Shown: in pieces, positions 1-64,000 of the stretch | Layout: each line of letters begins with the position of its first letter | Position numbering within the stretch: position 1 is the stretch's first letter | Assembly: GCA_001630475.1 (NCBI GenBank) | Contig: KV419432.1 | Location: forward strand, 62,001 to 126,000 | Direction: 5' to 3' | DNA from: Sistotremastrum niveocremeum HHB9708 | Taxonomy: Eukaryota > Basidiomycota > Agaricomycetes > Sistotremastrales > Sistotremastraceae | DNA length: 64,000 nucleotides | Notes under the pieces: generated by a model | The model's database searches: none | The model's input: the letters and a program-made list of their open reading frames with translations, nothing else | Told to the model about the DNA's origin: nothing | Made by a program: the position numbers and the translations under genes

Positions 1-1081
1 AACGGAAGTATGAGGGAAGTCGTTTTGTGAGGTGTAGAGGAGGGAATTGCAGTCTTGGTAGTCTCCACCTTGGTTGTAGAACTGGGAAGTAACGGTCAGA
101 TGATTGGCTAACTGGACATGTGATAAATAATACCTGGAGATTGTACCAGTCAATATCCCAACCTGCAGCCGATTGCACAGTGCGATATGCCCCATGAGGG
201 TATTGACTGGAGTCGGTGAACCAAGGCGCGACCGGTGCATGAGTGATAATGTATACTAGAAAGGGTCATCGTTAAGGAGTATAGGAACGAAGAAGGAGTA
301 TAGATGCTTACATCCAAGAGGAAGCTGATCCCGCAGTGTCCTTGTGAAACTGCAAACACGTCCGATGAGATTTTTCGCCCCTGGAAAATACGAGATGTAA
401 CTTACGTAATCAGCCATTGCTCAGCCGAGCCGGTTCCGGAATTCATCGCCGCGAAGTCCTCATAATCCACATCCACGCCGTCGAGCTGGCGAAATGTCCA
501 TGATTTCCTGACAGACACCAGAATAATCACCTACCCCATATTCCTTCACGAAATTCGCGATTTTCAATGCCAGACCAACAGGATCGGCACCCTTCGTCGT
601 GGGCTTCTCGGTTTCTCCGAAAGCCGACATCATGAGTGAGATTCCGGCTGCGTGATATTCGGATATAACTTGGGCTCGGGTATTTGCATCAAGTGCGGCA
701 AATTCTTGGACTTGGTCTGCTGGGCCGGAGAGGATGTAGAAGGAGAGGATGAGGACGTTGTAGCCCTGAATGTCGAAGTCAATCATGAGAAGGTTCAAAA
801 AGTGACAGGATGATTTATCCGGTTGACAACGCACCTTTAGTTCGCCGGGAGTTGGAAGCCGGTTCGCACCTGATGTGAAGAATAAGCTTTGCAGTACGTT
901 CAGCGGGAGGACTTGGTATCGAACCAGGGAGATATTGATCTGAATAGGCAACAAATCGGGGAGCGGGGGCGATGAACGTGCTGGGTGGTGGCTGCCATAC
1001 TCTGGAGGCCTCCACAGAGATGGTGATGAACAGGGGAAGTAATAGGGAAAGGACGTTGCATAGATGAGACGTGAATTTCAT
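1..1081 (-). CDS. Secreted GH18 chitinase-like protein (5' part; runs off the left edge)
   Basis: The ATG at 1081 opens a signal peptide (MKFTSHLCNVLSLLLPLF, then a small-residue region). After removing introns of about 50 nt the protein reads RFVAYSDQYLPG, ANRLPTPGELKGYNVLILSF, then YGLDGVDVDYEDFAAMN. DGVDVDYE is the complete DxxDxDxE catalytic signature of glycoside hydrolase family 18, with the catalytic Glu present. Downstream exons (about 150-330 and 1-100) read THAPVAPWFTDSSQYPHGAY and WDIDWYNLQ, matching the later barrel strands of secreted fungal GH18 proteins. Joining these pieces needs donors at about 899, 836 and 522. The family hydrolyses chitin or related N-acetylglucosamine polymers outside the cell; this subgroup could also be endo-beta-N-acetylglucosaminidase-like, and the substrate cannot be told from sequence. 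The 3' end lies outside the window. Confidence 0.85.
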
Positions 1082-2407
1082 GATGTGAGATCTTTTTGAT
1101 GAGGCAGTTCCAGACAGTAGTCTCTGCAATCAAGCAGAAGAAAAGAATAGAGACGAATTTCGAGCAAGAGAGAAAGGTGAAGGGAGGAGGGTAGGGACGG
1201 AAAAGAGAGGCGGAACCCTGCACTTGCTGGAATGGCACGTAGGTCCATTTAAACATTAATGAATCTTGAACATTGAGCGAAATGGAAGAATGATCGGCGC
1301 ACGGGCGGGGCGACATCGGTATGCCTTCGAGCTAGAATCATTGAAGACGACGTGAATAGGCCTGTAAAGGCCGTAGGGAGGATCACAAGAGGTCGAGGAT
1401 GCCAGCGATTCCTGTTTCGGTCCGGATAGGTTGTCCACGCGGGATCTTCCTTGGTTCAGCAAGATTCCGAAGGAGGCAAGAATCATTTCAGTTGAGGATA
1501 GACAAGTAATATCGAATCCGACGCTCGGAAGGTGTATTAATGCTGTCACTGCAGTATATATTGCGGTAAAGCCATTCCCAAGAGATTTAAGGTCGATAAA
1601 CTTGTAGAGGCAGCAGCAAATGGATAACATCGTAGGACCCGGGCATCCTAGGGGAGACTGACACCGAATACGCAGCGGAAATGCAGAATGGACAAAGCGG
1701 ACCCGACCATACAATATCTGAACGGCGTATGACCCTTGCTATCACAAGGTCAAGAAGCCATTGCCAATAACTCTTGAGCACTGAGCTGCAAGTCCGTAAG
1801 GCACTGATGATTCCAATTGCAGAAGAAACCTCGCGAAATAAGCAGCCCATTCTGTTGAAGGAGAGATGGTCCCGTGGTAGAGAGAAGTCATACGTTGCGA
1901 ACGTCGACAATTACCGACTTCCGAGGCTTAAGCAGAGGATGCGTTGCACGTTGACGTGGCTTGAGTGAGAAGAGTACGAAGGACGTGCAGAAGTTGACGT
2001 GATCCAGCTAAGCCCGCCGCAGACTGCCGGCTCTTTGGTGTCGTGTCATTGCAGTCAGACTCATGAATAGCAGAGTTCATGGCGGATATTATACGATCAT
2101 TATGATTCATATCGATGATGTATCTGCTTGCTCGTGGGCAGGGCATTACAATAAGTCTTAATATATTAGAGCGAAAGAACGCTTGGGAATATATAACAGG
2201 CCTGAAAACTGGGCGAACGTCCATGAAGCTAAGGCTATCAAAACTGCGGTTTGTAGTCCTTGTAAAAAGGGAGAAGGGAGACACCTAGGCACCTGAGAGT
2301 CCGAATGAGGATTACATACAGAGTTAAAGAAAGAAAGGAGGATAATGGTAAAGGAAATCAAGAACAAAGGAGGGTAAGGGACGACATAAAGGCATACAAG
2401 TCCGAAC
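1082..2407. other. Intergenic, no supported gene
   Basis: About 1.3 kb between the GH18 start and the end of the BEM2-like gene. Open frames on both strands are short, have no family motif and do not join across convincing splice sites. It should contain the GH18 promoter and the 3' end of the BEM2-like transcript. Confidence 0.5.
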
Positions 2408-5400
2408 TCAAGCAGCCACAGCGGGCGGCTCGAAGTCCAATTCATGATCATTAATGGCGTGATGCACAGAGGCTGACGTGACGCTTTCTGCTTCATATTC
2501 GTCCAGTTCTTCCTTGACGACTTCGAGAGGTTCGTCGGAATCCACATCGTGTTCTTCATCCTCTTGATCGACATCAGCTTCGTCGAAGATAACGTGGAAC
2601 TGCAGTTCGAGATAAGTCACACGATCTGCCGCCTCGAAAAGCACGTACATGAGTAATCAGAGTCTTGACCAGCTGAGTCGTATAATTCATGTTGGCCATG
2701 GCAAGAGCCAAATCATCTCCGGGTGCCTTGACGACGTTAGGACTGAAAACGATGGCGAGCGCTTTAGACGTCATCTGATTGTGCTCCTCGAAATCCGTGA
2801 CCCTGAATACATGTCAATTTTGCGATTTATTCGTGGAGACACTGCCAGGCACTACCTTTCGAGATGTTCCATAAGCCGTCTCAGCAGATCGTAGTTAGCA
2901 GTTGGCAATTGTCGCACAACTTTGCGAACTTCGGATAGCCTTTGATCAAAGTCCGGGATACCTAATGACGATTTGAGCTCAACGAGAACTACTGCAATCT
3001 GAGAAACGTACGCATAACTCTGATGACGTCATGATAAGCACCAGGAAAGAGCGCTTCTGGCAGTTGACGGAACCAGGCTTTCACAACGTCGCAAACGGCA
3101 TTGATATCGAGATATCGATCCGACGATAGGTCCACCTTGTCACCTTTTGACATCGTCAGCACACGCGATAGTGAAGGGTGCTAATCCCTTACCTCGATCA
3201 AATGCATCCCGAAGACTGTTTATGACAGAGCTTGCACCCGCAATTCGATCTAGAGAGCACATCAGAGCAGAGCATGACATGCCTTCAATTCACCCACAGA
3301 TTCCAACCTCTTGAAGTCCGCGAGCCTCAATCTCCGTCAAACATTGGTCAACGATCTTGGGAACTGCTCCCGGCGCGATCTCATTGTCGCCAGCTTCGCG
3401 TTGGAGCAGGAACGCTAAAGGTACACCAAACACTAGTGAATATTATTCAGTACGACTCTCCGACCTGGAATCGAAATTCACGTACCTGCTGTAGGATGGC
3501 GTGTCGAGACAGGGGCTCGTGTGTGAAGCTGATCCCAATGCCCGAGTTTGGCTGCACCATTCAGATAGGTGAGTCGCTTAGAAGCCGACGAACGCGAAAT
3601 CTGGTTGACGGTGGTCACCCATTTGTTCATTTCGCTCTTGGATACGGCTTGGAAAAGATACTGAGCTCCTTCTTCCGTGTCCAGCTGGAATGTATACGAT
3701 CGTTCCGGGTTGTTGAAGACCGCTGCCTTCGCGTCTGCCAGATTAATTACCAAGGAAGGCTTCGCGGTGGGCGCGAAGTCCAGTTCTGCCATCGTAAGCC
3801 GCGGTGGGGATTGCGCGGTATCAGAGATGAAAGCCGTCGATAATGGTCGCATGACCCGGAAGAAGGCTGAAGACATTGTCCGTTTGCTTCTGTGCTGCTT
3901 AACAGACGGAGGGAGACCCCGTTTCGCTTGCATTGCGCGGTCAAGGTCATGCTGTCGTTGATTCTGGCGCTGCTGTTCGTGCCTCTTCTCCTTCAACAGG
4001 CGTTCGCGAAGGTATCGATCTCGCTTGTTCTTATCCTGCTGAGCTACAACGAGTCGCTGGAAAGGACGTTGCATTCGACGTTGAGAATGCGACAACTGGC
4101 CGTTTTCTCGCAATGCGTCCTGCTGTAATATCCGGAAATCGAGTTCATAGCCGCTAATAAACCGATACATATTATTGAGTCGGTCGAAGTCGGATCGATC
4201 CATCTCAGACGGCGCGCTGATGACCAAATTGCATAGGTGTCGTCGCTTCGAGAAGTTGATGAGCCCGAGACCTTCAGTCGCTGACTCTAGCGTATCCGCT
4301 AAACTGATGACCTCAAGCATCCTCTCAAGGACCCAGCCCACATCCGTCGTAAGATTAGTATGGCTCGCCGGATTGACTCTCTTAGCGAGCAAAGAAGCAA
4401 GACTGTCGACTTGACAACCACGAGCGGCGGCAACATTGCACCACGCTCTCTGGAATAACCTGCTTTCAGGGCTGATGATGGCGGAGGTCAAGGCGGCTTC
4501 CACGAAGGACCGCACGCACGGAACAGAAGAATCCGGCGTTGGACGACAGACTTCAATAGCCTGGAGTAGTAATTCCATCCGAGCCTGGCGTCGGTGACCA
4601 ATGCCAGGCGCAGTGATGTGAATAATGGCCCACTTGGAGATGATCGCTTGGGCGCGGATAAAACTTCGGATGGAGGGTGGCAGAACCTTGTATAGGGTTT
4701 CTTGAGTGAGTTCAGAGATCATCGTCGAAGGTTCGATCTGCTGGAGAATCGAGTGTAAGGTTTGGACTTCAACTTCGTCGAAGTGAGAGGAGGGATCGTG
4801 CGGAAGGAACCAGCCAGTCTTGTCCAGTGTTTGTATCTCCAGCAAGTCTGAAGTGACAAGGAAGTCCTAGATCTGTGATAAGTCTTCAATGCCACTATCG
4901 AACCACGGCGGCGTACCTCTACTTGTGCTGCAGAAGCGACAAGTGCATTCAAAGAGCGGACAAGGTCTTCAGCGGAGATGTTATCAATGTCAGGTGGCTT
5001 GGGACCAAATTGAGGTCGTGGTGCATGGTGTGCGCCTTGCCGGGGGTTCGGAGGCACAGGACGCGTTAGCTTGGGACGCTTGCTTTGCACAAGGAATGCT
5101 TGACGGAGTGCGTCACACGCCGTCACAAAGGCATCGCGATCATCAGCCCCATCCTCACGAGGTAACGTCGAGATGAAAGACTGAACGGCCTCAAACAGTT
5201 CGCGATCGTCAAGAACATCTTGCGAACCGCCTCCAGTCTCTAGCCAGTCTGTTAGAGTCTTAATTACGTTGGATTTACTCTGCGAAGGAGCCGTGATTTC
5301 AACAGCTTTGCGCGAGGTTGCAGCCAGATACCGCTTTCGCAGAAGCTATAGGACGATGAATGAGGTCAGTCTAGGAATGCATTTCGAGCATTAGACGAAC

Positions 5401-8400
5401 CTCAAAGAAAACAAGCGGTGTCACAAAAGTGCGGAAAGCATTCCACCAAATGTTTGCGAAGTCTTGCTTGTCAACCTTCAGTGGTCTTGACGTCCCGCCT
5501 AGAGGTGATTCCCCATTGTCGTCCGAAATAGATACGCGCACGCCGTCGAGACCGTATACCAGGAGATCAACCAGCCTGTCGAGGGTTCCAGCTTTGACGA
5601 TTACTCGCAAAGCAGTTGCAGCGGGAGGTGAATCTTCGGGAATGGGGAAAGAAGATGTAGGGGCAGGGATGGCGGGAAGCGATGATCGACGCGCTAGGGA
5701 CGGTTTGCGTTCCAGATTAGACCCAGCACGTGACGTCACTCTAAGAGAGGGAGTTCGCCCTAGTTTCTTCTCCGAGCTCCCATTCTCCGTAAGCTGACTG
5801 GCGGGTCTTGAGCCGGACGTTGCAGTGCTGATCGGACGCGAATTGACTGCGAAGTTCATCTGTCTTTCGTTGGACGTTGGAACACTACGCGATTCAACGA
5901 GCAGGAGTAGATCGCCATCAAAGACAGGAATGACAGTGCCACCCAGTTGAGGCTCCGAAGTAACAGCATTTCCGCTACCGAGAGAGTTACGGCTCTCGCG
6001 TTGCCTTCCACCCTCACCTGCTCCTCTGATTTGGAGGATGCGAGTCAGATCATCCTCAAAGGTAGAAGTATCTTCCAAAGCTTCGCCTTTCCCCATCAAA
6101 ATCTGATCACGGTCAAGGAGGGCAATTGTAGGCAGAGGTTCTGGGAATAGCACTGGGACGAGCGGATGAGAAGCAGAATGAGTAGCCGTTCTCCAGAAGT
6201 AGGGCGCAAAACGACCGCGTAGCCGAGGCTCAGCAGCCAGCGATAAGGCATGGAACATATCAAGACTAAAAATCACACTGAATAAAGGAGCAAAGGTACA
6301 GGTTCAGCGACTCACTGAGGATTGCCTGGTTCAGGGAGTTCTCGTAATTCTTCAAACATATGTGCGAGCTTGATAGTTTCCGAATTATGATCTTGAGCGG
6401 TCTTCTGAGAACACCGCTTGGCCGCTTCGGAAATTTCCTGAACTCGAGCCGCTATCGCGTGCATGGCTTCCACATTGTATGCACCGTCTTCCCGTTCACA
6501 TTCTTTGATCAAGTTTTTGGTCTGATCTTGAATATGCGTGTCAAACCAACAACTGACGATGGGAAGGCACTATACTCATCGTGTTAGCTTTCTGAAGGAG
6601 CAACGGCTAGAGACAAACCTCTTCACGACCCATAGCCCAGGTACGGACCCTCAACTCCAGTGCTTCATCGACTCTCCTCCAGCTTTTCTCCATTCGTGCA
6701 ATGCTCGAACAACATAGCGCTGCTTGGATAGCATGCCAACTTGCAGCATCGCCATTCTCTCGACATAAATCTGCTACTCGGATCCATTTCGTTATTAGAG
6801 AAGCTCGAATATGGGTTTTAGATATGGACGCGTTTCTTTGAGCGAGATGTTAGTCCTATTATGAGAAAGTAGTAGAGGGACATACATGCTGGAACCATGC
6901 ATCAGTAATCCTTGCAGGATGAAGCGCGACAGCCAGTGAGGATGTTCTTCTGTTCCGACGAATTCGGAGATAGCAACGGCTCTCCGGGAATCGGCAGTAT
7001 CAACGGCTTCACCACCGGCAGCCAATGTCAATGCGTTGAGAATCTGACTAGAAGAAGCATTTGATAGCGAGTTGACATCTTTCGTGTGAATTGAGGCCAG
7101 AGAGGCAGCGATAGTACGGACGTCCAGTCGCAAAATGTCATCAATGGATAAAGGCTCTGGTCTGCCTCCAGGAGGCTCGATGGATGATCGGAATGATGGA
7201 CTGGGAGAATCTGTGACGGAAGCACCGAGAACGGAGGAGGAGAGCGGAAGAGACCTCTGAGGAGATGTACTATCCAGAAGGGCCATGACAGAGTCTTTCC
7301 GAGGTCCCAGATCGTCAGTCGAGAAAACATCGGCTTTGGGCGTCGCAGGAGGCTCATGGACTTGAGAGTCTGCATGTATTCCGGTTAGTGAAAGAGTGGC
7401 CAAAGGAAGAAAACGTCCTCACCAGCTACGTTATGCGCATGCAAACGGCTATACTCGGCATCAAGCCACCTCATCCGTTCTTCTTCCTTTTCCCGCTCAC
7501 CATCGTCGAGTCCGGCAAGGTAATACTGCTTACATCTCTCATATTCGCCTTCGAATTTACCCCGCTCCATGAACGCATCCGTTGGTAACATCAGCAGAAT
7601 AGCGCCTGCGAATGACGACCACGGGCCTTCTAAAGATCTGTCTATAAGCCGACGTCAGTCAAGGATAAGGCAACGATGAAAGAGGGTCTCACCATCAAAA
7701 GTCGTAGCAAACACCAGCTCATGAACGAGGGCTTCCCCACTTCCTCTCTTCACCACATTGTCCTCCAACACAAGTTCAGGATGTGTACCTCGTCCCCAAT
7801 AAACCCTCCTCCGTCGAGTCGGAGTTCCCCCATTACTGCTTCCACGAGCGCTCTCGAACGACTTCTCTACAGGAGGATGAATATTGACCATCTCATCATC
7901 AGAAGTCTCTTCCACGACTTCGACAAGGCCCGATGCAAAGAGATCCCGGATGCCACCTGCGATCGCCGAAGTAGGAGGTTTGTAGAAATACATCTTGGAT
8001 CCTTTGACTATGGTTTTGAATGGCTTCCATCCTTTGGAGAGAGGAGCGTTGGAGTTGATCGGGGCGGCGGATGTCAATGGTCGGGAGGAGAATGTCTGAA
8101 GTCGGTGAATGAATCCTTGCATGTGGATGATCTGCGAGGAACGGTTATCCGTAGAGGTCGCTTCCGGTTGCTCGTGCTCCCCGTTTCCAGTAGGAAGCGT
8201 CTCCTCACTGGCCTTCGATCCAAAGCCAAAAGAGAATCCGAAGGCATTGGACCCTGTGGACTCTTGGCTTTTTTTTCTCGTGCGTTCGTGAGTGAAGGAC
8301 GGGCGACGAGTGGCGACCGGACTCGATTGAGGCGGAGAAAGAAGATTCTGCGACTGTGATCGAGAATGCTGGAGGGATGTATTAACAGATAGGGCTGGAA

Positions 8401-9118
8401 GAGTATTCAAGCTCGGCATGCTCGATGTCGTGGGAGGAGAAGATGCAGTTATCGAGATCGGCATAGGAGGAAAGGGATAATTGTGACTTTGGGTCGATTC
8501 AGTCGGCGTCGGCGTCATGGTGTTCATGGTAGTAGTAGATTGACTGGAGCCTTGCCTGTACATCTGTACTCGCTCCCGAAACTTAGCCTGTGGATCGGGA
8601 GGCAACGAAGATATGCGCGAAAGATCGTCGACGGAGCGCGAGTATGGTTTGGAGGAGATCGATCGAAGGTCTCCTGTACCAGCTTTTGATGTATAGGGTG
8701 GTGAGCCAGACATAGGCAGATTGAGGACAGATCTGTCGGTAGAAGGAAGCGCAACATAAGGCAGGGTCCAGAGCGAAAATAGACGTATTTAGACTCACGC
8801 GCTGGTGCCTACATTTCCTCCTTGAACCTGACCTATAGCGCGTGGCTCAGTTGGTCCGGAAACTGTTGGCTTTCGCGACCACATACTGCCTCCACTACTT
8901 CTCGGCTCCATTGGAGCATGAGAGCTACTCTGGCTGGTGGTAACCGATCGCGGGCTCGGCGCGCGCTGAAACCATTTCTTCGGCGCGGCTTTATTCAGGA
9001 ACGACGTGAAAGAGGTTGAAGGAGAACTGGAACGTGGAAAAGCGAGCTGAGTGTTTGATTGAGAGGGACCGAGAGGTGGAGATGGCGCTCTTGGACCTTT
9101 GCGAGAAGACGGTGGCAT
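2408..9118 (-). CDS. BEM2: Bem2-like RhoGAP with RasGEF-N, RasGEF-like, PH and RhoGAP domains
   Basis: Large multi-exon gene (roughly 1,800-1,900 residues), ATG at 9118 (MPPSSRKGPRAPSPPLG), stop at 2408. Order: Ser/Pro-rich disordered N terminus; a PH-like segment near 7.95-8.15 kb (KGWKPFKTIVKGSKMYFYK); helical region; RasGEF-N-like segment near 5.4-5.65 kb (RVIVKAGTLDRLVDLLVYG); RasGEF-like helical domain at 3.9-4.85 kb; a PH-like segment at 3.55-3.8 kb; RhoGAP at 2.6-3.45 kb. In the GAP domain a splice joins GI to YRIAG, giving the arginine-finger motif, and MTSKALAIVFSPNVVK is the conserved NLMT..NLA.VF.PN helix. This order matches yeast Bem2, a GAP for Rho1/Cdc42 in bud emergence and wall integrity. 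The C terminus is acidic. The RasGEF part is probably a scaffold rather than an active exchange factor. Exon borders were not all resolved. Confidence 0.85.
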
Positions 9119-10737
9119 GAGTGTATACGAGGAGTATGATCACAAGAAAAGGTCCCGCTTTATGCGCAAGATTAGCAGACGTGAACTGATCGACGCCTCG
9201 GAAGTCTACACTTACATGAAGGAATCGATTATATCAAGGTGAACGAGGCTCTGAAACGAGTGGCATACTGCAGAATTGTCGTCAGTCGCGGTCCAAGGCC
9301 CAGACAAAATCGGAGCGCACCAAAAGAGAGAGCGTTGCAGAGAGAACGTGGTTGATGGCGGTCGGGCGTAAGTCTGACTGGATAAGTCAATGATTGAACA
9401 AGAACAGCATCGAAATTCAATGCGACCCACGATGTCAGAAAAATCAGAACTGTTCAGGTAAGTGAGCACGGGACAAAAAGCATTGGTCGCGTGAACACTC
9501 TCACAAGAATTTGAGCTGTCAATTTTCGAAGTCTTGTCTGGAACCGTATCTCTGCTTCAGGTAAGGATTTTTAGAGGCCAGTAGATCTCTACTAACCAAC
9601 GAAGGTCGTGCTGGGACTGAGAGTAGTTCGAGCTCCTGCAGATTATGTCGGAGTTTGAACCTCGCTTTTCTTTTGGAACCGTGACGACGGCGGCCGCACT
9701 GTTCCAGCAAGTACACAAGATCAGACTGAGTGGGACCTAAAACGTGTTCTGATCGCTCATGCCGGGTTCTATTAAGGGCAACAAGACTTTGGGGTTATCT
9801 TTTAGTCTCGATCGTTGCTATCTGTATTTCTGACAGCGATCACATCCCTTGTCTGTCCATTTTGAGTCTGCTTTTCCTAAGTGGTCGAATACCCTGGCTC
9901 AGCTGAGCGCCCTCGGCGGTCCTTGACCTGAAACTCTGTAATGCTGGGCTTGACTGGACATAGTCTACTTTTCAGATCTTTGATCTTGCAGACTCACGGT
10001 CCCACTGCATTCAGCCATTCTGGGGCATCCTTTTACTTTCCGCCTCCACGCTCGTTCTACGCAATAAAGTGTACTTTCCATGCCTACGGTCTGATCAGCG
10101 TGAGGCGCGGAGGCTTCTTTGGCTGACTCGCTCTCATTACCAAGCTCAATAAATCGAAGGCTGCGTTCCACGTCCCTACTACAATTAACACCTGCTCATC
10201 TGTTGCGAGAGTCATCCTCCTCCTTTTGGGTACATCATCCCCTAGCGTGTCCTGGTCGAATTTTTATCCCCCAAGCTGTCTGGCTTAACCTCTAGGTTCA
10301 GAGCATGCCCGCTTTGCCCGCGGTTCAGACCTTGACCGCGATCAAGAGTTTTCTTCCCGCACAACAAGAGCTTCTCACCCTAGAAGCAACGGAGTGTGTA
10401 GAAAGCCACAAAGAGTCTTCCCCGAACCTGAGCTATACCTAGCAGTCTCCGGACGCACCCAGAAAACGAAGAATCAGAGTCGCGATTTCGAAAATTTCGG
10501 ATACACATCACTTGCTGCTAATTTTTTTTCATCTTTTCTTGACTGGTACCCTCAGTAGATCATGGTTGCAATAGTTGCCAATCTCGGAGACTCGACCTCA
10601 CTATGTACTGTAGTGTAGATATGATCTCGGACTTAGTTCTCCGAAAGCCGAGTAGCACATCATCGAGGCTCATCGGGCGCGTACTGACGCGAATCCCTCA
10701 TCCAAAACTTGTCCTCATACGCTGAACCGACGAGACT
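9119..10737. other. Divergent intergenic region
   Basis: About 1.6 kb between the divergent starts of the BEM2-like gene and the mitochondrial carrier. I find no convincing coding exon; it probably holds both promoters and 5' leaders. A T-rich run lies near 10521-10545. Confidence 0.5.
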
Positions 10738-12183
10738 ATGGATATCCTATCCTTCATATGGTCACCTTCAACGCTCAACGAGCTCATCGCCGGAAGCTTT
10801 GGAGGAGCAGCGCAAGTCATCATCGGCCAACCGCTCGACACCATCAAAACCCGAGCACAGATAGCACCACGTATGTTCCATGTACTCAATGTTCTGCTGT
10901 ATGGTCAATGGATTGATGAAAGTGGACTATTCATAAGCTGGGATGTTTGTGAGTGTCTTTCACGAGCTACGCTATGCGTGCGACGATCAGACTGATGTAA
11001 TTTGTTGCCTTTAGAAAGGCCCTATGGACATTTTAGTTCAGACTGTGCGTAAAGAGGGGGTATTGGCTCTCTACAAAGGTGATTCGTCAATGTGATTAGT
11101 GGCTCTGACCTCTGATTTCATTGCGTGTTGCTCTAGGAATGGCATCACCACTTATCGGCATCGCAGGCGTCAACTCCCTCCTCTTCACATCTTATGCTGT
11201 CTCGCGGCGAATAGTATCACCATACCCAGAACTCTCATTAAAAGAGATCGCAGCGGCTGGTGCAATGGCCGGTGCAGCTAATTCCGTCTTAGCGTCTCCT
11301 GGTACGTCTTCATGCCACTTCTCTCCCATCGAAGACTCACTGCAACTCTGTCGCAGTCGAGCTGTTCAAAATCCGAATGCAAGGTCAATATGGATCCGCA
11401 ACTGATAAACGACTTTCAGTCGTATTCAAAGATATGTGGCGTACATATGGCTTCCGGAAAGGAGTAATGCGTGGATTCTGGGTGACCGTGGCCAGAGAGA
11501 TACCGGCCTACGCAGGGTAAGGCTTCGAGATCCTCTTTTCTAATTTGGTATCTGATATACCAAGATAGTTTTTACACGGGGTACGAATTTGTCAAACAAC
11601 GCTTCAAGCAGCATTATGGCCCTCAGCTTCCGGTTTGGTCTCTATTGGCCAGTGGTTCCTGCGGCGGAGTGAGTGTCATTGGTTTCTGTCGAAGGCACGA
11701 TAAAATGAATGACCTATCAATCTAGTTGTGTTATTGGCTAGCATGTTATCCTATCGACGTGATCAAGTCTCGCGTGCAGCTAGCTGAATCACCGCCGGCT
11801 TCCGGCGGCTCATTTTATATGAGGAGAGAATTCCAAGCCGTGCTCAAAGAATCAGGATGGTAAGAGTCACAACGGAATGCGTCGGTTGTTGCTGATCTGT
11901 TCTCATCAGGAGAGGGTTATTCAAGGGGTTATCACCGAGTCGTGAGTTTTGATCTATCCTTTCTTATTCACTAACCTGATAATATATTTTACAGTCTTGC
12001 GAAGGTAAATTAGTAGCCCGGTATGACCTTCCTGCGACTGACTTTGCTTAGCATCCCCGCGGCCGCCGCGACGTTTGGAGCATTTGAGTTTACACGAGGT
12101 AATAGGTTTTCTTCGATAGTCGGCATAGTTTGCTGATTCACCTTTTGGCTGTAGAATTCTTGCTAAAGACAACGGGTGTTTAA
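10738..12183 (+). CDS. Mitochondrial carrier family protein (SLC25), CRC1/YMC1/ORT1-like
   Basis: Ten exons (10738-10881, 11015-11078, 11137-11301, 11357-11516, 11569-11668, 11726-11859, 11910-11941, 11995-12004, 12052-12098, 12155-12183) sum to 885 nt, giving 294 residues, the normal carrier length. Three tandem carrier signatures are visible: PLDTIKTRAQ, PVELFKIRMQ (the first residues cross a splice) and YPIDVIKSRVQ, each followed by a matrix helix (YKG, FRKG, FKG) and a second membrane helix. The protein should span the inner mitochondrial membrane six times. The repeats resemble carnitine/acylcarnitine, ornithine and YMC-type amino-acid carriers; substrate contact residues were not assigned, so the cargo is open. 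Exon 8 is only 10 nt, and without it the conserved SPSLLRSIPAAA stretch is broken. Confidence 0.9.
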
Positions 12184-12458
12184 ATTTTATATCTTCTATA
12201 TATTCGCACTGGTTTGGCTTTACTCTTTTCCCGCGCTGTCCAAACGATGTAGTCTCCGATCTGGTCGGTCACCGTGCCCGGTTTTTCGGCTTCAGGCCTC
12301 TTACCATTTCTTCATGTTACACAAGTAGCAGCTAAGCGACGTCGACGGGCCTCCGAAGGGTTTACAGGTGCACCGCTACAGGAAAAGTACTGCTACAAGT
12401 CAAGTTACATTTAGTCCTAAGGATACAAGATTTCATACTGCACGACCGGCACATAAAT

Positions 12459-13367
12459 TCACTGCCGCGATCTCCTATTAATCCGAGGGGGTCTAAGTGT
12501 CCCAATTGCTGCCCAAAACCGCTTTGATCCAATCACCATACTACCCTGAGACCCTGAATCAGACGTGCTTGCGAAACTAATTCGACTGATGCGCGCACGA
12601 GACCTCCTCTTATCAACCTCTGTCCTGACCGGGCTCGTGGGGTCTGACATAGGAGCCTCAATATCCACGGGAGGTTCAACGCCGTCTGCTTTCTCCTCAT
12701 CCTCCTGTACTGCCGTAGGAATTGTTCGACTGGGCGCAGGTGAGGACATGCGAAATGCCGCCGGAATAGGTAATGGCCATCTCGATGAAATCAGGGGCGC
12801 AGGGAGTGATTGTGGTCGGCGATTCTTCTGTAAATCATTCTCTTTTTCTCCCAAGCTGTTCAACCCTGGATCAGGGAACATATTGAAAGTGAAGGGTTCT
12901 GGTCGTCCGCGGATTTCGGATATTTGGGGGTGATACGTTTGGGCTTCTGCCAAGTCCAATTTACTTTTGCTCCCTGGCACGACGAATTTTAGAGGACGTC
13001 TGTTTCGTCGGTATATGGAGCGTCGAGTGTGTAGGAAAATTAACATCACGATGGCACAGGCCACCAGAGAGCCCACAACGGCCCCTGCGATTTTACCCGC
13101 TCGAGTAGGATGTGAGGAGCTTTGTGCGGATGTCGAAGGTTTTGTTGAGGGTGGAGGGGATGATGAAGATGATGGAGGCGATATGTGAGTGGTACTAGCT
13201 GGCAGTGGATCGGTTTGGCCATTGCTTGTGCTCAGAAGCGGAGAACTTTCTGAGCTTTGAACCATCATCGACACTGACTGAGTCGACTCTGAGAAAGGGA
13301 ATGGGGCTGTCGTGGGTGGAGTGATTATGAAGGGGTTGGATGAGGGAAAGAATCCACTACTCGACAT
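12459..13367 (-). CDS. Ser/Thr/Pro-rich single-pass membrane protein, unknown function
   Basis: Uninterrupted 302-codon frame, ATG at 13367. Residues 1-90 are very rich in Ser, Thr and Pro, as in an O-glycosylated cell-surface stalk. One hydrophobic helix follows at about 93-113 (IAGAVVGSLVACAIVMLIFL), with Arg-rich residues just after it (HTRRSIYRRNRR), so the N terminus should be outside and the roughly 185-residue tail in the cytosol. The tail is Ser/Arg-rich without a recognisable domain. The layout (S/T stalk, one TM, basic cytosolic tail) resembles Mid2/Wsc-type wall sensors and the many orphan basidiomycete proteins of this design. There is no cleavable signal peptide, unlike true Wsc proteins, so the sensor role is only an analogy. 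Convergent with the carrier gene, 275 bp away. Confidence 0.7.
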   Translation of the reverse strand: MSSSGFFPSSNPFIITPPTTAPFPFSESTQSVSMMVQSSESSPLLSTSNGQTDPLPASTTHISPPSSSSSPPPSTKPSTSAQSSSHPTRAGKIAGAVVGSLVACAIVMLIFLHTRRSIYRRNRRPLKFVVPGSKSKLDLAEAQTYHPQISEIRGRPEPFTFNMFPDPGLNSLGEKENDLQKNRRPQSLPAPLISSRWPLPIPAAFRMSSPAPSRTIPTAVQEDEEKADGVEPPVDIEAPMSDPTSPVRTEVDKRRSRARISRISFASTSDSGSQGSMVIGSKRFWAAIGTLRPPRINRRSRQ

Positions 13368-14181
13368 CTTCTCTATCGTCCTTGTTCTCTCAATTTGATT
13401 TGCGATAAAGTGGTATGAAAGCCGTAGGTACGGTGATAAAATGTCCCGGTTTCCCGAAAGTGGCGAGGAGGGTCACTGTGCACTTGTCCTCGCGATGAAC
13501 CCAGACACTTAGGTCGTGCTGAGTGGGTTCAGAGGAAGAAGAAAAGCCATACGAACGAATCTCACATATGCTGAGTAATGGTAGCCAATCTATGATATAT
13601 TAAAATCACGACTACGCATAGATCGCTTCTTCCAAGGATGATAAACAACTTACTTTGTCATCAAAAGGCGTTCTGAACACACAGAGATGCAGGACTTGCG
13701 GGATGAACTGACTAGAATGTGGGCAGGAGCAGCATGGCTGCCTCAGGGCAGTTATCTGCTTAAAGTAGCAAAGCCAGCTCACCTCCCTTTACATCAGCGC
13801 GGCTTGACCGGTCAACAGTTTGATCGCCCTCAACTCGGATCATCGACGGACAGCCACCCGGCGTTTAATCACTCAAAGTCCGAGCGGCACGGCACTTCGG
13901 CATCTCGGCGCAATGCTACGTCATCAGCATCAGATAAGATAAAGCGAGCCTGATTCAGTTGCGAAAAATCTTGGTGACCACAGGTAAAATGATGCGAACG
14001 GAGGGTATAGGATGTTATTACAGACATGAGAATTAAGCTCCAGGCGATCCTGAACAGGAGTCCGTCACTAAGTCGGACTAGATGAACATCTAAAGAAAGG
14101 AGGCTATTCCACGTCGAAGATGCGAGAGACAAAGTTTCCAGTAAATCCGTTCAGCCCCTCTTATGAGTCCTCTAAAATCCC
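13368..14181. other. Intergenic, no supported gene
   Basis: About 0.8 kb upstream of the membrane-protein gene and downstream of the RING gene. Short frames on either strand have no motif or splice support. Confidence 0.5.
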
Positions 14182-15212
14182 CTATACAGGGTGTCCAGGT
14201 TGATTTGGCCCATCGTCCGCGGGTGGCATATCAATGCCATATATTCCAGAGTAGCCCAAGCACCTGCCATCTCGAGCAAGTCCGCCGCACGACTCGCACG
14301 TTTCGATCTCTTCAATAAAGTACCCTTCCCAAGCGACTTCGTTGGGATCCCCACTGCTAGCAGCAACAAATCTGGCCATTCCCAAAGTGTCGTTCGAAGG
14401 AGTCAAATCCAGTTGATCGATAAGATCACGAACTACGTAGGCAGGTGTGGGAACGAGGCAAGGTTGTCTGCAGATGGGGCAGCTATTGACTCGCAAGAGA
14501 GAGTCGTCGTCCTGCGTCTCTGTAATGGACGTGAACCAGCTTTGCAGACAAGTGACACATATGGTGTGGCCACAGCTTAAACTGGTTTCTTTAGCAATTT
14601 TACCCAACACAAATAATGACTCTTACAAATATGGCCCATGGAACACGGAGAAACAGATGGGACATTCAAGAGAGGATTTTGCCCTGCTCAGTTGCCTTTC
14701 AAGAGCTGCATGCTAACGGACGTATTATTCAGAATAATAATTGTGGGGTCTAACAAATAGCGCACTTTCTTGTGACCGTCTTGGATGATCGCTAAATGAT
14801 CTGATATCCTGTGGTTTTCCTGTTGGAGTGAGTGTTGTGCTTCAACCAAAGAAACATTCTAGCTTCTCACCTGTCTCAACGTCCTAACTTCTTCTGTCAC
14901 CTCTGCCAACTCCGCAGCCTGACTCTCTACAAGATCGGTATACAGCTGCTGATTAAGTGTCCCAGCCAACTTTCCACTTCTCGCAAGTAACGGGGTTTGA
15001 TTGCGCGAAGCAGAACGCTTCTTAACATTGGTGGTATTGCCTGATGTACTGGGTATAGAGTTGTTCAGATGCGATGGCTGCGAATGGCTGAGTGAGTGCG
15101 AGCACGAGATGGCCGTAGGAGACCCGAAGACCGGGGCGTTAATGGAGGACGCGTGATTTGATAGCGGGAAGTGATGAATGATTCTGCCAGAGGTTCCTGA
15201 ACCAGTGGACAT
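14182..15212 (-). CDS. RING-finger (C3HC4) protein, probable E3 ubiquitin ligase
   Basis: Four exons, complement of 14871-15212, 14766-14819, 14627-14712 and 14182-14581, sum to 882 nt, 293 residues. The start is the ATG at 15212 (MSTGSGTSGRIIHH); the frame upstream of it is not joined to any earlier ATG. Residues 1-75 are low-complexity and Ser-rich; about 80-145 are heptad-like and probably a coiled coil (LVESQAAELAEVTEEVRTLR onward). The RING follows: CPICFSVF, then SCGHTICVTC and CPICRQPC supply all eight zinc ligands. The junction needs the acceptor just before 14581; the nearer AG upstream breaks the frame. A second cysteine pair (CESCGG) lies near the C terminus. Coiled coil plus RING suggests a ubiquitin ligase; the substrate is unknown. 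Confidence 0.8.
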
Positions 15213-15720
15213 ATTTGTCGCAGTACGTTGCGTCTCTGACACGTTGGGATTTACCAACAGCTGACACCGTAAGGATTGGAGGAGACTATAGAGAGCAGCG
15301 AAGCAGAGCTTAATATTGGTGATGGATGTGAGAGAGAGTAGTTGACTCACCGATTGCCTCGTTATCGGGCCACCGTCAAGTGTGCGTGGCGCGGAAGTGG
15401 ATATGACGCATCTCCCTCCAGTATTTCGCGCCTTTATAAGAATGTTCCTGCTCGACTACAATCATTATCTGCACTTTCACCGTGCCAACACATGCACTAA
15501 CCGATTCAAATGGACCACATACCTCAGTCAATTGTTAGGACAGAAAATACCAAGTCATCATGATTATTGAGGATAGGATTATGGTGATTTCAGCCCAAGA
15601 GAGTGGCGTGAGTCCTCGCCGACGTTCGTAGCGATGGCGAGAGGGACAATTGACTGGGGTCGTTGAATGAGACCGACCCTGACATGGCGGGCAGGATCGC
15701 GCAACAACGTGGCGCCAGAA

Positions 15721-15780
15721 GGTAGCAAAGTCAGTGCGAAGAGTGACGTCATTTCCGAAGGGTTCCGACACGGACATAAC
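15721..15780 (+). repeat. Left arm of a perfect 60-bp inverted repeat
   Basis: Bases 15721-15780 are the exact reverse complement of 16585-16644 with no mismatch that I can see. The arm contains the 8-bp palindrome TGACGTCA (an ATF/CREB-type site) inside GTGACGTCAT. Similarity stops abruptly at both ends of the arm. Confidence 0.9.
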
Positions 15781-16584
15781 TCGATAGCGGTCCCGTAATC
15801 CGGCTAACTTTTGATCTCCGCTGCCCTCTGACCTGCTCTCGCCCGCTCTCCTCTCGTCCGTCCCTCTGACACAGGGCTCTTTTCCAACGCGTCGAATTCC
15901 ATCGAGACAACAAAATCTCGTGTTTAGATTGTAAGAAGAGGATATCAGTAAGTATTTAGCCCTGGAATGTAGAAATGCTGAGACTGACTTCAATTTTCGC
16001 GGCTCGCAGTGCTAGGTGGTCATTACGCGTCGAGACACGCGACAATCTTCGGGGGACTCGTGAGCTGGAGAATAGGATGAGGAGAAATGACATGTCAGCT
16101 CAGTGGACACTCAGTGCGCGCGTAGATAGGCCCGTTTCCCCCATCTTCTGCGTCCTGCTCTCTTCTTTCCTTTTTTTCTCTTTCTCTTTTGTGATAGCAT
16201 GTGCTACGGGCAGACATGCATTCAGATCCCTGTGTACTTTATTGTAGATATCTCAATCCATGTATGTAAATCATTCAATGAAAGTCTGAGGCATTCAAGT
16301 GAAAAGTGGCTCATCCTATGTGATTTTCTCGGATTCATGATCTGCTGGTATAAGTATTGCTGTTCTTGAACCGATGACGAGCCAAGCCAGTAAAGACTTA
16401 TAGGAACGTGGCAAGAGAATCATTTTTAAGGTAATCTACATGAGCGCGACTGAGCCTGACATCACTACGATACTTTCGAGCGAGAGGCAATGGACTTGTC
16501 GCAGCGAAGTTGACTTCGCAAGTGACTTCGGTTGCTGAGCTGGCTAGGTCTTGAGCCGAGCCGGGGTTGCGGAACGGACATCGC

Positions 16585-16644
16585 GTTATGTCCGTGTCGG
16601 AACCCTTCGGAAATGACGTCACTCTTCGCACTGACTTTGCTACC
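16585..16644 (-). repeat. Right arm of the perfect 60-bp inverted repeat
   Basis: Reverse complement of 15721-15780; the two arms are separated by about 804 bp of unrelated-looking sequence. Flanks show no obvious short target-site duplication. Confidence 0.9.
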
Positions 16645-17893
16645 GCGGCAGAAGCACGGCAACTGCCGACTCTTTTCTTTCGTCTTTTTGTCTGCCGTGT
16701 TTGTGTTCGCCCAAACTGGGAGCTCCCAAAGAACTCTACTCGTTGCCATCCAATAAATCAGAACTTCAGCGGGGTCGGTTTACTGCATAGTAGCCGAGAT
16801 TGAGATAGGCCCCGAATCAACACTTGTCAATGATTCTAGCATCAACGCGGGTGCAGCGACGGCGCCGGTGAGGGCACGGAAAGTGAGCTTTTTCTTGGTC
16901 TATGCTTCGATCAAGGTCGAGAGAAACATATCAAGTTCTGAACACGTTATTATCCCCAAAATCGTTTGTTTGTATTTTTGCCCAAGGTAACCCGCTGCCG
17001 GTCTCCGCTTTGTGGAGTCCTTCTTTCCTTTATTGAATTTTCGACATACCAAGTGAGAATCGCGTTCATAGCGAGTACTCAGCGCCATCAACTGGTACCA
17101 CGAGGCTACTTCACTGATCTATCCGCGTCAGGAGTCTGGCCGGTACTAGCGGTCTCAGACCAAAGTCCCGGCCGCTTTGCTCAAGTTGCATCGACCATTC
17201 TCCCTGAAGCAACGTCTTGAACCACAAGCAGATGCGCCTACGCTTTTGGAAAGACCTGTACTCTCACTACGCTGGAGGTTGGTTGACCAGCGCGCTCTGA
17301 AGCGATGTCTTGATTGAGCTTGCTCCACCTGTTTGAATTTCCTACCGCTAATTGGTTTGAACGCCGATATCTTCTTCTCCAAAATAGTAGTCCTGACTTC
17401 CACGCTAAACATACGCATAAGGTTTCTTCCCGGGTGATTCCCTGTCTAACACGGTGACATGGGGAAACCGAACGACATCAATCCGTTTACCACGTGGCCG
17501 GTTCACCCCCTAAAATCCGAAGCTGCGTCGGAAACTGCGCGCAGATCCGCGGGTCCAATCGACTTAAAGTCGTTGCAAAGCCCCAACTTTCCCTCCGACT
17601 GCTGGATCCTTCCATCAGCCACCCTCTACCCCACCCAGACTTTGTGGACGTTTCACGGGTTGTCAGAGGATACTGACAGCCCATTCATTCCTGAAACCTC
17701 ATAAGGCTTTGATTTTCCGTCCATGAAGCATATACCTATGGGTTTGGTGTGGCTTCGTGGCGTCCATCGCGCTATGGTACACATAGTGGAACAACCGGAG
17801 CGAGGTCTTCCAACCTGGGATGAGACACGACGAGGCCCTGAGTGATGAGCAGGACAGTCATGGAAAGATATGTATATGAATGGTCTAGCATAC

Positions 17894-18243
17894 TTATTCT
17901 GGATGTACCAGCCGGGGATGTCGGGCGCTTCGAGCACCTAGCCCATTCCTAGTTAAGCTGACGTGCCCCTGTCCAAGGCTTCGCGAGGCCCCGTCGCGAC
18001 CTCCGGCTTGGAGAGCGCGATATGCATGCCTGAACTTCTTCCTGCACATCAGTCCGGGCCTGTGAGTTATCAATGTTTAGTGCGCTTTTCCTTCTTATCC
18101 AACAAGGATCAATTTTGCCAGCAGAATCACTGCGGTGAAAACAGTCCACCTGGGGCGGCGCTAAGACCCTGCAGTCGAAAAACGGTGCTGATAGCCAAGC
18201 GGAGAGCCAAAAGAACGGAGAGAAGAACATGAACAAGGTTCAT
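17894..18243 (-). CDS. Weak candidate: small secreted protein
   Basis: ATG at 18243 opens a signal-peptide-like stretch (MNLVHVLLSVLLALRLAIS). A possible 71-nt intron (18060-18130) joins to a second exon ending at 17894, giving 92 residues; exons 18131-18243 and 17894-18059 sum to 279 nt. No family is recognised and the second half is Arg/Gly-rich. It may be a chance frame; there is no other support. Confidence 0.2.
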
Positions 18244-19559
18244 GATGTGGTGTGCCCTCACCTGTCCCCGCCGATTACTGACGCGCTTTTCTGCGTGCAC
18301 CAGTATGAGTATGCAGTCCTAGTCTAGGCGCCGAAGCAACGGCACGATGGCGAGCTGCACTGTGCCTGCTGTATCGCCGGAGAGATATTTCCCCGTTTAT
18401 ATCCTGCCTGCGGATCGGCATGAGGTTCTGCCAGTGATCACTCAGGTCATACGGACCCTGGGTTGTGAATTCTGCGTGGATGCATGACGGTCTCAAAATG
18501 GGATACGAAGGGTTCGATGTCAAGGATCCTCCTTACGCCATCGATAGTTGTCTAAATTGGTGTCACTATGGTGTCTTTCCAGCGATAGACACAACAAGAG
18601 TCCATTCGGTCCACCTGTCACCTCTACCTGTAAGCCAGATGATAACTACTTGTATTTATCAGATAAGCCAATATCGTCATGCCGCTCCTGCCCTGAAATA
18701 TTCTGCGAATTATTTCATGTATAATCTTCCTCTATTCTATTGAGGTAGCCTAGCATCATTCCGAATCTGTGATCTTGAAACCACAAAACTTTCCATGGTC
18801 CGAATGACGCTTAATTTCCAAACTAAGCTTCAGGAACTCGATGCTTCGAAAGGTCTCACGATCATTCCGATACAGGTCTTCGTTCTAATTAATGAAATCA
18901 TAGACTTTCCGAGGGTCCAAGCTAAGCCGAGTTACCCGTACCTCTGCTCTTTTCCAAATCAAGCTTGGTAGTTTGATCCACCGGCGGTGATTGGTGGAGA
19001 TGGCTGGGAGCCGAAGTACTTCTAAAAAAACTCCGCTCCAGCTCCGAACCTCATTTTGATTCTGCAGCAGATCGTTTTTGGGCTATTTGAAATTCTCGAG
19101 GCCACTCCAGCTTGATTCTTTGTCCACAACTTGCCAATGCCTTTGATTGCTTCCTCAGCGCCGCCTGTCATAGTTATCTCTAGGACGCTGCAAGTCAGCC
19201 CGAGAGTTCGAGCCTTGTACTCCAGTAATAGTATATCCATTCAACGTGCCGATCCAGTTAGTTACGCGTATCTAACCATGCCCGAAGTTGCCTTATCAGG
19301 TCAGTGTCTCCACCAACCTCGCGGCCTAGGCGAGGTCCGTGATCCGCTCATCCTCTCTTCTCTGATACTGAGGTAAACATGGTTGGGTCTTCAACCCACA
19401 GTGGTTCATCCCTTCTATACACATTTTTTACAGAAATAATGCCAGATGACAAAACGTCCCGAGGGGTCGGGGATCGTCGATCATTCCAACGACAAACAGA
19501 CAACGACTCTTCAGAGATATAAAGAACTGTGAAGCCGCGTCTCTCTTGTGGACAGACCC

Positions 19560-20222
19560 ATGTCGTACTACGAAAGTAAGTCAGATATCTTTATACCACA
19601 CCATATAGGCTCACATCGTATCAGACGATCAATATCACACTTCTCATCCTCGACAGCTCAGCCAATATGTCTCGGCTGACGAGAACGCTCCTCTCGCCTC
19701 CCCTCTTCCTCCCTTTTACGGTAGGAACGTTATACCATCCAATCCGCCATCCACCTGAAGTTATCGATCAGTCCCTTCGGTTCCCATGGTTGGTTCACCA
19801 CTGACTTTGGGCATGTCACTCAGCAACGATGGCCGTGCCGAGCGCAAGCGCAATGAAATCGAACAACGCTGTAAAGACAAAAAAGCGGAGGCATTGAATC
19901 GCCAGAAAGAACAGCTCATACAGAGAAATTACCAACTCAGAGGAAACGACGCTCGTTCTGCCAACGTGATGCTTCTGGCCGCCCAGGTGATGCGGTAAGT
20001 ACATTTTGGAGTACGGGGTGGCTTGAAGTCTCATTTGTGACAAACAGTGAGGAAAAGGAGCTCATTCAGTACGTGTATCTCCAGCATGGTCAGCAAGCTA
20101 CTAACCTTCAATCCAGGAATTTAACAGCAGAGCTCGAATTGCTACGGAATCAATTGCGTAATTGTAGTTGCATGACTCAGTCAAAGTATGAGCATCCCAC
20201 AGGTGGCTCCCGACGATTCTAA
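19560..20222 (+). CDS. bHLH-leucine-zipper-like protein, paralogue 1 of 3
   Basis: Five exons (19560-19575, 19625-19720, 19772-19994, 20048-20068, 20117-20222) sum to 462 nt, 153 residues. After a short N terminus (MSYYENDQYHTS) the protein has a basic stretch and helix (RAERKRNEIEQRCKDKKAE), a loop (RGNDARS), a second helix (ANVMLLAAQVMR) and heptad-like leucines (EEKELIQNLTAELELLRNQL). Helix 2 fits the bHLH pattern (x-I-L-x-x-A-x-x-Y-I), but the usual E9 of the basic region is Cys here, so this is bHLH-like rather than canonical. Two paralogues at 57.0 and 59.4 kb share the sequence and the intron positions, including the 21-nt exon 4. Probably a small DNA-binding or dimerising regulator; function unknown. 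Confidence 0.7.
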
Positions 20223-20779
20223 CACTCTTGTTATGTCTACTGCTTGTACATTGTCATACCCTCAAGTTTTGTTATCAATTCAGTCTGCCCCAATGTGTCC
20301 TTTACTCACCAAAAAAAAAGCCTCGTACATCCCCAGTCATTGCTTTGACCTGTTTCGAAACATAGGCGGACCTAGTTGACCGACGGCCTGTTTCTGATCC
20401 CATAGTCGCAATTTCCTCGCTGGTTTCTACGCGAGATAGCAATTTCAACGTGAACCAGGGAGTCTTGGACATGGAAATGACGTTTGACTTGCGTTCTCGG
20501 CATTGTGACCTTCCTACGTTATTAATGTTGGTGTCTGCTGGAGTCAACGAGCCGAGGGCGATGACGCTGGGTCTTGTCTGCCGCTGATTTCTCAAGCAAA
20601 AGAATCACATTACACAACACAACATTTTATGGAGTGTGATTATGTAAGTCGTGGGAACCGAGCGATGCCGGGGTCGTATTCTATTTTCCCCCACCGCAAT
20701 CGCATTGCAACGCTATGAAAAGATACAATAAAACATTGAGCTATTGTACCGAAACAAGAGGTATAGCATGCTTCAACGT
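20223..20779. other. Convergent intergenic region
   Basis: About 0.56 kb between the 3' ends of the bHLH-like gene and AROM. No supported gene. Confidence 0.5.
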
Positions 20780-25903
<5,124 letters not shown>

Positions 25904-26121
25904 TGTGGGTCAGTCTCTGAGACAAAGGACTGACTGGCTGGCCGAGAACTTTATGCAGAGCCGACAAAGCCGAGCGTCTAAAGGCCACGTTCGATTCGAG
26001 CAAATCCGATAAATCCGACAAGACTCAGACTGCTTCCAGACTGCTTCCAGATTCCGACATTTCTCTGGTTTCCTCTCGTCGCTGTATGCTTAGTATCATT
26101 TGTGGATGAAAACCACGTCGA

Positions 26122-27854
26122 ATGCTAAGATTCAACAGAGGACCACTGAGAAACCTATCGAATTATGCTCCTCGAAACCCCGAAGCAAGCGCTAACGCTG
26201 GACCGCTGGCTGGCATCCGGGTCCTAGAATTGGGACAATTGATTGCGGGCCCGTTCGCTGGCCAGCTGCTGGGGTAAAGTCTCTCATAAACCTCACTAAA
26301 TATTGTCTCTGACGAACTGCTCTTTTGCATATCTTTCGAAGTCAGTTTGGAGCCGAGATTCTCAAAGTCGAGCCACCAAATGGAGGAGATCCGCTGAGAG
26401 TCTGGCGCGAACTGGACGCTGATGGCACGAGCCCATGGTTTCGAAGCATAGGACGCAACAAGAAGAGCATTACACTCGATTTACGGAAGGAGGAAGGTCG
26501 AAAGTGAAACTTTTTTACGAACACCGTTTATTTTTCTCATCGTGATGTAGGATTGTAAAGAAACTGGCCCTGGACAGCGATGTCATTATTGAGAATTTCA
26601 AGCCCGGAAGTGAGTGTACTCAGTATCCATGCTTTCTATCAATGTATCTAAGCTTTTTCACTATAGCACTCGAAAAATGGAGCTTGGGTCCATCAGACTT
26701 ACACCCCCTCAATCCTGAACTCATCTTCACCCGAGTGAGTGGATACGGGCAGACTGGCTCTTGGTCGCATCGAGGTATGGTCAAGTACGTCGAAGTTCCA
26801 CATCCTATTGACCGGTGACTTCAGGTGGTTATGCATCGGTCTGCGAAGCCGAGTCAGGCTTCCGGTTCATCAACGGATTTCGAGACTCCTCCACCGGATT
26901 ATTAGACGGCCCTCCAGTGAGACCTAACATCAGTCTAGGAGATTCTGTAGCAGGGTTGCATGCTGCTTTCGGGACTGTGAGTCTTAATCTGCTTCTCTGT
27001 GCGGTAGTCTGACTCTCCCGGGGAAGGTACTTGCACTCCTCGCTCGATCCCAACGAAATGCTGCAGGACAACGAGGCGGACAGACAGTCGATGTTAGCAT
27101 CCTCGAAAGGTGACCAGACTGAGCGCTCGGTGATAAGTGCTGACCAGTCTGATTATAGTATGATGAACTTGATGGAAGGGATCATCCCAGAATACGATCG
27201 CAAAGGCGTGGTATGGCTCTTTTCGGCGTTCCTCCAGTCTAGCTCCTGATCAGCTCTATCAGATCCGGGGTCCTTCAGGTTCATCGGTGACAGGGATAGG
27301 TACCTCAATTACCCAATCGTCACTTTCGCCTCAGCTAAGATCACACAGTGCCTACCAACGCCTATCCAACATCCACACCATCCGTCTACGTCATCATAGG
27401 CGGCAACGGCGACTCCATCTACACCCGCCTCATGACCGCCATCGGCCGCCCCGACTTAACAGGCCCCAAATTCTTACACAATCACCACCGCGTTACCCAT
27501 CAACAAGCAATAGAACAAGCAATCTCAGAATGGACTTCTCAACGTTCTGCAAGTGAGATTTGTGAGATTATGGAAGAAGCGAAAGTTCCCAATGGGAAGA
27601 TCATGAATGTGGAGGATTTGATGAAATGTGAGCATGTGGAGGAGAGGGGGATGATTGAGAGTGTGAGAGTTGGGGATGGGGATGAAGGTTGGGATGTTCG
27701 AGTTCCGGGTGTTGCGCCGAGACTTGAAGATGTCGCGAAGACACGCTGGGCGGGACCGGACCTGGGAGCTCACAATGATGAGATACTTCGAGGTCGACTG
27801 CAGATGACTGCTGAAGAAATTGACGCTTTGCGTGACCAAGGCATCATTGGTTAG
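26122..27854 (+). CDS. Class III CoA-transferase (CaiB/BaiF; SUGCT-like), probably mitochondrial
   Basis: Multi-exon gene, ATG at 26122 (MLRFNRGPLRNLSNYAPR), an Arg-rich, acid-free N terminus typical of a mitochondrial presequence. The core begins LAGIRVLELGQLIAGPFAGQLL, then FGAEILKVEPPNGGDPLRVW and RNKKSITLDLRKEEG, classic CaiB/BaiF signatures. ISLGDSVAGLHAAFGT carries the Asp that forms the acyl-enzyme intermediate in formyl-CoA transferase. Later exons read GQRGGQTVDVSILES, MNLMEGIIPEYDRKG and NAYPTSTPSVYVIIGGNGDS; the protein ends in DALRDQGIIG. Family members move CoA between dicarboxylic acids; the closest eukaryotic type by feel is succinate:glutarate CoA-transferase, but the substrate is inferred. 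Divergent from ARO1. Confidence 0.9.
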
Positions 27855-27966
27855 CGTAGTACTCTTCCATGTGCGAATATTGATGAGAACGTGACGTTGT
27901 TATTTCGAGTAGCTTGTACAATAGTTTGTATATGAGAAGCGTTTGTGGTACAACTAGAATCCTGGA

Positions 27967-29639
27967 TTACACTTGTTCGACTTTAACCCGCTTAGAGGCT
28001 GGTCCTGCCACATTCCTGCCTGCCTCCTCTCGCTTCCTCCTCCTATCCACAGATCCCTCGCTTTTCGGAACCCATCGAGGACGAAGGTGTACGTATGCTT
28101 CGAGATCAGGAGGTCGACAACCCTCCAGATTACAGTCACACGGCCCTCCATCGAGTTCTGGAATATTGATTGGCATAACGGGGTTTCCGTCATACGAGAT
28201 CGTTTCTTCGTCGCTGATCACCATGTTCCCATATGTGGCAACATACGATATAAGCGCCGGCTGAGCATCGTCAGGAACTAAATATCGAGACTCAATAATC
28301 GAAAGGATGATAAAGCGCAGAGTTGCATACAGTGACGACGGCTGACCAAGCAAAGCCTTTGGCTTGGATCTTCATGCAATAGCGCAGCGAGGAGGATCGC
28401 TATGTGCTTCGTCGATTTATTGTGCGGATTATTGTCCCTCCAATTTTTGGCAGGAGAAAGACCGTATGGCCAATTGATGAAGACATAATGCTTTGCCACA
28501 GCTTGGTCAATATAACCCGTCCATCGGAGTGCCGGGTCTGAATTTAGAGGTTCTGAGAAGAAGTAATAAGTCTTAATGCTGTCGAGAATAGTCACAAAGC
28601 TTACCAACAATGATCCTGAACACATCTTTCAAAGTCTTTCTCGCCTTCAAGACTGATTCTTGCAACTGCAACTCCTGCGTCTCAAACCTCTCATCTTCAG
28701 TGACGAAACCCGAGTCGTTCTCGTAGAACGTGGGTTCATGTATCGCTCTTGGCCAAATGCCTGACTTCGTGAATGGAAGGTGTTCGACGTCGATATTGGG
28801 CAAAGTGACTTCCTTGTCCTTGTTGGCTTGTTTGCGACGAATAGTGGCCCACATCGGACCTGGGGTGTTGCTCTCTATGATCTCGATTGATGGACTCTGG
28901 GAGCGAGGAGTGTCATTGATAACATCGAGTTCGTCCTTCTTTTCTTCGTCTGCTTCGAATCCATCCTCAGAAGAGTCTGAGGATATGTACATGACATCGG
29001 AATCCCCTCTTTCAGGCGCTATCAAAGGCGTGTCGGCGGGCTCGGACGGCTGAACAGGTTCAACGTCTACACTCATTGGCCCCGGCGCAACATGATGAGG
29101 GCCTTGATAATTGTCATTGTCATTGCTCGGAGCAGTCACACGATCGTTGACGGTGGGCCTAGTAGGTGGTTGAGCCAACTCGAGGCGGACCACGTCGGGC
29201 TCTACAAGCTGAACGCGTTGGAACGAGGGGAGGCGCATCTCGTTTGCGAGAACTATCAAGGGCACGTTGGCTACAACACACATTGAGTATATGAGAAGGA
29301 ATGGCATGAGAATGTAGACTGACCTGAGCCACTTGGACAGTGACGCCTCATAAAATCCGCCCATAAACGCCTCGTGTTATCTTTCACGCCATCCAGAGCT
29401 GTGAAAGCGTCGGCCACGGCATCGCGACTGACTCCCCAGTGTTCGCAATAATTATCGAGATGTCGGAGCATAAGAGCTGCGAGGAGGGTAGTTATTGAGG
29501 GCAGTTGAGAAGAGAGACCTAGCTCACCAGCAAGTTCTACGACATTGGGCGCGACGTATGTAGCCTCAATCGGGGGACGCCAATAATCAGGCCCCACGAA
29601 AGTGATGTTCTGGTCAGACTGAGCCTGGTTTTGAGACAT
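27967..29639 (-). CDS. Orphan, probably nuclear protein of unknown function
   Basis: Four exons, ATG at 29639 (MSQNQAQSDQNITFVGPDYW), stop at 27967. Exon joins: GSG to ANVPLIVLANEM; RIIVG to EPLNSDPALRW; and RRH to FPDDAQPALIS through a roughly 50-nt intron starting GTATGC. The middle is acidic and disordered (YISSDSSEDGFEADEEKKDE). A compact region follows (LKARKTLKDVFRIIVGEPLN, then RWTGYIDQAVAKHYVFINWP) and may be a folded domain. CDCNLEGCRPPDLEAYV is a small Cys cluster. The C terminus carries a bipartite nuclear-localisation-like signal (DRRRKREEAG...PASKRVKVEQV). I recognise no domain. It is convergent with the CoA-transferase (112 bp apart). The acidic middle plus NLS suggests a chromatin or transcription-linked protein, but this is inference only. 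Confidence 0.7.
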
Positions 29640-30487
29640 TGGTCATTTTGATATTGGTCGATCAGAGAAATGGCGCACACTACTGTGGCTTGGAGGAGGC
29701 GTAATGCTAGAAGATCGATAGATAACGATTAGAGGTGTTTGTCTGCCGAGGAGATGCCACCAACCTTTGTCCGCTTTCGCTGCTTGAGCTGCCTTCATCG
29801 AGTGATCCCAAGGACATATCGTGACACCGGATTCTTGATGGATGTTTCAGAGAAGAAGGATAACAGGCTGAAACTCCACTGACCAGGTTTTTATATACAA
29901 TCAAAAGGTGGTTTTTTGCACTAAGCTCGGGACCGTCACAAAGGGCGTCGATGTCACCCGAATTGATTCCATATTTGGGGACTCTGAAACAGCTGGATCA
30001 AATCTGGACGAATGGTTGTCATGATGGTTTTGACTGGAATCCAGACGAGACTTGCTACGCGTCGCAATGAAGGTTCACTTGCTGCCAGTGAGTTTATGGA
30101 TGAGAGAGGGATTCTTGGAGGAATCCATCGGCCGTAATTGTTTGAAGTGGCTTCTAGAAGTGTTCCGTGCATAAGAAAAGCGCAAGTTTGGGCAAATGCA
30201 GATCACGATGACTCTGGTTGACAGTCCTGCGGCAGTTCTGAATTCTGGCAGCTCGCCAGGTTCTTGGATGTTACAGCCGTGTTCCTGACTCGGCGGCTAT
30301 TAGCTTGTCAACCGGATTTGAACACCGGTATCACCGATGCCGCTTAGTTTATTGGGGAAAGAAAGCGAGAAAAGGTCTAGCTTAAGCGTAACAGCTCCGA
30401 TACTCTTATCTGCAGCATGCTGTTTATCTCCCAACTCCCAATCAAGCACGCAGAGGGTCCCTTGTCTCGCGACGCTCGACTTTCAGC
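29640..30487. other. Divergent intergenic region
   Basis: About 0.85 kb between the orphan gene and the P450; presumably promoters. No supported gene. Confidence 0.5.
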
Positions 30488-32462
30488 ATGCACCCGGTGG
30501 CGCAAGTGCTAGCGCTGGCTCTTGCAACTTATATTCTTGGAGGCCTCGTGTTGAAGGTTATAGCCTCCCGGAAGAATGGTCCTTTACCTCCAGGTCCGAA
30601 GCCATTGTTCCTCGTTGGAAATGTGGTTGATCTACCCAAGTCTCATGACTGGTTCACGTTCGAGAAGTGGGGAAAACAATACGGTGAGTCTAATGAACTT
30701 ATATCTTCTCAAAGCAGAGGAATGCTGACGGCTCAGATAGGCGATGTGGTTCACGTATCAGCTCTAGGACAGCCTATCATCGTTCTCAATTCCCATCGCG
30801 CTTGTCTCGATTTATTGGAGAAGAAATCCTCAATATATTCGGACAGACCTCGACTTCCCATGGGTGGTGATCTGTGAGCATGTTGAACCTCTTTCTAACA
30901 CGCCATATACTAACTCGGATGAGAATAGCATCGGTTGGAAGAATGCCATGGCGCTGTGTCCGTATACAGATCGATTCCGATCCATGCGAAAATATCTAGG
31001 ACAAATAACTGGTCCTCGCAACGCTAAACAGTTCTGGGAACTAGAAGAACAAGAGACAAAGCGGTTCCTTCGTATCATCTATGATGATTCGCTCAAATCC
31101 GGATCGAAGGGTGAAATGCTTCCTCATAGGATAAGAGGGCTGGCCGGATCGATCATCTCGATCATCTCATGTAATGTTATGTCTTGTGGAGGGAATGAAG
31201 ACTGATATGTGACTTTTTTCTTATAGACGGATACCGACCGCTTTCTGACAACGATCCCGTTATTGGACTGGCTGACAAGGCTATACGACAATTCTCTTTG
31301 GCGACAGCACCAGGAGCTTGGCTAGTTGACGTCCTTCCTGCCAGTAGGTCAAATTCCTCAGAGATAATATGATTGACAATAATGTCAAATCGTCACAGTG
31401 AAACATATCCCAGCTTGGTTCCCGTTCGCCTCCTTCCAACGGACAGCAGCAAATCATCGGGAAACTCTCGAGTCGATGGTCAACATACCCTACAACACAG
31501 TCAAAGAACAAGTCGCAACCGCATCCGGGCACCATTCCTTCGCGCACGATCTGGCTCAAAGAAACGAAACCGACAAATCCCAAGATGACGGACATATCAT
31601 CAAATGGACTGCAGCGTCCCTTTATTCCGGCGGGGCAGATACGACTGTCTCTGCTATTTACTCCCTATTTCTAGCGATGACACTTTACCCGGAAATTCAG
31701 AAAAAGGCACAAGCACAGCTCGACGCGGTACTCATCGATCGGCTCCCTACTTTGAGAGATCGCGAAGAAGGAAGCCTACCTTATATTGAGGCATTGGTTA
31801 AGGAAATCCTTAGATGGGCTCCGGTTGGACCCACGGGTATTCCGCATCGCCTGACGCAGGACGACCAATATCGGGGATGGCATATTCCGAAAGGCTCTCT
31901 GGTGATTTCAAATATTTGGTGAGTCCGCAGTGGTCCGGATTATATTCACTTTTGCTCAATGTTAGCCAAAGGGGAATCACGCATGACGAGACTATTTATC
32001 CGGACGCTGCACACTTCAAACCTGAAAGATTCTTGGACGAAGAGGAGAGCTCGCAGCCTGATCCTAGACCGATCGTGTTTGGTTATGGAAGGCGGTGAGT
32101 CCAAGGATTTTCCCCTCACCGTCCAGCACGTAAACAAATCACCATGATGCAGAGTTTGTCCAGGCCAATATATTGCCGAACAGTCGTTGTGGATCGCGGC
32201 AGCCATGATCCTTTCAGTCTTTTCGATATCACCCGTTCCCGGAGAGACACCCAAATTTGAGTATGAGAGTGGAACAGTCAGGCGAGTGTAGCGAAAATAT
32301 TCCATTGATCCAATTTGTCTCACGTCGGGCCTTGACAGTCATCCAAAGCCGTTCAGTTGCCTTACCGCAGCCCGCTCTTCCAAAGCCAAAGCTTTGTTGG
32401 AGAGTTTGGAGATAAACTCCGAAGTCATTTATATGCCGTCTTCTCGAGACAATCATATTTGA
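30488..32462 (+). CDS. Cytochrome P450 monooxygenase
   Basis: Eight exons (30488-30683, 30741-30873, 30929-31170, 31227-31343, 31399-31918, 31966-32094, 32153-32281, 32339-32462) sum to 1590 nt, 529 residues. The N terminus is an ER signal-anchor helix (VAQVLALALATYILGGLVLK) followed by the proline hinge GPLPPGPKPLFLVGN. Helix I is present (AASLYSGGADTTVSAIYSLF, the A/G-G-x-D-T-T motif), the K-helix has E-x-x-R (EILR), PERF is present, and the heme loop is FGYGRRVCPGQ with the axial Cys. It looks like a class II microsomal P450 of the type often annotated O-methylsterigmatocystin oxidoreductase-like in basidiomycetes; substrate unknown. The last intron (32282-32338) starts GCGAGT, a GC-AG intron; it restores the usual SHPKPFSC C-terminal strand, while reading through stops early at 32289. 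Confidence 0.92.
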
Positions 32463-33474
32463 TTGGCTGCTTTCTGACATGCGAAATCAATGACTGTGGA
32501 TATCTTGACATTGACACCGAGGACGCACAGCTTCCCAAAAGACGGGTCGGTTATTGTGTGGCCTGTTGACTGAGAGTTACATAATCTGAAACTTCACGTG
32601 TGCAAGGTTGGAACTTGTGAGACGAAACTGAGTCTTCATTTTGCGGATATATTTCACGTCAAGAACTCTATGGGACCAGTCTCAGCATGCGCGGTATCTC
32701 GTCGAAGTTGTGCGGTTTGAATAATACAATTGTTTCCAGACAAGACTCACAAAGGACTAATAAGATCGCGCGGAAGCCGTTTCCGGCGTTCAAACTTCAA
32801 ATACATAATTCTGCCATCCCCGTCTGCGAAACGGCGGGATGTTCCCAAAACGTATCGAATCGGCCGGATACACAGACTATTAGTGGATGAAGAAAGCTCC
32901 CACACATTCATGCACTCGACTGCTACGAATATCTGCTGAATATGTGCGTTGGAAAGAACATTTTGATCTCCGATGCCGATTCCTATCCCCTTGCCTATCC
33001 CCCTCACAATTGCAAGGCTCTTGAGCTTACCTTCGACGGATCCACAATGACAAACTGGCTATCTCCTACGCAATACGGTGGCATATATCACAGGATAAGA
33101 TCAGTGGCTCGTCTTCGCCTCTGTCACCTGACGCTCGAGGACCGCAATACGGAACCAGAAAATAGATGGTGATTATGGACCATAATGAGGACGGGGGACA
33201 GAAGGCTGCCTGCGGCAACTTTAAGATTCAAAGTCGATCTGGTCTATGACTTGGACATGCTATCTCTCAGAAAGTCTCTGATCCCGTTTTTGTTCATTGT
33301 GGCAGTGCGTTCATCGACGTCCCTTCCTAATTTTCTCATTGGCTAACGTGTGCTGCCCTGGTAGGAGAGACGCTGAGACAACGAGGCAGCATTGAGCTCA
33401 GAGCTCACACGGGCGACGTACCACCATCCTGAGGCCTCCTTTCTGCCGCCTCTGTCCCATCGCCTCTTATCATC
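32463..33474. other. Intergenic, no supported gene
   Basis: About 1 kb between the P450 and the DUF6535-type gene. No coding support or repeat was seen; it should hold the promoter of the downstream gene. Confidence 0.5.
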
Positions 33475-36400
33475 ATGTCGTCGCGTTCCCGTCGCTCCCG
33501 ATCTCCCCGTTTCAAACGTCGCAAATCCATCGTAACAGAGCCGATTGGCACCGCAGAACGTCCTTTTGAACCCATTTCATTAACCCCATCCAAATTTGAT
33601 CAGCTGTTGGAGTTGTTCAAGACGCTCAATGATTTAGTCAGCGAGCAGTCGAGGGCTTTGAATACACAGAAGGATGAGATCAAGGCAGAACTTCAAGCTC
33701 AGCTCCGTACCATGGACAAACAGACTACTATGCTATCAGCGCTTGAAAAAGATGCTACTAGAGGTTTGTCATAATTCATCAACTTGACCTCTCTTTACTG
33801 ACCATAGTGCAGATGATCGAGCGCTTGATGGTAAAGCCTGGAATAATGACCAGACATGGGGTGCCCTGGACAAAGAATCTCTTGCGAAGATCAAAGTGAT
33901 GGTCGATGAATGGAGAGATCTGATGCAGATTTCTCTTGTGTTCGTAAGTCCGGTTATCCACTCTCCATCGCATGCTATCTAACATAGAATCTAGATTGCC
34001 CTGTTTCTTACCGTTGTGACTGCATTCATTTCGCCGATTATCCAAATCTTCACCACACCCTCCAATACCGCTGTTGGATCGACAAAGAACCGGATGCCTT
34101 CGGTCCCACTGCAATTGGTGGCACTGTTCTATTACCTTGCCCTCATTAGCAGCGTACGTAAACAACTGTAGTCACTTGGCGAAACACTGCTTGACAATCA
34201 AGGTCACAGATATTTAACGCTGTTCTCTGCGTCCTGGGGATCCAGTGGGGTTCCCGACTCATTGCCACCCCGCTGGGGAAAACGAACCTCGCGCGAGCGC
34301 TTGCCCGCGAGAGGCGAATGCTCAGCGCAGAAGGCAAAATGCGGTCCTTGATGGGCGTGTTGATCTGGACGCTCCTCCTCTCTATCGGTTTCTTCGTCCT
34401 GGGCTTCCTCATCCAGCTTTGGGACTTGTCGTTCTCCTTCACCACCTCAGCGCCTATCCTGGTTGTCGGCGGGGTGTTTGCGACGGGCCTGACGTTGACC
34501 ATACTTGGCATCATCATGATCACGACCGTCCATGCAGGTGTCAACGACAACTCACCGTTTGAAAGCCCTCTGAGCAACGCGATGAAGCCCCTGTTGCAAT
34601 GGATCCGTCGTCGCATACAGAAACAGGGGCACAGTCAGACGGAAGACGATAGGGACAAGGGAGGGAGGGGCGAATCCAAAGGCACCACAGACATGGAAGA
34701 TGTGGCAGCCCTCATTGAGTGGCAAAAAGACGATGCACCCAATGTTTTAGCTCTCAAGACCTACGCAAAACTGGTCCTCAACACCAGCGATGCGGAGGTC
34801 TTGGAGCGCGCTGTTCCTTCATTCGAGTTCGGAGAGTGGTGTGCTGCCAAGGATTCGCTTCTCCCAGTCTTCCATGCAGTCCGTGATCGATTTCTGGCCA
34901 CCGATACATCTTTCCGCGTGAAGGAGACAGTACACAAACAACTGGTGTACATGAAGGACTGGGATGGTTGGAGGGATGAAGCGCGAGATTGGAGAAAAGA
35001 TCTGAAGGCGAACGAATTCACGCGATGGTGTCAAGACCAATGTTATGAGTGGATTCATTCATCGCGCGGATCCCGACGCGACTTCTTCCCTCCGTTCGCG
35101 TTCTTCGTTTCGTTAAAAGTAGACAACGAGGATCTTCGGTGGTGTGCGTTTTTTTCAAACGAGGAATGTGTTGCCCGCATTCTCTGCACGTTTGATTCAG
35201 ATGGAGAATTAGGAGATCGAGAAGTCATATTTGAACGTGCGGTCGAGGCGTGCGATCGTCTGCTCTCCGATGGAAGGACAGAGGACGTCACCGCAATTCT
35301 CTCCAACCTCAATCGAGCTTCTGTCCTCCGATCACTCATCCGGAATCCTCACCTGTCGTGGGGATGGGTTCATGATCTCGTCGCATTCATCACAAATGGG
35401 AAAGAAGCAGAAATTCTGGATGAAATGGCTCACTTCTTAACACATCTGCCGGAGATGGTCGAAGTTAGTGGTCAGTTGCTTGTATGTGAATTCCTGGAAC
35501 ACATCATTCGTCAATCTCGATCGAAGTTTACTCCTCCCCTTTCCCTCGATCTCTCCCTTGTCCTCGCTCTTGTCCATCAGACCTCACTTTTCAAGCAATA
35601 TAGCTCGACATTGATCAACTGCCTGGATCTAGGCGTCCTCTACAATGTCTCCGATCTTCATCCGGCATTAAAGCTGTGGGAGTATTGCCGCGATGTGCAC
35701 AACGATCCCGAGACGCCGGACGAGGTTTTGACTTTCTATCGAGAATGCACTTACTGCTTCATTCGTGAGTGACGGATCGTACTTGAGAACCTCACCTTGA
35801 CCGTTCGCTTAGCTCTTCCTCCACTGTCCAGCGACGAATGCGACGACCTCGCGCATAATATATGCATCCTCATGACTATGCCCGACGACAAGTTCCTCGT
35901 CAAGGTTTTCAAACGGCCAATATTGGAGTTGTTAGATCTCGACGATGAGCAACGGAGCGCTGTCGTCGGGCGAATCTTGTCGGAAGCACCTCGCCCGCAT
36001 TTCGTCAATCTACTGATCGAGAAGTCACATTTACCTTGGATACGTGTTCAAGATCTAGTTGTGTCTGCTGCAAAGGACCACGAACTCGAGATTCTGAGCG
36101 CTATGGCGGATTCAGGCTCGTTTGAATTTCCGAGTCACATAGCGTCTGTTTTCCTTGACTTCTTCGGTTACCTTGTAACCTGTCTTCCGTTGGACTTCAC
36201 CGTGCCTCCTTCCTCAAATACATCCCGTGTGATTTATCACATCGTCTACCGCAAGCGCAATCAGAAGACCTGGCGCACGCAAACAGATACAATCATAGCT
36301 TATTTGGATCATGGGGCTTTCGACCAGATTCGTAGCAACGATCTGGATGACGCTGCTCGTCTCATAAACCTTTGCATTTCAGATTCTCAAAAAATGAAGA

Positions 36401-36771
36401 AATGGAATGATGAAGAGCGCACCAGTGAACATACACGACAGCGAGCCGTGTTTTATCGCGAGAAACTGAAAGCCCGTGCTGCTCAAGATCCAGGTGAGTT
36501 GCTTTGATCCATTCCTGGCCATCATTGACATGTTGGATTTCAAGATCTGGCTTGGCTCGGGCGTTTCTTCCCAGAAGGCTTTGATCAGCCGCCCCCTGTT
36601 GTCACGGATGAGGTTCAATTGTCCCTGGAGAGGGCGACTCCGGCATCTCGATTCCAAAAGTGGCGAAATATCTTCAGGATAGCACCACAAAGGACGATGT
36701 TACCAGATAACGGACCAGACATTGAACTCGGAGCAACCGGTGGGCTTAATATGAACGAAGAGGGAGCTTAA
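33475..36771 (+). CDS. DUF6535-type multi-pass membrane protein
   Basis: Six exons (33475-33763, 33813-33943, 33995-34153, 34210-35764, 35813-36493, 36575-36771) sum to 3012 nt, 1,003 residues. The N terminus is basic (MSSRSRRSRSPRFKRRKS) and leads into a coiled coil (FDQLLELFKTLNDLVSEQSR onward). WGALDKESLAKIKVMVDEWR then the first hydrophobic helix (ISLVFIALFLTVVTAFISPI) is the hallmark start of the basidiomycete DUF6535 domain. Three more hydrophobic helices follow: VALFYYLALISSIFNAVLCV, WTLLLSIGFFVLGFLI and ILVVGGVFATGLTLTILGII. The remaining ~750 residues are soluble and helical, with HEAT-like spacing but no clear motif. The domain is common in mushroom-forming fungi and its function is unknown. 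Confidence 0.85.
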
Positions 36772-37547
36772 CGATGGATGTATAGGGAGTTGGAGTATAT
36801 TTTGGATTTTTGAGTTCGTCCTGATGCATACATCTGTCATACAGAACTTAAGCGAGTGAAAATTGGTATTGCAGTGCAGCGAGAAGCGAGTCAGAGTTGT
36901 GCCCGTGCTTGTGGTTGAGAAGCCGATTGAAGATGAAACTGGGAATAAAACCAGTACATGCAATTCTATGCTACGCGAAGCTCAGAACTGCAGTGCCCGT
37001 GAGATCGGACATGGAAGAACGTTGATTCAGGTATTCTGTGGTCTGTTACACTGTAACTGAGGATCACGTTTTCTTGACTCTACGTATATATGTAAATCAG
37101 GTTCGAGTTGTTACTGAGGAAATCGAATTTTTATTTCTCGATATGTTCTAGGTCAACACCTCCAGGAATCCAGGTCCAGTATTAGAGACTTCTCATCAAC
37201 GTTGTGAGGCGCGGATGACATGTTTGTATCCATACAAGAGACCAACACCGCGCGATAGGCGTTTCCGGTATTCAAATAAACGCCGACCGATCTCGTGGTC
37301 GGGCATCGGAAGCAAATCAAAGCGAACGAAAATGCACGGAAAAACCTGGATGGGAGTGCAGCTTTAATGTTATTTGCGGGAGGTTTCAGACAGCATCCCT
37401 ATTTTATTTGAGAACCCTGATTTTCGTCGAGCAGAGACTCGGACGGAGGCTGTGCAGGTTATGTCGTAAAGCCTACTGTTTCATGTTCAATTTGTGAAGT
37501 TTCACTTCGCTCAAAACGGGGCAGACCATGTCACAAAGGATCTACCT
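36772..37547. other. Convergent intergenic region
   Basis: About 0.78 kb between two 3' ends. No supported gene. Confidence 0.5.
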
Positions 37548-39369
37548 TCAGTAAAATTTCCCGTGCGAGCTCCGTTGTCCCAGCGTCAACAACGCCAAGA
37601 AATCAGCGACAATATCAGCGGCAGCGATGCCCGTGACCTCAGCTAAAAACGCAATAAGACCAATTGTACAACCATCATCATACGCGAACAGAAGAAAAGA
37701 CGTACCATGATCATAAGCAGGAGCCACTTCGACGAGATCAGCGCCACTGGACAATGATGGATGATGAGTTTGGTAGACGGCAGTGGTAGTGAATGTTGGA
37801 GAGATGACGTACACGATGTTGAGACCTGCAAGGCCTTTGATTATCCGTTTCACTTCTCTCGTTGTCCAGCCACCGGCCTCGGGGGTTCCCGCTAACGATG
37901 AATCGATCAGTAAACGGTCGAGATTAGAGTTCAATGCGGCGTACTTGCAGGTGCCATGCCCGGATCTAGAAGCGACCGATGTTAGACCGGAAGAACACGC
38001 GAAGAACAGTAGGATGCGGCGTACCTATGACATCAATATCGAGACTAGATTCCCGTCAGGTTAGACGTATGGCACGATAACTCTGTGTGACTTGAACGCA
38101 CCTGAGATAGATTGGGCCGTCTCCAACTCGATTGCGAATGCGTTCCACCACACCCAACGTTCCAATTTCATCGATGTCATCCTATGAGTTTATTCAGAGA
38201 AATAACCTCAGATCTGGGACACGTTAAGTAATACGCACGGTACTGATGAGCTCGAATCCAACGCTCGCATCGTGCTCCAAATCGACCGTTCCCTGTGAGG
38301 CGTGTCAAGATAATATGTCTGTTAAACACAACGAGACGTACGAGAAGTTTACAACGAATGCCAGCATGAATGCTCGTGTTCGTCAGCAATCCTTCGTTGT
38401 TGGCAAGCCAGAAGAATGTTCCGTGCGTCACTTGAGCTTGTGTAGATTCAGAGCCTGGATATCCGAGTGCGTTCCAGGTGTCGAGATGGGCTGCGAGAGG
38501 AAGATTGAGAGGAGGGTGGACATTCGTCGGAAGCCGTCATACCATCGTAATGGATAACACTGAAAAACGATCAGTTAGAAAGACGCGTCTGAGATGAACC
38601 GGTGGCTTACGATACAGGTCCATATACTTTATTCAAGGATCTCAGAATAGGCAGCACCTGTACAAACTATCAGCGAGAGAATTCAAGGTAAGACCAGGCC
38701 AACGACGTACAATAGTATGATCACCACCAAGGGTGACAATTCTCGGATGTTCCCTTCCATCCTTTGCAAGACTGGCAAGCTTAGACGGCTCACTATCACT
38801 CTCATTCCTCACAGGAACATATCGAGACAATAACGTCGAATAGGCCGTCTCCATCTGATCCACAGCCAGCGCATTATCAAACGGACTAACAGGAACCTTC
38901 ACCCCATCAGCACATCCCCTCCTTTATCGACAATAATGGCACAACTCACATCTCCACAATCCAAAATAGTCCGTCCACCATCCGTATACGGATTCCCACC
39001 CCAACTCAACGAATATCCCCAATCCACACTCTGCCTCCTACTCCCCTCCCGAATCGCATACGGTCCAAACCGCGCTCCAGGTCGATAAGAAGTAGCAGTA
39101 TCAAATGGCATACCCAGAATCGCAATATCGAAATTGTTCGCATCGGAGGCACTGAGTGAACGTGGATAGTCGAGACAGCGGGAGTAGGGGAGACGGGAGA
39201 ATGAGAGGGGGCCGGAGAATGATGTATCGGGTGTATTCCCGTATTTTGAGGTCCATTCTTCAATGGGACCAAAGGACTCTTGGTGTCCAGCATGGCCATG
39301 GGAATGGGCATGGACGAGTGAGATGCATGTCAATGCAACGAGCCCAGCGGCGGTCGTGCTTGAAATCAT
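37548..39369 (-). CDS. Secreted ureohydrolase (agmatinase/guanidinobutyrase-like), copy 1
   Basis: ATG at 39369 opens a signal peptide (MISSTTAAGLVALTCISLVH) followed by a His-rich stretch (AHSHGHAGH). Core motifs of the arginase/agmatinase fold are all present after splicing: LGMPFDTATSYRPGARFGP, LGGDHTIV, VIHYDAHLDTW (D-A-H-x-D), and SLDIDVIDPGMAPATGTPE, which together supply the binuclear manganese ligands. The end reads VEVAPAYDHAEVTGIAAADI, again family-typical, and the stop is at 37548. The enzyme should hydrolyse a guanidino compound to urea and an amine; the FGPYAIR region favours agmatinase/guanidinobutyrase over arginase. Extracellular or vacuolar location is inferred from the signal peptide. 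A paralogue lies at 46.5-48.4 kb on the same strand, beyond PEX1 and the reductase. Confidence 0.92.
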
Positions 39370-39688
39370 GATTCTGGTGACGATCTTGACTCCCCGAATG
39401 GACTCGAGGCTAGGATGTAGGATGGGCTAACCAAAGCCTGAGCCTGAGAGACTGACGAATTTATCTCCCATATGCGCAATCGTTATCTTTCCAGCCTAGG
39501 GAATTCGAAGGGACAGAAGCGGGCCGTTTCTTCATCCAGGCGCCCGCTCCATCAATCATAGTCGAATATTGAGCATCAATATTCCTTATCAGTGCTTCGT
39601 CGCCGCTAATAACGGGTACAATCTATGTAGAGTACATCTAATAATACACCCACAATTCCAGATACAGCACCATGCCATGAACAGAAGA
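39370..39688. other. Short intergenic region
   Basis: 319 bp between the PEX1 stop and the start of ureohydrolase copy 1; must hold the PEX1 3' end and the ureohydrolase promoter. Nothing else seen. Confidence 0.4.
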
Positions 39689-42600
39689 TCAAGCCAACGA
39701 AACTCGAATACCAACACTCTCATTTGTATCGTCCGGTTTCGTCAATTTCGACTCTCGATCCGAAACGAACGAAGTATATCTATTCACCAAATCAGCCTGA
39801 CGACAATAAAGAGTGAAGGAGAAAAGACGAACATTCGCTGAAGTCTCCTCACTTCATCCGGAGGCACAGAAGGTCTCGTACTCCCCAACGCATTCCTCAA
39901 ATGCCTCAACGTCACTTTCGGCTACACACAAGAATCAGCAGTATCCTTGATAGGCCCCAGACGATAAACACGTACCTTCTCAACCTTCTTCGCGACCGCA
40001 GTTGAGGTATTGTTACGCCCCCGTTCTTTATCCTTCTCCGCTCGTCGATTCTTCAACATAATAGCTACCCTCCTCTGAATAGCCTGCATCTCCGCTCTCG
40101 ACATCACCTTTCCCTCCGGCTCATTTAACACCTTCACTTCAGGTAACTCTTCTTCATCCCTCCCTCTCCCATTCCCATTTCCTACGCCATTTTGCCCATT
40201 CTCCGAGGAGGAGGAGGAGGAGGAGAGGGCCGAGATCGATGCATGTACAATCTCAAGATGAGCATTATACATCAGCGCCTGTAAATCCGCCCCCGAATAT
40301 CCTTCCGTCGATTGCGCGATCTCGTCTAGATCACTCTCATCCTCAATCGGTATCTTCCTCGTAAGCGCTTGCAATATCTATCGTCCATCAGCACATCCAT
40401 CCACGAAGAGGAGGAAGAAGAAGAAGAAGGGAAGAGGGGGTGGAGGGGGAGACGTACTTCTCGTCGCTCGTCAAGCGTTGGCATACCGCATAACAACGAG
40501 CTATCCAATCGTCCAGGTCTCAATAACGCCGGATCGATCAAATCAGGTCTCCTACGAACCAAATTGACATCACTCAATGAAGGGAGTTGGAGAGAAAGGG
40601 GACGTACGAAGAAGCAGCGAGAACATAAACACCCTCCAATCCCTCCGCTCCATCCATCTGCGTCAACATCTGATTGACAACCCGATCCGTCACTCCCGTC
40701 GAATCATGTCCTCTAAATAAAGAACAACGATCAGCACTCATCCCATCCACAATCCCATCCATAACCCAGGATGGAAGAAGAAGAAGGACAACGCGCAACG
40801 TACCTCTTCGGAGCAATCGAATCAAACTCATCAAAAAACAAAACACAAGGTCTCGCCGCACTAGCCCTCTCAAAAACATCCCTAACACTCTTCTCACTCG
40901 CCCCAATATACTTATTCAACAACTCAGGTCCTTTAACAGTTATGAAATTCAGTCCGCATTCTTTTGCTATTGCGGATGCGAGGAGGGTTTTTCCGCAACC
41001 TGGGTAGCCGTATAATAATATTCTATATTCCACAATTAGGTTTCGGGAGTTGAGGGAGGGAGGATTTGGAGCAAGGGGAGGGGGGACGTACCCTGATCGA
41101 AGACGTAAAGGCGCTTTGCTATATATCGCCGCGTATCGCGTTGGAAGCTCCAAAGTCTCCCTCAGAACTCTCTTCGTCTCTCTCAGTCCTACAGGTAATC
41201 GGTTCAAAGTTCGAGCAGATCGAAGAGATGAACGTACCCCCAATATCACCCCACCCAACATCACTCTTAACAGCTTTCACATCCCTCAAACCAACCGGTA
41301 CATAATCTCTCAATGCACCCTCAAAGTCTCTCATACCCACTTCCATCTACCCACCACCCTCTCATCAATTCTTCTCTTCCTTAATAACGTGAAATAGGGG
41401 GGGACTCACGGGTGGAGATTTCCCGAGATTGCGGATGGCAGCGCGATGAAGGGTTCGAGAGACGAAATCAGCTATATCAATCGGTAGATACCCCTCCATC
41501 TCCAACGCCAGACTCGTATAATTCACCGCATCCTCGCTACGGGTAGAGAGGACGATCGATCCGTCATCTATCTTCTTTTGCACAAATTTCGACAAAATCT
41601 GCAACCACCGTCACCATCTCTCCTCTCAATCGCACGAAGGGATGGGAGGCTTACATCGCGCCGAGAATCCGAACTCATCCTAGCCATACCCACACTCCTC
41701 CCAAAACACCACTTCTTCCCAACAACCTCATGTACCGCCTCTTTTGACTCCGCTGTTCCAAGAACCATTATACCTCTTTGATCTAAAGGTTGGGAGGTTG
41801 GTGAAGGGGAGGGTGTGAAGAGGGATGTGAAGAGTTCGGCTTTTTGGAGGGTGGTGAATGAGGGTTGATTCTATCACATCATAACATTAGTTATGATCGA
41901 TTTTGAAGTAGTTATGAGAAAGAATAAGAGAGCGATGGGGGAGGAGGAGGGGAGGAGGGGAGGCGTACCTCATTTTCAGGCGGAACGATCTTATCAACTC
42001 CATCAAGAATCAAAAGCGAAGGTTTATACCAAGCAGCTTCTTCAATCAACCCCTGTAACTTCTTCTTCAACTCTAACGGTTTTAGCTCTGTGTATTGTGA
42101 TAAGTCCACATAGACGGTGTCTACCGTCATTTCGTAGAGATGATACCATCGCTATTAGTATTTATTAGTAATGTGAGATGTGGGAGGGGACGTACGAGTA
42201 TAAAATCCTTGATACGATTCTAACATCTCCCCCACACACCTCGCAACACAGCTCTTCCCACTCCCCTTTCTCCCATAAAGCAACATACTCCCAACTACCC
42301 ACACATCAGTTTCCATTTTTGGTACAAAAATTCAAAGAATTCGAAGAATTCGAGTTTCGGAAGAGAAGGGAGGAAGGGAAATAAGGAAGGAAAGAGAGGG
42401 AGAGAAGGAAGGGGAGAGAAGGGGAGGAAAAGGGGGGACGTACAAGAATCTTGCGCTCCGAAAATATTAAGAAGATGGATCGTAAGATTTGAGATGTAGA
42501 ATTTTGAGAGGGTGTTGAGGAGCGGTGTGATACCTGCGAGGTCGTATTTCGGTTTTGCTTGTCTATATTCCGTTTCGTTAGTTCGTCAGTTCGATAAGGG

Positions 42601-44225
42601 AGGGAGGGAGGAGGGACGGACTTGTAGATTGGTGTGAGTTTTGAGGATGAGGAGGGGGAGTTGAATATTGATTCGTAGGGTGCGCGTTCGGAGGGAGATA
42701 ATAATGTTACACTGACCACGTCACCAAATCCATCAGCTACAGCTCGAGCCCAAAAGAAAGAAAGAGGGAAGAGGACGTACGATACCAAATCACCCACCCC
42801 ATCCAATCCCAACCCATTCTCTTTACTCTCGCGTGTGGTATTGGAGGAAGGTTTGAGACCGATAATGAGTATATGATTCTCCAAGACCTCCTTCTGATTC
42901 GTCCATCTCAACCTTACAACTCTCCCTTTCTTCCCTCCCCCAAATCTCTCCTGCTTTTCCTTCTCAGTCTGTGCATCATTCTTGCCCGTCGATGCGGAAG
43001 GATGCAGAATCTTAGGCCCCGATTCAGCAGCGTTAGAATTAGAGTTTTTGGACTCTTCCTCGAGTCGACGACGGAGTTCGAATGGGGGTATCATCCTCTT
43101 CACCCACACTAACACTTCCTCATCGTTATCAGAGGAAGAGGGTGGTGGGTGGGTGGTTATTGATGTGTAAACTTGTCGAGATACGAAAGCGAGTGGGAGT
43201 TCGTCTCCTTCATCGCTGTTGTGGATGTCTTCCTGATGAGGAGCTGGCGGTGGTGAGGGCGATTGAGAAGGCGATTGAGAGGTGGAAGAGGATGATGTGG
43301 ACGAAGAAGGATCCGATGACTCGGAAAGAATGAAATGTTTCGAAGGAATAACGCGTAATATCCTCCTCTTCCGCGGTTCCCCACCTTCCTTCGCCGCATT
43401 CCCCTCTTTCCCATTTGGCTGGCTTTGTGGTTTCGAAGTAGTGGTAGCGGTGCTCGAGGAAGGTGGAGGACGACGTGATTTGGGTGCAATCACGACCTCT
43501 GTATCCGTACCAAGGAGCACAACTCCCTTCCCACTATTCCCCGGCGTAACACTCACTACCAAAAATCAATCAACCCCCCATCAACACCCACCAAATTCCC
43601 CAATCCAAAAAAGGGACATACGAATTTTAAACCTCACAAAACTCCTCCCCAAAACCCAAACACACACCACAGCACCAACAGATACACATCTCACTTGCGC
43701 CAAGAGATTATCCTCTACGTATCCCGCGTTTGATTCGAGGAGGTCCCAGTCGTCTGGGGTGAGAGGTTCGGCTTGGACCGACGTCGCTTGAGGGGTGTCG
43801 TGGAGGAGTCCGATGTCGACCTGTCATCCATTCCTTAGATAAGTTTTCCTGGGGAAGAGGAGGGGACGTACGATGTCACCTTGAGCGAAACCGAGACTTG
43901 ATGCAAGTTGCGGATCCATCTCTACATTCTCCACATTCTCCGTCCCAGATCCATTGACGGAGCGTTGGGAGAACTGAGACAAGGACGACGAAGCAGCCAT
44001 CCCACTCCATCCTAAATACGTCTCTATCTTCTTGCCAGGATGGTGGAGATGTACGACGAGTCCTTGTGGTCTCTTCCCCATCCCTTTAATCAGTTTATTA
44101 GGAAATAGATGAGGAGAAGAGGGACGTACGACGTGATTTTGGACCAGGGGACCGTAGAGAGATAGAGGGAGGTTGAGGAGGGATGATTTGAGAGGTACAG
44201 TATGTATGCGTGCTCGTCGTGGCAT
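39689..44225 (-). CDS. PEX1: Peroxin-1, AAA ATPase of the peroxisomal export complex
   Basis: Many short exons; ATG at 44225 ([20 protein letters not shown]), stop at 39689, roughly 1,150-1,200 residues. The N-terminal domain ([22 protein letters not shown]) is PEX1-like. D1 has an intact Walker A (GRKGSGKS, near 42.25 kb) but a non-canonical Walker B ([11 protein letters not shown]). D2 is highly conserved: [20 protein letters not shown] (near 41.0 kb), [26 protein letters not shown] and [19 protein letters not shown]1 and PEX6 form the hexamer that pulls ubiquitinated PEX5 out of the peroxisomal membrane. The true C terminus needs a final 53-nt intron from GTTCGT to GAATAG (about 39.8 kb), which gives [18 protein letters not shown]; reading through ends earlier without that segment. 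Several introns begin GTACGTCCCC. Divergent from the reductase gene. Confidence 0.93.
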
Positions 44226-44354
44226 CGTCACTGTTAGCGTTAGACTCAGAGAATGCTATCGCCGATCGGAAGTAAACAAATTCACGTGCAATTTCAGGGA
44301 TTTCTTCTCGTCCCCAACACGTCCACGTTCACGAAGACGACGAAGACGAAGACG
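44226..44354. promoter_or_regulatory. 129-bp bidirectional promoter, PEX1 / 3-ketoacyl-CoA reductase
   Basis: Only 129 bp separate the two divergent ATGs (44225 on minus, 44355 on plus), so the genes must share promoter elements. No canonical oleate-response element was recognised. Confidence 0.6.
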
Positions 44355-45944
44355 ATGGCTCCAGCCCCAGCATCTCTCGTATTCTCAAAAATCGCGCTTT
44401 TATTCGGTTCGTCCCTATTCCAGTGAGAGAAGGGGTAAAGCTGATGGGGTGTAGCGTTTAAATACCCGATTTACACTCTTTTCTGTGCATTGCTCGGTTT
44501 ATACGTCTCTGTACGATTCATCCTCAGATTCACGAGATTCATACTCGACACATTCGTTCTCCCTGGAACATCTGTACGTTCCCCCACTCCCTATCTTTTC
44601 CTAACTCATAGAAAATAGCTCAAAAAATACGGAGCGGGTAAAGGTGCTTGGGCTCGTACGTCTCCCTCTCTCACACATACTAAGATTGGAGGGGACTGAT
44701 GGGGAATAGTGATAACGGGAGCAACGGATGGAATAGGCCGCGAATTCGCCCTTCAACTCGCCAAAGCAGGATTCAACATTCTGATCGTCTCCCGTTCGCC
44801 TGATAAACTCGCTCTCGTATCTTCCGAAATCGGTTCGTCCTTCCTGCAGGGGGGGCTCTTCTCGTAGGGAAGACCATGAGATGCTGACGAGGACTGGTAG
44901 AAACGAAATATGGCGTTCAAGTCAAATCGCAAGCTATAGACTTTGCACGACCCACCGAAGAAGACTACACCTCTCTCGCATCGCTCATCGCTCCTCTCCC
45001 CGTCTCAGTCCTGGGTACGTCGCCGACCGCAGGGAGGCCCTTGTCCCCCTCCCGTTCTCTTCTTCATAGTGAAAGAGAACTGACGCTTGGTTTGCAGTGA
45101 ACAACGTCGGAAAATCCCACGCCCTCCCAACCCCCTTCGTCGACATCGACCCTCAAGAAATAACCGATATAATCCGTATCAACATAGACGCTACGATGCG
45201 CGTTACGCAGATCGTTGTTCCTGGTATGATTCAGCGGTACGTCCTCGACGCCGACCGCCGACTGCAAGGCTCTTCCCTCCTCTTCCCTCCGTCCCTCCCC
45301 CTTCCTCTTCTCGTTTCACTCCAAGGCACTTGATACTGACGATAACGTAGGAAAAAAGGCCTAATCCTCTCCCTCGGCTCCTTCGCATCCCTAATCCCCA
45401 CACCCCTCCTCACCCCATACTCCGCCTCCAAAGCCTTCCTCCGCACCTTCACAGCCGCTCTCTCCTCCGAACTCGCTCCACATGGTATGTCTCGCTCCCC
45501 CTCCCCCACTCACCCTCCTCTCACACTTCTAAACCACTGAATTTTATGATTTCCAGGCATCAAAGTCCACCTCCTAAACACCTACTACGTAACAACCCCA
45601 ATGTCCAAAATCCGCCACCCCTCCCCCCTAATCCCAACTCCCACCTCATACGTCCAATCCGCCCTCTCAAAGATCGGTCTTCGAGGCGGAGCGGTAGGAA
45701 GTGGAAGGGGAGGTGAGGGAACTCCGTTTTGGACTCATAGTGTTTTGGATTTTTTGATTTCAAATTTGGGTGGGGATTGGTTTGTTGGGTATGTTAAATG
45801 TACGTCTTCTTTTCGTCTTTTTGGGATATCGGGGTGTTGATGGTGGTGTTGGGGGGTGTAGCTACGAATGAGGAGATTCGGAAGAGGGCGTTGAGGAAGA
45901 GGGAGAGGGAGGCTGCTAAGGAGAAGGAGGGGAAGAATGAGTAG
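44355..45944 (+). CDS. IFA38: Very-long-chain 3-oxoacyl-CoA reductase (elongase complex)
   Basis: Nine exons (44355-44406, 44455-44573, 44619-44655, 44710-44832, 44901-45014, 45098-45236, 45351-45484, 45557-45799, 45862-45944) sum to 1044 nt, 347 residues, the family size. An N-terminal membrane helix ([18 protein letters not shown]) precedes the short-chain dehydrogenase fold: cofactor loop [28 protein letters not shown], the catalytic Ser region [24 protein letters not shown] with the YxxxK motif, and [12 protein letters not shown]. The C-terminal tail is Lys/Arg-rich, fitting an ER-membrane protein. The enzyme reduces 3-ketoacyl-CoA with NADPH in very-long-chain fatty-acid elongation (yeast YBR159W). 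The neighbour PEX1 serves peroxisomes, where such acids are degraded. Confidence 0.95.
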
Positions 45945-46468
45945 GATCGAGAGCCGAGCGGTGATGTCGAGGTGGATTTAAGATTTAGTGTCTCGAATGT
46001 CGACTGTCGACTGAATCTTCGTATTTCTGTTGTGAGATGTATAAAATTCTAGGAATTGCAAAGAAGAGAATATTAATGTGGTATTCCAATTGATCGGACT
46101 GTCGAGAACAACCTCACACTCTCACAAGACCCCACGCTACACCACGATATCCGAACCCATCCCATTGCACGAGCTCGAGTACGCGTCGACATCAGAAATA
46201 CTTTCACAAAGCCACATGCGCGCTCTATTCTGTTCTATTCTATACGATATACGATATACAATTCCGCATCTCATACACACCCAAACCCCGGCGCGAGTTC
46301 CATTTCCATAATCCGCTCGTACACCGAATCCCCGAATCCCCCGAATCCGAAAGTCACGAAGCCACCGTGATAGCACTCCAATGCCACCCTAGGCCTGACT
46401 ACCTCCAGCAGCACGAGCACGAGCACGAACACAGTCCCTCCTCTCCCCTATGTTCCATACTCGGAGAG
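45945..46468. other. Convergent intergenic region
   Basis: About 0.52 kb between the 3' ends of the reductase and ureohydrolase copy 2. No supported gene; short GA/AC-rich stretches only. Confidence 0.5.
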
Positions 46469-48362
46469 TTACTGAGTCATCAAAGCTAAGAAATCATGTA
46501 CGAGATCAGCAGCAACGATAGATGTTATATCTGCATGATCGTATGCGGGTGCTACTTCTACCAAATCCGCGCCTCTGTTTTATTCGTCAGTCAGTTATGT
46601 GCATGATGAGAGCGGAGAAGTCAAGTCAGGCGCAAAGAAGGAAGGGAGAGCAATGAGCAACCCGGGAGAAGACAGACGATGCAGAGAGAAGAAAGGCGAG
46701 AGAAAGGAGAAGAAAGGAGAAGGAAGATAGAAGAAAGAAAGGACATACACGATATTCAAACCCTTCAAACCCCTCAACGTCCTCTTAACCTCTCTCGTCG
46801 TCCATCCTCCCGCTTCAGGCGTGCCCGCTACACACATTGATCAGTACCTCACATACATTCCCTACGGAGGGAGGAGGGGAAGGACGTACTAGCTGGTGCG
46901 AGGCCCGGATCTTTATGGATCACAATATGTCAGACATGGTGAGTTGAGTTGGAGTTGGGAGGAGACTAACCGATAACGTCGATATCGACTCTATCATAAT
47001 CCACATGCATCAGTACGACACTGACGAATGAAGGGAGGAGGGGAGGGTACGTACGATACATAAACGGGTCTATCGCCCACTCTAGCTCGGAGCCTCTCAA
47101 CAATCCCGTCGACGCCTATATCATCTATAATTTCCTACCCACCCACCACATCACATCAGCCTAACCCTATATCAAAGAAGGAAGGGAGAGGGGGGACGTA
47201 CGGTAGGTAACAACTCAAATCCAACACTCTCATCATGTCTCAACGCATCAGGACCCTACCTCCCTTCAATTCCCCGATAATTACACCAAAAGAGGAGAGG
47301 ACGCACGGATAGTTTGCCCCGAATACCAGCATGTATACTCGTATTAGCAATCAACAATCCCTCCTCCTTCGCATGCAAGAAATAGCTTCCGTGAGTTATA
47401 ATTCCTTTTGGTGTACGGAGGGTCGCGGAGCCTGTGTCCATGTGTGCTATATTCCTCTATCAATAATGATTCGCAGAGGCGGGAAGGAGGGGGGCGTACA
47501 ATCGTAGTGGATCACTCTGGGGATCGGTTAGATTCGGTTGAGCAGCCTGGAAAAGTGGGGAGGGGACGTACGATACGGGTCCGTAGACTTTATACAAAGC
47601 TCTCAGAATTGGTAATACCTACACACCACACCAACACCATCAACGCCCATCCCCAGAAAAAGAAGATGAAGAAAGGGCTTACGATTGTATGATCGCCTCC
47701 GAGAGTGACGATTCTCGGATGGTCTTTCCCGTCTTTTGCGAATTTCGCAGATTTCGATATCGGTTTCGCTTCGACCCCTTCGAGTGTCTCAGAGGAAGGA
47801 GAGGAGGAAGAGTTTGATGAGAGGAGTGTAGGGCGGGATATAAGTGTTGTGTAGGCTGCTTCCATTTGATCTATAGCCAGCGCATTATCATACGGGCTCA
47901 CAGGGACCTGCAATCCGCCATCAAAACCTCCCCTCAACTCCAATAGGAAGAAAAAAAACTTACATCCCCACAATCAATAACCTCCAACCCCTGCTCATAA
48001 GGATTCATCCCCCAAAACGTAGTCCACCCATGCGTCGCCCCCATACGTCTACTCCCACTCCTAATCCCAAACGGACCAAATCTCGCTCCAGGCCTATACG
48101 ATACGCTCGTATCAAAAGGCATTCCCAGAATCGCTATGTCGAATAAGGTCGAAGGGGAGTCTAGGCATCGTGTTTGGGGGAGGTGGGAGAAGGAGAGGGG
48201 GCCGGAGAAGCCTATGTCTATTTGGGGACCGTATTTGGAGGTCCATTCTTCTTCTTCGACGGAGGAGGAGAAGGGGGTTTGAGTGGTGTGATCATGGGCG
48301 TGGGCGTGAGCGGTGATGGAGAGGATGGAGAGTAAGACGAATGAAGGGAGGAGACTGATCAT
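46469..48362 (-). CDS. Secreted ureohydrolase (agmatinase/guanidinobutyrase-like), copy 2
   Basis: ATG at 48362 opens a signal peptide (MISLLPSFVLLSILSITAHA) and a His-rich stretch (HAHAHDH). The motifs match copy 1: EEWTSKYGPQIDIGFSGPLS, LGMPFDTSVSYRPGARFGP, LGGDHTIV, VIHYDSHMDT (Ser replaces Ala in D-A-H-x-D, which the family allows), and SVDIDVIDPGLAPATGTPEA. The end reads VEVAPAYDHADIT and LVHDFLALMTQ, stop at 46469. All metal ligands are kept, so both copies are likely active. After the DxHxD motif the loop differs (TGSATLRTPKG here, TWNALGYPGSE in copy 1), which may mean a different substrate. It has more and longer introns than copy 1, several starting GTACGTCCCC. Confidence 0.9.
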
Positions 48363-49397
48363 CTTGAGACTTGAGCGACGTCTGACTCGGACGATCAAAA
48401 AGTCGCTGAGCTGCGCGATAGCACGCGTCTTTATACTCCCATCATACACGCAGTTCGTTATCAGCTACGCCCAGTCTTCTCTTCTTCAAACATCATGATT
48501 CATGATCGTTCGTTATCTGGGGTCCAATTCGTGCCTTATCTCTGCCAATTGGAAAGTCAATAAAGCCACGGGCATGAGAGAGCGGCTCTGACTTCGAGCA
48601 CAAGACTCATAACGGCTCAAGCGGGGCGCCTTCATCGGACAGATACTGAGATAGACAGAGATAGAGATAGCTTCAAATAGCTTCCAGTCCAGGCCACACG
48701 ATCGCGCGGAGAGATTTGCTCGAACAAGCCGAACCGGCACACGGATATGCCGAAGGTCTTCTATTCGTGAGAATCTTTCATTTGTACACTTTTGTATTCG
48801 TGAGAATCTAATACTGTACACTTTTCTCTGAACTTTCGATCAGAAATGCCGATATTTCCTCGATGGAGTTCATTTAGCAAGAATGCTATCGCTCATTAGA
48901 CTTTGCCGTTCTGCCAGGTGGAGGCAGTGCAAGTAGAGGAATTCACTCGGGACGCAATATCACACTGTCAATCATAACGCCAACACAATCAATATATATG
49001 CCAAAACCAAAGCCTAGAAATTCGATCTCGGCAAGTACATGATAACAACTACCATCCATCTCCATCAACGACAACAACATCACCGATACATGAGTAGAAC
49101 GAGAATAATAGCACGGCCGTGCTTTTAGTACAATAATATATCAAAAAGGGGGTTAAGCGAAAGTCGAAGGTAATAAGTTTAGTGATCAAAGGGGCCAAGC
49201 GTCACTCTTCCCTCTGACGAAGGAAGAGCGAGCGGCAGGATCGGAAGTAATGAGAATGAGAGTGAGGAGTCCTGAACGAGGTGGCCGACGGTGTATGATA
49301 AACGGTGCTCAGATAATGCTGATTCTACGCGAAAGAATGAGAGACGTTCGAAGGAAAAGAGGGAAGAGAGACGTACCAGCAGAGCATGTGAACGTGC
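48363..49397. other. Intergenic, with a short tandem repeat
   Basis: About 1 kb from the start of ureohydrolase copy 2 to the pheromone stop codon. It should contain the ureohydrolase promoter and the pheromone 3' UTR. A two-copy tandem repeat lies at 48762-48827; no gene is supported. Confidence 0.5.
48762..48827 (+). repeat. Two-copy tandem repeat, unit about 33 bp
   Basis: Both units begin TATTCGTGAGAATCT and end TGTACACTTTT, with a few differences in the middle (48762-48794 and 48795-48827). Confidence 0.8.
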
Positions 49398-49508
49398 TCA
49401 TGCGATGACGCAGTATCCAGAGTTACCACCACCATTGGTAGTCTCGAAGCTGACCGGGAGGTCAGTGGAGGTGGGCTTGGAAGATTCGAGAGTGGTGAAA
49501 GAATCCAT
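49398..49508 (-). CDS. Mating pheromone precursor (lipopeptide, CAAX box CVIA)
   Basis: A 36-codon frame from ATG at 49508 to TGA at 49398. It starts MDSFTTLESSKP and ends NSGYCVIA; the last four residues form a CAAX farnesylation box. Tremellomycete pheromones (for example Cryptococcus MF-alpha, which starts MDAFT and ends CVIA) have this same length, start and end. The product would be farnesylated, trimmed and carboxymethylated, exported by a Ste6-type transporter, and sensed by a Ste3-type receptor on the partner. A good TATA box lies 86-96 bp upstream, and the 5' leader is C/T-rich. It stands alone in an intergenic region between ureohydrolase copy 2 and GH71; no receptor or homeodomain gene is in the window, so linkage to a mating-type locus cannot be shown. 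Such genes are commonly missed because of size. Confidence 0.9.
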   Translation of the reverse strand: MDSFTTLESSKPTSTDLPVSFETTNGGGNSGYCVIA

Positions 49509-51063
49509 TTATATGTGAGGTGAGGTGTGAAGAGACGGTGGAGTAGCGAATGCGAATGGGCGATTTGCTGGAGAGAAGTGCGTGCATCGACCCTATATTT
49601 ATACAGTGGCACGAACAAGGGGCGTAAGCGTGTGTCATCCAACATTTAAGTTGGCCAATTGTGCGTCTGAATAAGGTGATTGAAAAGTGGCTCAGGGTCC
49701 GGAACGGAGAGGAGAAGAGTCGAGTCGAGTCGAGTCCTCTCATCGGAATGGTGCTTCGATTTGAGGCGAAAGAGGAGAAGAATAAGGAGGTCGAGGAGGA
49801 CAAGGTAAGTTTTGACAAGGGGGCAATGACACGAAGCAGATTTTACAATTGAATCAATATTGATGACTCGTACCTCAACGCATAAAATTAGAGCTGGCCT
49901 CCCTTCTTCTCCTGAACAGGCAAGAAACAGGGGATGCCATCGGATCCAGCAACTCGCAACAATAGAAGCAACTCGCCATTCATAGAAAACTTGGTCATAG
50001 GTGTGTTTCGGATTAGGAGACAATTAGAAACCAGACAATAAAGCAGGACTGGGCCAAAGTGTAGATCTCAAAATGAACAATAAAGACGGCCCAAGACACG
50101 TATTTTCCGAATGTCATAGGATGTCATCTGAGAAGGTCAACGCCGGCGTTCCGGACTCGCAGAGCTTTGTTCCTGGTCGACCTTGTTCTGCACTTCGCGA
50201 TGCTTTCGTAGAGCCCTGCGCTTGGTGTTTCAGAGTCATTCAGGAGCTTGGTCAGAACGTGGAAGACAAGGCGAACCAGGAAGATGGCTGTTCCGAACCG
50301 AAAATATTGCGATCGGAGCTCAAACAGGAACGTGTTCCCGATTTGGTTAGTCGCTCGGCGGGCCAGGAACTGTCACGCCGAAGGCCCACGGCGCGGAATT
50401 GCAGAGGCTCAGAGAGTGAAACCCACCAGAAACCCGCGAATAACACTGCTCAATCTCTTTGAAACATTATTAGAATATACTCACGCAAACGGTATATTTT
50501 TTCTGACCCGTGGGTCAATTGATATGAATTTACTCGGCAGTGTCACGTCGAGCACGGAAAAGACCGATTCATAGACGTTCTCTTCAGACTCTCGCGCCTT
50601 ACTCACAACCCCATTCGCCGATCAAACGAAAGCAGTCAAGTTAAGGGGAAACAAACATTCAATAACCTGTACTATACCAGTACCAGTCTACAAGTACACG
50701 TTAAGAGAAACTAGTAGTAAAAAGAGATAGTAAATAAGATTGTAGCAGACATGAACAAGGACGTAAGGTCTACAACAACTAAAACACTCACACTCAATGC
50801 AGTAAATGCAATACAGCGCAGCTATTATGCGATGGAAACAGAAAACGGAGACAAGACAGAACCAAGAAAAATAAAAATGGGAAGGATCCGGCCGTTCGTT
50901 AGGTATGTGCACATTGTCGCTGTTGTTTTACAGGTCCTGAATCCGAAGGAGCACCGCTGATTCGGAGTAGAGACGAAGAAAGAATGGCGACAAGAAGTGG
51001 TAATATGAACACGGTGAACGAAGGTGATATCGACGATGTCGATGAGTTTAGGAAGTAACCACT
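49509..51063. other. Pheromone promoter and further intergenic DNA
   Basis: About 1.55 kb. The right-hand part contains a plus-strand open frame (50073-50462, 129 residues) without a motif or splice support; I leave it uncalled. The rest is presumably the pheromone promoter and the GH71 3' end. Confidence 0.5.
49594..49604 (-). promoter_or_regulatory. TATA box of the pheromone gene
   Basis: Minus strand reads GTATAAATATA, about 86-96 bp before the ATG. Two ACAAGGGG strings on the plus strand (49615-49622 and 49815-49822, exactly 200 bp apart) resemble HMG-box pheromone-response elements; that link is inference. Confidence 0.6.
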
Positions 51064-52947
51064 TCACGGGGAGGCTACCACGTATGCGTTGAAGTTATAC
51101 GATGGAGGATTGGCGTTGAACACAAAGCTGTTCGCTCCCGTATCCGCGAAAGTATGAGATCCACGCGTGACGGTAGCGCGCATGGTATTTCCACCAACGA
51201 GAGGAACGCTGAGCTTAGAGACACCAGCGGGGACAGAGAAACTCTGCGAAGTAGTGGGTGAAGTGGTAATGGTGACGGTGGAGGGTGCAGAAGCGAGGAC
51301 GACCGCCCAAAGGGTATCAGACACGAGCTGGTAATTCGTCGGCCGGGCGACGGGGTCAGGGGAGTTCGCGTCACGGGGGTGAGGGCGGGCATAAAGGACA
51401 ACCTGGTCCTTCGAGATAGTAGGGTATACACCAGTCTTGAAGGCTTTTGCGTAATATGAAGTTATGGCCAACCAGCCTAACGAAACTAGTGAGCCCCTGG
51501 TTACAGTCTACGTAAGATGATTCAAGCTTACCAGTATGGTCAAAGCCATCGACCCAGGCCTGGCTGTTAGGTTGAGCGCCTTCGATAGGGCCAATATAGT
51601 GGCTTTCGCCGTAGTCGTTCCAGGTAATAATTTCGGCGATGGGGATCTGATTACGATTGGCGATGACAGTTTCCCATCGCTTGGCGTAGAGGTGGTCGTC
51701 AGCGAGGTAAATCCAGTTCTTGTTGTAAGTTTGGGGTGAGTAGTGAGTGAAGAACCAAGGTGAGACTGAGGAATCGTCAGCGGATGTTCAAAGTATGAAG
51801 AGAGTGCGAACGTACTAGCAGCGAGATATCCTTTGCCGGAGCCCTTGAGAGCGTTCAGGTACTGACTGTCCATCGAGCCATCTCCGACTTGGGATGCCAA
51901 GGACGTGCGTCCCGATTCGGAATTAGTGCTCAGGGACCCTGTCGTAAGTTGAGTCGGCCAACCGGAATTCCACTGAAAAAGAGACAATTTTGAGCAATCT
52001 GAGACAAAGAAGGCGAATCACGACTCACAGCGAAGGCGCCATCGGTGAACTGTTGGGAACCAAGAGTGGCAGGATCAACGAAGAAAGAAGGCCAGAATGA
52101 AACGCCGGGTCCTCCGTTAGTCAAAGGCTGGTAGAACTGGGTTTGCCACCCAGCGGTGTAGCTGCCTTGACCAAAGTTGCAGTTCTCGCCGGAGAAAGTC
52201 GAAGCGAAGGGCTTGGGGGTACCGGAGGACGAATATCTGAACTGGTTGGGGTGATTCGCGTAGGTGGTAATGTACGAGCGGAGGTTTGCTGCGTCGGCAG
52301 GAGATGAACAACCGAGGGAGCTATCGACGCGAAATACAGAGATGATCAGTTCACGAAAAGAAGTCAAGATGTGTCGGACTTACGTCATATCGAAGCTGAT
52401 GAATAGCTTGAATGGAGTTCCACTCTGGGCAGCAGCAGTATAGGCATCTGCTACGCGAGCAGACTGCCACGAATCAATCCCCATATTCAGAGCGAAGCCG
52501 TCGATACCCGCGGCATATGCTTTTTGGATGTCTGCTAGCCAGTCCGCGACCTTGTAGGGATACGTGTTTCCGACCTATATCCGAAGTGTCAAAAGATAAG
52601 TCTCGGAAAGCGTGAATGAGACATACCATGTGATGAGCGAACACATAGCGAGCGCTGGAGGCCGTTGGCACAGGGCTCGAGCTCGAGCTCGAGACCGACG
52701 AAGTAGTGGACGTCGTTTTGGTGGTTGAGGTGGTTGTTGGGGTGGTAGTGGTAACCTTGGAGGTGGAAGTAGTAGACGTGGTTGGGGTTGTGGATGTGGA
52801 TGGCTGAACTATAAGGTTCGGCTTATAGACAGTGCTATAGAGAGTGACAGTGTCGGTGACAGTGATGAGCGCAGGGTTGGGCACCGGTGCAGCTCTGACG
52901 AGAACCGTGACGATCGTGAAAAACAGGAATGCTGTGATTGAAAGCAT
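51064..52947 (-). CDS. Secreted GH71 alpha-1,3-glucanase (mutanase)
   Basis: Several exons, ATG at 52947 giving a signal peptide (MLSITAFLFFTIVTVLVRAA), stop at 51064. A Ser/Thr-rich linker of about 60 residues follows, then the GH71 catalytic domain: YVFAHHMVGNTYPYKVADWL, AGIDGFALNMGID, FKLFISFDMT, QFRYSSSGTPKPFASTFSGE, and IAEIITWNDYGESHYIGPIE, all family-typical. The C-terminal portion (WAVVLASAPSTVTITT onward) is a beta-rich domain commonly seen after it. The enzyme cleaves alpha-1,3-glucan of fungal walls, in wall remodelling, spore or cell separation, or attack on other fungi. The linker is at the N terminus, unlike typical C-terminal placement in some homologues. Introns were not all delimited. 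Confidence 0.92.
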
Positions 52948-55900
52948 TGCGGTATTCAAGATGTGGTTTGTATTTTTTGAACGAGTGACGGGTGATATAT
53001 ATATGAAACCGAAAAAGGAGTGTTTGACAAAAGGAGAGTGTGCCGTGTGTCCGAGACAGAAACGAGGATCGAGCGAACGGAGGGAAATGGAGAATGAAGT
53101 GGGTCAGCGAGGAGGCGGGAAGAGAGAGGTTCTAGGCGAAGGAAGCCCTTACCGTACCCAACTGCCTCTTATCAGCAATCCACTGTGTGCGTACTGTTCA
53201 TTGTCCCCGGTGGGGTCTTCATCGCTACCGGTTTCTGTTTACCCTTGTTTGCATCACACTTGGCCAAATTGCCAAATATATTACATAAGCGCGCGCTTTG
53301 TTCAACGACTCACTATTGTACCTGCTTTGTTTGTCTCGGAAATTCGAGCGACATATTTTGAAATCTCAGCGCCCACGAGAAACACGACACTGAGACCTCG
53401 GAATGAACCAAATGAATATTTTCGCTAACTGGATCTGTTTTGATCATTGATCAGATCTCAGATCGCTAAGACGAGCCAAGGAACCTTCCGATAACGGATA
53501 GCCAGGGCACCAATCACGGATCACCTTCACACATGCCGCGAACGTGCCGGCAGATTTAGTGCCTGTAAAATTTTTATTCGGCTTGTAAACCACCGCTGCT
53601 TGCGGACAACGATGTTGAACAAACGACTTCTCACGACGAGCGTTCCGTCAAACATTTTTTCTCTAAGTCCTGTGAGCACTTGCGAGCATGCTTCACTGTC
53701 TCATATGATCTGCATCCTAAATTCAGAGCTTTTTTTCCGGAGCCGGAGCCGAAATCGCCGGTCTCAAAATGCGGCTTGCCGGCTACATTTTCTCCCCGAT
53801 CGAAATAAACTCCCCAGATCTAGGTCTTGTCCGCATCTAGAATTACTCAGCTCTTCCTTGTCTCATGTTTAGCAACCTTCAAGACCTTGTCTTACTCCTG
53901 TCTTACACTTTCAAGAACATTAATCGTAGAGAAGGGTGCTAATGCAGATGGCACGAACCAAAGTCCCACCCTCGGCGCGGCTAAATCGTCCGACGTGGTC
54001 ATCTTTAGCATCGTCTCGCAGTATGATCGGCCCATCTCCTACTCATCATATGTCTAACACGACATCAGTAATCGAACTGCTGATGCTCCTCCTTTGTTCT
54101 CATCTTCGATTGCCAATCACTCGATGTCGTCTCCGTGACATCCTCCATCTCCGTCGCTTCTTGTTTCTCCAAACGGAAGGAGGTCGAAACACGAGTTGCT
54201 TTAGCATATGTCTCCAGTTCATGAGACCCCTTGGGCTTCAGCTCGACCATCTCACTTCATACCGGACTCTATAGCCATGTCGGACTGTCGCTGTCATGAT
54301 AGAATTACAGCATGGATGATCCTAGATCAGGCCCCGATGGCGATTGCAGCACAGCTCTAGCGCCCATCTTCAGCTATATCCTTTTCATTCAAGGTCTTAT
54401 AACAAGGACGTTCTCAAAGGTACGATATCTCACAGCCGATACATAAATTCATCTCTGATAGAGCGAACACGACGCTATAGTCCAGAACAAATCAGGCACC
54501 GCCGCCCAGCATAATGCTATAACGAGACCAGACGCGTAAGCACGTTTTTCAGGCTCGTGTTTAAGATATTAATTAGATTTAATGAGTCATTCGCCAGGCG
54601 TCGCTTGTCGTTTCTCGTTCAAATTGCTCCCGGTGCTATCGATATGCGATCAGTGCTATCTATGGCTGATGTCGATGGGGCCTCTAGCTGGTAAGCAATG
54701 CCGCATACTGGGGTGCTTTCCCGACTTCTTCTCCGATCTCCCTTCGTTGCTACAACTCCGAGTGTTTCCGGGACCCTGGGTACTCAGACTGACTGCGTAC
54801 ATGTATGTGACGAACCTGAGTGACTTCCGACCTTCCCCGTCATCGCCTCTTGGACAAGCTCTTGGACTTGGAACCTACCTCAGTCGAGCTATGATTACCC
54901 TTGAGAAAGCTTTCTTGTCACGATTGACAGCTATGAGTGACCTTGTCATCTGCTTCGGATTCTGTCTCAGCTCGATGACTACGTGTATGGCACCGTCCGT
55001 CGTGTGAATGAGCATCTTCTCGACTTTCTCAGTATTACCAAGCAAAAAGACTATGAGTTTCTCTCCTACATCTATATGGTCCGAGTGGCGAATTCAGCAT
55101 GAGAATGTGCGACTTTCGTGGGAATACTGGGCGTGGATGATACAAGACCTTGAAACCTACCAGTTGCTTAGCGTCGCGTAGCTCATCCCCATATGCGATC
55201 CTATCGCTACACGTTCGACAGCTTGAGTGATTTCGCAGTGGCGGTCGACTTGCTCCCTGGACTTATCGCGAGTTGCGCAACACATTCACGTCACCGTCGA
55301 ATCGATCCCAAAAATACTGAAACAGTGTCTTCTCCATTGCTTTAGATGGTTATTTGTCTGGCCAGCCTGATTAGCTCTGAATCGTACTTTGCAGATGAGA
55401 TATTTTCAATTTAACAGCCATGATATACTCTCTGGGTCAAACCCCGCTCAACGCAGTCTGACAATAATACCACTTGTTTACTTTCCCATTTTAAAAACAA
55501 AAATCTTGGATATCTGCCTCCTAGTCGGAGAGGGACTCCGATTCGGACGAGCGGTCGGCCATGTACGGCACACAAAAAACTCGTTCTTACTAGTTTGAGG
55601 TCCTAACCATTGATCTGATTGATATGGTATCGAAGATATGCGTTTCTCGAGGTTGATGCCCGAAACTTTGTTTCCTGAGTTTCTCGGAGTGTGCGCGATG
55701 AACGTACCGTCCACAGGCCCTTGCGTCATGGTCCTACTCACCACTCCTCGCCCCAAACACAGAACGAAAGTCTATATCGAAGAGGTGATCGATGATCGGC
55801 CATCTTGAGACGGGATGAGCTGTGTGTCCGCTTTACGGCATTCGGAAAACAAAAGAAAACCTCTGGTATCGATTATTTGAAAACCCCTTTTCATTGTTGA

Positions 55901-56968
55901 GTCTGTTTGCTTCCGAGTCCGCCGAAGGACTGTGATCACTGAAGCTCCACTTTCATTCCTTGTGATCCATGAATCTCTGTGATATGGTCTAGCCGGGACG
56001 CTCGAGCAAGTATATTCGATGCAATGGTTTTTCACGATCAAGGCTATGTGTGTTTTCGAAATGGTGCGAGAAACCCAACATAGCATCAGATATCCGTCAA
56101 ATTTGGATGTGAGCTTGTTTGCTTGAGTCCTGGCCGAGTTACGTGAATCACCTAAATCAGTGTCTCTTTATATCGAGCTTCACAGGGGCTGCCTGGCATC
56201 GGTGTCTTGATAAACTGCAGAGACTGAATATCGGAGCTCCGACTCAATGGTCGTGGCGTCCAGAGTTCATAGCTAACACCAAGAATATCATATTCGAAAT
56301 CCTTTTCGTCCACTGACTCCAGACTTCTCACTGATCGAGTGGCCGTTCTGGCGCAAGCTCTGATGCTTCTCTGACGCTCAGGAGTGGCATCGATAAGTTC
56401 TGGCCGCAGATCCAAGTTCCATGAAGTGCAGCAACTGAGAAATTATTGCACTCCATCGTCGGACCGGAGTCGCCGGTGACTTGAGAAATCGCCGAGCGCT
56501 ATCGGCAAGTTCCTTCGCTTCGGCACTTTGATGTCGGACTTTCAATTTCAAATGAACAGCCGCCAGTCCCGGTCGCGAAAAGCAGCTATGGGTGGCTGTG
56601 CACGTCCAGCTGTCAAGGACGTCCAGCTCGCTCTTGACCACGATGAGCTCTAACTAACGGACGACTCCAGAGTGAAACAGCCCACTCGAGCATCGCAATG
56701 TTTTTCGGGCAGCACTTGCATGTACTACATGGGAGTGTCTATCGCGAATACATCGTTCATCAAGTCCGCGATCAAAATTTACTAAAGGCGCCTGTCCGAT
56801 TCTACACAAAACAGTTCGTCCATGTCACATAGTACACTCAATTTTCCACCAAAAGTTGCGGCAACTCCACTGGAGTCATTGCCAAGGTCATCGCGGCATA
56901 GTGCGAGCTTGAAAACTCGGATCGAAGCACCCCTGCCGATGATCCTGCTACTGGAACAAGTGGCCGGA
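52948..56968. other. Gene-poor 4.0 kb region
   Basis: No gene with family support. A 141-residue plus-strand frame at 54582-55007 and other short frames show no motif and no consistent joining exons. The region could hold decayed host genes or long non-coding transcripts; I cannot tell which. Confidence 0.45.
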
Positions 56969-57694
56969 CTACGCGCCGTGGAATTCGTTCCATACAGCAG
57001 GTTGACCTGGGATCTGGTTCCTGTTCAACATCGAAGTAAATACCGCCAGACGTTGTCGCAACTCTTCGATTTCGCGTTGAAGTTCTCTGTCGATATCATG
57101 TGAGTCGGTGGTTCCATTCATATCTTAGATTTCAGCGCACGCGATTTGTTCCCTATCTTGTCTTGATAGAACGAATGAGCACAGATTGTGTGAAAGCGAT
57201 CAGAGAGGGGATGCTTACCTCATTGCGTCCGCGGCTCGGAAGAGAAGATTTGCTTGGGTACTGGCCGTTCCTTCTACGTTGAAACCGCGCTCCTTCAGTT
57301 CATTCTTGATCTGCTGGAGAGAATCGGCCTTCCTATCCTTGCACCTCTTCTCTATCTCCAGTCGGCTGGTCCGCTTTTCATGATCTCTGTGTACCACGCG
57401 ATTTTCGGGGCCCCCATTCGAGATATAGTTTGATGGGGCGCTAGGCAGGATATGGCGTTCCATCGGACTTTCATATGAAGGGGCTGCATGCACTCATTTA
57501 GTCAGGATAAGTGAGTCGGCATTCTACGCACTGGCACCACTCATGCTCTGGAATGTCCTGAAGTTGAGGGGCGCACGGTCATCGGTCTGCAGTTCAGGTG
57601 TCTGCAGCCAGGGAGAGAGGGCCATCGATTGGGAATGACTGCTGCTACCTTGCACGAAACTCTGTTTACGTTGAGTCTCTCGAGATGGATACAT
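56969..57694 (-). CDS. bHLH-leucine-zipper-like protein, paralogue 2 of 3
   Basis: Four exons, complement of 57532-57694, 57219-57483, 57141-57161 and 56969-57086, sum to 567 nt, 188 residues. ATG at 57694 (MYPSRETQRKQSFVQGSSSH). A disordered N terminus leads to the basic helix (RTSRLEIEKRCKDRKADSLQ), loop (ERGFNVEGTAST), helix 2 (QANLLFRAADAMR) and zipper-like heptads (QDREQIAELQREIEELRQRL). The 21-nt exon 3 encodes QDREQIA and is essential for the heptad register. The three paralogues share CK(D/E)(R/K)K in helix 1 and A-N in helix 2. It lies tail-to-head with paralogue 3 on the same strand, 1.7 kb apart, suggesting local duplication. Probably nuclear; target genes unknown. Confidence 0.75.
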
Positions 57695-59390
57695 GATGTG
57701 ATCGGTCTCTAGAGAAGCGTGCTGTCAGTGGATAAGGACCCAGGCTGATCCAAGTGACGACGTACGATATAGGGATGGGGATTCTGGTCACCCTCGTGCT
57801 CCGACCCTTCCTTTTATCATTGAGCTTATGGATCAAAGCTATGCTCTTCTGCCAATCACTGAGTCGCGGTGCTACCCGCGTCCGCCCTCCGATAATAACT
57901 CGGTTCATGTCAACTGCATGAGCTCGGACTCGTGTAGGGTTTCTGCTACCCCTCATTGAAGCTGACACCCTCAAGCGCACGAGCTCTCTGATCTAGAGGA
58001 ACCTGATCTATGGTCAACAGAAGCCTCGTTTGCATGGCAATATCCCCAGGACAATATACCTAGTCTGGCAGGTCTTTCATCAGTGTTGTTCAAAGCTCTC
58101 GGCTACGCTGAGAGGGTCATTGGCGCACAGTGCCTGCATCAATCCGATGCCTGTCACCGCCTGGTCTGAGACTGAGCTCAGGGGCTTGCCCACTTTGTGG
58201 CGTGAGTAATCTAATGCGTCACCCCGGTCATTTCTTGCTGACTTTTCGACTGTTATCAAAAAACAGGATCCCTATCTTCTATCATATATCCAACCGATGC
58301 TGAAGAGTGTGACAGCCTGTGTGAACTGACAGGCACCTCGTCATACCGATACTCGGCTCATCACATTTGCCATCTATGGCAGACGTGCTGGAAGCAAACT
58401 CCTTCACTCGGAGCGAACGACGGAAGATCTTCCGCCACCAAACCATCCGAGGTATCTGGCGATGCTTTGAGCATCAATTGGTCGCCGCGAATTGGTTGTG
58501 TCGTTCTTTGCTCAACGAATGTAGGAAGCGAGGGCCTACCCGTGAATGACAGTGCTCCACATCGACGAACATACCTCTGTCGTCCGCTTCACATGGTCCT
58601 ACACCTTCGGAATACTTAGTCATGGGGATGCCCTAGCAGTAGAATCAACGAGAACGATAAGCCTGCTGTCGCTCAGTTACCATTCAATCCTCTTCCCCTT
58701 CAGGTACGATCGTATGGACGATCGTGCCTCAAGCTCTCGGGAGATCCAGGATTCTATCCAATCGGTCAACAACATATGCCGCTTCAAACTTTGACGAAAT
58801 GCAGCTCGAACTGAGTGAACCCACTACGTACTTTTCATTTCCGAATAGCCCGCAGCATACTGAGCCCAGCGATTCTCATCAGGAGATTCATCTGGCACAA
58901 GCCGCCCTATCTCCGGTTTCTGAGTATGAACAACCCCTGCATCTTCTTCTATGTGGACTGAGCGAGAGTTACCATGCTTGGGTAGGTCATGCCTTAGGGA
59001 CGCGCCTGAGAGGCTTCCGAGAGGAGAATGCGAAAGTCCATATGTCTTAAATAGGCATTGTCCGCTCCGCCCATCCGCTCAGATTGATATAATCTCGAAT
59101 GCAACCTGATTTGAGATCTGAAGCTTTGGTTTTCTATGTCGTGCCTCCACCTTTCATTCATCTTACCTCAAGCGCAGCCCCGGCGGCTATTCGACCGCCC
59201 CTGATCAGCGAGCCCATTCGAAATTAGATCGACAGTGTAACAAGAGTCGTTCATCGGTATTATAACTACATCGTGTTACATGAAATATAAACAGTTTCTC
59301 CGAGAATGTATTCGCAGAGCGTCAAGACGGATGCAACATGATTCAAGAAAGATATAATTAAAAAGACAAATCCAAGATACGATGAGTGAT
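57695..59390. other. Intergenic between two bHLH-like genes
   Basis: About 1.7 kb. One plus-strand frame at 58724-59050 (listed separately) has protein-like composition. No other coding support was found. Confidence 0.45.
58724..59050 (+). CDS. Weak candidate open frame, unknown
   Basis: 108 codons from an ATG at 58724, acidic and Ser/Pro-rich in the middle (FDEMQLELSEPTTYFSFPNS), ending in REENAKVHMS. No domain, no joining exons and no homology recognised. It may be chance or the 3' exon of an unresolved gene. Confidence 0.2.
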   Translation: MPQALGRSRILSNRSTTYAASNFDEMQLELSEPTTYFSFPNSPQHTEPSDSHQEIHLAQAALSPVSEYEQPLHLLLCGLSESYHAWVGHALGTRLRGFREENAKVHMS

Positions 59391-60222
59391 TTAAAACAGA
59401 GATTGAGTTGGCAAGCTGCCAAATTGTTCGTTCGACATCGCAGGCCAAGCTTGAGGTGATGCAAAGTTTCGCCGATCGGTAGCTCGACCTCCCATGAGCT
59501 GAATTTCGGCACGTAAAACTCTGATTTCATCCTGCAGCGCCCTATTGACTGATGATCAACACCATGAGGTATACAGGTACTGTTTCACATACCTCAGCTG
59601 CCCTCTTTCCGATCTATGGATATGGGTTTGGTATTAGTATCAGGAAGAGCTCAAGAGAACAGCAAGAGGGACGCACTTCATCGTTTCGGCTGCTTTGAAA
59701 AGTAGATTGGCTTGGGTACCATCAGTTCTGTGGACGGGTTGCCCTCTTAGCTTCATCTCTTCTCGAATCTTATCCAATGATTCTTGTTTCCTTTCCTTGC
59801 ACCTACGTTCTACTTCGGTGCGCCCACGTCGCTTGCTGCCGTCGAGAGAGGGATTGAAGTAGGTGTTTGAGCTTGCTTCGAGAACAGAGTTCGCAGGACC
59901 ACTCGAACCGTACGGATTATATTCGCCTGAAAGTGTGTGGTGAGTTACAAGGATGATAGATTGACGGTCGTCATACCGTCATCAGCGAGTGAGCTCAAGG
60001 GTGAATACGTAGGAGAGTATGGTGGCAGATTGTCGGGCTGGGTGATTGTGAGCTGTGGGCCCAAATTGTGGGTTGGATAAGCAGCATTGTTGGATGGAAT
60101 AGCATGAGAACTTCGAGAAGGATTGGTGTTGAAAGGCATGGGTCGACGTTGAGACTGAACTCTGCCTTTATCTATGCGTCAGACAGTTATAGCTGGAGAT
60201 AGCAGGTGACGTACTATTCATG
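59391..60222 (-). CDS. bHLH-leucine-zipper-like protein, paralogue 3 of 3
   Basis: Five exons, complement of 60216-60222, 59977-60171, 59677-59926, 59593-59613 and 59391-59541, sum to 624 nt, 207 residues. The first exon is only 7 nt (ATGAATA), giving MNNKGRVQ; a start at 60139 (MPFNTNPSRSSH) is the simpler alternative. Residues to about 85 are Pro/Ser/Asn-rich. The conserved part reads KRRGRTEVERRCKERKQESL, loop (RGQPVHRTDGT), helix 2 (QANLLFKAAETMK), then SERGQLRALQDEIRVLRAEI. The 21-nt exon 4 encodes SERGQLR, matching the same-sized exons in the other two paralogues in position and phase. Longest and most basic of the three. Confidence 0.75.
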
Positions 60223-61873
60223 AAGGTGCGTCGTCGGTCAATCTCGAGTCAGTCGAGTTCTTGGGGAGAGCTCGAGTTCTGACTTGATAGCCATCCATAT
60301 ATACGGCAAGGCTAAGAAAAATCTGTGTTTCATTCACCGCTTAGTCGCCTATCACTGACTTTCTGTAAGCTTGTGGGCACTGCATGAGCTCACGTATGAG
60401 AAGTTGCGTCTTTTGGGAACAAGGCCTCACAAGTGAGAGAGAGCCAACACGTGCACTGGGCAAGGCACTGGGAGGCGATGATTTTCGGCAAGCGCCGGCG
60501 TCACGGCTCAATGAGGTCGGCATTTGCGCCTTGTCCGGTGTTCAAATCAAAGCTTGAACGGACTATATCGATCGCACCATCGATTTCTTGCTCAGCGTCT
60601 ATCGATCGCCACGCCAGATGGTGTGCAAAATTTTCTCCGGCGTATGTCTCTCCGGAATCGGTCAGGCATTTTCAAGACATGATAAAGATATTGCTATAGG
60701 ATAAGGACCCCGAGGTCTAGTAAAGGTATCTCATATCTTCAAATGTCTACGGTCTTTGACTCTGACTGATTGACTGTTTCATGTATAGGCTCTCTCACAA
60801 GGAAATCCTCCCCTCTCTCATCGACAGAAGGATTGCAAACTCAGCTGATCGGGCTCAACCCTCATTCTGGTTTCTCTCGAGCGTTCATACATAAGGACTT
60901 GACTTGATATGAAAATCGAAACAGCCTTCGATAGAGACAGCCCTTGGTGCCATCTCTGTCGAAGGTTCACAGTGCTGAGGTCCTGAGACCGATGGGTAAC
61001 GTTGCAACTCGGACTCGCAGCGACAGACTTGGACACAATGAGAGACAACCCGTGCTCCAGCGGCCTCCCTGCAAACTGCGTGTACGAGCTTGATATAGCC
61101 GTTGAGCTCAACCCCAATCACTGGACCTGGATCCCACGCCATGTATTTTGCACCGTTGCTTCCGTACTATTCCGCTTCTATTATCTATAGGGGCGGCCTA
61201 TGTCAGCAGGAACTGGGCGTCTGCGAGCCTCGTGCAGATGGCATCAGGAACTCGCATCAGTTGAGAATATATGTCTGAGCTGCAGGAACTTGCACTGAGT
61301 CGTAGGTGTTTCACCAATTAAATAGAACAAGCCGCCACAAGGCATGCGCGCATTCTCAGTCTCAATTCGGATTCATAGCAGATGAAGGTTGTGGATTGGC
61401 ATTTGAATCGGATTGAATAGTGGATTTGCCGTCATCTTGTCAATTTATCCCTCAAAGGTCTCCCGATTTCAGGCGACAGATCAGACAAGTCCTGGGACAA
61501 GTGTCAAGAAGCGTCGTCTCCATGAGATTCGATGAGTATCATTCAGGGAATTGTGGCGTAGAAGCAAGCGTGGATATACTGGAGACATTTCAGGGTACTG
61601 TATTACGATACGTCGATAACGATCAGTTCGGGATCGAGTAGGATTTGTATGGTATCAAGATCTCCGTGGTTTTCTGTCGAACAGGGCCCATCTTCCCAGA
61701 TGAGCATTCACCCGAGTAACATGCTTCCGTAGGCTATCGATATCAGGACCCGCACAGCTTGCAGATTTTTTCTGAAACGCCAGCGCTTATGAGTTCAGGT
61801 AACCAGAAAGCTCTCATTGGGGTCCGAAAATTGGACTAGGAAACAAGACCAAGGTGCATACGTGACAGCAAAG
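60223..61873. other. Intergenic, no supported gene
   Basis: About 1.65 kb between bHLH-like paralogue 3 and the end of the clathrin light chain gene. Short frames only; none has a motif or splice support. Confidence 0.5.
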
Positions 61874-62878
61874 CTAGTAGCCGGAAGCGCCTGGAGCATG
61901 TTCACCCTCCCTCTTCAATCTCAAAATGACTTCTTTGAAGCGAGTTAAATCGCTGCTACCTGGACCTGACCGCGCAAGAGTCTTGGATTGCGAGTTTTCG
62001 AGTTCCACAAGGGTGGCGATGCGAGACCATGTCGTGCCAGCAGACAAAGAGTCTGTGAGGGAAGACAGATATTCTGCCTCCGAGTCTCTGTAAGATGGGC
62101 GACAGGAACGGTCAGAGCGACTCAGACCGATACGGAATACAACACCCACTTATTGGACTTGATGTTCTTGGCTTTCTTTGCGTTGTATTCTTCGTAGAAC
62201 TGATCGATGGACCTTTCGGCCTTCGATATGGTCTCTTCCCGTTTTTTCACGGACGCTTCGTCTCGTAGCCGGATTGCTTCCGCCTGCTTCTCTCTCCATT
62301 GCCTGTAGAATCATGTAAGGGTGAGATGCGGTTAACGACACAGAGAAGACTTGCTTGATGACTTCGGGCTCTTCTTCGTCCAGCTCAGCTGGGTACACTG
62401 GAGGGTTTGCGAACACCGGTGGTTTGGACAACAGAGCAGATGCAGTCGGCCGAGGCGCAAATGTAGGGGTATCGGTTCCAAAGGTGGGAGCCTGAGGAAT
62501 TGGCGGAGGTAGGAAAGTGCTCTATACAATCCAGTCAGCGTCTTGCTAGACCTCGATGAAATGGTACTGGCGCACCTGAGGCTCTATATCCGGAAATTCA
62601 CTTTCAAACTTGTCTATCTCATCTCCTCCAGTCACCTTCACCTCTCTGGGCGCAGAAGGCTCGTCGAAGTCAAAGCTGAAACCGTTGCTGGGGGGAGCGG
62701 GTGCAGCAGCTGCGGGAGCAGACGGAATGTCTCCATCTAGCCCCTCGATGTCGGGGAATGCTGAGGCGGCGCGGTCGAAGTCAATATCACCGGTACCGGC
62801 GCCAGCGTTGCCATTGCCAGATGACGAGAACTGTTCTCCAAGGATGGCGGATTCGCGAGCTAGGAAGTCCTCAGACAT
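61874..62878 (-). CDS. CLC1: Clathrin light chain
   Basis: Four exons, complement of 62576-62878, 62355-62521, 62150-62302 and 61874-62087, sum to 837 nt, 278 residues. ATG at 62878 ([17 protein letters not shown]). Acidic N-terminal half with [15 protein letters not shown], a Pro-rich stretch ([14 protein letters not shown]), then the heavy-chain-binding helix ([40 protein letters not shown]) and a conserved C terminus ([42 protein letters not shown]). It coats vesicles in endocytosis and TGN traffic. Intron 2 (62303-62354) starts GCAAGT: only this GC-AG intron joins VIK to QWREKQ in frame; the nearby GT gives the wrong frame. Confidence 0.95.
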
Positions 62879-64000
62879 GTGAGCGCGTTTTGTGTTTGTG
62901 TGTATTTGGCTGACGGTTTGAACCGCCTTTGCTTCGTCGGTCGAAAAAAGTAGGCATATTTCTCCTGTGTGGACTCTCTCGAACTAATCTCTAGTCGGGC
63001 AGAACTGTGTCAAAAGTCTCTTGAGTCTTGCTAGCCTCAAAAAATCGGGCTAAATTAAGCTGAGGGTCCCCACAACCTGTTCTCTCATCGAACGCGAACC
63101 AAGCAACTGTTTAAATTTCATCTGTCGCGCCTTGCTCACCTCAACAGGAGATATAGTCTGGATTGAAAAAGTCTAAAATTCAGTGTATAACTTAGAGCTA
63201 GAAGATATTCCTCTCTAATTCTTGGATATCACATGCCGCTTTGGAAGTTCACCGGCACTCAGAGTGCTACAGGTTCTTATCTCGAGCTCGGGGTTGAACC
63301 TTTTCTTGTCAATAATCGGTGAAAATCTTCTCTGCGCATCATCTTTACGTTATCGTGAGTAAGTAATAATCATCTTGTCATATCCCTTTGTCCACCGCAG
63401 ACCCCGGACTTGGCCTCGATGCAACACTATCTGGGTCTTTGTTTGCTGGCGGCGCTGAGACATCGAGATAGAATGCATATGATCGTTGGCAGGAGTTTTG
63501 ATGTTGCACCATGGGCTTGGGCAACTCTTTTCACCCGAAAGTTGCGACATTGTGTCACAGAACAAGTTCTTCTAAAAGTCACTCACTTGTCCATAAGCTG
63601 ACATTCCTTGTACAGATCTGAGAACAAAGCACTTAGAGCTATGAATACACCGGGTTCTGATTGAATCCCGCAAACAGGGGCTTTTCACTGGCCCGGCTCG
63701 CCAGGTCACGGTGTGATTGTCTCGCCATTCATCGCGCAGCCTTGTAACTGCTTCATTCATTGGTCGATTTCCGATGATGCCATATCTCACAGTCTTTATC
63801 CTTAGATTACATTCTTGAAATACGGTGCCTTGTGTGCTTGTCTTCCCTGAGCGAACGATTGAACAACTTTCAACGGCCTATGGACTCCTATCACGCCTGG
63901 TTGCGATTGTTATGCGGTCATATCCGGTCAACAATCTACCGGGATATCAAGAATCAAGAAAAGAGGCCTACTAATCGTTTACTCCTGTCGCATCGTGTCA
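62879..64000. other. Right-edge intergenic region
   Basis: About 1.1 kb upstream of the clathrin light chain start. No supported gene; likely CLC1 promoter and flanking DNA. Confidence 0.5.

Follow-up and report, generated by a model that had tools for sequence, protein, structure and literature searches.

What does a 36-codon frame that ends in the CAAX box CVIA encode, and does it belong to a mating-type locus or to a set of pheromone-like genes scattered over the genome? The frame, denoted ph1, is located in the window, that is, the entire analysed stretch of 64 kb (C39:62001-126000 in an assembly of 34.7 Mb and 111 contigs), 111 kb from one end of the 339-kb contig C39. The preliminary description of this DNA reported the frame without naming its strand and took it for a CAAX pheromone precursor of tremellomycete type, either a dispersed copy or the edge of a mating-type locus.

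The ph1 gene and its surroundings

The frame was confirmed on the minus strand (49508-49398). Its 36-aa product, MDSFTTLESSKPTSTDLPVSFETTNGGGNSGYCVIA, conforms to the short MD.F...CAAX plan, with the start MDSF and the CVIA end directly followed by a stop. The gene and the elements around it are as follows.

49398-49508, minus strand: ph1, pheromone-like precursor gene, ATG at 49508, TGA at 49400-49398; supported by PF08015 (28.1 bits), paralogues and silent-only C-terminal divergence from ph2
49398-49445, minus strand: putative mature peptide and CVIA CAAX box, 15 codons ETTNGGGNSGYCVIA plus stop; all 15 residues are the same in ph2 (contig C10)
49594-49603, minus strand: TATA box TATAAATATA, beginning 95 bp upstream of the ph1 ATG
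49325-49376, minus strand: putative 3'UTR intron GTACGT...TAG of 52 nt (a 58-nt alternative fits too), predicted to begin 22 nt past the ph1 stop
49615-49622, plus strand: ACAAGGGG string, function not supported, absent from the seven other genes
49815-49822, plus strand: ACAAGGGG string, function not supported, absent from the seven other genes

The ph1 product matches the Pfam Pheromone model PF08015 with 28.1 bits, above the curated cut-off of 22 (E = 4.4e-6), and two paralogues from the same genome match the ph1 product at E = 3.1e-7 and 5.1e-4, in support of the assignment to CAAX pheromone-type precursors. In the genome-wide search with PF08015, the ph1 stretch scores 17.8 bits, or 23.5 bits with its neighbours in frame. 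Being short and overlapped by two longer minus-strand frames, ph1 might appear to be a chance open frame. The probability of this is negligible in view of the paralogues, the Pfam score, the silent-only changes described below and the rarity of such frames: apart from ph1, no ATG frame of 28-75 aa in the window has a C-[VIMTA]-[VIM]-[AST]-stop end, and random sequences of 64 kb that match the window in dinucleotide frequencies contain, on average, 0.1 frames of this kind, with an MD.F start in 0 of 150. The ph1 frame is a real gene, and its product is very probably a small signalling peptide with a lipid tail, made by a mushroom-type fungus.

A single glutamate is located 11 residues before the CAAX cysteine, and there is no charged pair of the ER, EE or DR type; the available text of PMC4938666 describes a glutamate at about this distance (10 aa upstream) as typical. 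By analogy with the a-factor-type pathway, the cysteine would be farnesylated, VIA would be clipped off and the new end then methylated, and the N-terminal part of the precursor would be removed near this glutamate. The mature product is probably farnesylated ETTNGGGNSGYC, with a predicted cleavage site; such a lipopeptide would be exported and act on a STE3-type receptor.

The nearest Pfam-matched frames on the two sides of ph1 encode an arginase-family protein (47937-48464, minus strand) and a GH71 protein (51067-51507, minus strand). Between these, the Pfam scan gave no match for the frames 48516-48839, 49325-49645 and 49462-49743 (all minus strand) and 50028-50459 (plus strand), which are 93-144 aa long and of which two overlap ph1, nor for one short plus-strand frame. 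To the extent of these scans, the earlier characterization of this intergenic region as otherwise empty is borne out, with no other Pfam-matched frame found there.

Lineage of the host

The arrangement of the homeodomain (HD) locus bears on the identity of the host. The HD pair (C14:511.9-515.7 kb) lies, within about 13 kb, between a Peptidase_M3 gene (mitochondrial intermediate peptidase, MIP; L064:5003-6428) and a 901-codon open frame (L065:5497-8199) that has no match in Pfam and weakly matches glycogenin in PDB (56 residues, E = 2.3e-4). MIP1 and GLGEN (glycogenin) are named as MATA-region genes of the Agaricomycete Trichaptum in the available part of PMC8970355, and MIP is said to adjoin HD in most of the mushrooms covered by the accessible text of PMC8686365; the HD-associated genes given for Cryptococcus in the portion of PMC12510652 at hand are RPL22, CAP1 and SPO14. 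Comparison with these published arrangements indicates that the host is, in all likelihood, an Agaricomycete, and the tremellomycete attribution of the peptide is probably wrong. A hydrophobin search of the genome gave no match, as did its control, which counts at most mildly against this assignment. A 5.8S rRNA search likewise found no match, and PDB searches with two frames of the window were uninformative about the lineage. In addition to the HD pair on C14, the homeodomain search found a further strong match on C69 and a weak one on C12, and there is one STE12 gene (C8); this complement fits a haploid assembly.

A dispersed family of pheromone-type genes

Genome-wide searches revealed at least seven further pheromone-type genes, bringing the total to at least eight, with precursors of 32-47 aa.

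ph2, C10:727921-728058, plus strand: MDAFALLFTPSVSTSNASSTVEDLELPVNAETTNGGGNSGYCVIA; paralogue by sequence, passes the Pfam cut-off
ph3, C49:88555-88653, minus strand: MDIFTTLKSSKPPSSDAPDGGGGQATGYCVIA; paralogue by sequence, 15.6 bits, under the Pfam cut-off
ph4, C35:24890-24994, plus strand: MDELVTLSLSQDPEDFGPVDWDAYHNPWGWCVVA; no Pfam match; precursor plan, intron-like element, adjoining receptor
ph5, C49:100833-100946, plus strand: MDEFTVPKALGSASEEAELKLEVSHFNGAGATGCVIA; no Pfam match; precursor plan, intron-like element
ph6, C49:109462-109563, plus strand: MDAFSLLKIPSSPSDEAGVPVSHNAPVGYCVIA; no Pfam match; precursor plan, intron-like element
ph7, C10:654303-654446, minus strand: MDAFTLISTVTATVAAALPLSQSHSEELALPREEETKQAANGYCVIA; 20.0 bits, under the Pfam cut-off
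ph8, C54:140207-140347, minus strand: MDFLSTAFTFTFSSGASSSSDNTSPESELPKDYETRQAANGYCVIS; 18.1 bits, under the Pfam cut-off

Only ph1 and ph2 exceed the Pfam cut-off. The genes were collected by searching with proteins, the Pfam model and short patterns and by scanning fetched stretches, and eight is a lower bound, as CVIA/CVVA and G-aromatic-C ends were favoured and other CAAX ends were sought in the fetched stretches only. The predicted peptide ends are NGGGNSGYC in both ph1 and ph2 and GGGGQATGYC in ph3.

The pattern C-V-[IV]-A produced 35 matches (29 for the control pattern), of which 26 are stop-ended; these comprise three known genes, three new pheromone-type genes and 20 frames that were rejected because no ATG-Asp start is present in the approximately 200 bases upstream. 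With the pattern G-[FYWLC]-CaaX-stop, there were 10 matches (6 for the control pattern), namely seven known genes, one match without a stop and two that were rejected on reading. A PF08015 match on C57, under the cut-off at 19.9 bits and inside a 261-aa frame, was also discarded; among the ATG frames of 20-150 aa in this stretch that end in C-x-x-x, none is of the pheromone type. Segmental duplication was rejected as the origin of the dispersed copies: comparison of the window with the 10-kb surroundings of ph2 and ph3 revealed no protein similarity at 1e-6.

Selection on the C-terminal peptide

Over their last 15 codons, ph1 and ph2 have identical residues and differ by eight nucleotides in six codons, all the changes being silent; when eight random changes were simulated in those codons, all residues were kept in 0 of 200,000 trials. 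Between ph7 and ph8, 10 nucleotide differences in 14 codons result in three residue differences, a number as low as that being reached in 560 of 200,000 trials. In both pairs, the N-terminal parts appear, by eye, much more divergent. The start of ph1 resembles that of ph3 (identity at 12 of 16 residues, with eight nucleotide differences in 48), that is, ph1 has its start in common with ph3 and its end with ph2. The silent-only end is what selection on the mature C-terminal peptide would predict, which is a strong argument against a chance frame; the ph1/ph2 divergence already contradicts that explanation by itself.

The same comparison bears on the proposal that ph1 is a pseudogene or a relic of a pheromone duplication, with which the dispersal of the copies and the absence of protein similarity in their flanks would be compatible. 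This proposal has a low probability, given that the ph1 frame is intact, its C-terminal differences from ph2 are exclusively silent, and the TATA box and the intron-like element are preserved.

A shared gene plan

The clean TATA box reported upstream of ph1 was confirmed, and the motif TATAWA/TATAAG is found between -147 and -85 from the ATG in all eight pheromone-type genes. Within -140 to -85, it is present in seven of the eight, ph4 (-147) being just outside, and the chance of such an occurrence is 0.031 per random stretch.

The two ACAAGGGG strings upstream of ph1 had been interpreted as resembling pheromone-response sites of the HMG type. Their positions, 49615 and 49815, are right, and two ACAARGGG per 350 bp is a rare arrangement (0.00014 of 58,079 random stretches, a pool that includes the ph1 locus itself), but none of the seven other pheromone-type genes carries ACAARGGG within 350 bp upstream, so that ACAAGGGG was rejected as a common response element and the HMG-type interpretation is unsupported. 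A 52-bp upstream block with 90% identity is common to ph5 and ph6 (C49; L041/L068 and L042/L067), the peptides of which are strongly different; the promoters of these two genes seem to be related, with the ligand diverging.

All eight genes also have GTRNGY no more than 50 nt after the stop, fitting an intron of 51-60 nt that ends in YAG and contains a branch-like YTNAY. In a background test that allowed 45-65 nt, and in which the pool of short frames and random places included ph1-ph4 themselves, the pattern was found at 4.7% of random places (38,794 sampled) and after 69 of 1,436 random short frames (4.8%). The pattern was noticed in ph1-ph4, the flanks of ph5-ph8 were then fetched, and the limits were fixed after all eight genes had been seen, so the eight of eight is not a strict test. 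Altogether, the eight genes appear to have a common plan that consists of a TATA box, a short frame and a predicted intron-like stretch past the stop.

A CAAX box by itself is no proof of secretion or receptor binding, and ph1 might accordingly be viewed as a prenylated small protein other than a pheromone. Such a function is very improbable considering the match to the Pfam Pheromone model, the short length of the precursors throughout the eight genes, and the gene plan, which is the same as that of ph4, the gene adjoining a receptor.

Receptors and the mating-type question

The search of the genome for STE3 receptors (PF02076, E up to 10) gave 30 exon-level matches, all of which fall into four clusters on C35 and five on C13. 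By our own grouping, which was made from exon-level matches rather than full gene models, these represent about nine receptor-like genes; several pieces contain stops, which may be introns or damage. No STE3 match was found at this threshold on C39, C10, C49 or C54, and seven genes, including ph1, have no contig in common with any STE3 match, linkage being read within contigs, any of which (C39, C10, C49, C54) could share chromosomes with C35 or C13. The genome searches also bear out the earlier statement that the window contains no STE3, STE12 or homeodomain match.

The only pheromone-type gene next to a receptor is ph4, which has a CVVA end and a peptide unlike that of ph1 and lies 0.7 kb from the first STE3 match at C35:25.7 kb. 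A cassette with a STE3 gene, as expected of a MAT-B pheromone precursor, is thus seen for ph4 on C35 and not for ph1. No other CAAX frame starting with MD was found in the 180 kb scanned around the receptor clusters, that is, C35:1-100 kb (almost entirely N at 10-20 kb), C13:515-535 kb and C13:580-640 kb.

Several aspects of the receptor contigs are worth recording. On C13 (L032, L035-L036), there are five STE3-like genes, at 527.5, 610.6, 612.7, 614.8 and 625.6 kb, four of which form a tandem array on one strand; no pheromone-type frame was found beside this array in the scanned C13 stretches. C35 looks like a rearranged receptor locus with N gaps: it contains a pair of STE3-like stretches in opposite orientation (L021, 8.0-9.8 kb, and L028, 74.6-76.5 kb) that are approximately 76-94% alike in most aligned pieces, and a frame near this pair recurs three times on the contig (42-44% alike).

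According to one alternative, ph1 marks the edge of the B (P/R) locus as a mating-type pheromone, and assembly breaks hide its link to a receptor. This alternative draws on the pheromone-type nature of ph1 and on the N stretches in both receptor contigs, where the assembly is imperfect. It is nevertheless improbable: there is no STE3 match on the 339-kb C39, with ph1 lying 111 kb from one end of the contig; a pheromone of another kind already adjoins a STE3 match; and the same C-terminal peptide is encoded by ph1 and ph2 on different contigs, which is ill-suited to an allele-specific determinant. The location of all 30 STE3 matches on C35 and C13 speaks against the edge of a mating-type locus, and the other option raised at the outset, a dispersed pheromone copy, fits a contig without a STE3 match. 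The likely explanation, then, is that ph1 is one of several receptor-unlinked, pheromone-like lipopeptide genes of the kind described in other mushrooms.

Comparison with known pheromone systems

The closest counterparts are the four 'pheromone-like' precursor genes of Agaricus bisporus (44-54 aa), with three on chromosome 1, divided between the two sides of the centromere, and the fourth on chromosome 2; none of the four is linked to the P/R-orthologous receptor, and at least three are expressed and have a 3'UTR intron (PMC8305134, section 3.5). Related motifs have been reported in Coprinopsis cinerea (GGGSGNGAYC) and Laccaria bicolor (GGGSGNNAYC) (PMC8305134). Similarly to the A. bisporus genes, ph1 has an MD[SA]F start, a CAAX end, several similar copies, a G-rich predicted mature end in -YC (NGGGNSGYC compared with the consensus GGGSGNGAYC/GGGSGNNAYC, by eye and with gaps), no linkage to a receptor on the same contig and a 3'UTR intron, which in ph1 is a prediction. 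It differs in its length (36 versus 44-54 aa), in the end -SGYC instead of -NGAYC/-NNAYC and in having no clear charged dipeptide. In the features tested, ph1 fits as a further member of this scattered, G-rich 'pheromone-like' kind of mushroom genes. Of six strings taken from ph1-ph4, none was retrieved from a pheromone paper among those searched, and only NSGYC was retrieved at all, from seven papers with non-pheromone titles; the earlier suggestion that the mature peptide may be new is compatible with this as regards the strings searched, but the G-rich -YC type as such is already known (PMC8305134).

The available text of PMC4101180 describes seven potential precursors of 39-65 aa in Pycnoporus cinnabarinus, three very distinct ones (mating-type-like) and four that are more alike, and a similar two-class split is apparent in the present genome. 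The precursor plan of ph1, with its MD start and CAAX end, resembles that of the Agaricomycete MAT-B (P/R) precursors, as far as these are covered in the accessible parts of PMC8970355, PMC5473757 and PMC5100862; the latter adjoin STE3, unlike ph1, and ph4 on C35 fits them. In Cryptococcus depauperatus, the pheromone gene is also apart from the receptor and its precursor is 37 aa long, but, according to the available portion of PMC9296135, it is a single copy in a homothallic tremellomycete, whereas ph1 is one of at least eight genes in a probable Agaricomycete. Tremellomycete strains have one pheromone gene (Kwoniella, Filobasidium), two (Cystofilobasidium) or two to four (Cryptococcus) in the available texts of PMC12510652, PMC9210288, PMC8545103 and PMC9296135.

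A possible role outside mating-type determination

Without linkage to a receptor, ph1 should occur in nuclei of all mating types and is unlikely to define mating type; a signal carried by all nuclei is its most likely role. In such a capacity, ph1 would not determine mating type but provide a self signal or a more general one, with fusion, nuclear migration and fruiting as examples of the processes that it might serve. A more extensive scenario, which is doubtful at this point, is that the seven dispersed lipopeptide genes form a second, receptor-unlinked pheromone set, with several peptide families and selected mature peptides, that is read by the STE3-like receptors of the C13 array, beside which no pheromone gene was found, and that conveys to every mating type a signal of self or of development.

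The set that includes ph1 bears on the job of the non-mating-type pheromone system of mushrooms; the role of non-mating receptors 'will deserve further investigation', in the words of the available text of PMC8970355. To the extent that their accessible parts describe the procedure, pheromone genes were sought only near STE3 in PMC8970355, PMC4938666, PMC12387193, PMC13085929 and PMC5100862, and distant hits were discarded as false positives in the first of these; a whole-genome tblastn search for pheromone genes was performed in PMC8305134. For the genome analysed here, the ligand genes (at least eight) and the receptor genes (about nine) can be listed concretely. That two of the ligand genes have diverged by silent changes alone argues that the scattered copies work, and ligand-receptor pairing would be directly testable.

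Other genes of the window

The arginase-family frame beside ph1 belongs to a tandem pair on the minus strand (37551-39426 and 46598-48464), the two members of which are approximately 53% alike in most pieces. An AROM-type gene (20783-25234, minus strand) contains recognizable DHQ synthase, EPSP synthase, dehydroquinase and shikimate dehydrogenase domains. Two related short frames on the minus strand (57218-57493 and 59643-59978), for which the Pfam scan gave no match, represent a family that recurs on C13 (L032:7204-7755).
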